The notes under the pieces were generated by a model, which saw only the letters and a list, made by a program, of their open reading frames with translations, had not been told where the DNA came from and did no database searches. Positions 1-64,000 of a DNA stretch of 64,000 nucleotides are shown one piece after another. How positions within the stretch are numbered: position 1 is the first letter of the stretch; each line of letters begins with the position of its first letter. The translations under genes were made by a program, and so were the position numbers. The DNA comes from Gammaproteobacteria bacterium (lineage in GTDB: Bacteria > Pseudomonadota > Gammaproteobacteria > Steroidobacterales > Woeseiaceae): the NCBI GenBank assembly GCA_030429005.1, contig JAUIDP010000002.1:62001-126000 (forward strand), in the 5' to 3' direction.

Positions 1-1
1 C

Positions 2-1186
2 GCATACAACGACTTCCGGGTGGCCGGGGGCGCAGTCAGCGCCTGGCAAGGCGCCGTTGATGCACGGGCAGCGTTAGTCGTCGATGCTTTGCTCGGGTCT
101 GGTCTCGACCGGGATCTCGGCGGAGACTTTGCCGCTGCGGTTGCGGCAATGAATGCGGCCGCCGCCCCGGTTGTCGCGCTGGACATACCCACGGGTCTGA
201 ACGGCGATACCGGCGCGGTCATGGGCGCCGCCGCACAGGCTGACCTGACGACGACGTTTGTCGGTTTGAAACAGGGTCTGTTTCTCGACAAGGGCCCCGA
301 GTTGCGCGGCGAGTTGTTGTTTTCCGATCTCGGGATCGCAGCGTCCTGCTACCGCGACAAGCCCGTTCGGTTCACACGCATCACGGAGCAAAAGCTGCGT
401 GAACTGTTGCCACGGCGGAGGCGTGCGGTCCACAAAGGCGATTTCGGGCATGTGCTGGTCGTCGGCGGCGGGCAGGGCATGCCGGGCGCGGCGATCCTTT
501 GCGGTGAAGCGGCATTGCGCGGCGGCGCTGGTCGGGTCAGTGTCGCGACCGACCCGGCGCACGCGACGATGCTCGTCAACGAGCGCCCGGAACTGATGGC
601 ACGCGGAGTCCGGTCCGCGGCAGACCTGGTCGATGCGCTGCAGCAATGTACCGTTGTCGCCGCGGGGCCGGGGCTCGGGCAAAGCCGCTGGGCTGACGGC
701 CTGATGACGGCAATCGCTGCACATGCGGGCCCGTCCGTCTGGGACGCCGACGCGCTGAACTGGCTGGCAAAACACCCTGCCAGCGCAGAACAGCGCATCA
801 TCACGCCGCACCCTGGCGAGGCGTCGACGCTGCTGGGCGTATCGTCGGCAACAATCCAGGCGGACCGGCGCGCAGCTGTCACCGAACTGCAGCGACGCTA
901 CGGTGGCGTCGCGGTCTTAAAGGGGGCGGGCACGCTGGTGAAAGGTGCGCATGCAGAAATCAGCGTCAGCAGCTCCGGTAACCCCGGCATGGCGTCGCCG
1001 GGGATGGGCGATGTGCTGTCCGGCATAATCGCTGCGTTGCTCAGCCAGGGTCTCGGCGCAGTCGATGCTGCGACGGCCGGGGTTGAGCTGCATGCGCAGG
1101 TTGGCGATATTGCAGCGCGGAAAGGCGAGCGCGGTCTGCTGGCCTCGGACCTGCTTGACGAATTGAGAAGCGTGGTGAATCGATGA
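2..1186 (+). CDS. nnr: Bifunctional NAD(P)H-hydrate epimerase/dehydratase (partial, 5' end outside window)
   Basis: Repairs hydrated NAD(P)H: an epimerase half (NnrE, YjeF_N fold) interconverts the R and S forms and an ADP-dependent dehydratase half (NnrD) restores NAD(P)H. The frame is open from base 2, so the gene is cut by the window edge; a GTG at 20 is only an internal codon. The visible ~394 residues carry the end of the epimerase half (VVDALLGSG, VALDIPTGLNGD) and the whole dehydratase half, with VLVVGGGQGMPGAA, the PHPGE motif and the signature NPGMASPGMGDVLSG near the C-terminus. Its stop overlaps the tsaE start by 4 bases (ATGA), implying translational coupling, as in other gammaproteobacteria. 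Confidence 0.95.
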   Translation, partial: AYNDFRVAGGAVSAWQGAVDARAALVVDALLGSGLDRDLGGDFAAAVAAMNAAAAPVVALDIPTGLNGDTGAVMGAAAQADLTTTFVGLKQGLFLDKGPELRGELLFSDLGIAASCYRDKPVRFTRITEQKLRELLPRRRRAVHKGDFGHVLVVGGGQGMPGAAILCGEAALRGGAGRVSVATDPAHATMLVNERPELMARGVRSAADLVDALQQCTVVAAGPGLGQSRWADGLMTAIAAHAGPSVWDADALNWLAKHPASAEQRIITPHPGEASTLLGVSSATIQADRRAAVTELQRRYGGVAVLKGAGTLVKGAHAEISVSSSGNPGMASPGMGDVLSGIIAALLSQGLGAVDAATAGVELHAQVGDIAARKGERGLLASDLLDELRSVVNR

Positions 1187-1647
1187 GAATCACGTTGCCG
1201 GACGAGGCGGCAACAATGGCTTGCGCCGCACAGTTTGCGGCTGCGTTGCCGGCGAAGCTGGCGGGCATCACGGTGCTGCTCGAAGGCGAACTGGGTGCCG
1301 GCAAGTCCACCTTTGCACGCGGCTTGATCCGAGCGCTGGGACATGGGGGACCGGTGCCGAGCCCGACCTACACGCTGGTCGAGCCCTACCAGCTTGCGGC
1401 CGGTACCGTGTATCACGTTGATTTGTATCGGGTTGCGGATGCCGATGAATTGCGCTTTCTCGGCTGGAACGAACTCGACAGCGGTTTGCGGCTGGTCGAG
1501 TGGCCGGACCGTGCGCCGGAGCTGGCCGAAGCGGCCGACGTCCGGCTGCGACTCGGCTATGACGGCGGCGGGCGGCAGTGCGACATCGATGCCCTGAGCG
1601 CGACCGGCGACGAAATCCTGCGGGAGCTGGGCGGCCATATCGCCTAA
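1183..1647 (+). CDS. tsaE: tRNA N6-threonylcarbamoyladenosine biosynthesis ATPase TsaE
   Basis: TsaE is the ATPase that works with TsaB and TsaD to make t6A37 in ANN-decoding tRNAs. The 154-residue length is normal for the family. A Walker A loop, GELGAGKST, lies at about residues 32-40, followed by the family hallmark SPTYTLVEPY and a conserved HVDLYR segment. The ATG overlaps the nnr stop (ATGA). The downstream neighbour is amiB, the usual gammaproteobacterial order. No odd features are visible. Confidence 0.95.
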   Translation: MRITLPDEAATMACAAQFAAALPAKLAGITVLLEGELGAGKSTFARGLIRALGHGGPVPSPTYTLVEPYQLAAGTVYHVDLYRVADADELRFLGWNELDSGLRLVEWPDRAPELAEAADVRLRLGYDGGGRQCDIDALSATGDEILRELGGHIA

Positions 1648-1696
1648 CCGGTACATTAGATTAGTTCCATATCCTTATAATTTCGCAAGAAAAATC

Positions 1697-1724
1697 TTGG
1701 AATTCCCCGCCAAGTTCGTATACT
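1697..1724 (+). promoter_or_regulatory. Sigma70-type promoter for amiB
   Basis: TTGGAA at 1697-1702 and TATACT at 1719-1724 are separated by 16 bases, in the 116-base AT-rich gap between tsaE and amiB. This is the best -35/-10 match in the region and would start transcription about 30 bases before the amiB ATG. It is a pattern match only. Confidence 0.55.
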
Positions 1725-1763
1725 CATCCAACATAATCAATCCTCTGGAACATTTCGTTAAGA

Positions 1764-3086
1764 ATGCGACTGAACCGCCTGCTTATCATTCCTGTCCTGT
1801 TGCTGGCCGCGACGCGCGCCGACAGCGCAACGACAGTCGAAAATGTTCGGATCTGGTCGGAGAATGGCAAAACCCGGGTCGTGCTCGACCTTAGCCAGCC
1901 GTCTAGCCACAACATCTTCACATTGCGCGGGCCGGATCGCCTTGTCATCGACCTGAAAGACGGCAAACTGGCGGCATCGCTCAAGAATCTGCCGTCGGGG
2001 GTGGGGTCGGTCAAAACCATTCGTTCCGGCGTGCTGGCCAACGGGCAATTGCGAGTCGTTCTCGACCTCAACGAAGATGTTCGCTCGCGCAGTTTTACGG
2101 CGGGTCCCAATCCGCAATACGGCGATCGGCTTGTTATCGATCTCGAGCGCAGCGGCTCCCTGCAAACGGTGAAACGTGCTTCGGAGGTATACAAGCCGGG
2201 ACGGGACATCATCATTGCGGTCGATGCTGGCCACGGTGGTCATGACCCGGGCGCGATCGGTCGCGCCAAGACCCGTGAAAAGGACGTCGCGCTGGCGGTA
2301 TCACGCGAACTCGCTGCGCGTATCAATGCCGAGCACGGCATGCGCGCGGTCATGGTTCGTACAGGCGATTATTACGTGGATCATCGCAGGCGCATGGAAA
2401 TCGCGCACCAGAACGGCGCCGACCTGTTCGTATCGATTCATGCCGATGCGGTCAAGGACCGGCGTGCCAATGGGGCCACGGTCTACGCTTTGTCTTTGAA
2501 AGGCGCAAGTGACGAGGAAGCGCGCTTGCTGGCAGAGCGCGAGAACCGGTCGGTGGAAATCGGCGGTGTGTCACTGGACGGCAAGGACGAGGTTCTGGCA
2601 TCAGTATTGCTGGACCTGTCGCAGAACGCAGCGCTCAGCGCGAGCCTGGACGTCGGCTCGAAGGTCATCGGCGAGTTGGGTCGTATCGTCAAGGTGCGCC
2701 GCAAGTCGGTGCAACAGGCCGGCTTGCTGGTTCTCAAGTCGCCGGACATGCCGTCGATCCTGGTCGAGACCGCCTATATCTCAAACCCGGCCGAAGAAAC
2801 GCTGTTGCGCAACAAGTCGCACCAGCAGAAACTGGCGAAAGCCATACTTGCGGGCGTGCGCAATTACTTCTATGCGAATCCGCCGCCGGATACGCAGATT
2901 GCGATGGACGTCAGGCGTGCGCCGTCAGGCCACGTCCGGCACAAGATCGCCCGTGGCGACACGCTGTCAGAGCTGGCCGAACGTTATGACGTCAGTGCAG
3001 CGGCCATCCGTTCCGCCAACAAGCTCAACAATGACAACATCCGCATCGGCCAGGTATTGTCGATCCCGGTATTTACTGGCAGCTGA
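1764..3086 (+). CDS. amiB: N-acetylmuramoyl-L-alanine amidase (AmiB type, AMIN + Amidase_3 + LysM)
   Basis: Periplasmic zinc amidase that cleaves the peptide from MurNAc in septal peptidoglycan during cell separation. The 440 residues hold a signal peptide (about 1-22), an AMIN domain (about 24-130), the Amidase_3 catalytic domain (about 148-370) and one C-terminal LysM domain (about 394-438). Zinc-ligand motifs are visible: VDAGHGGHDPGAIG (His157), Glu172, SIHADA, and the catalytic glutamate in LVETAYISNP. The ATG at 1764 is chosen because the signal peptide begins there. The place between tsaE and mutL is the E. coli amiB position. Confidence 0.94.
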   Translation: MRLNRLLIIPVLLLAATRADSATTVENVRIWSENGKTRVVLDLSQPSSHNIFTLRGPDRLVIDLKDGKLAASLKNLPSGVGSVKTIRSGVLANGQLRVVLDLNEDVRSRSFTAGPNPQYGDRLVIDLERSGSLQTVKRASEVYKPGRDIIIAVDAGHGGHDPGAIGRAKTREKDVALAVSRELAARINAEHGMRAVMVRTGDYYVDHRRRMEIAHQNGADLFVSIHADAVKDRRANGATVYALSLKGASDEEARLLAERENRSVEIGGVSLDGKDEVLASVLLDLSQNAALSASLDVGSKVIGELGRIVKVRRKSVQQAGLLVLKSPDMPSILVETAYISNPAEETLLRNKSHQQKLAKAILAGVRNYFYANPPPDTQIAMDVRRAPSGHVRHKIARGDTLSELAERYDVSAAAIRSANKLNNDNIRIGQVLSIPVFTGS

Positions 3087-3172
3087 TTGCCCGACAGTCG
3101 AAGCGCGTAACAAGACTTTTGCCTGCCGTTTTGAAAAAATGGCAGGTCGCCAAGCTGCGCTGCCACAAAACC

Positions 3173-4924
3173 GTGCCAATACAACAACTGCCCAATCACC
3201 TGATCAACCAGATCGCCGCTGGCGAAGTCGTCGAGCGGCCTGCGTCAGTGGTCAAGGAACTCGTCGAGAACAGCCTGGACGCCGGTGCGCTGGTTGTCCA
3301 GGTCGATATCGTTGCCGGCGGGCAGAAACTGATCCGGATCCGCGACGATGGTTCGGGCATCCCGCAGGCGGAACTCGGCCTGGCGCTGTCGCGCCATGCC
3401 ACCAGCAAAATCAGCAGTCTTGAGGACCTGGAGTCCGTGGTTTCGCTGGGCTTTCGTGGCGAGGCCCTGCCGAGTATTGCGTCCGTGTCGCGCCTCTCGA
3501 TCACCTCGCGCGTAATGGGAGCGGGGAACGGCTGGCACATCGATGCAAGCGGCCGTGATCAGGGCGATGTGCGCCCTGCGGCACACCCGGTCGGCACGAC
3601 CATCGAAGTGCAGGACCTGTTTTACAACACGCCGGCGCGACGGCGATTTCTCAAGACCGAGCGAACCGAATTCGGGCACATTGAGAAGTGGATCAAGCGG
3701 CTTGCGCTGTCGCGGCCGGATGTCGCGCTGACGTTGACACACAATCGGCGCACCGTCCTGCAGCTTGCTGCAGCCCATACGGAGGCCGAACGGCTGCAGC
3801 GCATTGGCAGAATTCTCGGTGACGTCTTTGCCGACCAGGCCGTGCTTGTCGAGTCGGAGGCCGACGGCATCGCGATCAGCGGCTGGCTCGGCCTGCCAAC
3901 GTTCAATCGCAGCCAGCCGGATATGCAGTTCTGGTTTGTCAATGGCCGCAGTATCAGTGACAAGACGCTGGCACATGCGGCCCGGCACGCATACCGGGAT
4001 GTGTTGTTTCACGGGCGCTACCCGGCGTATGTGCTGAGCCTGGCGATGGATCCTGCAACGGTCGATGCCAATGCGCACCCGGCGAAGCACGAGGTCCGGT
4101 TTCGCGACGGGCGCAAGGTGCACGGTGTTGTCGCACAGGCGCTGGAGACCGCGCTTCGCGAGACGCGGCCGGGCGGGCACACACAGGCACCGACAGCGTT
4201 GCCTGTCAGCCGGGGCTTCTCGCAGGGTGGCATGCACTTGCCCTCATCCGGACCCTCGGCGCCGAGGTCGGTTGCCGAAACATTGGCCGGCTATGAATCG
4301 ATGTCGCAGGCCCAAAAAACAAACGGCGAGGAACAGGACGTTCCCCCGATGGGTTACGCCATTGCACAGTTGGCGGGCACCTACGTGCTGGCGGAAAACA
4401 GCGATGGTCTGATTGTCGTGGATATGCACGCGGCACACGAACGCATTTTGTATGAGAAATTGAAAAAGAACTTTGATGACAACCAGGTGGTGCGACAGCC
4501 TTTGCTGGTGCCCACGTCGGTGGCCGTTGCGCAAACCGAGGCAGACCTGGTCGAAGCATCGGCCGACGTGTTCGAAAAAATTGGTCTCGTCGTCGACCGC
4601 AGCGGTCCGGCGACACTGGTTATACGGGAAGTGCCGGCACTGCTGCGCGACGCGGATGCGGAGGCATTGCTGCGGGATATCCTGGCGGACCTCTCTGAAG
4701 CCGGCCAGAGCAACCGCGTGGAGGATGCCGTCCACGACCACCTGGCAACGATGGCCTGTCACCACTCGGTACGTGCCAATCGAACGCTTACACTGCACGA
4801 GATGAACGCGTTGTTGCGTGAGATGGAGGTCACGAAGCGTGCTGACCAGTGCAACCATGGCCGCCCGACCTGGACCGCGATAACGATGGCGGAACTGGAT
4901 CGCATCTTCTTGCGCGGCCAGTAG
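3173..4924 (+). CDS. mutL: DNA mismatch repair protein MutL
   Basis: GHKL ATPase that couples MutS mismatch recognition to strand cutting. N-terminal motifs are intact: NQIAAGEVVERPASV, DDGSGI, RHATSKI and GFRGEALPSIASVS. The C-terminal domain carries DMHAAHERILYE, a variant of the DQHA(X)2E(X)4E endonuclease motif, together with ACHHSVRAN and the CNHGRPTW zinc-site motif, so this is probably a nicking MutL unlike the E. coli protein. The start is uncertain. Homology (PIQQLPNHLINQ at the N-terminus) favours GTG at 3173, giving 583 residues; TTG at 3119 would add 18 unlikely residues. Neither has a clear ribosome binding site. Confidence 0.95.
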   Translation: MPIQQLPNHLINQIAAGEVVERPASVVKELVENSLDAGALVVQVDIVAGGQKLIRIRDDGSGIPQAELGLALSRHATSKISSLEDLESVVSLGFRGEALPSIASVSRLSITSRVMGAGNGWHIDASGRDQGDVRPAAHPVGTTIEVQDLFYNTPARRRFLKTERTEFGHIEKWIKRLALSRPDVALTLTHNRRTVLQLAAAHTEAERLQRIGRILGDVFADQAVLVESEADGIAISGWLGLPTFNRSQPDMQFWFVNGRSISDKTLAHAARHAYRDVLFHGRYPAYVLSLAMDPATVDANAHPAKHEVRFRDGRKVHGVVAQALETALRETRPGGHTQAPTALPVSRGFSQGGMHLPSSGPSAPRSVAETLAGYESMSQAQKTNGEEQDVPPMGYAIAQLAGTYVLAENSDGLIVVDMHAAHERILYEKLKKNFDDNQVVRQPLLVPTSVAVAQTEADLVEASADVFEKIGLVVDRSGPATLVIREVPALLRDADAEALLRDILADLSEAGQSNRVEDAVHDHLATMACHHSVRANRTLTLHEMNALLREMEVTKRADQCNHGRPTWTAITMAELDRIFLRGQ

Positions 4925-4932
4925 CCAGGGGC

Positions 4933-5877
4933 GTGCGTAAACTCGCCATTTGCCTGATGGGGGCGACGGCAACCGGCAAGACCGGGGTCGCCGTTGCGCT
5001 GGCCGAGCGTTATCCGCTGGATATCATCAGTGTCGACTCGGCTCTCGTCTATCGCGGCATGGACATCGGCACGGCGAAGCCGGATGCCGAAACCCTGTGT
5101 CGCGCACCGCACCGGCTGATCGATATCCGTGATCCGGAAGAGGCCTACTCGGCCGGTGACTTTGTGCGCGATGCCAATGAAGCGATGGCGCAGAGCCACG
5201 CGGCGGGCCGCGTGCCGCTGCTGGTTGGCGGGACGATGATGTACTTCCGGGCGTTGACCAAAGGTATTGCTGCATTGCCGGGCGGCGATGCGGCGATCCG
5301 CCAAAAGATCGACCAGGCGGCAGCCAGGCGGGGCTGGCCGGCTCTGCATGCGCGGCTTCGCGAGGTCGATCCCGAGTCGGCCAGCCGGATCAAGCCGCAC
5401 GACAGCCAGCGCATCCAGCGCGCGCTCGAAGTCTTCGAAGTTAGCGGCAGGCCGCTCAGCAGCTGGCACCATGCACCGCGTTCGCAGGGTGCCGATGCGG
5501 GGGTCGAATTCGTCAAGATGGCGCTGGATGTGCCGGAACGACGCGACCTGCACGAGCGGATCGAACGCCGTCTCGAGCTTATGTTCAACGCGGGGTTTAT
5601 TGAGGAGGTGGTCAACCTGCGGCAGCGGCCAAAGCTCCGGCGGGACATGCCGTCGATGCGTGCGGTTGGCTACCGGCAAGTCTGGACCCACCTCGAGGGG
5701 GAGACGACGCGGGACGAATGCCGTTACCGGGCGCTGGTCGCGACCCGGCAACTCGCGAAGCGGCAATATACCTGGCTGCGCAGCGAGGGCGAACTTTTTC
5801 TCGTCAACGCCCTTGAAGCGACAAGGATCGATGCTATATCGCGGTATCTGGCCACAATTGACGCGATATTTGCTTAA
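4933..5877 (+). CDS. miaA: tRNA dimethylallyltransferase MiaA
   Basis: Transfers a dimethylallyl group to A37 of UNN-decoding tRNAs, the first step of ms2i6A synthesis. The P-loop GATATGKTG and the DSALVYRGMDIGTAKP substrate segment are near the N-terminus, with LVGGTMMYFRAL and the HDSQRIQRALEV region further on. The GTG at 4933 is preferred over an in-frame start at 4849 inside mutL: it follows the mutL stop by 8 bases, is preceded by CCAGGGG, and gives 314 residues, the usual length. hfq follows after 115 bases. Confidence 0.95.
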   Translation: MRKLAICLMGATATGKTGVAVALAERYPLDIISVDSALVYRGMDIGTAKPDAETLCRAPHRLIDIRDPEEAYSAGDFVRDANEAMAQSHAAGRVPLLVGGTMMYFRALTKGIAALPGGDAAIRQKIDQAAARRGWPALHARLREVDPESASRIKPHDSQRIQRALEVFEVSGRPLSSWHHAPRSQGADAGVEFVKMALDVPERRDLHERIERRLELMFNAGFIEEVVNLRQRPKLRRDMPSMRAVGYRQVWTHLEGETTRDECRYRALVATRQLAKRQYTWLRSEGELFLVNALEATRIDAISRYLATIDAIFA

Positions 5878-5992
5878 GAGAGAAAACGGCCTGTGTTAAC
5901 ATTTTCAGTCGCTTCGGCGAGACTTGGCTTTGGGCAACCGGCGCCACCGGTAAACGAGTCTGGATAACAACGAATAATAAGGAGACCCAGAC

Positions 5993-6244
5993 ATGGCTAA
6001 AGGGCAATCATTGCAGGACCCGTTCCTGAACATCCTGAGGAAAGAGAAAGTTCCCGTCTCAATTTACCTCGTCAACGGCATCAAGTTGCAGGGTCAGGTG
6101 GATTCATTTGACCAGTTCGTGGTGCTGTTGAAAAACAGCGTAAACCAGATGGTTTACAAACACGCGATATCTACTGTCGTGCCATCCCGAAACGTACGGC
6201 TGCCATTGCCGGATGACGAGGTGGACGAGGTAGGAGAAGAGTAA
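5993..6244 (+). CDS. hfq: RNA chaperone Hfq
   Basis: Hexameric Sm-like chaperone that pairs small RNAs with mRNAs. The 83 residues include the Hfq core: [10 protein letters not shown] at the N-terminus, [14 protein letters not shown] (Sm1) and [10 protein letters not shown] (Sm2, carrying the YKH uridine-binding motif). The C-terminal tail is short and acidic ([10 protein letters not shown]), unlike the long E. coli tail. A strong ribosome binding site, AAGGAG, lies 8 bases before the ATG. The hflX frame begins 4 bases after the stop. In E. coli hfq has promoters inside miaA; I could not fix one here. Confidence 0.98.
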
Positions 6245-6248
6245 GTGC

Positions 6249-7562
6249 TTGTTTGAGAGACCCCAAAGCGGCGAACGGGCCATACTCCTTCATGCAAGCC
6301 CGACCGGCGCACCAGACCAGGCAGAACGCGAAGAATTTGTGGAGCTGGCCAGCTCCGCCGGCGCTGTCATTGTTGACGAAATCATCAGCGCGCGGAAGCG
6401 GCCGGAACCACGCTACTTCGTTGGCAAGGGGAAACTTGACGAAGTGCTCGCCAGCAAACGCCAGCACGATGCCGACCTGGTGATTTGCTCGGCCGCATTG
6501 TCCCCCAGCCAGGAACGCAATATCGAAAAACACCTGAAGTGCCGGGTGCTGGACAGGGCTGGCCTGATCCTCGACATATTTGCGCAGCGCGCGCGCAGTT
6601 TCGAAGGCAAGCTGCAGGTCGAACTGGCCCAGCTGCGGCACCTGTCCACCCGGCTTGTTCGCGGCTGGACTCACCTCGAGCGGCAAAAAGGCGGTATCGG
6701 GCTCCGCGGTCCGGGTGAGACGCAGCTTGAATCCGACCGCCGCCTGATCGGGGGCCGCATCCGGGTGCTTAATGCGCGCCTGGAACAGGTCGATGCGCGG
6801 CGGACGATGAATCGCCAGAACCGGGTACGTGCCGAAGTGCCGACTGTTGCGCTCGTCGGCTATACCAACGCAGGCAAGTCGACACTGTTCAATGCGCTCA
6901 CCGATGCGAGTGTGTACGTACAGGACCAGCTGTTTGCCACGCTGGACCCGACCGTTCGCAGGCTGGAGTTGCCGAACGGCCGTGAGGTGGTGCTGGCGGA
7001 CACCGTCGGTTTCGTGCGCGACTTGCCGCACGAGCTGATCGCAGCGTTCCGCTCAACCTTGCAGGAGGCGCGGGAAGCCGACCTGATACTGCACCTGATC
7101 GATGCGAGTGACCCGAATCGCTGGCAACGGGTGCGCCAGGTCAATTCCGTGCTGCAGGAACTCGAGGCGGACAAGGTGCCGCAGATGCGGGTGTACAACA
7201 AGATCGACCGGCTGGACCGGGCTCCGCGGGTCACCAATAATCGCGCCGGCGTCGGCCGTGCCGCCTGGATTTCGGCGATCACCGGTGAGGGCATACCGCT
7301 GCTGCTGGATGCCGTCGGCGAGCGACTGCGTCGGGAAACGATGCATCGATTCATTCGTCTCGACGCTGCGCAGGGCCGCCAACGGGCAAAACTTTTCGAC
7401 ATTGGCGCTGTCCTCAGCGAAGAACCGTGCGAAAATGGTGGCTGGAACATCGAGCTCAAGATGGCCGAGAAAGACCTGCGGCGATTCCTGAAGCGCGAAA
7501 ATCTTACCGAAGATCAATTGGAGCCGTTGCCGCTGCCGGCGACGGCCATTAATTCTCAATAG
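6249..7562 (+). CDS. hflX: GTPase HflX (ribosome-splitting factor)
   Basis: GTPase that binds and splits stalled 70S ribosomes under stress. The 437 residues show the HflX N-terminal domain, with KYFVGxGK-like YFVGKGKLDE and the ILDIFAQRARSFEGKLQVEL segment, the glycine-rich GGIGLRGPGETQLE linker, then the G domain: GYTNAGKST (G1), DTVGFVRDLPHELI (G3) and NKID (G4). The start is TTG at 6249, 4 bases after the hfq stop. No ATG or GTG gives the conserved MFERPxxGE N-terminus, so the TTG is well supported and suggests coupling to hfq. Confidence 0.95.
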   Translation: MFERPQSGERAILLHASPTGAPDQAEREEFVELASSAGAVIVDEIISARKRPEPRYFVGKGKLDEVLASKRQHDADLVICSAALSPSQERNIEKHLKCRVLDRAGLILDIFAQRARSFEGKLQVELAQLRHLSTRLVRGWTHLERQKGGIGLRGPGETQLESDRRLIGGRIRVLNARLEQVDARRTMNRQNRVRAEVPTVALVGYTNAGKSTLFNALTDASVYVQDQLFATLDPTVRRLELPNGREVVLADTVGFVRDLPHELIAAFRSTLQEAREADLILHLIDASDPNRWQRVRQVNSVLQELEADKVPQMRVYNKIDRLDRAPRVTNNRAGVGRAAWISAITGEGIPLLLDAVGERLRRETMHRFIRLDAAQGRQRAKLFDIGAVLSEEPCENGGWNIELKMAEKDLRRFLKRENLTEDQLEPLPLPATAINSQ

Positions 7563-7584
7563 ACATCTGAATAAGTAGACAACT

Positions 7585-8703
7585 ATGGCTTGGAACGATT
7601 CCGGAAACGGCAAAGATCCCTGGAAGAGAGACGGCGAGCGGCCGAACGATCTCGACCAGATTGTGCAGAACTGGCAGCGACGGCTGGGCAAAATCCTGGG
7701 TGGTGGCAGCAAGTCGCAGCCGGGTGGTGGTGGCGGCGGCTATGTTTTGTTCATCCTGCTGCTGATCGCCTGGTTGTTTACCGGCCTGTACCGGGTCGAC
7801 CAGGCGGAACGTGGTGTTGTCCAGCGCTTCGGGGCGTACACCGTCACGACGTTGCCGGGCCTGCGCTGGCACCTGCCGTTTCCCATCGAGTCGGTCGATG
7901 TGGTCAACATCGAAGAGGTTCGTGACTCCAAGTTCCGCACCGAGATGCTGACCTCTGACGAAGCGTATGTCTTCATCGACATGACCGTGCAATACCGGCG
8001 CTCGGACCCCGTGAAATACCTGTTCGAGGTGGAAGAGCCGGAGGTCATCCTGGGCAATGTCACCGAGAGCGCATTGCGCGGCGTTGTCGGCACAAGCACT
8101 CTGGCAGAGTTGATTGGCGAGCAGCGCGAGCAGATTCCGGCGCGAACGATGCAGGAATTGCAGGCCACGCTGGAGGCGTACGGTGCCGGTATCACGGTGA
8201 CGTCAATCAACCTTGAGAAGGTGGATTACCCGGAAGCGGTACAGGAAGCCGTGGACGATACACAGAAGGCACTGAACGACGCCCGGCGTTACCAGCTGGA
8301 GGCGGAGACCTTTGCTAACGATATCGTCCCGCGCGCACGAGGTACGGCGCAGCGGGTCCTGCAGGATGCCGAAGCCTACCGCGACAAGGTGATTGCCGAT
8401 GCCGAAGGTCAGTCGCAGCGCTTCCTCGCGCTGCTGGCGGAGTATCGCCGGGCACCCAGGGTAACCCGCGACCGCCTTTACATCGAGGCGATCGAGGAAG
8501 TCTACGCCAACTCGAACAAGGTGATCGTGGATTCAGACAGCAGCGGCAACCTGATGTACCTGCCGCTGGATAAGCTGATGCAGAACAGCGCGGGCAGGGG
8601 CAGTACAGCAGATTCCGGCAGGTCGGCCACAGCGCCGGTCACAACCGGGTCGGAGAACAGTACCGGCAGCGATGACAGTCGGCAGAGGAGGCAACGGCAA
8701 TGA
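7585..8703 (+). CDS. hflK: Membrane protease modulator HflK (SPFH/band 7)
   Basis: HflK and HflC form a large inner-membrane cage that controls the FtsH protease. The 372 residues start with a hydrophilic glycine-rich segment, then one membrane helix (about 52-72, VLFILLLIAWLFTGLY), followed by a periplasmic SPFH domain and a long coiled-coil-rich region. The RVDQAERGVVQRFG entry into the SPFH domain is typical. The last residues are serine- and threonine-rich and poorly conserved. Its stop overlaps the hflC start by 4 bases (ATGA), matching the need for equal amounts of both subunits. Confidence 0.95.
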   Translation: MAWNDSGNGKDPWKRDGERPNDLDQIVQNWQRRLGKILGGGSKSQPGGGGGGYVLFILLLIAWLFTGLYRVDQAERGVVQRFGAYTVTTLPGLRWHLPFPIESVDVVNIEEVRDSKFRTEMLTSDEAYVFIDMTVQYRRSDPVKYLFEVEEPEVILGNVTESALRGVVGTSTLAELIGEQREQIPARTMQELQATLEAYGAGITVTSINLEKVDYPEAVQEAVDDTQKALNDARRYQLEAETFANDIVPRARGTAQRVLQDAEAYRDKVIADAEGQSQRFLALLAEYRRAPRVTRDRLYIEAIEEVYANSNKVIVDSDSSGNLMYLPLDKLMQNSAGRGSTADSGRSATAPVTTGSENSTGSDDSRQRRQRQ

Positions 8704-9572
8704 GTAACGGGCGTTTCATAATCGTCATCCTGCTGGGCCTCGGCCTGCTGATTTTCGGTCTCACCGCATTCACCGTGAACGAGCGCGAGCTGGCAATCAA
8801 GTTGCAGGTCGGTGAAGTCGTCGAGTCCGGGTACGAGCCGGGTATTCACTTCAAGATTCCGGTCTACCAGACGGTGCGCAAGTTTCCGAGCCGCATCCTG
8901 AAAATTGACGACGAGCCGCAGCGCGTTTTCACGCTGGAACGAACCGGTATGCAGGTCGATTACTTCGTGCAGTTCCGGATCATTGACGCTGTTGCATTCT
9001 ATACGTCAACCGGCGGTTCGCAGTTCATCGCAATCGAGCGACTGCGCGAGATCATTCGCAACTCGATCGTCACGGAGTTCGGCAAGCGGACCGTGCAACA
9101 GGCAATTTCCGTTGAGCGCGAAGCCTTGATGCGGGACATGCTGGCGACCGCGCGGTCGACGGCGCAGGGCCTGGGTGTCGAGTTGGTCGACTTTCGTGTC
9201 AAGCAGGTCGAGTTCGTCGCCGATGCGCGCGACTCGGTGTATAACCGAATGCGTGCCGAACGTGCCCGCGTCGCCGAGCTGACGCGCGGTGAAGGTCGGG
9301 AAGCCGAGGCGCTGATTCGTTCTACCGCCGAAAAGAACCGGACGGTAATCCTCGCGGATGCCAACAAGCAGGGGCAGATCATTCGCGGTGAGGGCGACGC
9401 GCGCGCAGCCGAGATATACGCCAATGCGTACAACCAGGACCCGGAGTTCTACAAGTTCTATCGCAGCATTGATGCATACCGGAACTCGGTGGGCAAGGCC
9501 GGCGACATCATGGTGCTGGACCCGGACAACGAATTTTTCGAATACCTGAACCGGTCCCAGGGCTCGCAGTAG
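8700..9572 (+). CDS. hflC: Membrane protease modulator HflC (SPFH/band 7)
   Basis: Partner of HflK in the FtsH-regulating complex. The 290 residues have an N-terminal membrane helix (about 6-24, IVILLGLGLLIFGLTAF), then an SPFH domain beginning VNERELAIKLQVGE and a helical region containing ERARVAELTRGEGREAEA. The length is close to the E. coli protein (334) with a slightly shorter C-terminus. The ATG overlaps the hflK stop. DUF2065 and purA follow on the same strand; hisZ, found at this place in many relatives, is absent here. Confidence 0.95.
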   Translation: MSNGRFIIVILLGLGLLIFGLTAFTVNERELAIKLQVGEVVESGYEPGIHFKIPVYQTVRKFPSRILKIDDEPQRVFTLERTGMQVDYFVQFRIIDAVAFYTSTGGSQFIAIERLREIIRNSIVTEFGKRTVQQAISVEREALMRDMLATARSTAQGLGVELVDFRVKQVEFVADARDSVYNRMRAERARVAELTRGEGREAEALIRSTAEKNRTVILADANKQGQIIRGEGDARAAEIYANAYNQDPEFYKFYRSIDAYRNSVGKAGDIMVLDPDNEFFEYLNRSQGSQ

Positions 9573-9608
9573 CCCTGGAGGTTTGGGCAAGCCGGTTTCG
9601 AGTTCGAC

Positions 9609-11106
<1,498 letters not shown>

Positions 11107-12171
11107 ATGACCACGAATAACCTGGTCTTCAAGGCCGGCCCCGGCGCCTTTGAGACAATTCGACGGCATGGCTTCGCCGCCGAGCAGATCGGCACGATCG
11201 CCGGTGCATCAGGTGGTGCCAAGTGGCTGGTCCTGAGCCAACTCGATCGATGCATCCTGCAAACTCTGGTACCGAAACTTGTCGGACCGGTACACCTGAT
11301 CGGCTCGTCGATCGGTTCGTGGCGATTTGCCTGTTATGCGCAGGACGACCCGGTCGCTGCAATCGAACGCTTCGAGGAAGCGTATATCGGACAGAGTTAC
11401 AGCGACCGGCCGGATATTCATGAGATCACAGCCAAGTCACGCGAGATCCTGCGGATCGTAATGCAGGCGGATGCGCCACGGCAGATCCTGGATCACCCGG
11501 TGCTGCGAACGCACGTCATGTCTGTTCGCAGCAAACACATTGCCGCGTCGGAGAATCGGGTGCTGCTCGCGGCAAGCCTTGCGGCGGCCGCATCGCTGAA
11601 TGCCGTAAGCCGCCGGACGCTTGCGTGGTTTTTCGAGCGTGCGTTGTTTTTCGACGCGCGCGATTTGCCGCCGTTCTTCGACGTAGGCGGGTTTCCGATC
11701 CAGAAAATCCGGATTCGAGAGAGCAATATCGAGGACGCCATCGTGTCCACTGGCGCAATACCGCTGGTATTGTCCGGGGTACGGAATATCGATGGCGCTG
11801 AACCGGGCGTGTACCGGGACGGTGGTGTGATCGACTACCACCTCGACCTGCCGCTGAGCGAAAGCGGTCGGTTGACGTTATTCCCGCACTTCTTCGATCG
11901 AATCGTTCCGGGCTGGTTCGACAAGAAACTGTCCTGGCGCAAGCCGCTGCCGGAACACATCGATCGTACGATCCTCGTCAGTCCTTCCGCAGAGTTCGTG
12001 CAACGTCTGCCGCGGCAGAAGATCCCGGACCGTACCGACTTCACTTCCTATGCTCCTCTGGACCGCATCCGCGCCTGGCAAACAGTCGTCGGCGAATGCC
12101 GGGCACTGGCCGACGAGTTCGCAGATGTGATAGCCGGGGATCGGCTGGCGGCCCGACTGCAGCCGCTCTAA
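11107..12171 (+). CDS. Patatin-like phospholipase family protein
   Basis: The 354-residue cytosolic protein has both halves of a patatin Ser-Asp dyad: GSSIG (Ser68 as nucleophile) and DGG (Asp238). An additional glycine-rich loop, GASGGAKW at about residues 33-40, sits where the oxyanion loop is expected and itself looks like a GxSGG motif. No signal peptide is seen. Patatins hydrolyse acyl ester bonds of lipids; the substrate here is unknown. The ATG immediately follows the purA stop, so it probably shares the purA transcript. It ends 6 bases from the convergent NERD-like gene. Confidence 0.75.
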   Translation: MTTNNLVFKAGPGAFETIRRHGFAAEQIGTIAGASGGAKWLVLSQLDRCILQTLVPKLVGPVHLIGSSIGSWRFACYAQDDPVAAIERFEEAYIGQSYSDRPDIHEITAKSREILRIVMQADAPRQILDHPVLRTHVMSVRSKHIAASENRVLLAASLAAAASLNAVSRRTLAWFFERALFFDARDLPPFFDVGGFPIQKIRIRESNIEDAIVSTGAIPLVLSGVRNIDGAEPGVYRDGGVIDYHLDLPLSESGRLTLFPHFFDRIVPGWFDKKLSWRKPLPEHIDRTILVSPSAEFVQRLPRQKIPDRTDFTSYAPLDRIRAWQTVVGECRALADEFADVIAGDRLAARLQPL

Positions 12172-12177
12172 TCGCCG

Positions 12178-13044
12178 TTACCTGCGCAGCTTGCAGCGAG
12201 TCGTCAGCAACTGGTGAATGGCGTCGACGTCTTCGTCCAGCAGGAAGTCGGCCTGGTCTTTCCAGCCGCTGAGCATTGCCAGGTTTTTCTCGTTAACCAG
12301 CAGGTGCTCATCGCTGCGTTGCTCATCAATGGTCCAGCCGGGCACTGCAATAACGGAACGCACCCGCACGCGGTGGTCCAGTAAACGCCGAAACTCGCGT
12401 TCGAGGCTGGCAATATTGGCATTCGTCGAAACAATCGAATGGGTCTTGCCGGTCTCGCCGAAATGCAGCTCGTTGTTGATTAGCGTCACGTCGCCCTTTT
12501 TGCCGGAAGGCTCGGCGACAACGCTGACGGCATAGGCGCCATTCTTGCCGACAATAATGTGATCAATGATGCCGGCATCGGTGCTGACATCGTGGTAAGT
12601 CTGGCCGACGCCGGTCGCAAGTTTATGCAGCTGGTGGCCGATGGCGATATTGGCGTCGCGGCGAAGTTTTACGCGATGGCGTGTGATGACTGTCCGGCAA
12701 AGCCGGACGAGGACCAGTACTGCGCCGGCGCACAGTGCGGCGAGCAACAGGTGGAGTTGCCAGGCCGGGTAGCCGACGAACAGTTGGCGGGCCTGCAGCA
12801 CGTAGGCGGATATGAACAGGACGACAAACACGACGCCGGCGCCGAGATAAGTTGACTGGCTGCTGTTCAGGCGCTCGACTTCTTCGCGAAATCGCTGCGC
12901 GGCTTCGCGCATGATGCTGTCGGAAAAGCTGGGGTGCGAGCCGACGCTACGATTGATCAGCTGCCAGGACTTCGCAATGACAACGAAAACCAGGGTACAG
13001 GTCAATGCGACCGTGGCCGCGCCGCTGATACCTTCGATGTCCAT
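12178..13044 (-). CDS. Membrane protein with NERD-like nuclease-related domain
   Basis: The 288-residue product (ATG at 13044; an in-frame start at 13089 would add 15 residues) has three hydrophobic helices: one near the N-terminus (VALTCTLVFVVIAKSW) and a pair in the middle (LGAGVVFVVLFISAYVLQ; LHLLLAALCAGAVLVLVRL). A soluble C-terminal half resembles the NERD fold: IDHIIVGKNGAYAVSVV matches the DHhhhGxxGhahhexK pattern, although the catalytic lysine of the usual ETK is replaced. NERD domains are predicted nucleases, but catalytic competence here is doubtful. No partner gene is obvious; it converges on the patatin-like gene. Confidence 0.6.
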   Translation of the reverse strand: MDIEGISGAATVALTCTLVFVVIAKSWQLINRSVGSHPSFSDSIMREAAQRFREEVERLNSSQSTYLGAGVVFVVLFISAYVLQARQLFVGYPAWQLHLLLAALCAGAVLVLVRLCRTVITRHRVKLRRDANIAIGHQLHKLATGVGQTYHDVSTDAGIIDHIIVGKNGAYAVSVVAEPSGKKGDVTLINNELHFGETGKTHSIVSTNANIASLEREFRRLLDHRVRVRSVIAVPGWTIDEQRSDEHLLVNEKNLAMLSGWKDQADFLLDEDVDAIHQLLTTRCKLRR

Positions 13045-13225
13045 ATCGTCTTTCCCGGCTGCATCCGCAAGCTCCAATTTAGCCCGCACATGCAGCAGCC
13101 ACTGTGACCTGCGTCACACTGGGGCGGTCCGAACCGCGCCGCAATACGCATTTTCAGATTCCGTTCAGGCTAGCCGGGTTATTCCTGTTGCAAACTGAAT
13201 TCGCCTGACGGCGACGAGGTGAGAA

Positions 13226-13855
13226 ATGAACAAGGGAATGTCAGTATTGGTTCTGGTCAGTGCCGGACTTTTCAGCGGCTGTGCGTCAATGAGCAGCGAG
13301 GAGTGCGCCAGCAGTGACTGGTCGGCGATCGGCTACGAAGACGGTTCACGGGGCTATAGCAGTGATCGCTTCGCCAACCACCGCAAAGCCTGCGCAAAGC
13401 ATGGCATTACTGCGGATTTCGGCGCCTACCAGCGTGGCCGTACCGACGGGCTGGTTGAGTTCTGTCAACCTAGCCGTGGCTACAACTTTGGCGCCAGCGG
13501 CGGCAATTACAACGGTGTTTGCGCCGCGAACGAGGAGGCGGCATTCCTTGATGCTTACCGCATCGGGCGGGAAATGTACTCGCTGCGTTCCAACGTCAAC
13601 GCTGCCAATTCTGAGATTTACGCGCGTGAGCAGGAGATGGAAGACATCGACCTGGCTGTCCGCGACAAGCAGGCCCTGCTGATAGCACCGGAAACGGCAA
13701 CTGAAGACAGGGTCCTGCTGTTAGCCGACCTGAAGCGGCTGTCAGAACGAAAGGGTGAGATCGAGTCTGAGATCGAGTTGCTCGTAGCTGATCGCGCCCG
13801 TGCCGAACAGGCGCTCGCGCACTACGAGCAGACGGTAGCGGCGGACGCTTATTAG
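13226..13855 (+). CDS. DUF2799 lipoprotein
   Basis: The 209-residue protein starts with a lipoprotein signal, lipobox LFSGC, so it is probably anchored to the outer membrane. The next ~100 residues fit DUF2799: WSAIGYEDGSRGYSSDRF, CAKHGITADFGAYQRGRTDG and FCQPSRGYNFGASGGNYNGV. The C-terminal ~90 residues are a predicted alpha-helical coiled coil rich in Glu, Arg and Ala. A GAGGTGAG ribosome binding site precedes the ATG. The function of DUF2799 is unknown. It ends directly against the stop of the next, oppositely directed gene. Confidence 0.8.
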   Translation: MNKGMSVLVLVSAGLFSGCASMSSEECASSDWSAIGYEDGSRGYSSDRFANHRKACAKHGITADFGAYQRGRTDGLVEFCQPSRGYNFGASGGNYNGVCAANEEAAFLDAYRIGREMYSLRSNVNAANSEIYAREQEMEDIDLAVRDKQALLIAPETATEDRVLLLADLKRLSERKGEIESEIELLVADRARAEQALAHYEQTVAADAY

Positions 13856-14260
13856 TTACTGACGCGAGTTCTTGCGGCGATCTTCGCCACTGCGTTGCTC
13901 GGACGAAAACGAACCCGTCGAGCCCGCTGCACCGCCGGGCCCGAAAGGACTGCGACGGTCTTTGTGCGAGCGGCGGTCGTCGTGGTGCGCGAAGCGGCAG
14001 TTGCACTCCAGGATGTCGCATTCCGGCAGAGGCAGCCGCGGTGCCGCCGTAGCGAGGAAGCGCCGGCCAACCATCTCCTGCGCCGCCCTGCAGGCGTGCC
14101 CCGAGGTCTTGATCGAGACGGCATGAAACTCTGTGCTGGTCGCCCTCGGCCGGGCAGTGGGCGCCTGTCGCGCTTCATCTGCAATTTGCCGGCGTTTTCG
14201 CAGTAACCACCAGATAGCAACCAGGAGCGCCACGAGCAACAGCATCGTCAACGGGTTCAT
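13856..14260 (-). CDS. Small membrane-anchored protein with Cys/His cluster and DRR repeats
   Basis: A 134-residue protein with one N-terminal membrane helix (LTMLLLVALLVAIWWLL) followed by RKRR, so the rest is probably cytoplasmic. The soluble part contains ECDILECNCRF, then HHDDRRSHKDRR and, at the C-terminus, GEDRRKNSRQ. The segment from about residue 55 (FHAVSIKT, CRAAQ, GRRFLATAAPRLPLPEC) looks like conserved hypothetical proteins of gammaproteobacteria. No function is known. The CxxxxCxC plus HH arrangement could bind a metal, which is inference. Its stop abuts that of the DUF2799 gene. Confidence 0.65.
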   Translation of the reverse strand: MNPLTMLLLVALLVAIWWLLRKRRQIADEARQAPTARPRATSTEFHAVSIKTSGHACRAAQEMVGRRFLATAAPRLPLPECDILECNCRFAHHDDRRSHKDRRSPFGPGGAAGSTGSFSSEQRSGEDRRKNSRQ

Positions 14261-14340
14261 TCGGCCTCCCTCTCATTATTTCGTGGCGCGTAACAGCCGC
14301 AGGCAGCTTAACACGCTTTTATTTCGACATATTTACCATA

Positions 14341-14847
14341 TCAATCACGGCTGGCCGGTCCCGGCGTGCTTTCCGCGGCGGCCAGTTCGGCAATAGCGGC
14401 AAACTCCTCCAGGCCATGCAGGGCCTCGGTCTCCCGGTAGATCGCAACGTAGTGCTCCCGGATACCGGGCCAGCGATCGATGGATTGCGCAAAGTCGAGG
14501 ACGTAGGCATCCCGAACGCGGCGGCTGATCAACTCGTCCTTATAGGCGTTTTGTACCGAGCGCAGGAAGTTGATCTGGTGCCGGGCGATGCCACGAATCT
14601 GCGACGCATCGGTTGCGGTAACCAGGTGGGCCTCCGGTGACTCGAGCTTGGGAAACAGTTTGGCCACGTCGGTATTCGTGGCCCTTCGCTCATTGAGGAT
14701 ATTGTGCTGAGCGGCCAGGGCCATTTCCGCACGCGTGGCCGCGATCTCGTTGGTTTTGCGCAATTCGGCGGCAATGAGAATCATCGAGGCGACGATCCCG
14801 ATGACGCCCACGATCTCCACCATTTCCCGCCAGTGTCTGTTGGTCAT
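14341..14847 (-). CDS. Membrane-anchored protein of unknown function
   Basis: The 168-residue product (ATG at 14847; an in-frame start at 14910 gives a less plausible N-terminus that overlaps the divergent gene) has one membrane helix at about residues 9-28 (VEIVGVIGIVASMILIAAEL) and a helical soluble domain. The segment LRKTNEIAATRAEMALAAQ after the helix resembles short uncharacterised proteins common in marine bacteria. No catalytic motif is seen. It is divergent from the Mpo1-like gene, 34 bases between the start codons, so the two may share a control region. Confidence 0.6.
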   Translation of the reverse strand: MTNRHWREMVEIVGVIGIVASMILIAAELRKTNEIAATRAEMALAAQHNILNERRATNTDVAKLFPKLESPEAHLVTATDASQIRGIARHQINFLRSVQNAYKDELISRRVRDAYVLDFAQSIDRWPGIREHYVAIYRETEALHGLEEFAAIAELAAAESTPGPASRD

Positions 14848-14881
14848 AGAATCAGTATACCGATTCGTGCAGGATAGGACG

Positions 14882-15421
14882 ATGAACAGCCAGAATAAGC
14901 TCATGGACATGCTGACGGGCTATGCGGCCGCGCATCAGCATCCGTTCAATATCTTCGTACATTTGCTTGGAATTCCGACCATTATGCTGGGAGCGCTGAT
15001 TCCGCTGACCTGGGTCAGCGTCCAGGCAGGTGACGTTACGTTCAGCCTGGCGCATGTGCTGGTGGTGGCTTTTTTCCTCTTTTACCTGACGCTGGACCGC
15101 ATCTTCGCCGTCGTTTTCCTGGTAGCCGCCTTGTTGCTGACCGCACTGGCAGCGCGCATCGGGGATTTGCCTTTGGCGACCTCGGGCAGTATCGCCGCAG
15201 CGGCATTCTTTGGCGGCTATGCATTGCAGTTCGTCGGCCACGCGGTGGAAAAATCGATGCCGGTATTGGTGAAGCATCCGATACAGGCCAATCTTGCCGC
15301 GCCGTTTTTTACCGTCGTCGAGGTGTTCAAGCTTCTCGGCCTGCGGCGCGCCCTGTTCGACGCGGTACAGACTGAAATTGCGTCCCGGCGAGCGGCGGCC
15401 GGGGCCGGTACATCGGAGTGA
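14882..15421 (+). CDS. Mpo1-like (DUF962) integral membrane protein
   Basis: The 179-residue protein begins LMDMLTGYAAAHQHPFNIFVHLLGIP, matching the DUF962 family whose yeast member Mpo1 is an Fe2+-dependent dioxygenase that alpha-oxidises 2-hydroxy fatty acids. Conserved histidines are visible: HQHP and FVHLLG near the N-terminus, and QFVGHAVEK near residue 120. Three or four membrane helices follow one another. The start is ATG at 14882, not the in-frame codon at 14735 inside the divergent gene. The stop overlaps the next gene (GTGA), making this the first gene of the coupled 14.9-25.0 kb cluster. Confidence 0.75.
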   Translation: MNSQNKLMDMLTGYAAAHQHPFNIFVHLLGIPTIMLGALIPLTWVSVQAGDVTFSLAHVLVVAFFLFYLTLDRIFAVVFLVAALLLTALAARIGDLPLATSGSIAAAAFFGGYALQFVGHAVEKSMPVLVKHPIQANLAAPFFTVVEVFKLLGLRRALFDAVQTEIASRRAAAGAGTSE

Positions 15422-16776
15422 GGATCAAAGAGCCGGGTCGTGACATCGATGTGGTTCACGACACGGATGTGCTGGTCGTCGGTTCCGGGCCCGGCGGTCT
15501 CGCTGCAGCACTTGGGGCCGCCCGCGCGGGTGTCGCGGTTACATTGCTGGAGCGCTTTGGCTGTTTTGGCGGCAATATCACGGCGGTCGGCGTCGAAGGC
15601 TTTGCCTGGTATCGGCACGAACAGACGGTCGATACCGAAGGCGTCGGCGTCGAATTCGAGTCCCGGGCCAGGTCAATGGGCGCGGCCACGCCGGAGCCGC
15701 AGTCAGACAGTCACGCTATCGACGCCGAAGGCTTCAAGTGTGTCGCGGACGTCATGGTCGAGGAGGCCGGAATCGTGCCGATGCTGCACCGCCTGTTTGT
15801 CGCTCCGTTAATGGAGGGCAATCAGGTCAAGGGGGTGATCACCGAAAGTAAGGCAGGGCGTGAAGCCATCCTGGCGAAGCGCGTTATCGATGCGACGGGC
15901 GATGCGGATGTTGCCTATCGGGCCGGTGCGCGCACGCACAAGACGCCGAAAGAGAAGATGATGGCCGCGTCGGTGATGTTTTCGATGACCGGAGTCGACA
16001 AGAAAAAATTTATCGCACACGTCAAGGCCGATCCGCAGACCTATGCGGACTGGGAGAGCAACGAGTGGTCGGTGGAAACCAGTGGCAAGGAGGACGCCAT
16101 GTTCTCCCCGTTTCTGCGCAAGCCGTTCGAACTGGCGCGACAAGACGGGCTGATCCCGGCGGACCTCGACACGATTGCAGGGACCTGGGGAGCGATCTAT
16201 GACACTGGCGATCTTACCTACCTGAACCTGGTCCACCTGGCGGGCTGCGACGGTACCGACCCGGACGACCTGACGCGCTTCGAAATGGAAGGGCGCAAAC
16301 AGGCCATGCATGCTGTCGCGGCCATGCGTGCCTACAACCCGGGATGTGAGAACGCACGCCTGAGAAACTTTGGCATGACACTGGGGATCCGCGACACGCG
16401 CAAGATCGATGCCGTGTATAACATGACGGCGCACGACGTGCGCGAACAGGGGCGTTTCGATGACAGCATCGGGATCTTTCCCGAGTTTATCGACGGCTAC
16501 GGAATTCTGATCCTGCCGACCACGGGTCGCTATTTCCAGGTGCCATACCGCACGACGATTCCGCAGGGCGTGGAAAACCTGCTGGTCGCGGGCCGTGCAA
16601 CCGGCGGCGATCGGGATAGCCATGCGGCGACACGCAACATGATGTGCTGCACGGTGACGGGGCAGGGTGCCGGCGTCGCTGCGGCCATGTCCGTCAAATA
16701 CCGGCAGCCGCTTCGCGATCTCGATGTCGCGCTGCTGCAAGCCGAGTTGTTACGCCAGGGTGTGCGGCTGCATTGA
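15418..16776 (+). CDS. FAD-dependent oxidoreductase (FAD_oxidored family)
   Basis: The 452-residue flavoprotein has a Rossmann dinucleotide motif, VVGSGPGGLAAALGAA, at about residues 18-33 with the ribose-binding LLERFG just after, and GGN at the substrate-proximal loop typical of PF12831-type oxidoreductases. ATGDADVAYRAGA is the second FAD contact. The C-terminal GRATGGDRDSHAATRNMMCCTVTGQGAG loop closes the FAD site. The substrate is unknown. The GTG start overlaps the DUF962 stop by 4 bases. The location upstream of an MFS carrier and a betaine-aldehyde-type dehydrogenase suggests a catabolic oxidation step. Confidence 0.8.
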   Translation: MRIKEPGRDIDVVHDTDVLVVGSGPGGLAAALGAARAGVAVTLLERFGCFGGNITAVGVEGFAWYRHEQTVDTEGVGVEFESRARSMGAATPEPQSDSHAIDAEGFKCVADVMVEEAGIVPMLHRLFVAPLMEGNQVKGVITESKAGREAILAKRVIDATGDADVAYRAGARTHKTPKEKMMAASVMFSMTGVDKKKFIAHVKADPQTYADWESNEWSVETSGKEDAMFSPFLRKPFELARQDGLIPADLDTIAGTWGAIYDTGDLTYLNLVHLAGCDGTDPDDLTRFEMEGRKQAMHAVAAMRAYNPGCENARLRNFGMTLGIRDTRKIDAVYNMTAHDVREQGRFDDSIGIFPEFIDGYGILILPTTGRYFQVPYRTTIPQGVENLLVAGRATGGDRDSHAATRNMMCCTVTGQGAGVAAAMSVKYRQPLRDLDVALLQAELLRQGVRLH

Positions 16777-16804
16777 AGACAACTCCCGGCATACGACGGG
16801 ACTG

Positions 16805-18073
16805 ATGGCCGGGACGACGGCCAGGCGCTACCTGCAACTCGGCGTGCTAACGCTTGCGGCCGGTGCCGTTTATCCACTGATCTACCTGCGCCAGAACTTC
16901 GAAGTATCCATCCTGGAAACCTTCGACATCAGTATTAAGGAACTGGGGCGGTGCTACTCAATACTGGGTGTCATATTCGTTGCAACGTATCTGCCCAGCG
17001 GCTGGCTGGCCGATCGGGTTGAGCCGCGCGGCCTGGTTGCATTCTCGCTGGCGATGACGGGAGTGCTCGGAATCTGGTTCTCGACCGTGCCGTCTTATGC
17101 GGCGCTACAGTTCATCTTCGCCGGCTGGGGCATCGTCACCGGACTGACGTTCTGGGCAGCGCTGATCAAGGCCGTGGCCGTACTCGCGAAGCATGACGAG
17201 CAGGGCCGGTTTTTCGGCATTCTCGATGGTGGTCGTGGCCTCGTCGAGGCCATCCTTGCCAGCATTGCGATTGCATGGTTCGCGTATTCACTGAACACGC
17301 TGGGAGAGCCGACCGGTGCTGCGTTGCTCAGGGTCATTTACCTGTACATCGTATTTGCGATGGTGCTGGCCCCGATCGTATATTTTGCGATTGACGATAC
17401 CGGCAGTGACGCAGACAGTCCGGCAGGCCCGGGGCGGCAACGGCCACGAATTTTGCAGGACCTCAGGACAATTCTCGGCAAGGAGGAGATCTGGCTGGCC
17501 GCGATCTGTATCAACTGCGGCTACCAATTGTTCTGGGCGACCTATTCCTTTTCCGGCTACCTGCAGAACATTTACGGACTGACGGCCGTTGCGGTTGGCA
17601 CGATTACGGTGGCCAAACTCTGGATGCGGCCGATCGGGGCAGTCGTTGCCGGGTTCGCAGGCGATCGCTTCAACCGCGAGAAGACGCTGGCAGCACTCAT
17701 GTTCGCCGGCACCGTATCGCTCGCTGCTCTGATTGTCCTGCCAGCTTCGGCGGGTGCCACGGTCCTGCTTGCAGTGGTGTTGCTGGTTGGATTGATGACG
17801 TATGCGATTCGCGGCATTTTCTGGTCGACACTTGACAGCTGTAACATTTCGGTCCGGATCAAGGGTCTTGCTATTGGTGTCATGTCGCTTATCGGCTATT
17901 CGCCCGATATCTACCTGCCGCTGCTGAACGGCTTCCTGCTGGAAAGTTTTCCTGGCAAGTCCGGGTACAATTGGTACTTCGGTACGATTGTCATCATGGG
18001 TTTTGCCGGTACGCTGGCGGCATGGCGACTGCACATTCTCGTGCAACGATCAGCAGGAGAGACTACGACATGA
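16805..18073 (+). CDS. MFS transporter
   Basis: A 422-residue carrier with about 12 hydrophobic helices in two halves. The loop between helices 2 and 3 carries GWLADRVEPRG, close to the MFS signature GxxxDRxGRR; an equivalent, FAGDRFNREK, follows in the second half. ATG at 16805 is used since the frame before it is the shadow of the previous gene. The gap to the FAD oxidoreductase is 28 bases and the stop overlaps the next start (ATGA). The overall pattern resembles organic-anion or sugar-phosphate carriers, but no substrate can be assigned. Confidence 0.82.
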   Translation: MAGTTARRYLQLGVLTLAAGAVYPLIYLRQNFEVSILETFDISIKELGRCYSILGVIFVATYLPSGWLADRVEPRGLVAFSLAMTGVLGIWFSTVPSYAALQFIFAGWGIVTGLTFWAALIKAVAVLAKHDEQGRFFGILDGGRGLVEAILASIAIAWFAYSLNTLGEPTGAALLRVIYLYIVFAMVLAPIVYFAIDDTGSDADSPAGPGRQRPRILQDLRTILGKEEIWLAAICINCGYQLFWATYSFSGYLQNIYGLTAVAVGTITVAKLWMRPIGAVVAGFAGDRFNREKTLAALMFAGTVSLAALIVLPASAGATVLLAVVLLVGLMTYAIRGIFWSTLDSCNISVRIKGLAIGVMSLIGYSPDIYLPLLNGFLLESFPGKSGYNWYFGTIVIMGFAGTLAAWRLHILVQRSAGETTT

Positions 18074-20340
18074 GCAACAGAGCGGCCGGTATCCTGGCCT
18101 GTCTTTGGCTGTTGACGCCGGGCGCGCCCGCCGGGGCGGATGTTACCGTCGAAGTTGGACCGACCTATATTCCGCGCGGCGATGCCCAGGGGCAGCAAGA
18201 CATTACCGTCAGCAATGGCGTATTCGCGATTGCGTTTGCGGTCGAAACAGCGCCGCCCTGGGGTGTTGCGCGTGGCGGCATAGTCGACATTGCGGTCATC
18301 CGCGATGATGAAGTTGGCTACGACATCGCGTCGCTTGCGGATTTCCTGCCGAACACCTGGACAAACTGGCCGACCAGCTACCAGCGCGTGACGATTGTCG
18401 AGCAGTCTGCCGACAAGGCGGTGTTGTCGATCGAGCGTGACTGGGGTGAGGTGCAATTGCAGACAATTGTTACGGTCAACGATGGCGACAGCCTCGTTCA
18501 CCTCGTAACGCGCATGACGAATGACGGCGAACAGGCTCTGGTAAATATCAAGAGCGGTTACGTCATGTGGCCCGATGGCGGCTCGATGTTCGGCATTCCC
18601 GGGTTGCATGGCGTCAACGCCGCTGCCGAAGACGAGGCGCTGGCAGACTGGACAGCCGCCTACGATGAGAACTGGTTGCTCGGCCTGCATGCGCCCTATG
18701 CAAACCGCGTTGAATACGATGGCCAGGATCGATACGTGGAACATGATCTTGCCCCGGGAGCGAGCCGTTCCTTTGAAGCATGGCTGCAGGTCGAAGATCG
18801 CGGTTCGCTCGCCGCACTCGTACAAAAAGAAATCGAGCTCGGCCAGCTTGGCTCCGGTGTACTGAGTGGCAGGGTCGCGCGCAACGACGGCAAAGCGGTA
18901 GATGAACCAGCCGTCATTGTCGTCAGGGATGGCCATCCGTACGCCTGGACGATCGGCTCGAAAGGTCGCTACTCAATCGAGCTGCCGACCGGCGACTACT
19001 CGGTGTACGCCACTGCGAAGGGGCATGCCCGTGGCGCAATGCAAATTGTGACGATCGACCGCGACGAGCGGGAAACGCTGGATTTCAGTGACGTGGCGGC
19101 ACCGGGAATCGTGCATTTCCAGGTGACTGATACGGCGGACAAGAAGCCGCTGGACGCGCGCGTCAGCATTCGATCCGGTCCCAGGCCGTTGATCCGGTTC
19201 TTCGGTCGAGCGACGATGTTTACCGGGCTGGATACGCCCGGCGAGTTAACCGCGGTTATCGCACCGGGCGATTACGAGTTCGCGGTGTCATCAGGCGGCG
19301 GTTTTGTCAGTCGTGTCGAAGAGCTGCAGCGAACGATTGCGCCGGGGCATACGGAAGAGATCGATGTCGGCATCGCGCTGCTCGCAGAGCCGCAGGCGCA
19401 GGGTTGGTACAGTGCCGACCTGCACCATCATTCGGACGTGCTGGACGGCAATACGCCGGCGGAGTACGTCATGATTTCGGAGCTGGCGGCGCGCCTGGAC
19501 ATGATTTTTCTCAGCGATCACGATTCGGTCGTGAACAATGCGCGCCTGCAGGAACTCGCTGACCGGCGCGGCATCCCCTTCATGGCAGGCACCGAATTGT
19601 CACCCTCGTGGGCGCATTTCAACGCCTACCCGCTGGATGCGGGCAAGCAGATTGCGATCGACTCCGGCCAGTCAACGGTGCAGGAAATATTTGCCGAGGC
19701 CCGGCGCCTGGGTGCCGACGTGATCGAGATCAATCACCCGTACATGGGTTACGGCTACTTCAGCAGTCGGGACCTGGAGATGATCCCCGGTGGATACGAC
19801 AACAATTTTGACCTGGTCGAACTGGAGGCGGCATTTCACGAAGGCGGCCGCGAGCGTAATCTGAAAACAGTGGCCGAGGTATGGAGCCTGTGGAATGCGG
19901 GCGAGCGCAAATACTTCGCGGCGGGTTCCGATGTGCATGATGTCTGGGCCGAGGAATCCGGCGCGGCACGTACTTTTGTGCACGCAGGCGGCGAGCTCAG
20001 CATTGACGCGTTCATTGACAATCTCAAGAAGGGCCGCGCCTACGCCAGCCAGGGTCCACTGGTCTACCCGGAATTGCTGTTCGGCAGCGAGATTGCGCAG
20101 CCGCCGGGTGCGCCATTGGTGCTCAATTACTCGGTGCACGCAGTAGCGGGTCTGGCAAGCGTACAGTTGGTCTCAAACGGGGTTGTCGTCGCCGAAGCGG
20201 CGTTTGACGGCAGTACGACGCCGGTGCCGGTCGAGTTTTCCCCGAGGCCGGAGTCTGATTGCTGGTATAGCCTGGTCGTGACCGATACGGCCGGGCGAAT
20301 GGCGTATACCAACCCCGTCTGGGTTACGATGGCCCGGTAG
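18070..20340 (+). CDS. Periplasmic CehA/McbA-type PHP metallohydrolase
   Basis: The 756-residue protein has a signal peptide (cleavage probably after PAGA, about residue 24), a beta-rich N-terminal region, a carboxypeptidase-regulatory-like repeat (about 290-370, GRVARNDGKAVDEPAVIVV) and a C-terminal PHP-fold hydrolase (about 460-690). Metal-site motifs are clear: DLHHHSDVLDG, FLSDHDS, GTELSPSWAHFN, EINHPY and GSDVHDVW. This set is seen in CehA/McbA carbaryl hydrolases and related phosphodiesterases. The natural substrate is not known. ATG at 18070 overlaps the MFS stop. It lies in the middle of the coupled cluster, pointing to periplasmic processing of an imported compound. Confidence 0.8.
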   Translation: MSNRAAGILACLWLLTPGAPAGADVTVEVGPTYIPRGDAQGQQDITVSNGVFAIAFAVETAPPWGVARGGIVDIAVIRDDEVGYDIASLADFLPNTWTNWPTSYQRVTIVEQSADKAVLSIERDWGEVQLQTIVTVNDGDSLVHLVTRMTNDGEQALVNIKSGYVMWPDGGSMFGIPGLHGVNAAAEDEALADWTAAYDENWLLGLHAPYANRVEYDGQDRYVEHDLAPGASRSFEAWLQVEDRGSLAALVQKEIELGQLGSGVLSGRVARNDGKAVDEPAVIVVRDGHPYAWTIGSKGRYSIELPTGDYSVYATAKGHARGAMQIVTIDRDERETLDFSDVAAPGIVHFQVTDTADKKPLDARVSIRSGPRPLIRFFGRATMFTGLDTPGELTAVIAPGDYEFAVSSGGGFVSRVEELQRTIAPGHTEEIDVGIALLAEPQAQGWYSADLHHHSDVLDGNTPAEYVMISELAARLDMIFLSDHDSVVNNARLQELADRRGIPFMAGTELSPSWAHFNAYPLDAGKQIAIDSGQSTVQEIFAEARRLGADVIEINHPYMGYGYFSSRDLEMIPGGYDNNFDLVELEAAFHEGGRERNLKTVAEVWSLWNAGERKYFAAGSDVHDVWAEESGAARTFVHAGGELSIDAFIDNLKKGRAYASQGPLVYPELLFGSEIAQPPGAPLVLNYSVHAVAGLASVQLVSNGVVVAEAAFDGSTTPVPVEFSPRPESDCWYSLVVTDTAGRMAYTNPVWVTMAR

Positions 20341-20364
20341 ACAAGGAACCGGCAGCGGGGGCGC

Positions 20365-21495
20365 TTGGGACAAATCCTGACAATTGCGATGTTGGTGACG
20401 CTGCTGACGGCGGCGGTGCTGCTGTTTCGGTATCGAAATACCGTCTGCACCGGACCGATGCCAGTGTCGCTGTTTACTTTCATTGCGATTCTGTTCACGT
20501 CGGGCCTGGATGTCGGGCTGATCATGTTTCCGCTTCTGGACTTCCAGTTGTACGCCGACGAGCCGGTGTACGCATTTGCGAATCCGCTGGCAATCGAGTT
20601 CGGCTTCTGGGGCTTCCTGGTCTGGGGGTTCTACTTCCTGACGACCTTTTATTTCTGCCTGGTCGAACCGCAGCTGAAACTGTTCGAGATACCGGCAATC
20701 AAGTTCATCAACAATGTCGTGATCATCGGGACCTGTGCTTTCACCGCATTCCTGTTCTTCGATTACCTGCCGACTTACATCGATGGAATTACACCGGCGC
20801 TGCGTTATGGTCTGGTCGCGGTGGTTATAATGTTCGCCGTGCTTTCGAGCACCGATGTCAAGTTCGTGCGCGTGCTCAGCGTTTCATCGACCTGGCTTTT
20901 CTTCGCGCTGATTGCCGGGGTCTGGTTGGTCTCGGGTATGGGCATCGGCGGCCTGGCTGACTCCGCGAGCAACGTCACGGCCTACTTCGCGAATCTGCAC
21001 CGTTTCCTGACTCCGATGAGCGAGTACCACCAGTTCTACCTGTACTGGTGGTTCGCCTGGAGCATCATGATCGGCCAGTTCGTGGCAAGGTTTGTTGGCA
21101 ACCTGAAAGTATGGCAATTGCTGCTGGCACTGGTCATCGTGCCGTCAATTCCCATCGCCATCTGGTTCTCTGTGCTGTATTACTACTTCAGCAACGACAT
21201 CGTTGTGACGTCGGGATGGCGTGCCGCGATGGTTGTCGTGGGTGTGATTTTCGTCATCAATTCGCTGGACTCGCTGATCCGCCTGTATACGACGAACCTG
21301 GATACCACGACCGAACGCTTTGGCCGGCTCCCGTACGTGTTGGGTAACTGGACTGCGCTGGCGGGGCTGGTGTTGCTGTATCGATTTACGCCGCTGAAGA
21401 TCGAGTGGATCGGACTGGTCGTCATTGGCATATACTCGGCGATCTATTTCCTCGTGTTCACGCGGCGCAACGAGCTGCAAACGGAGTCCGCCTGA
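20365..21495 (+). CDS. Short BCCT-like transporter
   Basis: A 376-residue membrane protein with about 9-10 helices. The segment FYLYWWFAWSIMIGQFVARF closely follows the signature of betaine/choline/carnitine transporters (aromatic-rich helix 8 and the G-x-F-x-A-R loop), and NSLDSLIRLYTTNL matches a later BCCT helix. Canonical BCCT carriers exceed 500 residues, so the first helices and the terminal tails are absent. Start is TTG at 20365, preceded by GGGGG at 5-6 bases; no better start exists. Its stop overlaps the start of a betaine-aldehyde-type dehydrogenase (TGATG), which supports a quaternary-ammonium substrate, by inference. Confidence 0.68.
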   Translation: MGQILTIAMLVTLLTAAVLLFRYRNTVCTGPMPVSLFTFIAILFTSGLDVGLIMFPLLDFQLYADEPVYAFANPLAIEFGFWGFLVWGFYFLTTFYFCLVEPQLKLFEIPAIKFINNVVIIGTCAFTAFLFFDYLPTYIDGITPALRYGLVAVVIMFAVLSSTDVKFVRVLSVSSTWLFFALIAGVWLVSGMGIGGLADSASNVTAYFANLHRFLTPMSEYHQFYLYWWFAWSIMIGQFVARFVGNLKVWQLLLALVIVPSIPIAIWFSVLYYYFSNDIVVTSGWRAAMVVVGVIFVINSLDSLIRLYTTNLDTTTERFGRLPYVLGNWTALAGLVLLYRFTPLKIEWIGLVVIGIYSAIYFLVFTRRNELQTESA

Positions 21496-22991
21496 TGGCA
21501 GCGGCACGCACAAGCTACAATGCAACCAGTACATTGGAGCTGCAACGCAACTTCGTTGCCGGCGACTACGTGGCCAATACGGACGGTGCAACTTTCGCCA
21601 CCTGTCACCCCGGTTCGGGCCGGAAGATCTGCGACGTGGAAATTGCCGGTCAATCGGAAGTGGATGCGGCAGTCACCGCGGCTCGTGCAGCATTTGCCGG
21701 ATGGTCGGCCACACCGGCGGCAGAGCGCGGCGAGATACTGCGACGTGCGGCGCGACTCTTGCGCGAGCAAAATGATGAGCTGGCCGAACTTGAGACTCTC
21801 GACACCGGCAAGGCGATTTGTGAAACGAGTGTCGTCGACATCGCGACCGGTGCTGATGTTGTCGAATACTATGCAGGCATCGCGCAGTCCATTCACGGTC
21901 AGCACGTGGATTTGCCGCCGGCCGCGTTCGCGTTGCTCCGAAGGGAACCGCTCGGGGTTTGCGCCGGCATCGGTGCATGGAACTACCCGATCCAGATCGC
22001 AATGTGGAAGTCGGGTCCGGCCCTGGCCTGCGGCAATACGATGGTATTCAAGCCGGCCGAGCACACGCCTCTGACCGCATTGCGCCTGGCGGAGATTTAT
22101 GCGGAGGCGGGCGTACCGCCGGGTGTCTTCAATGTCGTGCAAGGGGCGGGCGAGACGGGCGCGGCACTGGTCGCACACCCGGACGTCGCCAAGGTGACGC
22201 TGACCGGCTCGGTGCCAACCGGCAAGGCAGTCATGGCGCAGGCGGCGCAAGACCTGAAGAAAGTGACGCTGGAACTGGGTGGCAAGTCGCCGATCATCGT
22301 GTTTGACGACGCCGCGATGGAAAGTGCGCTGAATGCCGTCCTGGTTGGCAATTTCTATTCGACCGGCCAGGTGTGTTCCAACGGCACGCGCGTGTTTGTG
22401 CAGGATTCGTGCTACGACGAATTTGTCGAATGTCTCGCAGAACGAACCCAAGCGATACGTGTCGGTGACCCGTTCGATCCGAAAACGCAGATGGGCCCGC
22501 TCGTCTCGAAAGAGCACTTGCAAAAAGTCTGCAGCTACCTCAAAGCGGCCAGGAGCAGCACTGCCCGGCACATCTGCGGTGGCGATGTGCTTTCGGGCGG
22601 CGCCTACGGCGACGGTTACTTTGTCAGCCCTGCCGTTTTTGCGGACTGCGATGACGACATGGAATTCGTGCGCGAAGAAGTATTCGGCCCGTTGCTGGCC
22701 GTGCTCCGGTTCGGCAATGAAGACGAAGTGATACAGCGCGCCAACTCGACTGACTTCGGGCTCGCAGGTGCCGTCTTCACGCGCGATTTTTCACGTGCGC
22801 ACCGGGTGGCCAACCAGCTACAGGCAGGGATCGTCTGGATCAACGACTACAACGTGACGCCACCCGAAGTGCCTTTCGGGGGCTACAAGCAATCCGGGGT
22901 GGGGCGGGAAAACGGCCTGCAGGCCATCGAGCATTACACCCAGGTCAAAACGGTTTATGCGAACCTGGGTGACGTCGACAGAACCTACTGA
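21495..22991 (+). CDS. Betaine-aldehyde dehydrogenase-like aldehyde dehydrogenase
   Basis: A 498-residue NAD(P)-dependent aldehyde dehydrogenase. Conserved elements are present: GAWNYPIQIAMWK and VFKPAEHTP (cofactor site), TGSVPTGK, the general base Glu in LELGGKSP, the nucleophile Cys in GQVCSNGTRV, and EEVFGPLLAV. The YPIQIAMWK and CSNGTR details resemble BetB, which turns betaine aldehyde into glycine betaine. The adjoining BCCT-like carrier agrees, but no BetA-type choline dehydrogenase is present; the upstream FAD enzyme might fill that role. ATG at 21495 overlaps the preceding stop by one base, and the stop overlaps the next start by one base. Confidence 0.85.
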   Translation: MAAARTSYNATSTLELQRNFVAGDYVANTDGATFATCHPGSGRKICDVEIAGQSEVDAAVTAARAAFAGWSATPAAERGEILRRAARLLREQNDELAELETLDTGKAICETSVVDIATGADVVEYYAGIAQSIHGQHVDLPPAAFALLRREPLGVCAGIGAWNYPIQIAMWKSGPALACGNTMVFKPAEHTPLTALRLAEIYAEAGVPPGVFNVVQGAGETGAALVAHPDVAKVTLTGSVPTGKAVMAQAAQDLKKVTLELGGKSPIIVFDDAAMESALNAVLVGNFYSTGQVCSNGTRVFVQDSCYDEFVECLAERTQAIRVGDPFDPKTQMGPLVSKEHLQKVCSYLKAARSSTARHICGGDVLSGGAYGDGYFVSPAVFADCDDDMEFVREEVFGPLLAVLRFGNEDEVIQRANSTDFGLAGAVFTRDFSRAHRVANQLQAGIVWINDYNVTPPEVPFGGYKQSGVGRENGLQAIEHYTQVKTVYANLGDVDRTY

Positions 22992-25012
22992 TGGAAGATC
23001 AAACTGCAGAACCAATGGGGTCTGTCGAAGAAGCGACCCGCAATGCGGCCAGGCTGCTCGATTTGAACCCGGTCCTGGCCGCCGAGCAGGCGGAGGCCAT
23101 CCTGGAGGCGGTTCCCAATCACCCGCCGGCGATGTTTCTGCTGACGTCGGCCTTGCGGCGCCAGGGCAAACCGCAGGCGGCACTCGAAATCGTGAAGCCG
23201 CTCCTCGATGCGCAGCACCAATGGGCAGCTGCCTGGTTTGAGTACGGCGCGTCGCTCGGGATGCTGGGTCGCGGGGACGAGGCGATCAAGGCGTTGTTAA
23301 AAGCGGTGCAATACCAGCCGGAACACCCCGAAGCCTGGCGTGTGCTGGCCGATCACCTGCTGGCAACCGGCGACAAGGAGGGCGGTGACCTTGCCTATAC
23401 GCGGCATGTGCAGTGCTCGACGCGTGACCCGATGTTACGCGAAGCCGCCGCCGCTATGGTCAAGAACGAAGTGGCGATTGCCGAGCGGCTGCTGAAGAAA
23501 CACCTGATGCGCCTGCCAACGGATGTGCCGGCCATTCGCATGCTGGCCGAGGTGGCAGTTCGCTGTGATCGCAATGTGGAAGCCGAAAACCTGTTGCGCC
23601 GCTGCCTGGAGCTGGCGCCGAGTTTTGCCGCGGCGAGGTACAACCTCGCCGTCATCCTGCACCGGCGTAACGACCCCAACAGTGCCCTGCTCGAGATTGA
23701 AAAGGCACTGGAGTCTGACCCGGACTGCCCGAGCTACCGCAATCTCTGTGCCGTAATTCTCAGTCGTGTTGGCGAGTACGATCGTGCAATCCGCATCTAT
23801 ACAAAGCTGCTGAGCGAATATCCGGATAATTCCAAGGTCTGGTTGAGCTTCGGCCACGTACTGAAGACAGCTGGCAAGTTGCAGGAGAGCATCGACGCCT
23901 ACCGCAAGAGTCTCACGCTGAACCCGGGTTTTGGCGAGGCGTACTGGAGCCTCGCTAACCTGAAGACCTTTCGCTTCGGCCAGGACGACATCGAAGCGAT
24001 GCACAAAGAGCTCGACAACCCGGATATCCAGGGCGAAGACAAATGGCATATCCAGTTTGCGCTGGGCAAAGCCTACGAAGATGCAGCGGACTTCGAGCGT
24101 TCATTCCGGCACTACGCCAAGGGCAATGCGTTGTTTCGCCTGCGTAGCAGCTACGACCCGGACTCCAACACGAGCCGGGCCAAGCGGCTCAAAAGCGAGT
24201 TCAGCCAGGCTTTCTTTGCCGAGCGCCGTGATTCCGGATGCCTGGCGCCGGACCCGATATTCATCGTCGGCATGCCGCGTTCCGGCTCTACGTTGCTGGA
24301 GCAGATTCTCGCCTGTCATTCGCAGATCGAGGGTACAACCGAGTTGCCGGACATGATCACGATGGCCAAGGACTTGCGCGGGGAAGCGAATTCCGAGGAA
24401 GTCGCGGTGTACGCCTCGATCCTGAAAGGCAAGAGTGCGGACGAACTGCGCGCACTCGGCGAACGGTACCTTGAGACGACCCGCATTCACCGCAAGACTG
24501 ACAAGCCGTTTTTCATCGACAAGATGCCCAATAACTTCCTGCACGTGGGCATGATTCACCTGATCCTTCCCAACGCAAAAATCATCGATGCGCGGCGGCA
24601 CCCGCTGGCTTGCGGCTTCTCGAATTTCAAGCAGTACTACGCCCAGGGGCAGGCCTTCAGCTATGGATTGACGGAAATGGGCCGGTTTTACCACGACTAT
24701 GTCGAGTTGATGGCGCACTACGATGCCGTATTGCCCGGGCGCATCCATCGCGTCTTCTACGAGGACACGGTGCGTGATACGGAGCGGGTTGTCCGGGAAA
24801 TGCTCGACTATTGTGGTCTGACTTATGAAGCACAGTGCCTGTCGTTCTACGAGAGCGACCGGCCCGTGCGTACTGCAAGCTCGGAACAGGTGCGCCAGCC
24901 GATCTATGCGGCTGGCATCGAGCAATGGAAGCACTACGAGCCGTGGCTTGGCCCTTTGCAGGAGGCGCTCGGAGATGTGCTTAAAAAGTACCCGGAAGTT
25001 CCCGGCTTATAA
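22991..25012 (+). CDS. TPR-repeat sulfotransferase
   Basis: The 673-residue protein has about ten tetratricopeptide-like repeats (about 10-400) followed by a sulfotransferase domain (about 415-670). PAPS-binding elements are visible: IVGMPRSGSTLLEQIL (5'-phosphosulfate loop) at about residue 425 and ARRHPLACGFSNFKQ (3'-phosphate site). DKMPNNF lies between them. No signal peptide or membrane helix is seen, so it should be cytosolic. Start ATG at 22991 overlaps the dehydrogenase stop (TGATG). Bacterial TPR-sulfotransferases often lie beside TonB receptors, as here, but their acceptors are mostly unknown. Confidence 0.85.
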   Translation: MEDQTAEPMGSVEEATRNAARLLDLNPVLAAEQAEAILEAVPNHPPAMFLLTSALRRQGKPQAALEIVKPLLDAQHQWAAAWFEYGASLGMLGRGDEAIKALLKAVQYQPEHPEAWRVLADHLLATGDKEGGDLAYTRHVQCSTRDPMLREAAAAMVKNEVAIAERLLKKHLMRLPTDVPAIRMLAEVAVRCDRNVEAENLLRRCLELAPSFAAARYNLAVILHRRNDPNSALLEIEKALESDPDCPSYRNLCAVILSRVGEYDRAIRIYTKLLSEYPDNSKVWLSFGHVLKTAGKLQESIDAYRKSLTLNPGFGEAYWSLANLKTFRFGQDDIEAMHKELDNPDIQGEDKWHIQFALGKAYEDAADFERSFRHYAKGNALFRLRSSYDPDSNTSRAKRLKSEFSQAFFAERRDSGCLAPDPIFIVGMPRSGSTLLEQILACHSQIEGTTELPDMITMAKDLRGEANSEEVAVYASILKGKSADELRALGERYLETTRIHRKTDKPFFIDKMPNNFLHVGMIHLILPNAKIIDARRHPLACGFSNFKQYYAQGQAFSYGLTEMGRFYHDYVELMAHYDAVLPGRIHRVFYEDTVRDTERVVREMLDYCGLTYEAQCLSFYESDRPVRTASSEQVRQPIYAAGIEQWKHYEPWLGPLQEALGDVLKKYPEVPGL

Positions 25013-25182
25013 GGCATTTGTCTTTGCTTTTGATGCATGCCTTCCAGGATTGAACAAGCATGTCGTAGAAAAACAACGGCCGCCATTATCCGGGCTGGCG
25101 ATGTTGCATAATCCGTTGTAGTCTTGGGACTATCGGGGAATTGCTGTTGTTGTAATTTAGATAAAAATACGGAGAACGGCCG

Positions 25183-27783
25183 ATGCAAGTTACCAGGGGG
25201 AAGACCGCAACACAGAAGAGCTTTACTCGAACACCGGTTGCAAGTGGCGTGGTCCTGGCGCTGGCCAGCCCGGCGTTGATGGCGCAGCAGGATTCGTTCG
25301 CGATCGAAGAGGTTGTCGTTACGGCGCAAAAACGATCCGAAAACCTGCAGGATGTGCCGATCAGTATCCAGGCACTCGGAGGCCGGGCGCTCGAAGAGCT
25401 CAATCTCGTCAACTTTGTCGACTACACCAAGATGCTGCCCAGCGTCGCGATGGAAATGAACGGCACCGCAGGTGCCGGATCGTCGTTCTCACTGGTGTAC
25501 ATGCGCGGCATCTCGACCGGCGGTGACGGCCAGGCGACGACGTCGGTGCCGAGCGTCGGCATGTACCTCGATGAACTCCCGATTACGACGATCCAGGGCA
25601 ACCTGGATATTCACATGTATGACATCGCCCGGGTCGAGGCACTGGCCGGGCCGCAGGGCACGCTGTACGGAGCGAGTTCGCAGGCGGGCACGATCCGCAT
25701 CATTACCAACAAGCCGGAGCTGGATGCGTTTTCGGCAAACGTCAGCGCACAGGCCGACATCGTTGATGGCGATGACACCGGCATGACCGTTGAAGGTTAT
25801 GTGAACGTGCCGATTGGCGACAATGCAGCGGTTCGCCTGGTGGGCTGGAGCCGCTCGGATGCGGGCTGGGTGGATAACCAGAAAGGCTCGCGGACATTCT
25901 ACGGTGTGGAGAACGAAGCCACTTGTGCGGCCGCCGGTGTGTCGTGCGACGCCGATGATATCGTCCAGGTCAACAACGGCGCCAAGGACAACTACAACAC
26001 GATCGACACCGTTGGCGGGCGCGCTTCCTTGCGTGTCGATCTAGGCGAGAACTGGACCATTACTCCGCAGGTCATGTTCCAGAGCGCTGAAGGCAAGGGT
26101 TCCTGGGGCGACGACCTGAAAGATTTCGGTGCGTCCGGACCGAACGATGTCCTGCACACATTACCCGAGTACGTCGATGACGAGTGGACAATGCTGGGTC
26201 TGACCATCGAGGGCAGCATCGGCAATTTCGATGTGGTCTACTCCGGTTCCTACCTCGACCGTGAGGTTGAAGGCTCGTTCGATTATGCGGATTACTCGTA
26301 TTGGTACGACGCTATTTATACAACTGGCTACTACTCGGACCTGCACTTTGCTAACGACGGCCAAGGCCCGAATCGACCAATTCCGAATTATTTCGTACCC
26401 GCGTATTTCGATATGGCGGAAGTTGGCTCACGCGTCATGTCGGGCGCCCGCTACACCAACGATGACCGTTACACGAAGAACAATCACGAGTTGCGAATCA
26501 GCACCGATTCTGAAAAAAGCATCCGGGGAATGGTGGGTGTGTTTGTGCAGAAGCAGTTTCATGACTTTGAGCAACACTGGATTGTCGAGGGTATCAGTCC
26601 GGTTATGTGGATGGACTATGATGACAACCCAAACAACGAGGCGTTTCGCGATACGGTTTATCTGAACAGCCTTTACCGTACTGACCGCGACACGGCGTAT
26701 TTCGGTAGCGTTGATTTCGATATTGGGGACAGGACGGTGCTGACGTTGGGGGCTCGGTTCTTCGAGCCTGAAGTGCACGTAAAAGGCTTCTTCGGATTCG
26801 GTTCAAACTGGGCTACCGGCACGCTTTCGGATACTCCGCCTTCGTGGGGAAATCTGTGGTCCGGGACAGGTGAGTTGCAGTGCGACAGGCAGCAGGGTGA
26901 CCCGGGCTGGACACCGTCGTTCAATGGCCAGGCCAACTGGAAAGACAAGCCCTGCCTGAACGTCGACAAGGAGCAGAAGGAAAGTGACAGCGTGTTCCGC
27001 ATCAACCTCTCGCGGGACATCGGTGAGGACAGCATGGTGTATTTCACCTGGTCCGAAGGTTATCGACCGGGCGGCGTGCAACGCAACCCGGACGCCGGCG
27101 AATACGTTTCTGACTTTCTGACCAACTATGAGATAGGCTGGAAAACACAGTTCTTTAACGACCGCCTGCAGTTCAACGGCGCAGCATTCCACCAGTCGTG
27201 GGACGACATCCAGGTCTCGTTTACCGGTGACAATGCGATCACCGCAGTCAATAACGGTCCAACCGCCGAGGTTGACGGGCTGGAAGCCAACCTGGTCTGG
27301 CTGCCGACCGATCGCTTGCGTATCTCAGCGGCGGTTGCGTTTTATGACACGCGCCTGATGGACGATTATTGCAACTTTGACGATGTTGGTAATTGCGAGA
27401 AACTGCTGGCGAAGAAAGGTACCGCATTGCCCACGACAGCAGACTTCAAAGGCAATATCGTCGCACGGTACAGTTTTCCGATCGGGAACTTCGACGCCCA
27501 TATCCAGGGCGCCATCGCGCACAACGGCGAGCGGCTTGCTGACCTTGATCAGAATGTTGCACCGATAATCGGTGACCTGCCTGCCTGGACGACAGTTGAT
27601 GTCAGTGCCGGTATTCGCGCCGAGTCGTGGGGGCTCGACCTGTTCATTACCAACCTGACTGACGAAGATGCGCCGATTTACGTCACGGCGGAGTGCACGC
27701 TGGAAACCTGTGGTGGGCAGCTCTACGGTGTGCGCCACCGACCGACGACTGTCGCATTGCGAGCAACCTTCGACTTCGAGTAA
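25183..27783 (+). CDS. TonB-dependent outer-membrane receptor
   Basis: The 866-residue receptor has a signal peptide (cleavage after about residue 33, PALMAQQ), a TonB box-like segment EEVVVTAQKR, a plug domain (about 50-170, with DVPISIQAL and the conserved RGIS and GPQGTLYG motifs) and a 22-strand barrel ending in a terminal Phe-x-x-x (TFDFE). The GTLYGASSQAGTIRI motif is typical of the large CirA/FecA-like group without a known ligand. A ribosome binding site (CGGAGAA) precedes the ATG; 170 bases separate it from the sulfotransferase. The barrel has several Cys residues in external loops. A strong hairpin follows the gene. Confidence 0.9.
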   Translation: MQVTRGKTATQKSFTRTPVASGVVLALASPALMAQQDSFAIEEVVVTAQKRSENLQDVPISIQALGGRALEELNLVNFVDYTKMLPSVAMEMNGTAGAGSSFSLVYMRGISTGGDGQATTSVPSVGMYLDELPITTIQGNLDIHMYDIARVEALAGPQGTLYGASSQAGTIRIITNKPELDAFSANVSAQADIVDGDDTGMTVEGYVNVPIGDNAAVRLVGWSRSDAGWVDNQKGSRTFYGVENEATCAAAGVSCDADDIVQVNNGAKDNYNTIDTVGGRASLRVDLGENWTITPQVMFQSAEGKGSWGDDLKDFGASGPNDVLHTLPEYVDDEWTMLGLTIEGSIGNFDVVYSGSYLDREVEGSFDYADYSYWYDAIYTTGYYSDLHFANDGQGPNRPIPNYFVPAYFDMAEVGSRVMSGARYTNDDRYTKNNHELRISTDSEKSIRGMVGVFVQKQFHDFEQHWIVEGISPVMWMDYDDNPNNEAFRDTVYLNSLYRTDRDTAYFGSVDFDIGDRTVLTLGARFFEPEVHVKGFFGFGSNWATGTLSDTPPSWGNLWSGTGELQCDRQQGDPGWTPSFNGQANWKDKPCLNVDKEQKESDSVFRINLSRDIGEDSMVYFTWSEGYRPGGVQRNPDAGEYVSDFLTNYEIGWKTQFFNDRLQFNGAAFHQSWDDIQVSFTGDNAITAVNNGPTAEVDGLEANLVWLPTDRLRISAAVAFYDTRLMDDYCNFDDVGNCEKLLAKKGTALPTTADFKGNIVARYSFPIGNFDAHIQGAIAHNGERLADLDQNVAPIIGDLPAWTTVDVSAGIRAESWGLDLFITNLTDEDAPIYVTAECTLETCGGQLYGVRHRPTTVALRATFDFE

Positions 27784-27816
27784 CCGGAGTACAGCTCAGG
27801 CGCCGGCTTGAGGATA

Positions 27817-27845
27817 CGGGGTCAGAGCCTCGGGCTCTGACCCCG
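27817..27845. terminator. 13-bp perfect hairpin between convergent genes (terminator or REP-like element)
   Basis: Bases 27817-27829 pair perfectly with 27833-27845 around a 3-base TCG loop, followed on the + strand by TTTCGTCTTT. It lies 33 bases after the TonB receptor stop and about 30 bases from the greB stop on the opposite strand, so it could end transcription from either side. The GGGGTCAGAG core resembles dispersed REP-type palindromes of proteobacteria, which is inference only. Confidence 0.7.
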
Positions 27846-27875
27846 TTTCGTCTTTGCATCTGCTGATTGAGACTA

Positions 27876-28373
27876 TTAGTCGTTGTAGCTGATGGACGCG
27901 ACCGTGTAAGCAACGGTCGCGCCGTCAATCGCCAGTTCAACGACGTCGTCAACGGATTTTTTCAGTAGTGCCCGGGCGAGGGGCGAATCCATGCTGATCG
28001 CGTTGCTGGCGGCATCGGTCTCGTCCGGCCCGACGATCCGAAATGTCCGCAGCGCTCCCGTGGCATCACAGACCTTTACCGTTGCGCCGAAAAAAACCCG
28101 GTCTCCAGCCGGCTTGTCACGGACGATCTTCAGCGCCGGCAGGCGTTTCTGGATATATCGAATGCGTCTGTCGATACCGCCGAGTTCTTTCTTGCGGTAG
28201 ATGTATTCCGCGTTCTCCGAGCGGTCGCCTTCTGCGGCTGCGGCAGCCAGTGCCCTGACGACTTCGCGGCGGCGCACCCACAGGTCCTCGAGCTCCTGCT
28301 GCAAGCCGGCGAAGCCGGCAGGGGTGATATAGGGTGAAGACTGCGGAGGAGGTGGTCGCCAGCGGCCCATCAA
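27876..28373 (-). CDS. greB: Transcription elongation factor GreB
   Basis: GreA/GreB factors enter the secondary channel of RNA polymerase and stimulate transcript cleavage in backtracked complexes. The 165 residues have the N-terminal coiled coil (about 18-80) with acidic tip [16 protein letters not shown], the YIYRKK sequence favouring GreB over GreA, and a C-terminal FKBP-like domain with GATVKV and SPLARALL. The N-terminus ([19 protein letters not shown]) is rich in proline; PYITPAGF is the usual GreB start region. It stands alone between the TonB receptor and the hydrolase, with no obvious operon. Confidence 0.92.
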
Positions 28374-28385
28374 CGATTGCCTGGT

Positions 28386-29702
28386 CTAGCGCCCGGTTGG
28401 CGCGAGGTGTTCAAGAACAAGCCCACGCGCGGTATAGCGTGGGAAGCCATGCCAGTACGTATGCTGGTCGTCCGGCGTGTCTTCGTTGTCCGACCAGGCT
28501 CCGTCGTCAGCATGCGTAACAAGCTGCAGAAACTCGCCGCGGCTCGGGTCGTGCTTCAGCTGCAAATCCAGGAAAACCGTTGCGAAATGGAACATGATAT
28601 TGCTCGAACGCGTGGAGTCCCAGACAGCATCGGTGTAATGAAACGCGCCGGCCTGGTCGCTGCTTGCATGAATCTCGGCGGGCAGTGGAATGGGCGCGAT
28701 TGCATTGTGACCTGCGTGCAGGAAGGTCAAAAGGTAGCGGTCGCTGTTGGCTGCCTGCTCGAAAATGGCGCGCACGCCGTTCTCGTAGCCGGCAGTGTCA
28801 TCCGCGCTGCCGGCCATCAGGAACAACGGTGTCTTGATTGTTGCCAGGCTGGCCGGGTCCCACATTCCCCGGTTCATGCAGCAAGGGGCAATCGCGATGC
28901 CGGCTTTAATGCGTGTGTCCGCATTTATAGCGAGCTCCGGATTGTTGCTGGCGTGCCGCCTGGCGATGGATTCCGGCAGAGATTCGGCCGATGCCGCCGT
29001 CGCATCTGTGTAGCCGGCGCCGAGGTTGACGAGCAGGCCGTACCCGCCCATCGAATAACCGACAATACCGGTTCGGCCCGTATCTACAATTTGGTTTAAA
29101 AAATGACCATTACTTTCGGATAAATCAGTAATTTTATCTATTACAAAGCGCTGATCCAGGGAACGGTGATACAACGTGCTCCAGATGCTGCCCTGGTCGT
29201 CGTAGGTGCTCTCGCGATGGTCGATCGAGGCGACAACATAGCCCTTGCTCGCAAGGTTTTCGGCCAGGTGGCTCATCAGGTAGCGATTGCCCGGGTAGCC
29301 ATGCGAAATAATGACGAGCGGTGATGCGCCGATTGTGTGGTCGGGTGCCGCATCACGCACGGCACGGCCGTGTAGCGTCGCAGTCACGGACAGGTTGCGC
29401 GTGCTGGTGACGTAAGTACCGCCGGGTTGTTCGTTCTCCGCCAAGCGGGCCGGATACCAGATATCGATGGTCAGCGTGCGATCATAATAGGCCGGCTCTT
29501 CCAGGCCCTCGGACGAGATGACGTCGACCTGGTTCGGGTTGGTCCACTCGACGGTGCGAACGCCAATATCGTGGTGGCCATACCGGGCAAGCTCGGGCGC
29601 ATCGTGGCGGACAACGTCGATCCGGTTTTGCTGTGCAGTCGCTATCGTCGTGGCGAGTATCGTGCCGTGCAACAACGCGGAAAGGAACAGTGTCAGTCTC
29701 AT
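28386..29702 (-). CDS. Secreted alpha/beta hydrolase (PAF-acetylhydrolase/dienelactone-hydrolase-like)
   Basis: The 438-residue product (ATG at 29702, chosen because a signal peptide starts there; a start at 29735 adds 11 residues) is exported: MRLTLFLSALLHGTILATT. The core has HGYPGNR (oxyanion loop), the nucleophile elbow GYSMGGYG and FLHAGHNA with the probable catalytic His; MAGSADDTAG probably holds the acid. IDIWYPA near residue 80 is typical of PAF-acetylhydrolase-like enzymes, which cleave short acyl esters. A short AT-rich patch lies within the gene (29090-29160). The greB stop is 12 bases downstream. Confidence 0.78.
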   Translation of the reverse strand: MRLTLFLSALLHGTILATTIATAQQNRIDVVRHDAPELARYGHHDIGVRTVEWTNPNQVDVISSEGLEEPAYYDRTLTIDIWYPARLAENEQPGGTYVTSTRNLSVTATLHGRAVRDAAPDHTIGASPLVIISHGYPGNRYLMSHLAENLASKGYVVASIDHRESTYDDQGSIWSTLYHRSLDQRFVIDKITDLSESNGHFLNQIVDTGRTGIVGYSMGGYGLLVNLGAGYTDATAASAESLPESIARRHASNNPELAINADTRIKAGIAIAPCCMNRGMWDPASLATIKTPLFLMAGSADDTAGYENGVRAIFEQAANSDRYLLTFLHAGHNAIAPIPLPAEIHASSDQAGAFHYTDAVWDSTRSSNIMFHFATVFLDLQLKHDPSRGEFLQLVTHADDGAWSDNEDTPDDQHTYWHGFPRYTARGLVLEHLAPTGR

Positions 29703-29799
29703 GCAGGGATTATCTACTAAATAGGTCGGCTTCATAGTAACTTTGCGACATGCAACTCTGCGGAATCACCTCGATGCTTCCGGCTGACGGCAGCTAATC

Positions 29800-30924
29800 A
29801 TGCACATCGTTGTCATCTGCAAGCGGCAGTATACGAACAAGGATGTCATCGACGATCGCTATGGGCGCTTGTGGGAAATTCCTGCGGCGCTGGCGCGACG
29901 CGGTCACAGCGTTACAGCGATTTGCCTGAGCTACCAGGCCCGTACCTTGCACGAAGAAAGCTTCAGCGCGCCTGGTGGCGGTCGCGTCCGCTGGCACAGC
30001 GTAAACCTTGGCAGATTGCGCGTCCCCGGTTTCCTCAGGTACCTGTGGCTGGTTCGCAAGACCGTTCTGGCGGAGCGACCCGATGTCATCTGGTCCGCGT
30101 CAGACTCAATTTACGCCATCCTGGGAGAGCATACGGCCCGGCGTATACGCCGACCTGTCGTGACGGACCTGTATGACAACTTCGAGTATTTTGCAGCGTA
30201 CCGTGTGCCTTTCGTGCGCAGGCGCTTTCGACGGGCCGTACGTGATTCGGATGGCGTCACTTGCGTCAGTCATGCTTTGCAGCAGCATGTTCGGGGCGAC
30301 TACGGACGCGCCGGGCAAACAGCAGTTGTGACCAATGCCGTGGATACCAGCTTGTTCAGGCCGATGGACAAGGCAGCATGTCGTCGACAGCTCGGCTTGC
30401 CGGCGAATGCCATGCTGGCAGGAGCGGCGGGCGATATCAGCAATTACCGCGGTGCCGACATGCTCTACCAGGCGTTTGTCGGAGAGCAGGCCAAACTGGG
30501 CGATGCCATGCTGGTGGTCGCCGGCTTTCGGAACGATGATACGCAGGTGCCCGCGGCCGATAACATCATTGACCTTGGCAGGTTACAGCCGGAGCAGGTG
30601 CCGGTCTTCCTGAACTGCCTGGACGTCGCCATTATTTACAATCGCAGTTCAATTTTTGGCGACTTCTGCTTCCCGCAGAAGTTTTTTGAGGCTGTCGCCT
30701 GTGAACTGCCGGTCGTCGTCGCGCGGGTGGGGGAGCTTGGCGGGTTGCTGCAGGACCAGCCGGAGTTGTTTTACGAAGATGGCGATACGGCGAGCCTCGT
30801 AAAGACGATCAAGCGGCAATTGCACGAGCGGCAGCGAGCAACTGTCGCCGTGCCAAGCTGGGACGACCAGGCAGCACTCCTGGAAGAACTGCTGGAGTCT
30901 GTCGTCGACGGGACCGGCAGCTGA
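29800..30924 (+). CDS. Glycosyltransferase family 4 (GT-B fold)
   Basis: The 374-residue cytosolic enzyme has an N-terminal donor-independent Rossmann domain (IPAALARRGHSVTAICL) and a C-terminal nucleotide-sugar domain containing FPQKFFEAVACELPVVVA, the family's E-x7-E region in a variant form. GAAGDISNYRGADMLYQAF marks the domain hinge. It probably adds a sugar to a lipid- or cell-surface glycan. The next gene is a family 2 glycosyltransferase with one base between, so the pair is co-transcribed. No flippase or polymerase is in the window, so the full glycan pathway lies elsewhere or is minimal. Confidence 0.85.
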   Translation: MHIVVICKRQYTNKDVIDDRYGRLWEIPAALARRGHSVTAICLSYQARTLHEESFSAPGGGRVRWHSVNLGRLRVPGFLRYLWLVRKTVLAERPDVIWSASDSIYAILGEHTARRIRRPVVTDLYDNFEYFAAYRVPFVRRRFRRAVRDSDGVTCVSHALQQHVRGDYGRAGQTAVVTNAVDTSLFRPMDKAACRRQLGLPANAMLAGAAGDISNYRGADMLYQAFVGEQAKLGDAMLVVAGFRNDDTQVPAADNIIDLGRLQPEQVPVFLNCLDVAIIYNRSSIFGDFCFPQKFFEAVACELPVVVARVGELGGLLQDQPELFYEDGDTASLVKTIKRQLHERQRATVAVPSWDDQAALLEELLESVVDGTGS

Positions 30925-30925
30925 G

Positions 30926-31816
30926 ATGTCTGAACCACTCTATATCGTCATTCCGGATTTCAACGGCTGGCAGCAGACCGAGGTCTGTTTGCGTCGTTTG
31001 CAGCAGTCTGCGTACACAAACTTTCGAGCGATTGTCGTCGATCACGGGACCGACGGGAAAACGGCTGCCGGGTTGCACGCGTTTCCATTCTGTATTCCCG
31101 TGCGCGGAGACCCGGACCAGTGGTGGAGCGGTGCGACCAACCTGGGAATTCGCGAAGCGCTGCAACGCGGAGCACGGCAGGTCATGCTCCTGAACAACGA
31201 CTGCTTTGTGACCGAAGCGACGCTGGCGTCGCTGCTTGGGCACCAGCGCGAGGATGCAGTCCGGCTGGTTGCACCAGTGCAGCGGGATGCAGAAACCGGC
31301 GAGGTACTGGTTGCGCGGGCCGGCACCTGTTTCACGCTCGGTTTCCCGACGCTGGTGACTCCCGGCATGCGCAGGGTGCCGGCACAGGGTGGTGAGCTGC
31401 TGTCGACAAGGCTGATCGTCGGCGGTCGTGGTGTCGTTATCCCGGCCGCGGTGTTCGATACAGTCGGGCTGTTCGATGAACAGGCGCTGCCGCACTATGG
31501 CGCCGACCACGATTTTTTCCTGCGCTGCCGGGACAAGGGCATACCGCTGTTTGTCGCCGCTGATGCGAGTGTCCATATCGACAATACGCGCACCACGGTA
31601 GCGAGAAACCTCGGGGAGCTGAGCTGGCGCCAGTTCCGCAGCACGCTGGGAGACATACGGTCGCACCGGAACATCGCTGCGCTGCGCACGCTCTTCAAAC
31701 GCTACTACCCGGTGCGGCTGCTGTACCCGGTCGGCGTCTTCCTCAACCTCGGGCGATACGTCCTGGACTACCTGGCGCAGAAAGCGTGGTACGCCCTGCG
31801 CCGCCCGGGCGAATAG
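30926..31816 (+). CDS. Glycosyltransferase family 2 (GT-A fold)
   Basis: The 296-residue enzyme starts PLYIVIPDFNGWQQTEVCLR, the GT2 nucleotide-binding strand. WWSGATNLGIREAL and VMLLNNDCFV follow, the latter where the DxD metal motif normally lies. RLIVGGRGVVIPAAVFDTVGLFDE and ADHDFFLRCRDKG are typical of rhamnosyl- and galactosyltransferase-like GT2 members. A hydrophobic C-terminal segment (VRLLYPVGVFLNLGRYVLDYL) may associate with the membrane. It is one base downstream of the GT4 gene. Donor and acceptor cannot be told from the sequence. Confidence 0.85.
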   Translation: MSEPLYIVIPDFNGWQQTEVCLRRLQQSAYTNFRAIVVDHGTDGKTAAGLHAFPFCIPVRGDPDQWWSGATNLGIREALQRGARQVMLLNNDCFVTEATLASLLGHQREDAVRLVAPVQRDAETGEVLVARAGTCFTLGFPTLVTPGMRRVPAQGGELLSTRLIVGGRGVVIPAAVFDTVGLFDEQALPHYGADHDFFLRCRDKGIPLFVAADASVHIDNTRTTVARNLGELSWRQFRSTLGDIRSHRNIAALRTLFKRYYPVRLLYPVGVFLNLGRYVLDYLAQKAWYALRRPGE

Positions 31817-31853
31817 TGCGCAGATTTCCGCCAATCGGCTTTGCTATGATGCA

Positions 31854-34286
31854 TTGACAAGAACAATAGTAATACTGCGGGGCGGCACGTTGGCAGGACA
31901 ACCACGAAATTTGGCGGGCAACCGGCTGCGCTGGCTGGTGGTGTTGCTGTGGTTGCTCGGCGGTCCGCTGCAGGCCCAGGACGACGAGCCGCAAAGCGAA
32001 ACGGCGGCGAAGTCCGATGTCATCGTGAAGAAAACCATCGTCGCGCCAAAGTCGATGAGCGAACATGTCGATCGGTTGATCGGCGGTATCCATTCTTTTG
32101 AAAAAAACAGCGGTGATGCAGACAGTCTGTTTCACGAGCTCGATAACGTACTCAGGACGCGCATTCAGCTGATCAACGGGCAGATGCGAGACGCGGGATC
32201 GCCGTCCGACGCGGTCACAGGCAGCGTGCCTCTACCGTCCGGTGTGGAGACGATTGCGGATCTGCACGTGAACATTGCCGAGTTGTATGCCGCAAGGCTG
32301 CGACTGGTCCCGTACCTGAGCGACGAGCTACAGCTTGAAGTCGCTGCGACCGACGTCATCGGCGTTGAGCAGCTGACATTGGAGCGCGACTATATCTGGG
32401 AACAGGTCCGGTTTCGTACGCTGAACTTCCCGGCTTCATTCGACAACCTGGTCCGGCGAATCCAGATTGCACCGCTGCCGATCCTGTGGCGTTTCATCCA
32501 GTTCGTTCTGGTCATCCTGATTTTTCGCTGGTGGCGAAAGTGGCTGCCCGAAACGTTGCGCCGAATGCAGGTGTCGCTCGCCGAAATTCGTCCGCGAACG
32601 CCGGCCGTAGTGCGTCGAATTCGCCTGCTCTGGTATGTCGAGCAATTGCGCCGGCCGATCGAGTGGCTCCTGGTGACGACCGTGCTGCTGTCCATGATCC
32701 ACATGGAAGGCCTGACGTTGCTGATCGATATCATTGAAACGGTCGTGCGCTGGATCCTGCTGGGATGGCTGGCAGTTGCCACTCTTGACGCTTTCTCGGC
32801 GCGCGGGGCGGCCGGGCTGACCGGCGAAGAGGCCGCGGTGCGTCTGAAATCGTTGCGCCTGATAGCCGCCTGGTTGGTGCTGCTGGGGCTGGGCCTCGAT
32901 CTCGCAGAAAACCTGACCGGCGTCGCAACACTGCATGCCTGGGTCTGGCGACTGTTCCAGGTGCTGGCGTTGCCGGTGCTGATCGTGCTCCTCGCGTGGT
33001 GGCGCAAGCCGATATTCACCCGGCTCGAGCGGGAGTCGGAGAACTCCGAGTCGGTGCAGTCCCTGCTGCGCCACCAACAAGGGTTTCGCAGCTTCGGGAC
33101 GGCGGCGAAAGGCGCTTTGTGGTTGCTGGCAAACGGTATGCGGCGTTTTCTGATGCGTTCTTTCCTGCGGGTCGGCGATGTGCAGAGCCTCGGCCTGACC
33201 AGCAACTCGTCGACCGACGAGTCCGACACCTCCGCCGAGGATTTACCGGGCATCAGCGACGAGCAGCGTGAAAAACTGGTTTCCGGCGCATCCGGTTTCG
33301 ACAAGTACGCACGCTCGGACCGACGGCGGCTGGTTCGCCAGGCGCGTGCCGGACAGCCAGGTATAACCGCCGTCGTTGGCGAGCGCGGCATCGGCAAGAG
33401 CCGCTTCCTCGACGACACCTGCGCGGCGCTGGACGGTTCGGGTATAACGCTGGAGTGCAAGCTCGGCCTGTTCAGGGAGATTCAGGAGAGCTTGTGTGAA
33501 CAACTGTCAGTCGACAAATGTTCGGTCAAGAACGTTTCCGCGGCGCTGCTCGACAAGGGCATTCACACCATCTTCGTCAAGAACATTCACCGCTTGAGTC
33601 GACCGGTGGCGGAAGGGCAAGCGGAACTGCGCCACTTCACCGAGTTCATGGAGTCAATAAAGCAGGACATCCTGTGGGTCATGTCGGTGGATTGCTTTGC
33701 CTGGCAGTTCCTGCGCAGGGTGCGTGCCGACCAGGCCAGCATTCACGAAGTGATCGAGTTGCCGTCCTGGAGCGAAGATCAACTGACCGAGTTGCTCGAC
33801 CAGCGCAATACCGAGGCTGGTATCGAACCGGATTTTTCGGGCGTGCAGGTGCCACCGGAACATGCCGTGACAGACTATGACACGGCGGAGTTGCGTAACA
33901 AGGCGGGGGTATACCGGATGTTGTGGACGGTCGCGGGCGGCAATCCGGCCGTTGCGCTCATGGTCTGGTCAAACTGCCTGTATTTTGATGCCGAAGCCGG
34001 TGAGCAGGTCCAGGTTCGGCTGCCGGTGCAACCGTCGTCGCGTGACCTCGACAACGCGTCGCACAATGTTCTGCTGGTGTTGCGCTGCATTGCGCAGGCC
34101 GACCTGATTACCGAAACGGACATCGTCGACAACCTGCGCTTGCCGACAGGGGCAGTAGGCAGTGCCATGCACTATTGTGCGTCGCGAGGATGGATCGAGG
34201 AGATCGACGGGCAGTTCAGAATTACGATGCGGTGGTTCAAGACCATCACACGGGTTTTGGCCCGGCAGAATTTGTTGGCGAGGTGA
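31854..34286 (+). CDS. Membrane-anchored NTPase-like protein (degenerate STAND/AAA module)
   Basis: The 810 residues (TTG at 31854; TTG at 31890 is preceded by GCGGGG and would start directly at the signal peptide) have a signal peptide, a periplasmic helical domain (about 45-205), about five membrane helices (about 206-390), and a cytoplasmic NTPase-like region (about 470-810). Walker A is intact: GERGIGKSR, Lys515. The expected Walker B strand, TIFVKNIHRLS (about 572-582), has Lys-Asn in place of the acidic pair, so hydrolysis is doubtful. The end looks like a winged helix (DNLRLPTGAVGSAMHYC). The next gene is an MscS channel, 5 bases on. I do not recognise a named family. Confidence 0.65.
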   Translation: MTRTIVILRGGTLAGQPRNLAGNRLRWLVVLLWLLGGPLQAQDDEPQSETAAKSDVIVKKTIVAPKSMSEHVDRLIGGIHSFEKNSGDADSLFHELDNVLRTRIQLINGQMRDAGSPSDAVTGSVPLPSGVETIADLHVNIAELYAARLRLVPYLSDELQLEVAATDVIGVEQLTLERDYIWEQVRFRTLNFPASFDNLVRRIQIAPLPILWRFIQFVLVILIFRWWRKWLPETLRRMQVSLAEIRPRTPAVVRRIRLLWYVEQLRRPIEWLLVTTVLLSMIHMEGLTLLIDIIETVVRWILLGWLAVATLDAFSARGAAGLTGEEAAVRLKSLRLIAAWLVLLGLGLDLAENLTGVATLHAWVWRLFQVLALPVLIVLLAWWRKPIFTRLERESENSESVQSLLRHQQGFRSFGTAAKGALWLLANGMRRFLMRSFLRVGDVQSLGLTSNSSTDESDTSAEDLPGISDEQREKLVSGASGFDKYARSDRRRLVRQARAGQPGITAVVGERGIGKSRFLDDTCAALDGSGITLECKLGLFREIQESLCEQLSVDKCSVKNVSAALLDKGIHTIFVKNIHRLSRPVAEGQAELRHFTEFMESIKQDILWVMSVDCFAWQFLRRVRADQASIHEVIELPSWSEDQLTELLDQRNTEAGIEPDFSGVQVPPEHAVTDYDTAELRNKAGVYRMLWTVAGGNPAVALMVWSNCLYFDAEAGEQVQVRLPVQPSSRDLDNASHNVLLVLRCIAQADLITETDIVDNLRLPTGAVGSAMHYCASRGWIEEIDGQFRITMRWFKTITRVLARQNLLAR

Positions 34287-34291
34287 TTGAA

Positions 34292-35200
34292 ATGCTGCGA
34301 AATCCCTTCTTGAGAATCCTGTTCGCGCTCACCACGAGCGGGATGTTCTGCGGCGCAGCTGTTGCCCAGGAAGCCGAAGAAAAACCGGGAATCAGCGACC
34401 TCGCATTGCTTTCCCAGGCGATTAACTGGGACGGCATTATTCGCGCAGTGTTTATCATCGCACTAGCCTGGCTGTTGCTCCGCTTTGTTGATCGAATCGT
34501 GGAGAACCTGGGCAAGACGATTGCCGAGCATCGACTCGCATTCCAGCGCATCAACGCTTTCTTCCATTACTTTGTCTACGTGATGACGGTCGTCATCATC
34601 GTCATGTTCAGTTTTGACATCAGCCCGGAAATCATCGCCCTGTTCGGCGGCGCGGCTGTCGTCGCACTCGGCTTCGCAACGCGGGACCTCCTGGCCTCTC
34701 TGGTCGCCGGCATACTGATCATCTTTGACCGGCCGTTCCAGCTGGGTGATCGCGTGACGTTCGGCGGCGAGTATGGCGATGTCATCAGTATCGGGCTTCG
34801 CTCGGTCAAGATCCGTACGCTCGACGATTGCACTGTCACGATCCCGAACAACCTGTTCCTGAGCGAGGTCACGTCCAGCGGTAATTCCGGCGAACTGGAA
34901 ATGATGACGGTTGTCGATTTTTACATCGGCCTCGACCAGGACGTAAAACTCGCGCGCGACCTGGTGCGTACAGCGACGGCAACGAGCCGCTACATCTACC
35001 TGCCGAAACCGATCAGTGTGCTGGCCTGGCAGGAACCGCTGGATGGTTGTATTGCGATGAAATTGCGGCTGAAAGCCTATGTGCTGGATACCAAGTACGA
35101 AAAGGACTTTCAAACGGACGTGGTGCTGCGGGTCCACCAGGCATTCGCCGAATACGATATCCAGCCGCCGGTCGTGCTGGCACCGGCTGCGAGCGCTTAG
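34292..35200 (+). CDS. MscS-family small-conductance mechanosensitive channel
   Basis: The 302-residue protein has a signal peptide (cleavage near AAVAQE), two or three membrane helices and the MscS beta domain. The pore helix and entry are plain: GGAAVVALGFATRDLLASL followed by DRPFQLGDRVTFGGEYGDV. FDRPFQLGD is the family signature. Start ATG at 34292 is preceded by GCGAGG at a good distance; an earlier in-frame start at 34175 lies inside the upstream gene. The 5-base gap to the NTPase-like gene means one transcript. Unlike housekeeping MscS, it has a cleavable export signal. It converges on tRNA-Leu. Confidence 0.85.
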   Translation: MLRNPFLRILFALTTSGMFCGAAVAQEAEEKPGISDLALLSQAINWDGIIRAVFIIALAWLLLRFVDRIVENLGKTIAEHRLAFQRINAFFHYFVYVMTVVIIVMFSFDISPEIIALFGGAAVVALGFATRDLLASLVAGILIIFDRPFQLGDRVTFGGEYGDVISIGLRSVKIRTLDDCTVTIPNNLFLSEVTSSGNSGELEMMTVVDFYIGLDQDVKLARDLVRTATATSRYIYLPKPISVLAWQEPLDGCIAMKLRLKAYVLDTKYEKDFQTDVVLRVHQAFAEYDIQPPVVLAPAASA

Positions 35201-35212
35201 CATCCGGGGGAT

Positions 35213-35299
35213 TGGTGCCCAGGAGAGGACTTGAACCTCCACTACCTTTCGATAACCAGCACCTGAAGCTGGCGCGTCTACCAATTCCGCCACCTGGGC
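35213..35299 (-). tRNA. tRNA-Leu (anticodon CAG)
   Basis: Read on the - strand, the 87 bases (CCA included) fold as a class II tRNA. The 7-bp acceptor stem GCCCAGG/CCTGGGC is perfect; the D-arm carries GGCGGAATTGGTAGACGC, typical of tRNA-Leu; the anticodon stem CCAGC/GCTGG holds loop TTCAGGT, anticodon CAG; a long variable arm precedes the T-arm loop TTCAAGT. The encoded CCA is at 35213-35215. It converges on the MscS gene and faces away from rnr. Confidence 0.97.
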
Positions 35300-35303
35300 A
35301 TAC

Positions 35304-35333
35304 TGCAAACTCTTCCCGAGATGTGCGTACAAT
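35304..35333 (+). promoter_or_regulatory. Possible promoter for rnr-rlmB
   Basis: TGCAAA (35304-35309) and TACAAT (35328-35333) are 18 bases apart, 80 bases before the proposed rnr start. The -10 is good and the -35 poor. It sits immediately behind the 5' end of the divergent tRNA-Leu gene, the only non-coding stretch upstream of rnr. Confidence 0.35.
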
Positions 35334-35412
35334 CGCAGCTTACGAGAAGCGGGGGCGACTCTACTGAATGCCGCCGTTGCAGTCAATCCTGACTATTACC
35401 CGAGGTTAATCC

Positions 35413-37560
35413 ATTAACAAGCCATACAAGCACCCAATTCCCGGCCGCAACGCGCTGCTGGACTACCTGCAGGACATTGGCCGCCCGGTCAAGGCGGAGC
35501 GGATCATGTCGGACCTGGGACTCAAGGGGCAGCGTTCCCGCGGTCTGCTGGTCGATCGCCTGCACAAGATGATCCAGGCCGGCCAGGTTATCGAGAATCG
35601 TCGCGGCGAGTTTTGCCTGACGGCCAAGCTGGATCTTGTCACGGGGACCGTGTCAGGGCATCGCGACGGGTTTGGTTTCGTCATCCGCGAAGATGGCGGA
35701 GATGACGTCTACCTGTCAGCGCGGGAGATGCGCTCGGTATTCGACGGCGACCGCGTGGCAGTCAAGATCATTGGCCGTGACCGCCGCGGCAAACCCGAAG
35801 GCGACCTGGTTGAGGTCCTGCAGCGTGGTGTGCGCGAGGTGGCCGGGCAGTTTATCCGGGAGCGGGGAATCGGCCTGGTTATCCCGGACAATGCACGAAT
35901 TTCTCATCGCATCCTGATCGCAAAAGGTGAAACCGCCCGCGCCAGGCCGGGACAGATCGTCGTCGCGGAAATCCTCGATTACCCGTCGCAACACGCCCAG
36001 GCAACCGGTCGGGTGGTCCGCGTAATCGGCGACCCGAAGCAAAAAGGTATCGCGACGGAGATTGCGATCGAGTCGCACGGCATTCCAACCGCGTGGCCCC
36101 GGGCCGTGAAGGAGGAAATCCGCAAGGTCGGCAAGAGCGTGCCGACCTCGGCGAAAAAGGGACGGGTTGACCTGCGCGACACCCCGTTGATGACGATAGA
36201 CGGCAGTGATGCACGGGACTTCGATGATGCAGTTTATTGCGAACGCAAAGGTAAGGGCTGGCGGCTGCTGGTTGCAATCGCCGACGTTGCCCACTATGTA
36301 CAGCCTGGGACGGCGCTCGACAAGCAGGCGCTGACCCGCGGCACCTCGGTGTACTTTCCGGATCGGGTCGTGCCGATGTTGCCGGAAGTCCTGTCCAATG
36401 GCCTGTGTTCACTGAACCCGAAAGTGGATCGACTGTGCATGGTTTGCGAGATGCAGGTTGGCAACGACGGCAAGGTCACGCGCTCGAAATTCTTCGAGGC
36501 GGTCATGCGATCGGCCGCACGCCTGACCTACAGCCAGGTGGCGGATTTCCTCGATGGGCGGTCGCAACAGGCGGTTCCGAAGGCGTTGCATGGCGTCGCC
36601 AGGGAATTGCATGCCTTGTACAAGGCCTTTGCCAGGGCCAGGCAGCGTCGTGGGGCCATCGAACTGGACCTGCCGCAGACCCGGTTTGAACTGGGCAAGA
36701 AAGGCGAGATCACCGGCATCCAGGCCGTGCAACGCAACGATGCGCACCGGTTGATCGAGGAGTGCATGATTGCGGCAAATGTGCAGGCGGCAAAGTTCCT
36801 GCGCAAACACCGCATACCGGGACTGTATCGGGTGCACCCAAGGCCCGATGTCGAGCGTTTCGATGAGTTGCGCCTGTACCTGGTCTCGCTCGGGCTGAAA
36901 GTACCGCACTCGGAACACGTGAATTCGCAGCAATTCAATCGATTGCTGGAACAGGTCAGGGACCGGCCCGACAGCGCAGCGATTTCGATGGCGATGCTGC
37001 GGTCGCTGACCCACGCCGAGTACACACCGAACAACATCGGCCACTTTGGCCTGGGGCTCGACGCCTACGCACACTTCACGTCGCCAATCCGCCGCTATCC
37101 GGACCTGCTCGTGCACCGCGCCATTCGTCACATCGTCCGTGGCGGCAAGCCCGGTCGCTACGGCTACTCGCCGGGCGACATGGAACGCCTCGGTGCAATG
37201 ACGTCGGCAAGCGAGAAACGTGCCGAAGAGGCCACGCGCGAGGTCGAAGCCTGGTTGAAGTGCGAATTCATGGAAAACCGGATCGGCGAAGAGTTCGACG
37301 GCGTGATCACGGGCGTGACGAATTTTGGCCTGTTCGTACAGATCAGCGAGTTGCAGATCGACGGCCTGGTGCACGTCACGAGTCTTGCGAATGACTACTA
37401 TCACTACGAATCCGGGTCGCAGCGGCTGGTCGGCGAGCGCACGGGCAGGGTGTTTTCGCTGGGCGAGGCCATGCGCGTCAGGGTGCACCGTGTCGATCTC
37501 GACAGCCGCAAGATCGATTTCCGGCCGGTGAGCGGGCAGCAAGAGCGGAACAAGCGGTGA
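35413..37560 (+). CDS. rnr: Ribonuclease R (probable ATT start)
   Basis: 3'-to-5' exoribonuclease of structured RNA. From N-terminus: winged helix, cold-shock domains, RNB catalytic domain (DGSDARDFDDAVYC with the metal-binding aspartates; LPEVLSNGLCSLNP; RNDAHRLIEECMI; HFTSPIRRYPDL), C-terminal S1 domain (GVITGVTNFGLFVQI). The first ATG in frame, 35506, would lose about 31 residues including HPIPGRNALLDYL, which aligns with the NPIPSRE start of the winged helix in E. coli RNase R. The only suitable codon after the upstream TAA (35407) is ATT at 35413, with GAGG 7 bases before it. The product would be 715 residues; the lysine-rich tail of the E. coli enzyme is missing. Confidence 0.93.
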   Translation: MNKPYKHPIPGRNALLDYLQDIGRPVKAERIMSDLGLKGQRSRGLLVDRLHKMIQAGQVIENRRGEFCLTAKLDLVTGTVSGHRDGFGFVIREDGGDDVYLSAREMRSVFDGDRVAVKIIGRDRRGKPEGDLVEVLQRGVREVAGQFIRERGIGLVIPDNARISHRILIAKGETARARPGQIVVAEILDYPSQHAQATGRVVRVIGDPKQKGIATEIAIESHGIPTAWPRAVKEEIRKVGKSVPTSAKKGRVDLRDTPLMTIDGSDARDFDDAVYCERKGKGWRLLVAIADVAHYVQPGTALDKQALTRGTSVYFPDRVVPMLPEVLSNGLCSLNPKVDRLCMVCEMQVGNDGKVTRSKFFEAVMRSAARLTYSQVADFLDGRSQQAVPKALHGVARELHALYKAFARARQRRGAIELDLPQTRFELGKKGEITGIQAVQRNDAHRLIEECMIAANVQAAKFLRKHRIPGLYRVHPRPDVERFDELRLYLVSLGLKVPHSEHVNSQQFNRLLEQVRDRPDSAAISMAMLRSLTHAEYTPNNIGHFGLGLDAYAHFTSPIRRYPDLLVHRAIRHIVRGGKPGRYGYSPGDMERLGAMTSASEKRAEEATREVEAWLKCEFMENRIGEEFDGVITGVTNFGLFVQISELQIDGLVHVTSLANDYYHYESGSQRLVGERTGRVFSLGEAMRVRVHRVDLDSRKIDFRPVSGQQERNKR

Positions 37561-38321
37561 GCAAGTCCCGTTATGTGACCGGCCTGCGTGCCGTCGAACA
37601 GTTGCTGGCCGGTGATACCGCCGACGTCCGTCGTATCTACGCGGAATATCGAACAGCCAATCCGCGGGTGGAGGCCCTGATTGCCAGGGCGAACAGCAGC
37701 GGCATCGACATCCAGGCGGCGAACCGGGCTCGCTTGCAGCAGATCAGCGGTGAAAGCCGGCACCAGGGCATCGTTGCAGAGATCCGCCGCAGCACGAAGC
37801 TGGACGAGGCCGGCCTGCGATCGCTGGTCGAGGAGCGCCTGCAGGACAATGCTGCGAACCTGACGTTGCTGATGCTCGACGGGGTCCAGGATCCGCACAA
37901 TCTCGGCGCCTGCATGCGGACCGCCGACGCGGCCGGCGTGACGGCGATCATCGTGCCCCGGCACGGGGCAGCCGACCTCGGCCCGACCGTCAGCAAGGTT
38001 GCTGCCGGTGCCGCCGAGCAGTTGCCATTCGCCACGGTGGGCAACCTGGGGCGCGTACTTGGCTGGCTGGCCGAGTACGGCGTCGCCGCCGTCGGTACAA
38101 GTGACAAAGGGGACAGGAGCCTGTATGACGTCGACTTGCGGCGGCCCCTGGTACTGGTCATGGGGCGGGAGGAAACCGGCCTGAGCAAGGGCATCGCGGG
38201 TCGTTGTGCGGAACTGGTGCGACTGCCCATGCACGGCACCGTATCGAGCCTGAATGTCTCCGTCGCGACCGGCGTCTGCCTGTACGAGATCCTTCGCCAG
38301 CGGCGCGTCGAGAGCCCCTGA
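37557..38321 (+). CDS. rlmB: 23S rRNA (guanosine-2'-O-)-methyltransferase RlmB
   Basis: SpoU-family enzyme that methylates the ribose of G2251 of 23S rRNA with S-adenosylmethionine. The 254 residues contain the N-terminal substrate-binding domain (RYVTGLRAVEQLL), LLMLDGVQDPHNLGACMRTA (motif 1), LVMGREETGLSKG (motif 2) and LPMHGTVSSLNVSVATG (motif 3), with the trefoil-knot C-terminal fold. The GTG start overlaps the rnr stop by 4 bases (GTGA), the normal gene pair in gammaproteobacteria. Confidence 0.96.
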   Translation: MSKSRYVTGLRAVEQLLAGDTADVRRIYAEYRTANPRVEALIARANSSGIDIQAANRARLQQISGESRHQGIVAEIRRSTKLDEAGLRSLVEERLQDNAANLTLLMLDGVQDPHNLGACMRTADAAGVTAIIVPRHGAADLGPTVSKVAAGAAEQLPFATVGNLGRVLGWLAEYGVAAVGTSDKGDRSLYDVDLRRPLVLVMGREETGLSKGIAGRCAELVRLPMHGTVSSLNVSVATGVCLYEILRQRRVESP

Positions 38322-38325
38322 CGGC

Positions 38326-38354
38326 TTGCGCCGCGGCATGGCAGGGGGTAGGAT
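38326..38354 (+). promoter_or_regulatory. Promoter of the rpsF-rpsR-rplI operon
   Basis: TTGCGC at 38326-38331 and TAGGAT at 38349-38354 are separated by 17 bases, in the 170-base gap after rlmB. It would give a leader of about 130 bases, enough for the regulatory hairpins before rpsF. Pattern match only. Confidence 0.5.
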
Positions 38355-38440
38355 GCGCGTCCCTGCCAAAATGCAGGACAGCCGCATGGCTGGAACTCTT
38401 GCCACACCGGGCAGCCGGGTGGCTCTGATCCGGAGAGGCG

Positions 38441-38492
38441 CCTTGTCATGGTGACAACGCGGCCGCCGGGTTTTAATCCACAAGGGTAAAAA
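38441..38492 (+). promoter_or_regulatory. rpsF leader: probable S6:S18-binding autoregulatory motif
   Basis: CCTTGT at 38441-38446 can pair with ACAAGG at 38480-38485, and the second half holds the AAGG ribosome binding site of rpsF. The enclosed loop has GGCCGCCGGG, including the unpaired CCG expected of the S6:S18 target described in other bacteria. A competing hairpin, TTGTCA/TGACAA (38443-38448 with 38452-38457), would free the ribosome binding site. Binding by S6:S18 is inference from family knowledge. Confidence 0.5.
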
Positions 38493-39043
38493 TGAGACAC
38501 TACGAAATCGTGTTTCTGGTCCACCCTGACCAGAGCGAGCAGGTGCCTGCCATGGTTGAGAAATACCATGGCATCGTGACCGGTTCAGGCGGTGCCGTGC
38601 ATCGCAGCGAAGACTGGGGCCGCCGCCAGCTGGCCCATCCGATCAGCAAGGTTCACAAAGCGCACTATGTGCTGCTCAACGTCGAGTGTGGCCGGGATGC
38701 GCTCGAAGAGATCAAGGGCGCCTTCCGCTTTAACGACGCTGTCCTCAGGAACCTGATTATTTCCCGCGACAAAGCCGTCACCGAGGCGTCGCCCATGGCC
38801 GTTGCCGTAGCCGAAGAAAAGGCGAAAGAACGCGAAGCGCAGGAGCGCCGCGACGCGAAGGCCGCTGCAGAATCCGCTATGCGCGCGGACGAACCGGAAA
38901 AGGAAGAATCGGCGAAGGTCGAGTCTGAGAAGGACGAAGCGGCACAAGACGCGGAAGCCGGGGACGCTGCGGCGGAGCCAGCGGCTGAGTCGCCAACAAC
39001 AACTGACGATGCGGCTGCAGAGCCGATCGAAAAAACCGCCTGA
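38492..39043 (+). CDS. rpsF: 30S ribosomal protein S6, with long acidic tail
   Basis: Binds 16S rRNA together with S18 in the 30S platform. The first ~100 residues are the S6 fold: [42 protein letters not shown] and [12 protein letters not shown]. The 183-residue length is longer than usual (about 130 in E. coli) due to a low-complexity C-terminal tail of Ala, Glu, Asp and Lys (about 105-183). The ribosome binding site is in the leader stem. rpsR follows 10 bases after the stop. Confidence 0.97.
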
Positions 39044-39053
39044 GGAGCACAAC

Positions 39054-39278
39054 ATGAGTCGTTATTCACGCAGGCGTAAATATTGCCGTTTTACTGCAGA
39101 GAAGATTGAAGAAATCGACTACAAGGATCTCAATCTGCTGAAGGCCTATGTCACGGAGACCGGCAAGATTGTGCCGAGCCGGATTACCGGTACCAAGGCA
39201 CACTATCAGCGGCAATTGTCGACCGCAGTCAAACGGGCACGGTACCTGGCTCTGCTGCCATACACAGACCGGCACTGA
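39054..39278 (+). CDS. rpsR: 30S ribosomal protein S18
   Basis: Partner of S6 in the 30S subunit. The 74 residues include [40 protein letters not shown] and [15 protein letters not shown], all diagnostic. ATG at 39054 follows a TGAGGAG ribosome binding site that overlaps the rpsF stop; an earlier in-frame start at 39009 lies inside rpsF. priB, found between rpsF and rpsR in enterobacteria, is absent. The DUF2232 membrane gene follows. Confidence 0.98.
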
Positions 39279-39297
39279 GTCGCATCCGGATCGAGCG

Positions 39298-40188
39298 ATG
39301 CAGTCAGTAGCTGCATGGCTGCTAGCCCGGCCGCAAAACGCCGTCTTCGCACTGGCTTTCGCTATGCTGGTGCCGGGGCTGGCTTTGTTCAGCGGGGCAA
39401 TTTTGCTGATGGTGGTGCTGCAGCAGGGCTGGCAACGTGGCGCGCTGGTGGCGGTACTGGCCGCGGTGGTGCTGGTTGTCGCGGCGGCGATCATCAGCTC
39501 GGCGTCGTTGCAGGTGCTGGCGCAGGTCGTGTCGATGTGGGTGCCGGTGCTGCTCCTGTCTGTCGTCATGCGGTCAACACGTTCGCTGACACTGACATTG
39601 CAGCTGACGGTTATTTTCGTTGTCGTCGGGGCATGCCTGTTCACCGTCCTGATGAACGACCCGGTCAGCTACTGGCAACAGGTCGTCGCGACGGATCCGC
39701 TGCTGCGGGGCCTGGAGCCGCAGTTGCAGGCATGGAAATCGGCAATCGGCGCAACGGATGTGCAGTTCGCCGGCGTCATGACAACCATGTACGCGATCGG
39801 CTTCTGGTTCGGCCTGGTGATCGTTACATTGCTGGGTTACTGGCTGTATATGCAGGTACCGGGCAATTCGCCTGATTTCGGGCGTTTTCGCGACTTGAAT
39901 TTTGGTCGTGTAATTGCGTTGCTGCTGGCTGTCGCGTCGGTCGCCGGTTTTGTCAGCAACGCGGTTTGGATACAGATTGTTGCATTCATCCTGTTCGCCG
40001 TGTTCTGGCTGCAGGGCGCGGCGATCGCACACTGGCTGCGAAGCATAGGCAAGTTGCCGGTGTTTGGTGTTGTTGCCATGTACGCACTGACGGTGGTGTT
40101 GCCCCAGTACGTATTTTCGGCAGTGGCAGTGGTCGGTTATACGGACGCATGGTTCAATTTCAGGGATCGTGTGGCCAGACAACAGTAA
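39298..40188 (+). CDS. DUF2232 (YybS-like) integral membrane protein
   Basis: The 296-residue protein has about eight hydrophobic helices and few charged loops. A DUF2232/YybS-type membrane protein between rpsR and rplI is common in beta- and gammaproteobacteria, and the overall helix pattern (with QNAVFALAFAMLVPGLALFS at the N-terminus) agrees. The function is not established. ATG at 39298 is preferred to an in-frame start at 39148 within rpsR. It is 19 bases after rpsR and 14 bases before rplI, hence part of the same operon. Confidence 0.75.
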   Translation: MQSVAAWLLARPQNAVFALAFAMLVPGLALFSGAILLMVVLQQGWQRGALVAVLAAVVLVVAAAIISSASLQVLAQVVSMWVPVLLLSVVMRSTRSLTLTLQLTVIFVVVGACLFTVLMNDPVSYWQQVVATDPLLRGLEPQLQAWKSAIGATDVQFAGVMTTMYAIGFWFGLVIVTLLGYWLYMQVPGNSPDFGRFRDLNFGRVIALLLAVASVAGFVSNAVWIQIVAFILFAVFWLQGAAIAHWLRSIGKLPVFGVVAMYALTVVLPQYVFSAVAVVGYTDAWFNFRDRVARQQ

Positions 40189-40202
40189 ATGAAGGACTTG
40201 AA

Positions 40203-40652
40203 ATGAACGTCATTCTTTTGGACAACGTTGAGAATCTCGGCACGATTGGCGACCTCGTCAAAGTGAAACCCGGCTATGGCAGGAACTTCCTGATTCCTCA
40301 GGGCAAGGCTGCCCTGGCGACTCCGGAGAACATCAAGGAGATCGAAACACGCCGCGCCGAACTGGAAAAGGCGGCTGCCGAGGAGCTGGCGGCGGCAAAA
40401 TCCCGCGCCAAGGCAATCGACGGCGTCGAACTCGTGGTCGCAGCGAACGCGGGCAGCGAAGACAAGCTGTTTGGTTCGGTTGGCCCGATCGACATCGTTG
40501 AAGGCCTCAAGGAGATCCAGATCGAGGTCGAGCGCAGCGAAGTACGCATGCCGGACGGGCCAATTCACGAACTCGGCGAGTACGACATCGGTGTGCACCT
40601 GCACACTGACGTCGACGCGGTCATCAAACTGCGGGTAGTTGCAGCGGAATAG
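40203..40652 (+). CDS. rplI: 50S ribosomal protein L9
   Basis: Extended two-domain 23S rRNA-binding protein that affects frame maintenance. The 149 residues start MNVILLDNVENLGTIGDLVKVKPGYGRNFLIP, the L9 signature, followed by the long connecting helix and the C-terminal domain (KLFGSVGPIDIVEGL, HELGEYDIGVHLH). ATG at 40203 follows AAGGACTTGAA. It ends the rpsF operon; dnaB follows after 71 bases that include its own promoter. Confidence 0.97.
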   Translation: MNVILLDNVENLGTIGDLVKVKPGYGRNFLIPQGKAALATPENIKEIETRRAELEKAAAEELAAAKSRAKAIDGVELVVAANAGSEDKLFGSVGPIDIVEGLKEIQIEVERSEVRMPDGPIHELGEYDIGVHLHTDVDAVIKLRVVAAE

Positions 40653-40662
40653 TCGCCTGTCG

Positions 40663-40689
40663 TTCGACGTTTTCGAAACGTGCTATAAA
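40663..40689 (+). promoter_or_regulatory. Probable dnaB promoter (extended -10)
   Basis: TGC-TATAAA (40681-40689) is an extended -10 element, with a weak -35 TTCGAC at 40663-40668 and a 15-base spacer. The inverted repeat ACGTTT-TCG-AAACGT (40667-40681) lies over the spacer and may be an operator or a weak hairpin. It is located in the rplI-dnaB gap. Confidence 0.5.
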
Positions 40690-40723
40690 TAGGGGCCTGT
40701 TGATCCGGCCGGAGAAAGCCTGA

Positions 40724-42121
40724 ATGGTGCGAGCACTGGATGATGGAGTACCTGGCGGAGGCGCCGAGAAGCGCCTCAAGGTACCGCCGAATTCCATCGA
40801 AGCCGAGCAGTCACTGCTCGGTGGGCTCATGCTGGATCACAAATCCTGGGACAAGGTCGCTGACGTCGTCGCCGCCGCCGACTTCTATCGCAAGGACCAC
40901 CGGCTGATTTTCTCGGCCATCGCGGCCCTGGCCGAGGCAGCGAACCCAAGCGATGTCGTGACGGTTTCCGAATGGCTGGATAACAACGGCCAGTTGGAAG
41001 AAGCGGGCGGCCTGGAGTACCTCGCGACTCTGGCCAATGAGACACCGGGCGCGGCCAACGCCCGTTCCTATGCGCAGATTCTGCGCGAGCGCTCAATGTT
41101 GCGCTCGCTGATCACCGCCGGCAATGAAATCAGCGGTGCGGCATTTGCAACCGAAGGCCGGAGTGCCGCCGAGATCGTCGACGAGGCAGAACGCCTCGTG
41201 TTCGAAATTGCGGAATCCGGGGCGCGCGGTAAATCCGGCTTCAAGCCGCTCAAGGACATCCTGCCGGATGCGGTGGACCGGATCGACATGCTTCACCAGT
41301 CGGACGGCGACATCACCGGAATTTCAACCGGCTACACCGAGTTCGACAAACTGACTGCCGGACTGCAGCCCGGGGACCTGGTCATCATCGCCGGCAGACC
41401 GTCGATGGGCAAAACCACCTTTGCTGTGAATATTGCCGAGAACGCGGCAATCGGTTCAAAAATACCGACAGCAATCTATTCGATGGAAATGCCGGCCCAG
41501 CAGCTGGCGTTTCGCATGATTTCTTCGCTCGGCAGGGTGGACCAGACCCACCTTCGGACCGGCCGCTTCCCCGACGAGGACTGGTCGCGCATCAACACGG
41601 CCGTTCAGCTGATGTCTGAGGCACCGATATTCATTGACGATACGGCGGGACTGTCACCCACCGAGATTCGGGCGCGTGCGCGTCGATTGCAGCGCGAGCA
41701 CGGGCTCGGGTTGATCGTCATCGATTACCTGCAGTTGATGACGGTGCCCGGCAACACTGAAAACCGTGCGACCGAGATCTCCGAGATTTCGCGCTCGCTC
41801 AAGGCGCTGGCCAAGGAGTTGTCAGTGCCGGTCATCGCGCTGTCGCAGCTCAATCGCAGCGTCGAGCAGCGGACCGACAAGCGGCCCGTAATGTCCGATT
41901 TGCGCGAGTCGGGCGCCATCGAGCAGGACGCCGACATGATTGTCTTCATCTACCGCGAGGAGGTGTACAACCAGGACACACCTCGCAAGGGCATAGCCGA
42001 CATCGCCGTGGCGAAACAGCGCAATGGCCCGATCGGTGATTTCCCGCTGACGTTCGTGGGGCGCTACACGAAATTCGAGAACTGGGTGCCCGACACATAC
42101 GCGGAAGAGGGTTATCCGTGA
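40724..42121 (+). CDS. dnaB: Replicative DNA helicase DnaB
   Basis: Hexameric helicase that unwinds DNA ahead of the replication fork. The 465 residues have the N-terminal DnaB domain (PPNSIEAEQSLLGGLMLD), a linker and the RecA-like C-terminal ATPase: GRPSMGKTTFAVNIAENA (Walker A), IVIDYLQLM (Walker B), ALSQLNRSVEQR and MSDLRESGAIEQDADMI. No intein insertion is present. The stop overlaps the alr start by 4 bases (GTGA). Confidence 0.98.
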   Translation: MVRALDDGVPGGGAEKRLKVPPNSIEAEQSLLGGLMLDHKSWDKVADVVAAADFYRKDHRLIFSAIAALAEAANPSDVVTVSEWLDNNGQLEEAGGLEYLATLANETPGAANARSYAQILRERSMLRSLITAGNEISGAAFATEGRSAAEIVDEAERLVFEIAESGARGKSGFKPLKDILPDAVDRIDMLHQSDGDITGISTGYTEFDKLTAGLQPGDLVIIAGRPSMGKTTFAVNIAENAAIGSKIPTAIYSMEMPAQQLAFRMISSLGRVDQTHLRTGRFPDEDWSRINTAVQLMSEAPIFIDDTAGLSPTEIRARARRLQREHGLGLIVIDYLQLMTVPGNTENRATEISEISRSLKALAKELSVPVIALSQLNRSVEQRTDKRPVMSDLRESGAIEQDADMIVFIYREEVYNQDTPRKGIADIAVAKQRNGPIGDFPLTFVGRYTKFENWVPDTYAEEGYP

Positions 42122-43194
42122 CCTTTGGAGCACGGGCACTCATCCGGCTCGATGCGCTACAACACAACCTGCGAGTCATCCGTAACGCCTGCCCCGGCAA
42201 CCGGATCATGGCCGTGATCAAGGCCAATGCCTACGGACACGGCATGGTGCCGGTTGCGCAGAGTATCCGCGATGTGGATGCCTTCGCCGTCGCACGGCTC
42301 GCAGAAGCACAGGAACTGCGAGCGGCCGGCATCGAGACACCGGTCGTGCTGCTGGCTGGCGTATTCAGCGAAGCAGAGCTGGACGAAGCAATCACCCAGG
42401 GTTTTCAGCTCGTGGTCCATTGCCGGGAGCAGCTCGAACTGCTCGCACAGCATCGTGGCGGCGAAGCCGTCGTCTGGCTGAAGTTTGATACCGGCATGAA
42501 TCGCCTGGGGTTCGACCCTGCTGACTTTCGCGAGCTCGTCGAACGGCTGAAAAACTGCAGAAGCGTTGCCGAGCTACGACTGATGAGCCACCTTGCCAGC
42601 GCCGATGAGCGCGACAATGCAGCCACGGTCCGGCAACTCGAAATCTTCACCGCCATGGCCGAGGATTTTCCAGGCGCAGTCAGCGTGGCGAATTCGGCGG
42701 GTGCGCTCGCCTGGCCCGGCCTGGCCGGCGACGTCTGGGTCCGCACCGGCATCCTGCTGTTCGGCCTGTCACCATTTGCCGATCGTACAGCCGCAGAACT
42801 GGGCTTGCGGCCGGTCATGCAATTCGAAGCACGGCTGATCGCCAAAAAGCCGCTGGCAAAAGGCGCACTGGTGGGTTATGGCGGCCGCTACGAGGCGCCT
42901 GCAGACAGTGTGCTCGGTATCATCTCGGCCGGCTACGGCGACGGCTATACGCGACATTTCAGGAGCGGCACGCCGGTGCTGATCAACGGCCGCAAGGTGC
43001 CGCTGATTGGTAATGTATCCATGGACATGATTGCCGTCGACCTGGGTGCCGACGCAGGTGATTGCGTTGGCGACGTCGCAACACTGTGGGGCGACGGCTT
43101 GCCGGTCGAAGAAGTTGCGCCGTGGGCCGATGCATTGCCCTACGATCTGGTCTGCGGCGTCATGAACCGCGAGGCGTCAGAAATCGTTCAGTAG
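42118..43194 (+). CDS. alr: Alanine racemase
   Basis: PLP enzyme that makes D-alanine for peptidoglycan. The 358 residues show the PLP lysine in MAVIKANAYGHG (Lys34), KFDTGMNRLGF, MSHLASADERDN, the tyrosine loop AGYGDGYTR, and NVSMDMIAVDLG. The TIM-barrel and C-terminal beta domains are complete. The GTG start overlaps the dnaB stop. It converges on the FHA gene with 16 bases between. Confidence 0.97.
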   Translation: MTFGARALIRLDALQHNLRVIRNACPGNRIMAVIKANAYGHGMVPVAQSIRDVDAFAVARLAEAQELRAAGIETPVVLLAGVFSEAELDEAITQGFQLVVHCREQLELLAQHRGGEAVVWLKFDTGMNRLGFDPADFRELVERLKNCRSVAELRLMSHLASADERDNAATVRQLEIFTAMAEDFPGAVSVANSAGALAWPGLAGDVWVRTGILLFGLSPFADRTAAELGLRPVMQFEARLIAKKPLAKGALVGYGGRYEAPADSVLGIISAGYGDGYTRHFRSGTPVLINGRKVPLIGNVSMDMIAVDLGADAGDCVGDVATLWGDGLPVEEVAPWADALPYDLVCGVMNREASEIVQ

Positions 43195-43210
43195 CGGACG
43201 TTCGCCGCGT

Positions 43211-44089
43211 TCAGGAAACGAAAAAGCCCATCTTGACGCCAGCCAGCTGCACGACATCGTTGTCGGTCAGCTTGCGCGCCTGGGCACCGATCGGCTGGCC
43301 ATTGACCAATGGGAAGTCGTCGGGCTTGCCCGATTCGACATGCACAATGTAGTAGCCTTCAGCGCGGCGGGTGACCGCGGCAACCTGCACGCCGGGCCGG
43401 CCCAGCGTTGTCAGGGCCTTCGTCAATTCGAGCTCACGGCCGGCAAAAGCGCCGCTCAGGACCTGCAACTTGGCCATCGGCAATGCATTCGGGATGTTCT
43501 TCGGATCGACGCCGGCGGTGGTTTCGGTATGGGCGGCAGGTTCAGCGACCGGGGCAACCTGTTCGTACTGTGGCCGTGCCGGTGGCGCGTCATCCAGCGC
43601 GGCTGCGTCCTCAGGATCGAGTTTGACGTTGGCACTCGGGCTGGCGTCGGCTGTGTCGGCTTCGCCGGCTTCAGCGGATGCTGCCGCCTCGGCCGCCGCG
43701 GCGTCGGCCGCTGCTTCCGCTTTGGCCAGTTGTGCGGTGTTCTGTTGTCCGGCAGGGATCACCATGGTTTTCTCGAACTCATCCTGCTCCGGTTCATTGA
43801 CCTGCTGGTCGGAGAACCTTAGCTGGTGATGACCGATCGTGATGACATCGCCATGCTGCAAGGCGTGTTTCTTGATCAGCTTGCCGTTGACATAGGTCCC
43901 GTTCGTGCTGTTCAGGTCTTCGAGAAACGAGTCGTTCAGGATGTTGATGATCAGCGAGTGGTGGCCGCTGACGGCGGGGTTGTCTATGCGAACGTCGTTA
44001 TCTGGCAAACGCCCGATCGTGTAACGCTCTTTCGTCATGTTGTATTCAGCCAGAACCTGGTTGTCCAGACTAAGAATTAAGCGTGCCAT
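43211..44089 (-). CDS. Double-FHA-domain phosphopeptide-binding protein
   Basis: The 292-residue cytosolic protein has a good FHA domain at the N-terminus (about 20-95): YTIGRLPDNDVRI, VSGHHSLI and LNSTNGTYVNG supply the Arg, Ser, His and Asn that grip a phosphothreonine. A central Ala/Glu-rich linker (about 105-205) leads to a second, divergent FHA (about 210-292) that has kept LGRPG and LVNGQPI but lost the SxxH motif. It is the last gene of the kinase-phosphatase-FHA transcript, 12 bases after the PP2C gene, and is probably the phosphorylated output or scaffold. Confidence 0.85.
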   Translation of the reverse strand: MARLILSLDNQVLAEYNMTKERYTIGRLPDNDVRIDNPAVSGHHSLIINILNDSFLEDLNSTNGTYVNGKLIKKHALQHGDVITIGHHQLRFSDQQVNEPEQDEFEKTMVIPAGQQNTAQLAKAEAAADAAAAEAAASAEAGEADTADASPSANVKLDPEDAAALDDAPPARPQYEQVAPVAEPAAHTETTAGVDPKNIPNALPMAKLQVLSGAFAGRELELTKALTTLGRPGVQVAAVTRRAEGYYIVHVESGKPDDFPLVNGQPIGAQARKLTDNDVVQLAGVKMGFFVS

Positions 44090-44101
44090 GAATTTGATCT
44101 C

Positions 44102-44935
44102 TTATGAGCGGAACCAGTTGGCAAGCTTGACCAAGAGCCCCTTCCTGGCGGCAAAAGGCTGGTTGACCTGGGCCAGCATGACGGAAACATTGTCCCGCCC
44201 ACCATGGTCATTTGCCAATTCAATCAATTGCTTACCGACGACATCGAGACTAGCATTAAAAGTGGTTATTGTTAAGTGAATATCCTCATCTTCGACCATG
44301 TCCGGCAGGCCGTCCGAGCACAGCAAATAGACGTCCTCGGGGAGTACATCGTATTCATGAACTTCCACCTCGACCGATGCCTCCACGCCAAGCGCCCGGG
44401 TGACGTAATTGCGGTTGGTTGACCGCTGCGCTTCTTCGGCTGAGTAGAAGCCGCGGTCCACAAGTTCCTGCAACAGCGAGTGGTCCAGCGTCACCTGTTC
44501 GAACTTGCCGTCGCGCAGCCGATAGGCTCTCGAATCGCCGACGTGTGCGATCGAGATCTTGTTGTCGTAGAACATGGCGGCAACGATCGTCGTGCCCATG
44601 CCTTCGCAGTGAGTCTGGCTTTGCGCTGTCTGGTAAATGATCTTGTTCGCCCGGTAGACAGCGTCGCGCAATACGATCGATTGTCGCATCAGCCCGCTTT
44701 GCGGGTCGATCTCGTCGCGGTTCTCGCGGGTGGCACCTTCCTCGGCAAGTTCCGTAACAATCTGCACCGCGATTCCGCTTGCGACTTCGCCGGCATTGTA
44801 TCCGCCCATGCCGTCGGCAAGCACCATCAGACCGATGTCCGGGTTCGAACCGATCGCGTCCTCGTTGTGCTCGCGCACGCGACCGGTATCCGTAAGTTCG
44901 GCGAATTCTATTTTTCCACGCAGGCTCTTCGACAT
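44102..44935 (-). CDS. PP2C-family protein serine/threonine phosphatase
   Basis: Mn2+/Mg2+-dependent phosphatase of 277 residues. Metal-binding motifs are intact: VREHNEDA, LADGMGGYNAGE, HVGDSRAYRL, CSDGLPDMVED and GGRDNVSVML. It resembles PppA/PrpC/Stp1 proteins that reverse the work of a partner kinase. It has no membrane helix. The gene lies 23 bases after the kinase stop and 12 before the FHA gene on the same transcript. No type VI secretion genes, a common partner of such trios, are in the window. Confidence 0.92.
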   Translation of the reverse strand: MSKSLRGKIEFAELTDTGRVREHNEDAIGSNPDIGLMVLADGMGGYNAGEVASGIAVQIVTELAEEGATRENRDEIDPQSGLMRQSIVLRDAVYRANKIIYQTAQSQTHCEGMGTTIVAAMFYDNKISIAHVGDSRAYRLRDGKFEQVTLDHSLLQELVDRGFYSAEEAQRSTNRNYVTRALGVEASVEVEVHEYDVLPEDVYLLCSDGLPDMVEDEDIHLTITTFNASLDVVGKQLIELANDHGGRDNVSVMLAQVNQPFAARKGLLVKLANWFRS

Positions 44936-44958
44936 CGCATTAATCTTCTTATATCGCT

Positions 44959-47055
44959 CTACGATACTCTGGCGCAGTTTCTAAGGGCTATGGCCATTTC
45001 GGCCCCGCAAGTAAACCGGTCCTGTGGCTTCTTGGCGAGAGCTTTTGCCAATACTGCATCCACGCTCGGCGGGATACCAGCCCTCATGTGGGATATAGGC
45101 GCTGCTTCCTCGGTAGTAATCTTGGTCATCAATACGGCAATGTTGGTTGCCTTGAACGGTACTTCGCCGGCGAGCAATTCGTACAGGGTAACACCAAGTG
45201 AAAACAAGTCCGAATGACCAGTCAGGTCCTCGGCCGAGAGTTGCTCGGGTGACATGTACATCGGTGTGCCGAGAACGATGCCGGTTTTTGTGTTGTTGTT
45301 GTCAGTCATGCGTGCGACCCCGAAGTCCGTAATCTTGAGAGAGCCTTCCTTCGGGTTGTAGATCAGGTTGGCCGGTTTTATATCCCGGTGAATAACGCCC
45401 TGGTTGTGGGCGTAGTCGAGCGCCTCCGCCGTACAGGCGCAAAGTTCCAGCGCACGTTTCGGGGCCAGCAGGCGCTTCGGGTCGGTAAACTGCTTCAACG
45501 GTATCCCCGGCACGTATTCCATTGCAATGTATGCGAGCCCTTTGTCTTCGCCGGCATCGAATACCGTGATGATGTTCGGGTGGGCCAGGCGTCCGGCCGA
45601 TTCTGCCTCCCGGTAGAATCGCATGCGCGCTTCCTTAAGTTCCTCGTCCTCGAATTCTTTTTCGATTGGAATCGCTTTCAGGGCGACCGGCCGGTTGATG
45701 CGCGGATCCCGGGCGAGGTAAACAGCGCCCATGGCACCACGCCCGATGCGCTTTTCGATGACATAGCGACCGAGCCGGGTCGGTGCACCATTGACGTTCT
45801 GCTGGTTGCCGGACTGCTCCGGTGTACCGTGTGTTCGTTTCATCCATTCGAGCACTGCTTCGGCACGCTCCGGCTTGGCCTGCTGCTCAAATGCCAGGGA
45901 CAGTTTGTACATTGACGTTGCGATGGTGTCCGAGGGCCGGCAACGGCGAAACTCGGCGAATGCGGGCTCCAGGCGTCCGGCCGCAAGAAAGTCCGAGCCG
46001 CGCTTGAACGCATCCTGCAGTTCTTTCTTTTCATCGCCGACGAGCCACATCGTCAACATCGACACACCGAGAAATATCACCACAGGGCGTCCCAGGTCGA
46101 TGCGTACATGCAGTACGTACAGCGACAGGGTTTCGACCAGTAACAGCACGACGACGGCGACGCCAGCCAGCACGGCGATGTCCTTGCGGGAACGGTCTGG
46201 CATGAACAACACGGCAACGATCGCCAGCAGGACCGGAGCCAGCCATTCGAGCGCCGACACCCAGGATGGTGCAATGATTGTGCGATCCTGCTCGACATCG
46301 GCGAGCAGGCTGGCAGTAATTTCGGAGATCGTGACAAACTGACCGGATGGCAGCAGGGCTTCCGCTGCAACCAGTTCCGGCGACGAATCGACGAAAACCG
46401 TGGCACCATCGAGCAACGATTCGTCAGCCCGGCCGGCAAGCAGGTCTTTGTAACTGAGTCGTGGCAATGGCGCGTAGCCAGACGTGTAAATCGCATCCTC
46501 CTCGCTGGACATGCGGTGACTGTGCGCCGCGTCCCGGTTATCGAAGGCAATTGCCAGTGGCAGCGACGGCGACATGACACCGTCGTGCAACAACCAGAGG
46601 GAAGCCCGGCGCAACACGCCGTCGTCATCGCTCTGAAACCCGAGGAAGCCGTCGCGTGTAGCGACGTCCGCGAAGCGATGGCGCGTTGGCACGTAGACCC
46701 GTTTTTCGGTGCTCATCGCAACAGACCAGCCCGGCAGCCGCGCGTCTTCGGCGATCTCCGGGGGCTCAGTCAATACGATTCGGTCCGCGTTACTGGCCGC
46801 CAGTGCAGACAGGACCTGGCCGTAGGTATCGAGTAGTGCGTCATTGTCCTGGCCAGCCGGATCGATGCTGATAATGACGGCGTTGCCCAGCGGCTTCGAA
46901 GGCACGTGCGCTGCGAGGTTGTCGTACAGCACGCGGTCCGCTGCGACGAACCACGGCGCCATCGGGCCGTAGACAAGCAACAGCAGTACGCTGGCGAAAA
47001 TCAGCGCAATCAGCCTGTTTAGCTTTTGCTTCTTATCCGGGGTCAATGCGGTCAC
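44959..47055 (-). CDS. CHASE2-TPR transmembrane serine/threonine protein kinase
   Basis: The 698 residues run: N-terminal helix (about 12-32), an extracytoplasmic CHASE2 domain (about 35-265), two or three helices (about 270-345), a short TPR-like segment (about 350-410) and a Hanks-type kinase at the C-terminus (about 430-690). Kinase motifs are complete: IGRGAMGAVYLA, VALKAIPI, HRDIKPANLIY, DFGVARM and SPEQLS. CHASE2 probably senses a periplasmic signal. Start is GTG at 47055, just after a TATAAT -10. It heads the operon with PP2C and FHA genes. Confidence 0.92.
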   Translation of the reverse strand: MTALTPDKKQKLNRLIALIFASVLLLLVYGPMAPWFVAADRVLYDNLAAHVPSKPLGNAVIISIDPAGQDNDALLDTYGQVLSALAASNADRIVLTEPPEIAEDARLPGWSVAMSTEKRVYVPTRHRFADVATRDGFLGFQSDDDGVLRRASLWLLHDGVMSPSLPLAIAFDNRDAAHSHRMSSEEDAIYTSGYAPLPRLSYKDLLAGRADESLLDGATVFVDSSPELVAAEALLPSGQFVTISEITASLLADVEQDRTIIAPSWVSALEWLAPVLLAIVAVLFMPDRSRKDIAVLAGVAVVVLLLVETLSLYVLHVRIDLGRPVVIFLGVSMLTMWLVGDEKKELQDAFKRGSDFLAAGRLEPAFAEFRRCRPSDTIATSMYKLSLAFEQQAKPERAEAVLEWMKRTHGTPEQSGNQQNVNGAPTRLGRYVIEKRIGRGAMGAVYLARDPRINRPVALKAIPIEKEFEDEELKEARMRFYREAESAGRLAHPNIITVFDAGEDKGLAYIAMEYVPGIPLKQFTDPKRLLAPKRALELCACTAEALDYAHNQGVIHRDIKPANLIYNPKEGSLKITDFGVARMTDNNNTKTGIVLGTPMYMSPEQLSAEDLTGHSDLFSLGVTLYELLAGEVPFKATNIAVLMTKITTEEAAPISHMRAGIPPSVDAVLAKALAKKPQDRFTCGAEMAIALRNCARVS

Positions 47056-47075
47056 TTTCCGTCAATAACGGCGGA

Positions 47076-47103
47076 ATTATAGAAAAAGGCGCGATTTCTT
47101 AAT
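47076..47103 (-). promoter_or_regulatory. Promoter of the kinase-phosphatase-FHA operon
   Basis: On the - strand a perfect TATAAT -10 (47081 down to 47076) lies 16 bases from a weak ATTAAG -35 (47103-47098). Transcription would begin about 14 bases before the GTG start of the kinase, leaving a very short leader. A small inverted repeat, TTCCGT/ACGGCGGAA (about 47057-47076), covers the leader. Confidence 0.55.
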
Positions 47104-47258
47104 GAGATAGGGTTGGCATTTTTATGTAACAAGATGCGCTGGAGGCGGTGCTATCATTGGGCTGCAAAGCACGCAGGCGTCGAATTCCGGGGCTTGCCGG
47201 CCACCGCGTCCGGCAACCCGATAACCCAGAAAAAACTAAATAACTCAGAGTGTTACGA

Positions 47259-48596
47259 ATGGCAAAGCCGAAAACGGCATACGTCTGCAGCGAATGCGGT
47301 GCGCACAGCGTCAAATGGGCCGGTCAGTGCCCCGATTGTGCGGCCTGGAATACCCTGGTGCAGACAACGGTGGCCGCGGCCGGCACCGGCGCCGCGCTGA
47401 CGCCCGCGACGCTGGCATCGTTGCCGGACGACCTGACCCGCCGTGATACGACCGGTTTTGACGAATTCGACCGTGTGCTGGGCGGCGGCCTCGTACCCGG
47501 AGCAGTCATATTGCTCGGCGGCGATCCGGGTGTCGGCAAGTCAACATTGCTGCAGCAGGTTTCGTCCAGCCTGGCAGCCAACCTGTCCGTTTGTTATGCG
47601 ACGGGTGAGGAATCACTGCGCCAGGTCGGCCAGCGTGCGCATCGCCTGGGGCTGGCCGGGTCGCGCATGCAGCTTCTCGCCGCAACATCGATTGAGAACA
47701 TCCTGGAAACGGCTGCCGGCGACAATGCCAATGTACTGGTCATCGATTCGATCCAGACAATGAGTAGCGAAGACTCACCGTCAGCGCCGGGCTCGGTCGC
47801 ACAATTGCGCCAGTGTGTCGGTCGTGTCGTACAGTTTGCCAAACAGCATGAAGTGGCCGTCTTCATTATCGGCCACGTCACCAAGGAAGGTGCAATCGCC
47901 GGTCCACGTGTCGTCGAGCACATGGTGGATACGGTGTTGTATTTCGAGAATGATCCGGCCAGTCGATTTACGATGATTCGCTCGGTGAAAAACCGTTTCG
48001 GTGCCAGTGGCGAAATGGGTGTCTTTGCGATGACCGAGACCGGCTTTCGCCAGGTCAGTAATCCGTCCGCGATCTTCCTGTCGAGAGAGAGTATCGCTGA
48101 ACCAGGCAGCATTGTGACAGCGGCCTGGGAAGGCAGCCGCCCGTTGCTCGTCGAGATCCAGGCGCTGGTCGCGGATGGCAACAGTTCCTATCCGAAGCGC
48201 CTCGCAACAGGCATCGACCAGAATCGCCTGTCACTGCTGCTCGCCGTCCTGCAGCGTCATGGCGATGTTGCGCTGGGGCCGGAGGACGTCTTCGTGAACG
48301 TTGTTGGCGGCCTGCGCATTGCCGAAACCGCCGCCGACCTGCCGGCGTTGCTGGCGATCGTTTCCAGCTTTTGCAACCGCGCTTGCAATGAACGCCTGAT
48401 CAGCTTCGGTGAAGTCGGGCTCGCCGGTGAGATCCGGCCCGTGAAATTCGGCACCGAACGCATCGCGGCAGCCGCGAAACAAGGCTTCACGCACGCGATC
48501 GTGGCGGAATCCAATCGGCCAAAGCGTGTCCCGGACGGCATGCAGGTTACGACGGTACGACGCGTCAGCGAAGCGCTCGATGCCGCGTTCGAATAG
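47259..48596 (+). CDS. radA: DNA repair protein RadA
   Basis: RecA-like branch-migration helicase of recombination repair. The 445 residues begin with a four-cysteine zinc finger (VCSECGAHS, QCPDC), then the ATPase core GGDPGVGKSTLL (Walker A), VLVIDSIQTM (Walker B), the RadA-specific KNRFG motif, and a C-terminal Lon-like domain (LRIAETAADLPALLAI). ATG at 47259 is preferred to TTG at 47250, since MAKPKTAYVC is the usual N-terminus. It is divergent from the kinase operon and converges on the CorC-type gene. Confidence 0.97.
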   Translation: MAKPKTAYVCSECGAHSVKWAGQCPDCAAWNTLVQTTVAAAGTGAALTPATLASLPDDLTRRDTTGFDEFDRVLGGGLVPGAVILLGGDPGVGKSTLLQQVSSSLAANLSVCYATGEESLRQVGQRAHRLGLAGSRMQLLAATSIENILETAAGDNANVLVIDSIQTMSSEDSPSAPGSVAQLRQCVGRVVQFAKQHEVAVFIIGHVTKEGAIAGPRVVEHMVDTVLYFENDPASRFTMIRSVKNRFGASGEMGVFAMTETGFRQVSNPSAIFLSRESIAEPGSIVTAAWEGSRPLLVEIQALVADGNSSYPKRLATGIDQNRLSLLLAVLQRHGDVALGPEDVFVNVVGGLRIAETAADLPALLAIVSSFCNRACNERLISFGEVGLAGEIRPVKFGTERIAAAAKQGFTHAIVAESNRPKRVPDGMQVTTVRRVSEALDAAFE

Positions 48597-48602
48597 CGCC
48601 GA

Positions 48603-49868
48603 TCAGGCTGGCAGGTTGCGTGGGCCGATGCGCACCGATCGTATCCGGGTGCCGTCGGTCGTCACGATTTCGACCGGGTAACCCTCGATTTCGAGGCAGG
48701 TGCCGGGTTCCGGGATGGTCTCCAGCAGTTCCAGGATCAGTCCGTTGATCGTTTTCGGACCATCGGTCGGCATTTCCCATTTTTGCAGGCGATTCAGGTC
48801 GCGGATATTGGTGGTTCCGTCGACCAGGTAGGAGCCGTTGCCTTCGCTGATAATGTCTTCGTCGGCATCGGCCGGGTCGGTTGTGAATTCACCGACGATT
48901 TCCTCGAGGATATCTTCAAGCGTCACGACGCCCTGGATGTCGCCGTACTCATCCACCACCAGTGCGATTCGCAATCGGCGGCGCTGGAACTGCACGAGTT
49001 GCGTGCTCAGCGGCGTGCTTTCGGGGACGAAGTAGGGCTCATCGACCAGCGACTCGATCCTGGCCTTGTCGACTTCGCGTTGCGCAAGATTTGCCAGCCG
49101 GCGTAGATGCAGTACGCCGATGACGTTGTCGATCGTGTCACGGTAGACGGGTAGTCGCGTGTGTTCGCTGGTGCGGATGATGCGATTGATTTCATCTTCA
49201 TCATCGTCGAGGTCGATGCCGACTATTTCATTGTGCGGCACCATGACGTCGTTGACGGCAACCTGCCCGAGGTCGAGGATGCTGAGCAGCATTTGCTGGT
49301 AGCGCCCGGAGATGCGACCGCCGGCTTCGTGCACCAGCGTGCGCAGCTCCTCGCGGGTCAGGGCCTGGAGCTTGGTCTCGCCCGCGCGCACCCCGAACAG
49401 GAACAGGACCCCATTGGCTGCCATGTTGGTCAGCCAGACGAAGGGATACACAATCTTCAGCAACGGGTAGTAGACCATTGATGCCGGAAAAGCGACTTGC
49501 TCCGGATGAAGTGCAGCCAGGGTCTTCGGAGCGGCCTCGGCGAAAATCAAAATCATAAAGGTCACGCCGAACGTACCGATTGCGAACGCTGCCGGCCCGC
49601 CGAGATTCATCGTCACAGCACCTACCAGTGAGGCAGTGAGTACGTTGACCAGGTTGTTGCCCAGAAGAATCAGGCCGATGATGCGATCCGGTCGTTGCAA
49701 CAGGCGCTCGGCGAGCATCGCGCCGCGGTGACCCTGCCGCGCTTTGTGCCGCAGCTGGTAGCGATTGAGGCTCATCAACGCCGTTTCTGAGCCGGAGAAG
49801 AAAGCGGAAAGCAGCAATAAACCAATCAGCAGGCCGGCCAACGTCGTGGGCGACATTTCCTCTATCAC
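48603..49868 (-). CDS. CNNM/CorC-family transporter with CBS pair (YfjD-like)
   Basis: The 421-residue protein has an N-terminal DUF21/CNNM membrane domain (about 1-190, with LSAFFSGSETALMSLNRY), a CBS-domain pair (about 205-325) and a C-terminal CorC_HlyC domain (about 335-420). CNNM proteins transport or regulate magnesium and divalent cations; E. coli YfjD is at the same place beside ypjD and ffh. Start is GTG at 49868 or ATG at 49856 (MSPTTLAG). The CcsA-like gene ends 5 bases upstream, so both are one unit on the - strand. Confidence 0.9.
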   Translation of the reverse strand: MIEEMSPTTLAGLLIGLLLLSAFFSGSETALMSLNRYQLRHKARQGHRGAMLAERLLQRPDRIIGLILLGNNLVNVLTASLVGAVTMNLGGPAAFAIGTFGVTFMILIFAEAAPKTLAALHPEQVAFPASMVYYPLLKIVYPFVWLTNMAANGVLFLFGVRAGETKLQALTREELRTLVHEAGGRISGRYQQMLLSILDLGQVAVNDVMVPHNEIVGIDLDDDEDEINRIIRTSEHTRLPVYRDTIDNVIGVLHLRRLANLAQREVDKARIESLVDEPYFVPESTPLSTQLVQFQRRRLRIALVVDEYGDIQGVVTLEDILEEIVGEFTTDPADADEDIISEGNGSYLVDGTTNIRDLNRLQKWEMPTDGPKTINGLILELLETIPEPGTCLEIEGYPVEIVTTDGTRIRSVRIGPRNLPA

Positions 49869-49873
49869 GTTTG

Positions 49874-50680
49874 CTAACCCCAGCTACGACCCAGGATTTC
49901 TTCCAGTACGAATCGGCTGCCGAAATAGGCCAGGCACAGTATGAAGAAACCCCAGAGATACAGGAACACGGCCCGCCGGCCGCGCCAGCCGAAAAACCGC
50001 CGACCGGTGAGCAGTACGCCGAACAGGACCAGCGCGAGCAGCGACAGCGCAGTCTTGTGCACCAGGTGCTGTGCAAACAGGTTGTCGACGAACGCGAACC
50101 CGGAGACGACAGCGAGCAGCAGCACGGCGAAGCCGCCGGCTGTGATGCCGAACAGCATCTTCTCCGTGGTCTCGAGCGGTGCAAACAGGTGATTCGCAGC
50201 GGACAGCTTGCCAGCCCGCAGCCGCCGGTCCTGAACCAGTGCGTACAGTGCGACGATCGCACCGACAGTCAGCAGCCCGTAAGCGAACATCGATACCAGG
50301 ATATGGGCCTGGATTTGCCAGGTCAGTTGCGCGCCGCTGCCGTGGGCAGGGGCCAGCGCCGTTGCTGTCGAGGTAATGGCGGCCAGTGCCAGCAGGCCCG
50401 CCGACATGCCACGCAGCGTGGCTTCCAGCGCTCCGAGTAGAGCGATCAGCGCCAGTTGAAACCCGATCAGCGAGACGGTCACCGCGATCGTGAACTGCAG
50501 CCCGTCCGTGGTGTAGATCTCGCCGACCAGCAAATGGCCGTGTAGCAGCAGTCCGGCGACGCCGAAGAGACCGGCTGCACCGAGTAACAGGCCGCTTCTT
50601 GCGGCGTTGGCCGGCAGCCGATGCATCGTGAAAGCCACGGCTGACAACAGGTACAGCAAAAGAATTGTGATTTGAAACAC
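49874..50680 (-). CDS. CcsA-like cytochrome c assembly membrane protein (YpjD)
   Basis: The 268-residue protein has eight membrane helices. Conserved features of the CcsA/CcmC-like family are WQIQAHILVSMFAYGLL and VHKTALSLLALVLFGVLLTGRRFFGWRGR, each with a histidine possibly contacting haem, though the WxWD tryptophan motif of true CcsA is missing. E. coli YpjD, its probable counterpart, is next to ffh, and its role is unknown. The start is GTG at 50680. The gene is divergent from the MBL-fold gene, with 82 bases between. Confidence 0.85.
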   Translation of the reverse strand: MFQITILLLYLLSAVAFTMHRLPANAARSGLLLGAAGLFGVAGLLLHGHLLVGEIYTTDGLQFTIAVTVSLIGFQLALIALLGALEATLRGMSAGLLALAAITSTATALAPAHGSGAQLTWQIQAHILVSMFAYGLLTVGAIVALYALVQDRRLRAGKLSAANHLFAPLETTEKMLFGITAGGFAVLLLAVVSGFAFVDNLFAQHLVHKTALSLLALVLFGVLLTGRRFFGWRGRRAVFLYLWGFFILCLAYFGSRFVLEEILGRSWG

Positions 50681-50762
50681 AGAAACCCGTCGTTGCTTGT
50701 CTTAACGTCTGACCTGCAGGCCCTACCTTCGAAAACGCGAGATTCAATACTACCCCAACGCT

Positions 50763-51530
50763 ATGCGTATACGAATTCTTGGTTGCAGCGGGGGCATCGG
50801 CGCCGGGTCCCGCACCTCAGCCATGCTCGTCGACGATGATGTTCTGATTGATGCCGGGACAGGGATTGGCGATCTCGAGTTGAACGATCTCGACTCCATT
50901 CGCCATGTTTTCCTGACGCACGCGCATCTCGATCACATTGCAGGTCTGCCGATGCTCGTGGACCGCGTGTTCGACGAAGACTTTACGACACCGCTGACCG
51001 TCTATGCCCGCGAAGAGACCTTGCGCGCGATCCGGGAACATCTGTTCAACGATACGATCTGGCCGGATTTTTCCCGCTTGCCCTCTGCGGAGCGACCGAT
51101 GCTGCGCTATCACGTTTGCAGTCCGGGCGACACGATTACGATTCGGCATCGCGATTTCTACGCCGTGGATGTTTTGCACACAGTGCCGACGCTCGGCTAC
51201 ACGGTGCAGAATTCCGGCGGCGCGTTTGCCGTTAGTGGCGACACGAAGACCAACGAAACGCTGTGGCCGGTGTTGAATGCCTGCGATGACCTGCGCGTGC
51301 TGGTCATCGAAGTTTCATTCCCGGACGAGATGGAGCAGCTCGCTAACGAGGCCGGCCACTACTGTCCGAAGACACTGACGCGCGACCTGCAGCGACTGGA
51401 TCACGATCCGGAGATCTGGCTGACGGGGATGAAGCCCGGCAAGGAAAACGAAATACTCGAACAGGTCGTCAGGGCAGCTCCGCAACGCCGGATCAGGATG
51501 CTGTCGCGGGGAACGGTACTTACGGTTTAG
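50763..51530 (+). CDS. MBL-fold metallohydrolase (class II cyclic-nucleotide phosphodiesterase-like)
   Basis: A 255-residue cytosolic protein of the metallo-beta-lactamase fold. The zinc motif THAHLDHIAGLP is the first ligand set, AVSGDTK supplies the bridging Asp, and HYCPKTLTRDL holds a later His. IRILGCSGGIGAGSRTSAMLVDD at the N-terminus (broken here for length: IRILGCSGGI, then RTSAMLVDD) is typical of class II 3',5'-cAMP phosphodiesterase-like proteins, though RNase Z relatives look similar. It sits between ypjD and ffh, normally adjacent, with the ffh start 9 bases past its stop. Confidence 0.75.
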   Translation: MRIRILGCSGGIGAGSRTSAMLVDDDVLIDAGTGIGDLELNDLDSIRHVFLTHAHLDHIAGLPMLVDRVFDEDFTTPLTVYAREETLRAIREHLFNDTIWPDFSRLPSAERPMLRYHVCSPGDTITIRHRDFYAVDVLHTVPTLGYTVQNSGGAFAVSGDTKTNETLWPVLNACDDLRVLVIEVSFPDEMEQLANEAGHYCPKTLTRDLQRLDHDPEIWLTGMKPGKENEILEQVVRAAPQRRIRMLSRGTVLTV

Positions 51531-51539
51531 AATAACCGC

Positions 51540-52901
51540 ATGTTTGACAACCTGAGCAGCCGGCTCTCGGAAGCCGCACGAAACCTGTCCGGCCAGGGCC
51601 GGCTTACCGAAAACAATATCAAGGACACGCTGCGGCAAGTGCGTCTCGCATTGCTCGAGGCGGATGTTGCCTTGCCCGTCGTCAAGGCGTTCATCGAGCG
51701 TGTGCGCGAGCGTGCGCTCGGCGAGGAAGTCGGCAAGAGCCTGACACCCGGCCAGCAACTCGTGAAGATATTCCATGCGGAGCTGGTGGCGCTGTTCGGC
51801 AACGAGCATGCGCCGCTCGACCTGCGTGCGCAGCCACCGGTTGTGGTGCTGCTGGCCGGCTTGCAGGGCGCCGGCAAAACGACGACGGCGGCCAAGCTGG
51901 CCCGGCGACTGATCGACAAGGACAAAAAGCGGGTGATGCTGGTCAGTACGGACGTCTACCGTCCGGCTGCAATCCTGCAGCTCGAGACGCTGGCAGGTGA
52001 GGTGGGGGCACTGCATTGCGCGAGCAGCGTCGATGACAAGCCGGTGGAGATCGTCGATCGTGCGATCGGTGAGGCGAAACGCTCGCACGCGGACGTCCTG
52101 ATCATCGATACGGCCGGCAGGTTGCATGTCGACGATGCGATGATGACCGAGGTCGCTGCGGTACACGCACACTCCGGAGCCAGTGAAACCCTGTTTGTCG
52201 TTGACAGCATGGCGGGCCAGGACGCAGTGAATGCGGCCACGGCATTCGACCGGCACCTGCCGCTGACCGGCGTGATATTGACCAAGGCTGACGGCGACGC
52301 GAAGGGTGGTGTTGCGTTGTCGGTGCGGGAAGTCACGGGCAAGCCGATTCGCTATGTTGGTGTCGGCGAGAAAGTCGACGCCCTGGAGGCGTTTCACCCG
52401 GAACGCATGGCGTCGCGCATTCTCGGCATGGGCGACGTGTTGTCGCTGGTCGAGGAGATCGAAAGCAAGGTCAGCAAGGATAAAGCCGAAAAGCTTGCGA
52501 GAAAGGTCAAGAAAGGGCGCGGATTCGATATGACCGACCTCCGTGACCAGCTCGAGCAGATGATCAACATGGGCGGCATGGGCGCACTGCTCGACAAGAT
52601 GCCTTTGCCCGGCAGGATCGACCCGGCGGCGCTGAAGCAGGGCGCCGATGAAAACCAGTTGAAACGCCAGATTGCCATCATCAATTCGATGACACCGGCA
52701 GAGCGCCGCTTCCCGAAAACCATCAACGGCTCCCGGCGCAAGCGCATAGCGGCGGGCTCGGGGCTGCAGGTACAGGACGTCAATCGGCTGCTGAAGCAAT
52801 TTACCCAGATGGAAAAAATGATGAAGAAAATGGCCCGTGGCGGCATGAAAAAAATGCTGCGCGGCATGCCGGGCGGCGGGATGCCGCCGGGTCTGCGCTA
52901 G
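51540..52901 (+). CDS. ffh: Signal recognition particle protein Ffh
   Basis: SRP54 GTPase that binds signal sequences and 4.5S RNA for co-translational membrane insertion. The 453 residues comprise the N domain (MFDNLSSRLSEAARNLSGQG), G domain with GLQGAGKTTTAAKLA, DTAGRLHVD, and TKADGDAKGG, and the methionine-rich M domain (GRGFDMTDLRDQLEQMINMG; TQMEKMMKKMARGGMKKM). The length equals the E. coli protein (453). A promoter for rpsP follows. Confidence 0.98.
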   Translation: MFDNLSSRLSEAARNLSGQGRLTENNIKDTLRQVRLALLEADVALPVVKAFIERVRERALGEEVGKSLTPGQQLVKIFHAELVALFGNEHAPLDLRAQPPVVVLLAGLQGAGKTTTAAKLARRLIDKDKKRVMLVSTDVYRPAAILQLETLAGEVGALHCASSVDDKPVEIVDRAIGEAKRSHADVLIIDTAGRLHVDDAMMTEVAAVHAHSGASETLFVVDSMAGQDAVNAATAFDRHLPLTGVILTKADGDAKGGVALSVREVTGKPIRYVGVGEKVDALEAFHPERMASRILGMGDVLSLVEEIESKVSKDKAEKLARKVKKGRGFDMTDLRDQLEQMINMGGMGALLDKMPLPGRIDPAALKQGADENQLKRQIAIINSMTPAERRFPKTINGSRRKRIAAGSGLQVQDVNRLLKQFTQMEKMMKKMARGGMKKMLRGMPGGGMPPGLR

Positions 52902-52960
52902 GCGGCGTTTGGATACCGATAAGCCACCGATAAACTTAGGTTTTTCGTCGCGGAAAACGC

Positions 52961-52988
52961 TTCACATTTGAATCCAAGTCGGTACAAT
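52961..52988 (+). promoter_or_regulatory. Promoter of the rpsP-rimM-trmD-rplS operon
   Basis: TTCACA at 52961-52966 and TACAAT at 52983-52988, spacer 16 bases, stand 70 bases before the rpsP ATG. The base run GCGCGC directly after the -10 is a GC-rich discriminator, as in rRNA and ribosomal-protein promoters under stringent control. Pattern match only. Confidence 0.6.
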
Positions 52989-53057
52989 GCGCGCTACTCG
53001 GGGCTAGCCCGAGATCAGGCGTGTCCGCCTGTCACGGAATCAAACAACGGAAGAGTA

Positions 53058-53315
53058 ATGGTTAGTATCAGACTTTCGCGCGCTGGCGCGAAAAAACGTC
53101 CTTTTTATCACCTGGTGGTCACCGACAGCCGCAATCGTCGGGACGGCCGGTACATCGAGCGTGTGGGCTACTTCAACCCGGTGGGCAAGGAGCACGAAGA
53201 GAACCTGCGGATCGACATCGAGCGTGTGGATCACTGGATTGGCCAGGGCGCCAAGCCGTCAGAACGTGTTGCGTCGCTGTTGAAAGCGCATCGCAAGGCC
53301 CAGGCTGCCAGCTGA
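53058..53315 (+). CDS. rpsP: 30S ribosomal protein S16
   Basis: The 85 residues start [20 protein letters not shown], the S16 signature, then [22 protein letters not shown] at 53058 follows GGAAGAG; an in-frame start at 52968 lies before the promoter. S16 stabilises the 30S body. The gene heads the rpsP-rimM-trmD-rplS operon, and its stop may overlap a non-standard rimM start. Confidence 0.98.
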
Positions 53316-53821
53316 ACGGAACGCTGCAGCAACCCATTGTTTTGGGCCGTATCAGCGGCCTGTTTGGAGTCAGGGGCTGGGTCAGGGTTTTTTCGCACAC
53401 TCAGCCGCGCGAAGCGATACTCGATTACCGCCGCTGGTATCTGCGGCAGGAAGGGACCTGGCACGAAGTCGAGATTGCAGAAGGACAACGGCACGGCAAG
53501 GGCATTATTGTGCGCCTGGCCGGCCTGGATGACCGGGACGAGGCAGCAAAGCTCATCGACTGCGATATCGCGGTAGAACGAGGCGAGTTGCCGGAGACCG
53601 AGGAGGGCAGTTTTTACTGGGCTGACCTCGAAGGGTTGAATATCGTGGGTCGCGACGGCACGGACCTGGGTCGCGTCGCCTACCTGCTCGAAACCGGTGC
53701 CAACGACGTGCTGGTGACGACAGGCAAGCCGGAGCGGTTGATTCCGTTTGTTTGGGGCCAGGTGGTCCTCGACGTGGATATCGCCGCAGGCGTGATTACA
53801 GTGGACTGGGAACCGGACTGA
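53312..53821 (+). CDS. rimM: Ribosome maturation factor RimM (start non-canonical)
   Basis: RimM binds S19 and helps mature the 30S head. It has an N-terminal RimM domain ([18 protein letters not shown]) and a C-terminal PRC barrel ([43 protein letters not shown]). The first standard start, TTG at 53342, begins in the middle of the first strand and loses the PIVLG residues shared with E. coli RimM. Upstream, no ATG, GTG or TTG is in frame. CTG at 53312 overlaps the rpsP stop (CTGA) with CAGG 7 bases before it; CTG at 53324 or ATT at 53336 are alternatives. Product identity is secure, the start is not. Confidence 0.92.
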
Positions 53822-53825
53822 CAGT

Positions 53826-54569
53826 ATGCAAATTGCCGTAGTCAGTTTGTTTCCGGAAATGGTTGGCCAGGTTGCGGAATTCGGTGTGGTTGGCAGGGCG
53901 CGCGAGCGGAAATTGCTCGCGATGCACCTGGAGAACCCGCGGGACTATGCGAACGACGTGCACCGTACCGTGGACGACCGGCCATACGGCGGCGGGCCGG
54001 GAATGGTGATGAAGTACGAACCGGCCGCCGCGGCGATTGCGGCGGCCAGGGCGGAACTGCCGGCGGGTTGCCCGGTGATCTGCCTGACACCGCAGGGCGA
54101 GGTATTCGACCAGGCGGTGGCAAGGCGACTGGCCGGGCTGCCGGGCATGGTATTGCTCGCGGGTCGGTACGAAGGGATCGACGAGCGCTTGATCAGCCGC
54201 GAGGTCGACGAAGAGTTGTCGCTGGGCGATTTTGTATTGTCCGGTGGTGAAATTGCGGCGATGGCCGTGATTGATGCGGTGGCGAGGTTGTTGCCTGGTG
54301 TACTGGGCGATGACGAGTCGGCGCAACAGGACTCGTTCATGCATGGTCTGCTGGACCATCCGCATTACACGCGTCCGGAGAGTATTGATGGTGACCGGGT
54401 TCCGGCAGTGCTGTTATCCGGCGACCATGCGCGGATAGCGCGCTGGCGCAGGAAACAGGCGCTGGGCCGCAGCTATCTGCGCCGTCCTGACCTGGTCAGG
54501 AAGTTGAGTTTGAGCAATGACGACAGGAAATTGCTCGAAGAATTTTTGAAAGAGCAAGGCCCGGTGTAG
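53826..54569 (+). CDS. trmD: tRNA (guanine-37-N1)-methyltransferase TrmD
   Basis: Adds m1G37 to tRNAs for Leu, Pro and Arg to prevent frameshifting. The 247 residues have the trefoil-knot SAM site: [44 protein letters not shown], and [20 protein letters not shown], with the C-terminal HPHYTRPE motif. The ATG is 4 bases after the rimM stop, and rplS follows after 53 bases. Confidence 0.97.
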
Positions 54570-54622
54570 AATGCCCGGCCGCGCCAAGGATTAACCGACG
54601 AGATGTCGGCGAGAAGAGAGCC

Positions 54623-54967
54623 ATGAGTAAAATTATTGAAGCGATTGAAAACGAACAGATGGGCAAGGAGATCCCGGCATTTGCGCCCGGGGATACCGTC
54701 GTTGTCCAGGTCAAGGTAAAAGAGGGCACACGCGAACGTTTGCAGGCGTTCGAGGGTGTTGTCATTGCGAAGCGCAATCGCGGCCTGAATTCGTCATTCA
54801 CCGTTCGCAAGATCTCGCACGGAGAGGGGGTCGAACGCGTTTTCCAGACCTACAGCCCGGTGGTCGACTCGGTGACGGTCAAGCGTCGTGGCGATGTACG
54901 TCGCGCGAAGCTCTACTATCTTCGAGGAAGAACTGGTAAGGCCGCGAGAATTAAGGAAAAAATCTAG
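54623..54967 (+). CDS. rplS: 50S ribosomal protein L19
   Basis: L19 sits at the 30S-50S interface. The 114 residues match throughout: [58 protein letters not shown] and the C-terminal [19 protein letters not shown]. The ATG follows AAGAGAG. A small hairpin (CCGAC/GTCGG, 54595-54609) precedes the ribosome binding site. This is the last gene of the operon. Confidence 0.97.
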
Positions 54968-54975
54968 TTTTTTCC

Positions 54976-55001
54976 GGCCGGCGTGGCGCTGCCAGCCGGC
55001 C
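54976..55001 (+). terminator. GC-rich hairpin after rplS (possible terminator)
   Basis: GGCCGGC (54976-54982) pairs with GCCGGCC (54995-55001), with an inner stem TGGC/GCCA and GCT loop. The hairpin is strong and placed just after the operon's last gene, but it has no T-run after it; the T-run lies before it. Termination is likely but not typical. Confidence 0.45.
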
Positions 55002-55117
55002 CGGTCGTTGCTCGGCTGAGCACGATCATCAGGCAACAATCAGTAATACATCACGATCGAACGCCCGAATAGCGGTTAGGATTCCTGACCATCGAGCGGG
55101 AAAAAAGCGAGCGGAAG

Positions 55118-55981
55118 ATGCGTATTCAAAAGTCGATTGTTGTCGCGCTACTCGCCCTTGGGGGCCAGTGGCTGTCCGGCTGTACCTACGTGGTTTCGAA
55201 CGCTGCCACTTCTTTCGGTGAGGGCCTGACCGGCGCTATCCTGAACCAGGACGACCCGGAGCTGGTACGGGCGGGCATGCCGTCCTACATCCTGTTGCTC
55301 GACAGTTTCCTGCAGGGCGAAGAAGACAATCCGGCGATCCTGTCATCGGCGGCCACAATGTATGCATCCTACGGCAGTGTATTTGCCAACGAACCCGCCC
55401 AGGCGAGGCGGCTTACCCGCCGTGCCCGCGACTATGCAGAGCAGGCCATGTGCAAGACCTATTCCGGCTCGTGCAACTGGCGGGACCTGCCGTACGAGGC
55501 ATTCACCGACAGCCTGGCGGGTGTCGGGTCCCGGCAGGCCGACACGCTGTACACCTATGGATTCGCTCAACTTGCGTATATTCGCGCGCATGCGGACGAC
55601 TGGAACGCACTCGCAGAATTGCCCCAGGCGGAAGCAGTGATGAATCGCTATGTCAGTATCAGCGGAAGCTCCGCGGAATCTTCGGCATTCAATTTCCTGG
55701 GCATTCTGAAGACGGTGCGTCCACCGGCACTTGGCGGCAAGCAGGATGAAGCGATCGTCGATTTCGAGACCGCATTCAACCGGTCTCAGGGCAAGGATCT
55801 CAGCCCGAAAGTGGAGATGCTAAAAGGTGTCGCACGCATGCTGTACGATCGCGAGATGAACGATCGGCTTTGCAGGGAGATCCTCGACGCCGATCCTTAT
55901 GCCGACGGATTTACGCTGACAAATGTTCTGGCCATAGAGGAAGCGACGACTCTTTGCGCCGAAACCGACGACTATTTTTGA
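55118..55981 (+). CDS. TatT-family lipoprotein of TRAP transporter
   Basis: The 287-residue protein has a lipoprotein signal (lipobox LSGC, Cys22) and a largely alpha-helical body like TatT (Tp0956) of TRAP-associated lipoproteins, which trimerise and hold the TRAP substrate-binding protein. The helical repeats contain ATMYASYGSVFANEPAQAR and several cysteines. The gene is 7 bases upstream of dctP, which supports the assignment. ATG at 55118 follows GAGCGGAAG. Confidence 0.78.
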   Translation: MRIQKSIVVALLALGGQWLSGCTYVVSNAATSFGEGLTGAILNQDDPELVRAGMPSYILLLDSFLQGEEDNPAILSSAATMYASYGSVFANEPAQARRLTRRARDYAEQAMCKTYSGSCNWRDLPYEAFTDSLAGVGSRQADTLYTYGFAQLAYIRAHADDWNALAELPQAEAVMNRYVSISGSSAESSAFNFLGILKTVRPPALGGKQDEAIVDFETAFNRSQGKDLSPKVEMLKGVARMLYDREMNDRLCREILDADPYADGFTLTNVLAIEEATTLCAETDDYF

Positions 55982-55988
55982 GGAACCG

Positions 55989-56984
55989 ATGATGAGGAAA
56001 GCCGGATTGTTGATTTTCGCCTGCCTGCTCGCTGCAACGGGCAACGCACAAACGCTGAAAATCGCGACGTTGACACCGGAAGGATCCGAGTGGATGCAGG
56101 ACATGCGGGCAAGTGCTGCGGAGATCAACAAGCGGACCGACGGCCGGGTGACGATCAAGTATTACGGAGGCGGCAGCCGGGGTACGGATGCCAAGGTGCT
56201 GCGGGAAATGCGGCTTGGCCGGCTCCAGGGAGGTGTCTTCACGCCGTCGGCACTGATGGAGCAATACAGTGACATCGGGATGTACGGCATGCCGATGGTG
56301 TTCAAGTCCATCGAAGAGGCCGATTACGTGCGCTCGGTCATGGACAGCAAGATCATTGCCGGGCTGGATGATGCGGGCTATGTAACCTTCGGATTCGCTG
56401 CAACCGGCTTTGCCATGATGATGTCGCTCGAACCCGTTGCGACACTCGAAGACCTGAGCGGCAAGCGCGTCTGGGTACCGGAGGGGGATGACGTCAGCAA
56501 GGCTACAATGGATGCACTCGACGTCAACTCGATTCCGCTGCCGCTGACCGACGTCTACACGGCGATCCAGACCGGTGCGCTGGACATCGTGACAATGTCG
56601 TCTGTCGGTGCCGTCCTGTTGCAGTACCACACCAAGCTCAAGTACGTAACGGACCTGCCATTGATCTACACGATCGGTTTTATGGCGATCGACAAAAAGG
56701 CGTTTTCGCGACTGTCCGCGGCGGACCAGGAGGTCGTCCGGACCGTGATGAGCGAATTGTATGCGCGCTATGACAAGCTGAATATCGAGGACGAGTCGGC
56801 TGCGAAAGCAGCTTTGTTAAAGGCGGGCATGCAAAAAGTGGTGCCGGAGCCCGGACCGCTGGCCGAATTGCAGGCGGCTGTCCGCAAGTCAAACGATGCG
56901 CTGGCAGCCTCTGGTATGGTGTCCAGGGACCTGTACGAGGACTTACTGCGACTCGTTGACGAGTACCGGGCCGGCCAGCAATAG
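55989..56984 (+). CDS. TRAP transporter periplasmic substrate-binding protein (DctP)
   Basis: The 331-residue protein starts with a signal peptide (LLIFACLLAATGNAQ) and shows the DctP fold: LKIATLTPEGSEWMQDMR, GGGSRGTDAKVLREMRLG, and LSGKRVWVPEGDD with the conserved Arg that grips a substrate carboxylate. DVYTAIQTGALDIV is typical. Ligand unknown; DctP proteins bind dicarboxylates, sialic acid, amino acids, ectoine and others. It lies between the TatT gene and DctQ. Confidence 0.9.
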   Translation: MMRKAGLLIFACLLAATGNAQTLKIATLTPEGSEWMQDMRASAAEINKRTDGRVTIKYYGGGSRGTDAKVLREMRLGRLQGGVFTPSALMEQYSDIGMYGMPMVFKSIEEADYVRSVMDSKIIAGLDDAGYVTFGFAATGFAMMMSLEPVATLEDLSGKRVWVPEGDDVSKATMDALDVNSIPLPLTDVYTAIQTGALDIVTMSSVGAVLLQYHTKLKYVTDLPLIYTIGFMAIDKKAFSRLSAADQEVVRTVMSELYARYDKLNIEDESAAKAALLKAGMQKVVPEPGPLAELQAAVRKSNDALAASGMVSRDLYEDLLRLVDEYRAGQQ

Positions 56985-56990
56985 ACGCGT

Positions 56991-57509
56991 ATGGCGGACG
57001 GCAAGCGATCAGTCCTGCAACGTCTCGATGCGGCCGGCCGGTTTGTAGAGAACCTGTTTCTCGTCGGGCTGCTTGCAGCGATGATGCTGTTGTCGGTTGG
57101 CCAGATCATCGCCAGGGAACTCTTCAATACGGGTTTCTTCTGGGCAGGTGAGGTCATTCGCATCCTGGTCCTGTGGCTGGCGATGGTGGGTGCCGTGGCG
57201 GCGTGCCGTGAGAACCGGCATATCCGGATCGACGCAATTTCTCACTGGCTGTCGGCGCAGACAGTGCAGATTACACGCATGGTTGTCGACGCTTTCGCTG
57301 CTGTTGTCTGCGCGGTCATCGCCTGGCATTCGTGGCGCTACATACAGGATGCGATCGAGTACGGCGATACGGTGCTCGACGATACGCCGGCCTGGGTCGC
57401 GCACATCGTTGTCCCGGTGGCTTTCGCACTGATGAGCTACCGATTCCTGGTCGGCGCGGGGCAGACAGCCAGTGAACTGCGGGGTAGCGCGGAGGGGCAA
57501 ATCGAATGA
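56991..57509 (+). CDS. TRAP transporter small permease (DctQ)
   Basis: The 172-residue protein has four membrane helices, as in other DctQ subunits. The segment ARELFNTGFFWAGEVIRILVLWLAMVG (partly: REL-NTG-WAGE) and ENRHIRID are family traits. It partners the large permease to form a sodium-driven uptake unit with DctP. It begins 6 bases after dctP and its stop overlaps the dctM start by 4 bases. Confidence 0.9.
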   Translation: MADGKRSVLQRLDAAGRFVENLFLVGLLAAMMLLSVGQIIARELFNTGFFWAGEVIRILVLWLAMVGAVAACRENRHIRIDAISHWLSAQTVQITRMVVDAFAAVVCAVIAWHSWRYIQDAIEYGDTVLDDTPAWVAHIVVPVAFALMSYRFLVGAGQTASELRGSAEGQIE

Positions 57510-58762
57510 TCGTTGCAGCGGCATTACTGGTGCTGGCGATTCTGGGAGCGCCGCTGTTCACGATCATTGCGACCAGTGCCATGGTCGGCCTGCACAGCGA
57601 AGGCTCGGACCTGATGAGTTTCGCGTTGAACTTCCTGGAGATCGCGACGCTGGATTTCCTGGTGGCGATACCGTTGTTTACATTCGCCGGCTACCTGTTG
57701 AGCGAAAGCGACGCGCCAAGACGGCTCGTACGCATGACCGGTTCCCTGCTCGGATGGATGCCTGGCGGGCTGGCGGTGGTAGCCCTGGCGGCGTGCGCGT
57801 TCTTCACCGCATTTACCGGGGGCTCCGGCGTCACAATCATTGCGCTGGGCGCAATCCTGTATCCCGCACTGCAGCACGACGGCTATGCGGACCGTTTCAA
57901 TCTCGGGCTGGTTACTTCGTCGGGCAGTCTCGGGCTGCTTTTCGCTCCATCTTTGCCGATCATTCTCTACGGCGTGGTTTCGGAAGTGCCGATCGACCAG
58001 CTCTTCCTGGCCGGCATTTTGCCAGGAATGTTGATGCTGTTGATGTTGGCCGGTTACAGCATGTGGGTGAATCGCGGCATTCGCAAACCGTTATCGGCGT
58101 TTTCCGGGCGCGAGATCCTGGCGGCATTCCGGGAGTCGGCATGGGAGATTCCGTTGCCGTTCGTCGTGCTCGGCGGTATCTACTCCGGCAAGCTGATGGT
58201 GTCCGAGGCCGCGGCAATTACCGCTGTGTATGTGTTCGTCGTTGAGTGCCTGATTCACAGGGAAGTCGCGTTGCGGGAGCTTACACAGGTGGTGCGCTCG
58301 TCAATGGTGCTCGTGGGTGGCATCCTGGTGATTCTCGGTGTGTCCATCGTCTCGACCGATTACATGATCGGCGCCGGCATACCGCAAATGTTGCTCGAGT
58401 GGGTTTCGTCGCTGGTTTCCAGCCAGACGAGTTTCCTGCTGTTGCTCCTCGTGTTCCTGCTGGTACTCGGCGCAATACTGGACATATTCTCCGCCATCGT
58501 CCTGGTCGTACCCCTGATCCTGCCGATTGCAGCAGGTTTCGACGTGCATCCTGTGCATCTCGGTATCGTATTCCTGGCCGCGATGGAGCTCGGTTACCTG
58601 ACGCCCCCGGTTGGATTGAACCTGTTCATATCGAGTTATCGCTTCGAAAAGCCGATTCTGCATGTCTACTCGGCAACCTTTCCGTTCCTAATGATTCTGC
58701 TAATGTCTGTTATTCTGATCGCATTCTGGCCGAGTCTCTCCCTATGGTTGGTTCCAGCTTAA
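57506..58762 (+). CDS. TRAP transporter large permease (DctM)
   Basis: The 418-residue protein has about 11-12 membrane helices. Family motifs are visible: FPLFTFAG-like IPLFTFAGYLLSES, FTGGSGVTIIALG, SGSLGLLFAPSLPIILYG and a second half of GAILDIFSAIVLVVPLILP with LTPPVGLNLF. The overlap with dctQ (ATGA) shows coupling. The 3' end overlaps the next gene's start by 19 bases, suggesting one transcript through the sugar-dehydrogenase-like gene. Confidence 0.93.
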   Translation: MIVAAALLVLAILGAPLFTIIATSAMVGLHSEGSDLMSFALNFLEIATLDFLVAIPLFTFAGYLLSESDAPRRLVRMTGSLLGWMPGGLAVVALAACAFFTAFTGGSGVTIIALGAILYPALQHDGYADRFNLGLVTSSGSLGLLFAPSLPIILYGVVSEVPIDQLFLAGILPGMLMLLMLAGYSMWVNRGIRKPLSAFSGREILAAFRESAWEIPLPFVVLGGIYSGKLMVSEAAAITAVYVFVVECLIHREVALRELTQVVRSSMVLVGGILVILGVSIVSTDYMIGAGIPQMLLEWVSSLVSSQTSFLLLLLVFLLVLGAILDIFSAIVLVVPLILPIAAGFDVHPVHLGIVFLAAMELGYLTPPVGLNLFISSYRFEKPILHVYSATFPFLMILLMSVILIAFWPSLSLWLVPA

Positions 58763-59856
58763 CCCGTTTTACGCTCCTGACAATTGTGCTCGCGACCTGG
58801 CCTGTCCTGCAGTCCTGTGCTGCGGACAACGACGCATTGAAGCACGTCACACTGCCGCCCGGATTCGGCATCGAGGTCTATGCCGATGTGCCGAATGCGC
58901 GATCGCTGGCACTCGGCTCCGATGGCACGGTTTTCGTTGCGAACCGGCGGGGCAGTTCGGTGTACGCGGTCGTACCGAATGAGGACGGGTCGACTGAAGT
59001 GCTCGAGATTCTGACCGGGCTGGATATGCCCAACGGTATCGCCTGGTACGCAGGTGACCTGTATGTCGCCGAAAATACACGCATCACACGCTATCCGGAT
59101 ATCGAAGCAAACCTGCGCAGCATGCCGGACGCTGACGTGATCGTCGACGACCTGCCAGCGAAGCGGCATCACGGCTGGCGGTATATCGCATTCAGCCCAT
59201 CCGGAAAATTGCACATCAGCATCGGTGGGCCTTGCAATGTCTGCGAAGAGGATGGATTTGCCACGATCGAACGCATGAATGCCGATGGCACTGAGCGCGA
59301 GGTCGTTGCATACGGCGTGCGTAACTCGGTCGGTCTTGCCTGGCATCCCGAGACCGGTGAGCTGTGGTTTACCGACAACGGGCGGGACATGCTCGGCGAT
59401 AATCTGCCGCCGGACGAGCTCAATCGTGCCCCGGCAGCAGGGCTGCACTTCGGTTTTCCGTTTTGCCATGGTGGGGACATCGCCGATCCCGAGTTCGGCG
59501 AGTTGCGCGACTGCGATGAATTCACACCGCCAGCTCAAAAGCTCGGCCCGCATGTTGCGGCAATCGGGCTGCGATTTTACACGGGAACGGAATTTCCGAC
59601 CGACTACCACGGTCAGATATTCATAGCAGAACACGGTTCGTGGAATCGCTCGGAGCGGATCGGCTACCGGGTCAGCCTCGTCCGCATCGATGAGAATCGC
59701 GCGGTGTCCTACGAAGTATTTGCCGACGGGTGGCTGCAAGGCAATACCGTCCTGGGCCGGCCCGTGGACCTGTTGGTACTCGATGATGGTTCGTTGCTGA
59801 TCAGCGACGATCATGCGGATGTGTTGTACAGAGTTTTCTACAAGGGATTGGACTGA
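58744..59856 (+). CDS. Lipoprotein PQQ-type sugar (sorbosone) dehydrogenase-like beta-propeller
   Basis: The 370-residue product has a lipoprotein signal (lipobox LQSC, near residue 26) and a beta-propeller typical of the soluble glucose/sorbosone dehydrogenase family: LPPGFGIEVYADVPNARSLA, HHGWRYIAFSPSGKLHISIG, YGVRNSVGLAWHPETGELWF and GLRFYTGTEFP. Conserved cysteines occur as CNVC and FCHGG. PQQ dependence is inferred from the family. ATG at 58744 overlaps the dctM end; the frame is open upstream to 58246 but that is dctM's shadow. sppA follows after one base. Confidence 0.85.
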   Translation: MVGSSLTRFTLLTIVLATWPVLQSCAADNDALKHVTLPPGFGIEVYADVPNARSLALGSDGTVFVANRRGSSVYAVVPNEDGSTEVLEILTGLDMPNGIAWYAGDLYVAENTRITRYPDIEANLRSMPDADVIVDDLPAKRHHGWRYIAFSPSGKLHISIGGPCNVCEEDGFATIERMNADGTEREVVAYGVRNSVGLAWHPETGELWFTDNGRDMLGDNLPPDELNRAPAAGLHFGFPFCHGGDIADPEFGELRDCDEFTPPAQKLGPHVAAIGLRFYTGTEFPTDYHGQIFIAEHGSWNRSERIGYRVSLVRIDENRAVSYEVFADGWLQGNTVLGRPVDLLVLDDGSLLISDDHADVLYRVFYKGLD

Positions 59857-59857
59857 A

Positions 59858-61711
59858 ATGGACAAACCGAACCCGTTTTTTCGCGTTTTTTCATGGCTGT
59901 GGACCGGTGTCGATGGCCTGCGAAAAATCCTGCACCTGATCCTGTTGCTGCTGATTTTCCTGTTGTTCTTCGGCTTGAATGCCGAGTCGCCACTGTCGTA
60001 TCCGTCAGGTAGTGCGTTGTATATCCAGCCCTATGGTGCGCTCGTCGAAGAATTGTCCGGCGACCCGTACGACAGGGCCATTGCCGAGGTGCTGGGTGAC
60101 GGACTGCCGCAAACCCGGGTCAGCGACGTTGTCAGTGCGCTGGCGTATGCGCGTGACGACGAACGCATCGAGATGGTTTACCTGGATCTTTCGACGACGG
60201 GTGGCGCTGGCCTGAGCAAGTTGCAAACGATCGCCGCGGCCATCGAGGACTTCCGGACATCGGGCAAGCCGGTCATTGCAAACGCGGATTTCATGGGCCA
60301 GTCCGGCTATTACCTGGCCGCACACGCTGACGAGATCTATCTTCACCCGGACGGCTCGATCCTGTTGCGCGGCTATGGCCGGTACCAGACCTTCTACAAG
60401 GACGCCATCGAATTGCTGCGGATCGACTGGAACGTGTTCCGCGTCGGGACACACAAGTCCTATGTCGAGCCGTACACGCGCATGGACATGTCCGATGAAT
60501 ATCGTGCCGACACGACCCGGATCGTCGACCAGCTCTGGTCGATGTACCGGGATGCCGTGGTCACTGCGCGTGGCCTGGAAGAAGGGGCGCTTGATGACTT
60601 TGCGACCAACCTCGTTGAGCATGTTACAGCCACCGGCGGCGATGTTGCCGAAGCAGCGCTGGAGTTCGGTCTGATCGACGGGCTACTGACACGCAACGAG
60701 ATGCGCGACTACATGGTCGCGCAGGTCGGCGAATCCGACTGGCCGCAGGATTCATTCAATGCGATCGGCATGCACGACTACCTGGCGCAAATGGATCTTT
60801 TCGCCGGCGGACCCGCTGGGGCGGGGAATGTGGCTGTCGTCATCGCCTCCGGAGACATCATGTTCGGCGAGCAGTCGCCGGGCAACATCGGGGCCGATTC
60901 TACGGCGGCATTGCTGCGGCGAGCGCGGCTTGACGAGTCTGTGCACGCCGTCGTACTGCGGGTCGACAGCCCGGGTGGCAGCGCTTTCGCCGCCGAAGTC
61001 ATCGCAGACGAGGTCAAGGCCTTGCGGGCCGCGGGCAAGCCGGTCGTGGCTTCGATGAGCAGTGTCGCAGCATCAGGCGGATACTCGATTTCGATGCATG
61101 CGGACAAGATCCTGGCCAATTCCGCGACGATCACGGGTTCCATCGGCGTGTTTGGCATGTTTCCGACATACCAGCGAACATTGGCGGCCATCGGCATTAC
61201 GACCGATGGTGTCGGCACAACGCCGTGGACTGGCCAGTTTCAGCCGAATCGCGAGATGACGGAGGAAACGCGGCAATTACTGCAGCTTTTCGTCGAGGAC
61301 ACTTACGATGATTTCATCACCGATGTGGCCATCAGCCGGGGGCTGGACAAGGATGCCGTTGATGCGATCGGACAGGGTCAGATCTGGACGGGCGTCGAAG
61401 CCATGCAAAACGGGCTGGTGGATGGCATCGGTGGATTGCGGTCTGCCGTCGAACTGGCCGCCGAACTGGCCGAACTGGAGCCGGGCAACTTCGGTACCTT
61501 CGTGATCGAGCAGGAGTTGTCGCCGACAGAGCAGATGATCGTGGACTTCCTGACCGTTGCTGCGAGAACCGGCGTCGACCTGTCCCGCTGGGTGGATACG
61601 CCGGACATTCTCAGCCGTCTCGCTCGCGGGCTGGACCAGCGGCTCGACAGCATGTTGCGCTTCAATGACCCGAAAGGCATGTACCAGCACTGCCTGTGCG
61701 ATTTGAACTAG
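59858..61711 (+). CDS. sppA: Signal peptide peptidase SppA (67-kDa type)
   Basis: Inner-membrane serine protease that degrades cleaved signal peptides. The 617 residues have an N-terminal membrane helix (about 22-40) and two ClpP/crotonase-like halves. Catalytic Lys200 lies in RVGTHKSYVEP of the first half and nucleophile Ser406 in SVAASGGYSI of the second, matching the E. coli Lys209/Ser409 arrangement. ATG at 59858 is one base after the preceding stop. It is convergent with tdh, 9 bases away. Confidence 0.94.
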   Translation: MDKPNPFFRVFSWLWTGVDGLRKILHLILLLLIFLLFFGLNAESPLSYPSGSALYIQPYGALVEELSGDPYDRAIAEVLGDGLPQTRVSDVVSALAYARDDERIEMVYLDLSTTGGAGLSKLQTIAAAIEDFRTSGKPVIANADFMGQSGYYLAAHADEIYLHPDGSILLRGYGRYQTFYKDAIELLRIDWNVFRVGTHKSYVEPYTRMDMSDEYRADTTRIVDQLWSMYRDAVVTARGLEEGALDDFATNLVEHVTATGGDVAEAALEFGLIDGLLTRNEMRDYMVAQVGESDWPQDSFNAIGMHDYLAQMDLFAGGPAGAGNVAVVIASGDIMFGEQSPGNIGADSTAALLRRARLDESVHAVVLRVDSPGGSAFAAEVIADEVKALRAAGKPVVASMSSVAASGGYSISMHADKILANSATITGSIGVFGMFPTYQRTLAAIGITTDGVGTTPWTGQFQPNREMTEETRQLLQLFVEDTYDDFITDVAISRGLDKDAVDAIGQGQIWTGVEAMQNGLVDGIGGLRSAVELAAELAELEPGNFGTFVIEQELSPTEQMIVDFLTVAARTGVDLSRWVDTPDILSRLARGLDQRLDSMLRFNDPKGMYQHCLCDLN

Positions 61712-61720
61712 GCGGCCGTT

Positions 61721-62746
61721 CTAGTCCCAGTTCAGGATGACCTTGCCGGACTGTCCCGAGGCCATCAGGTCGAACGCGTCCTGGAAGCTGTCGACCGCGA
61801 AGTGATGCGTGATCACGGGCTCGATCTGCAGCCCGCTTTGCAGCATGCTGGCCATCTTGTACCAGGTTTCGAACATTTCCCGGCCGTAGATCCCCTTGAG
61901 TACCAGGCCCTTGAAGATGACGTCGGTCCAGTCGATGCTCATGTCATCCGGCGGTATGCCGAGGATTGCGACTTTGCCACCGTGGTGCATCGTGCGCAGC
62001 ATGTCGCGAAACGCGCCGGGATTGCCGGACATCTCCATGCCGACGTCAAAGCCTTCCTCCATGCCGAGCTCAGCCATGGTTGCATCGATGGACTCGGTGC
62101 TGACGTTGAGCGCACGAGTGGCGCCCATCTTGCGTGCCAGGTCGAGCCGGTAGTCGTTGATATCGGTGATGACGACATGGCGGGCGCCGGCATAGCGGGC
62201 AATTGCAACGGCCATTACGCCGATAGGACCGGCCCCGGTAATCAGTACGTCTTCGCCAACCAGGTCGAACGACAGGGCGGTATGGGTCGCGTTACCCAGC
62301 GGGTCCAGGATTGCCGCCATATCGTCCGAGATTGAGTCGGGCAACTTGAATACATTGAATGCGGGAACGGCGACGTACTCGGCAAAAGCGCCGTCGCGGT
62401 TGACTCCGACGCCCTGGGTGTTCATGCACAGATGCCGACGGCCTGCCCGACAGTTGCGGCAAACACCGCAGGTGATATGGCCCTCGGCGGAAACCCTGTC
62501 GCCAATTGCAAACCCCTTGACCTCGCTGCCACACTCCACGATCTCACCGCAGAATTCGTGGCCGATTGTCGTTGGTACACGGATCGTGTTGCGAGCCCAG
62601 TCGTCCCATTGGAAAATGTGAATGTCTGTACCGCAGACGGCACTTCGCTTGACGCGAATCAGAACATCGTTGTGCCCGACTGATGGTCGCTCGACGTCCT
62701 GCATCCAGATGCCGCGTTCTGGCCGTGCTTTGACGAGCGCTTTCAT
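61721..62746 (-). CDS. tdh: L-threonine 3-dehydrogenase
   Basis: Zinc alcohol-dehydrogenase-like enzyme that oxidises L-threonine to 2-amino-3-ketobutyrate with NAD+. The 341 residues contain the catalytic zinc site ([22 protein letters not shown]), four structural-zinc cysteines ([15 protein letters not shown]), the NAD motif [15 protein letters not shown] and NATHTAL. The length is that of E. coli Tdh. The start overlaps the kbl stop by one base (TGATG), giving coupling in the kbl-tdh transcript on the - strand. Confidence 0.95.
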
Positions 62747-63945
62747 CAGTCGATCACCTTGAGTTCCCGGCCGACCTTCGTGAACGCATCGATCGCAAAA
62801 TCGAGTTGCTCGCGCGTCAATCCGGCAGACATTTGTGTACGGATCCTTGCCTGTCCCCTGGGTACGACCGGAAACGAGAAGCCGATCACGTAGACACCGT
62901 GATCGAGCAGCAGGTCCGCCATTCTCGAAGCCAGTTTCGCGTCACCCAGCATCACCGGGACGATCGGATGCTCTCCCGGCTTCAGGTCGAAGCCGCGGGA
63001 TTCCATCTGCTGGCGGAAATACGCGGCATTCTCGTGCAGCTGCTCACGCAGGGAACTGTCTTCCTGTAACAGGTCGAGCACGGCAATAGACGCCGCGGCA
63101 ATCGCAGGTGCCACCGAATTCGAAAACAGGTAGGGTCGCGATCGCTGCCGCAGCCAGCCAATGATTTCCTTGCGGCCCGACGTATAGCCGCCGGATGCGC
63201 CGCCGAGGGCCTTGCCGAGTGTGCCAGTGATGATATCGATACGTCCCATTACATCCCGGTACTCGTGTGTGCCCCGGCCGTTCGCGCCGAGAAAGCCGGT
63301 GGCATGGCAGTCGTCGATCATCGTCAAAGCATCGTGCCTGTCGGCCAGGTTGCATATTGTGCCGAGGTTGGCGATGGTGCCGTCCATCGAGAAAACCCCG
63401 TCGGTGACGATCAGCCGGGCCCTGGCATCCCGCGCCGCTTCCAGCTGTTGCTCGAGGTCGTCCATGTCATCATTCTGGTAGCGAAAACGGGCTGCCTTGG
63501 AGAGCCGAATGCCGTCGATAATGCTGGCATGGTTCAGCGCATCGCTTATGACGGCGTCTTCGGCCCCGAGAATCGTCTCAAACAGGCCGCCGTTGGCATC
63601 GAAACAGGACGGGTACAGGATGGTATCCTCGGTGCCGAGAAACTCGCTGATTCGCTGTTCCAGGTCGGTATGCAGTGTCTGCGTGCCACAGATAAAACGT
63701 ACTGACGCCATGCCATAGCCGAATTCATCGAGAGCCATGTGAGCGGCTTCGATGACACGCGGATGGTTGGCCAGGCCGAGGTAATTGTTCGCACAGAGAT
63801 TGAGTACCTGCTCGGTTGCGCCGTTGCTGGCTACCTCGATAGCCGCTTGTTGCGGACCGGCTATGCGGCGTTCGGATTTGTACAGCCCTTCGGCTTTCAG
63901 GGCTTCGGTTTGTTCGGCCAGGGACGCCAGGAAACTGCTGGTCAC
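62746..63945 (-). CDS. kbl: Glycine C-acetyltransferase (2-amino-3-ketobutyrate CoA ligase)
   Basis: PLP enzyme that splits the Tdh product with CoA to glycine and acetyl-CoA. The 399 residues carry [41 protein letters not shown] and the PLP lysine in [16 protein letters not shown] at 63945 is chosen: it aligns with E. coli Kbl's start and is preceded by GGGAAAAGAG. An in-frame TTG at 63975 would add 10 residues but overlaps the likely transcript start. Tdh follows, so the pair converts threonine to glycine. Confidence 0.95.
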
Positions 63946-63975
63946 GGCTCTTTTCCCTATATTAAAAGGAGGCAA

Positions 63976-63981
63976 AGTATA
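63976..63981 (-). promoter_or_regulatory. Possible -10 element of the kbl-tdh operon
   Basis: TATACT on the - strand (63981 down to 63976) is preceded by an A/T-poor stretch and the window edge, so the -35 cannot be judged. A start of transcription near 63969 would exclude a TTG start at 63975 and favour GTG at 63945. Confidence 0.3.
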
Positions 63982-64000
63982 GCAAGATGCGGATTTTCCG

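Follow-up and report, generated by a model that had tools for sequence, protein, structure and literature searches.

What do a membrane protein with a damaged nucleotide-binding domain and the small mechanosensitive channel encoded directly behind it do together? This question is raised by two genes in the window, as the whole analysed stretch of 64,000 nucleotides from a 3.1 Mb draft assembly is called here. The preliminary description had suggested that they form a two-part device for mechanosensing or defence, in which nucleotide binding might gate or regulate the channel. The features of the locus are as follows, with the source of each assignment in brackets.

31854..34286, + strand: partner gene, encoding an 810-amino-acid MscK-like membrane protein with an AAA+/winged-helix module (ORF, model, profiles)
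31920..31985, + strand: signal-peptide-like hydrophobic segment, about residues 23-44, ending near AQ-DDEP (sequence)
32046..32468, + strand: periplasmic helical region, residues 65-205 (model; topology inferred)
32469..33173, + strand: five membrane helices with flanking helices, residues 206-440, related to the outer membrane domain of MscK (hydropathy, model, profiles)
33246..34037, + strand: AAA+ core of the Cdc6/Orc1-TnsC type, residues 465-728 (structure comparison of the model)
33378..33401, + strand: Walker A motif GERGIGKS, residues 509-516, with Lys515 (sequence, alignment)
33567..33584, + strand: degenerate Walker B motif TIFVKN, residues 572-577, in which K576 and N577 replace Asp and Glu/Asp (alignment)
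34050..34283, + strand: C-terminal winged helix, residues 733-810 (model)
34292..35200, + strand: small MscS channel of 302 amino acids with a signal peptide and three membrane helices, belonging to the paired-MscS clade (PF00924, hydropathy, tree)

The partner ORF comprises 810 codons and starts with TTG; this start codon is uncertain, since the open frame extends 77 codons farther upstream. Five hydrophobic spans were found by hydropathy (about residues 205-223, 273-291, 293-311, 328-346 and 362-380). A structure model calculated from 24 relatives reached a mean pLDDT of 82.5 and about 90 over residues 465-810, and it contains the signal-peptide-like segment as a helix (residues 22-35) of low confidence. 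The mscS gene begins with ATG at 34292, 5 bases past the partner stop codon. Its product matches PF00924 (E 5.9e-19) and possesses the MS_channel beta domain, three membrane helices and the adjoining pore helix of the MscS family (Pfam, hydropathy, alignment). The preliminary description was thus accurate for both genes: it gave the first a signal peptide, helices in the periplasm, about five in the membrane, Lys515 and a degenerate Walker B motif, and placed the channel 5 bases behind it. It had also named a cytosolic part without a P-loop fold as evidence against its view; the model confirmed that this part is a P-loop fold.

Residues 465-810 of the model matched archaeal Cdc6/Orc1 (2qby, Z 15.8) and TnsC (7plh, Z 15.8), in each case including the winged helix. 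Pfam, NCBIfam and PADLOC assigned the partner to no named family; below the threshold, Pfam gave matches to the generic AAA_16/AAA_22 only, and phmmer found no match for it in the PDB. According to the model, the protein has the AAA+ fold with a winged helix, and the Walker A consensus GxxGxGK[ST] is present. It is therefore predicted to be a member of the AAA+ fold without normal ATPase activity, because K576-N577 replaces the Walker B aspartate and the catalytic acid. In contrast to Cdc6/Orc1 and the TnsC/MuB ATPases, which it resembles in fold over this region, the partner is membrane-anchored, its Walker B motif is lost, the motifs are erased in some of its relatives, and its gene context gives no sign of DNA transactions. 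KAP P-loop NTPases are likewise membrane-associated bacterial proteins; they carry membrane helices inserted within the P-loop domain, whereas all membrane helices of the partner precede this domain (hydropathy).

A scan of genomes with a peptide pattern yielded just one relative, and profile searches were needed for the rest. Wherever a partner was recognisable, in 38 of 38 independent genomes or records (27 loci found via the partner query and 11 via the MscS query), its gene lies directly upstream of mscS on the same strand, with a gap of about -8 to +40 nt, overlaps included. Homologues with genes that are never adjacent, which the preliminary description had named as speaking against its view, did not turn up; the two genes are adjacent wherever they were examined. 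Conversely, among 369 sampled genomes of the class, each of the 16 MscS proteins scoring more than 150 bits with the paired profile has a partner upstream. One further MscS (L205, 137 bits with the same profile) lacks a partner in the 1.4 kb upstream of it and is possibly an orphaned or borderline member.

The paired MscS proteins group in a single clade (support 100/100) in a tree that also contained 24 unpaired MscS paralogues from nine of these genomes, and the main clades of the MscS tree reappear in the partner tree, as expected if both genes were inherited together. The pairing is far beyond chance; both genes are real and belong together. The MscS of the pair resembles E. coli MscS in its three membrane helices, its PF00924 beta domain and its similar size, and it differs from it in belonging to a clade of its own with a dedicated partner.

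The membrane part of the partner is related to the outer membrane domain (TM1-6) of MscK, a relation which was established via the long-form relatives described below. A profile of long-form partners aligned with one of five MscK-like proteins over 190 membrane columns (hhalign, 91.8%, E 7.5e-7, score 68.5), and nine nulls, one reversed and eight block-shuffled, scored at most 28. A window-anchored profile (A6) reached 3.4% against the MscK profile, which is below significance, in a similar register, so that the sequence link to MscK rests on these relatives and not on the window-anchored profile alone. When the membrane part was modelled alone, E. coli MscK took Foldseek ranks 1-2 of 350,542 chains at a weak E value of 0.5. 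It also came first in VIA (152 residues, MscK 505-698, consistent register) with a Z score of 8.1, which is modest for helical bundles. No match to the Pfam MscS_TM family was found in the partner.

In MscK, a ring domain lies in the periplasm, TM1-6 make up a peripheral bundle, and TM7-11 constitute the inner core, which contains the MscS-like pore (PMC9653487). The partner shares with MscK (KefA) of E. coli, the membrane domain of which is PF12794, a signal peptide and a large periplasmic helical domain, as well as extra membrane helices that in MscK lie N-terminal to the MscS-type pore; profiles and structure relate the membrane parts. In contrast, MscK is one chain with a C-terminal pore, and here the sensor chain ends in an AAA+/winged-helix module. 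The first gene was filed as MscK-like and not as MscK, because the pore is encoded by a separate ORF (34292-35200).

The partners occur in three sizes. A larger periplasmic coiled region distinguishes the long forms (about 1050-1090 residues), and the copy in the window is one of the medium forms (about 780-870 residues). The short forms (about 300-500 residues), which lack a signal peptide and clear membrane helices, are paired with MscS all the same. The common denominator of all forms is the AAA+-derived module together with MscS. That soluble partners pair with MscS points to a contact in the cytosol and shows that the pairing does not require the MscK-like part.

The best explanation of these observations, to which we assign a probability of about 0.6, is that the two genes encode one heteromeric mechanosensitive channel, an MscK-like protein cut in two and provided with an AAA+ module. 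From the relation of the membrane parts and the anatomy of MscK (PMC9653487), the partner would correspond to the outer half of MscK and carry an AAA+ module where MscK has its pore. For the complex and its stoichiometry, the control of gating and the role of the nucleotide we infer the following arrangement. The MscS pore would come from the second gene. The first would contribute the periplasmic helices and the outer bundle of membrane helices, the counterparts of the periplasmic ring and of the curved, tension-sensing skirt of MscK. By analogy with MscK, the periplasmic and outer membrane parts may sense tension or a periplasmic signal. The AAA+/winged-helix module stands at the end of the partner, where MscK continues into its pore; it would lie on the cytosolic cage of the MscS heptamer and determine the gating threshold. 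In lineages with intact motifs it might bind and hydrolyse ATP, so that the nucleotide tunes the channel; in the window it would at most bind a nucleotide without normal hydrolysis, and in lineages without the motifs it would only be a structural adaptor. The conserved pair, the dedicated MscS clade and the MscK-related membrane domain support the mechanosensing half of the earlier suggestion. E. coli MscS functions alone, and by analogy the MscS of the pair might need no partner, which speaks against a heteromeric channel.

The state of the nucleotide site bears on a second reading, in which the ATP/ADP occupancy of the AAA+ module would be the main signal that opens or closes the MscS pore, in this genome too, and would couple osmotic release to the energy status of the cell. 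It draws support from the Walker A motif, which is intact here and in many relatives, and from the long forms L009 and L010, which keep the Walker A lysine, an acidic Walker B pair and an arginine at a sensor-2-like GNPR. The comparison across relatives makes it doubtful nevertheless. The K-N pair, by which the window has lost the Walker B aspartate, occurs among the relatives only in one independent congener (G008/L003) and is, given this second occurrence, not a sequencing error. Other relatives carry D-E (L010, L041, L110, L111), D-D (L009, L037 and some soluble forms), D-N (many, including L109 from the same family) or D-L (L052). The Walker A lysine is replaced by T, A or S in all rows examined from genus g288 and family f203 while most of the soluble forms have R, L, V or I in its place. 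Eight soluble partners have lost both motifs, yet these proteins are paired with MscS and related to the AAA+ partners (hhalign 99.4%, E 6.8e-22, 348 columns). On the tree, the Walker A lysine and the Walker B aspartate must each have changed at least 3 times and the catalytic acid at least 6 times; the tree was rooted at its midpoint, and the direction of these changes depends on the presumption that the AAA+ fold is older. Judging from these alignments, K-N is a lineage-specific change and one case of a general drift of the nucleotide site, and nucleotide binding without normal hydrolysis is possible in this copy. Since lineages without the Walker A lysine, or without both motifs, keep the pair, nucleotide handling cannot be what its function universally depends on.

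The repeated loss of these motifs affects a third explanation as well, namely that the partner is a chaperone or assembly factor which helps to insert, assemble or turn over MscS and stays outside the working channel. AAA+ proteins often remodel other proteins, and the partner is always encoded first and closely coupled to mscS, which would suit such a role. Repeated loss of hydrolysis and binding motifs is, however, hard to square with a remodelling motor, and the kinship of its membrane part with MscK points to a domain of the channel; we consider this explanation improbable.

Even less likely is an anti-phage or conflict device, in which the NTPase would sense infection, open the MscS pore and kill the cell. 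In favour of this reading, the distribution of the pair is patchy, with true members in 3 of the 107 genomes of the family (G000, G008, G805) and 2 further ones among the 196 genomes of an order-level sample, and the fold is common to STAND/Avs and TnsC-like NTPases. Profile A4 matches about 100 of the 107 family genomes; nearly all of these matches cover about 100 P-loop columns with E above 1e-10, and such partial matches, confined to the P-loop region, were regarded as generic AAA proteins and not counted. Loci L014 and L031-L036 were excluded on the same grounds. Beside the Gammaproteobacteria, relatives were found on plasmids of Alphaproteobacteria (Novosphingobium pLA3 and Mpl; Caulobacter), which also counts in favour of this reading. 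On these plasmids they are annotated merely as AAA family ATPase or ATP-binding protein adjoining a mechanosensitive channel, and the annotated plasmid loci were left out of the alignment. Against defence, neither protein matches a defence family model of PADLOC, a library which would not contain a new system, and the phage collection gave no match. The sampled neighbours are housekeeping or metabolic genes (ABC-F protein, histidine kinase, gamma-glutamyltranspeptidase, peptidase, glycosyltransferases). Within genus g288, the pair occurs in 38 of 61 genomes and is syntenic in the copies checked, and a STAND sensor would not be expected to lose its nucleotide motifs. The defence half of the earlier suggestion thus found no support. 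Finally, the 38 of 38 loci and the single MscS clade refute the idea that an orphan NTPase gene came to lie beside an ordinary mscS by chance; nothing favours it beyond the one locus, and its probability is negligible.

To our knowledge, bacterial MscS-type channels are homo-oligomers gated mainly by membrane tension, while MscK, the known exception, requires a ligand in addition. A search of the open-access literature, subscription papers lying outside it, returned no account of an AAA+/MscS pair; the parts are of known kinds and their combination appears to be new. We see an even chance that the pairs represent widespread, undescribed heteromeric MscS channels whose regulatory subunit derives from an initiator-type AAA+ ATPase. 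They would form a graded series from apparently active forms via binding-only ones, as in the window, to complete pseudo-ATPases, and the MscK sensor domain would have passed between covalent and split arrangements. A dedicated and genetically linked AAA+ subunit would add a cytosolic input to MscS-type channels, and the split arrangement is a natural experiment on the role of the MscK sensor domain apart from the pore. Since the nucleotide sites decay while the type of pore next to them stays the same, the series also lends itself to studying how an ATPase becomes a structural part, of which it is a clear case.

Some observations concern the surroundings of the pair. A tRNA-Leu(CAG) gene (35213-35299, minus strand) ends 12 bases from the mscS stop codon. 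The tRNA-rnr side is conserved in congeners (L142-L148), while the opposite side differs in every genome; this flank may therefore be an insertion hot spot. Neither an integrase nor a flanking repeat was seen at tRNA-Leu, and no direct repeats of its end were among the repeats listed. Directly upstream of the partner gene, two glycosyltransferase genes (29800-31816) lie on the same strand, ending about 40 bases before it; they were not seen with the partner and mscS among the neighbours sampled at other loci. In four genomes of genus g288 (G1004, G1012, G1039, G1056) the partner appears to be split into two or three frames, through frameshifts or assembly errors.

The Caulobacter plasmid (L039:7806-9646) carries two successive MscS genes behind the partner, of which the second resembles the paired type far less; a conjugation cluster lies downstream of them. 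At L052:3545-10981, the partner starts about 120 bases past a tmRNA gene, and mscS is followed without a gap by a K+ channel-like gene, which combines a TrkA-N domain with an ion-channel pore. Further MscS genes lie beyond it on both strands, and the region is possibly an osmotic gene cluster. Gating of MscK depends on external potassium, and the K+ channel-like neighbour is of interest in this respect.
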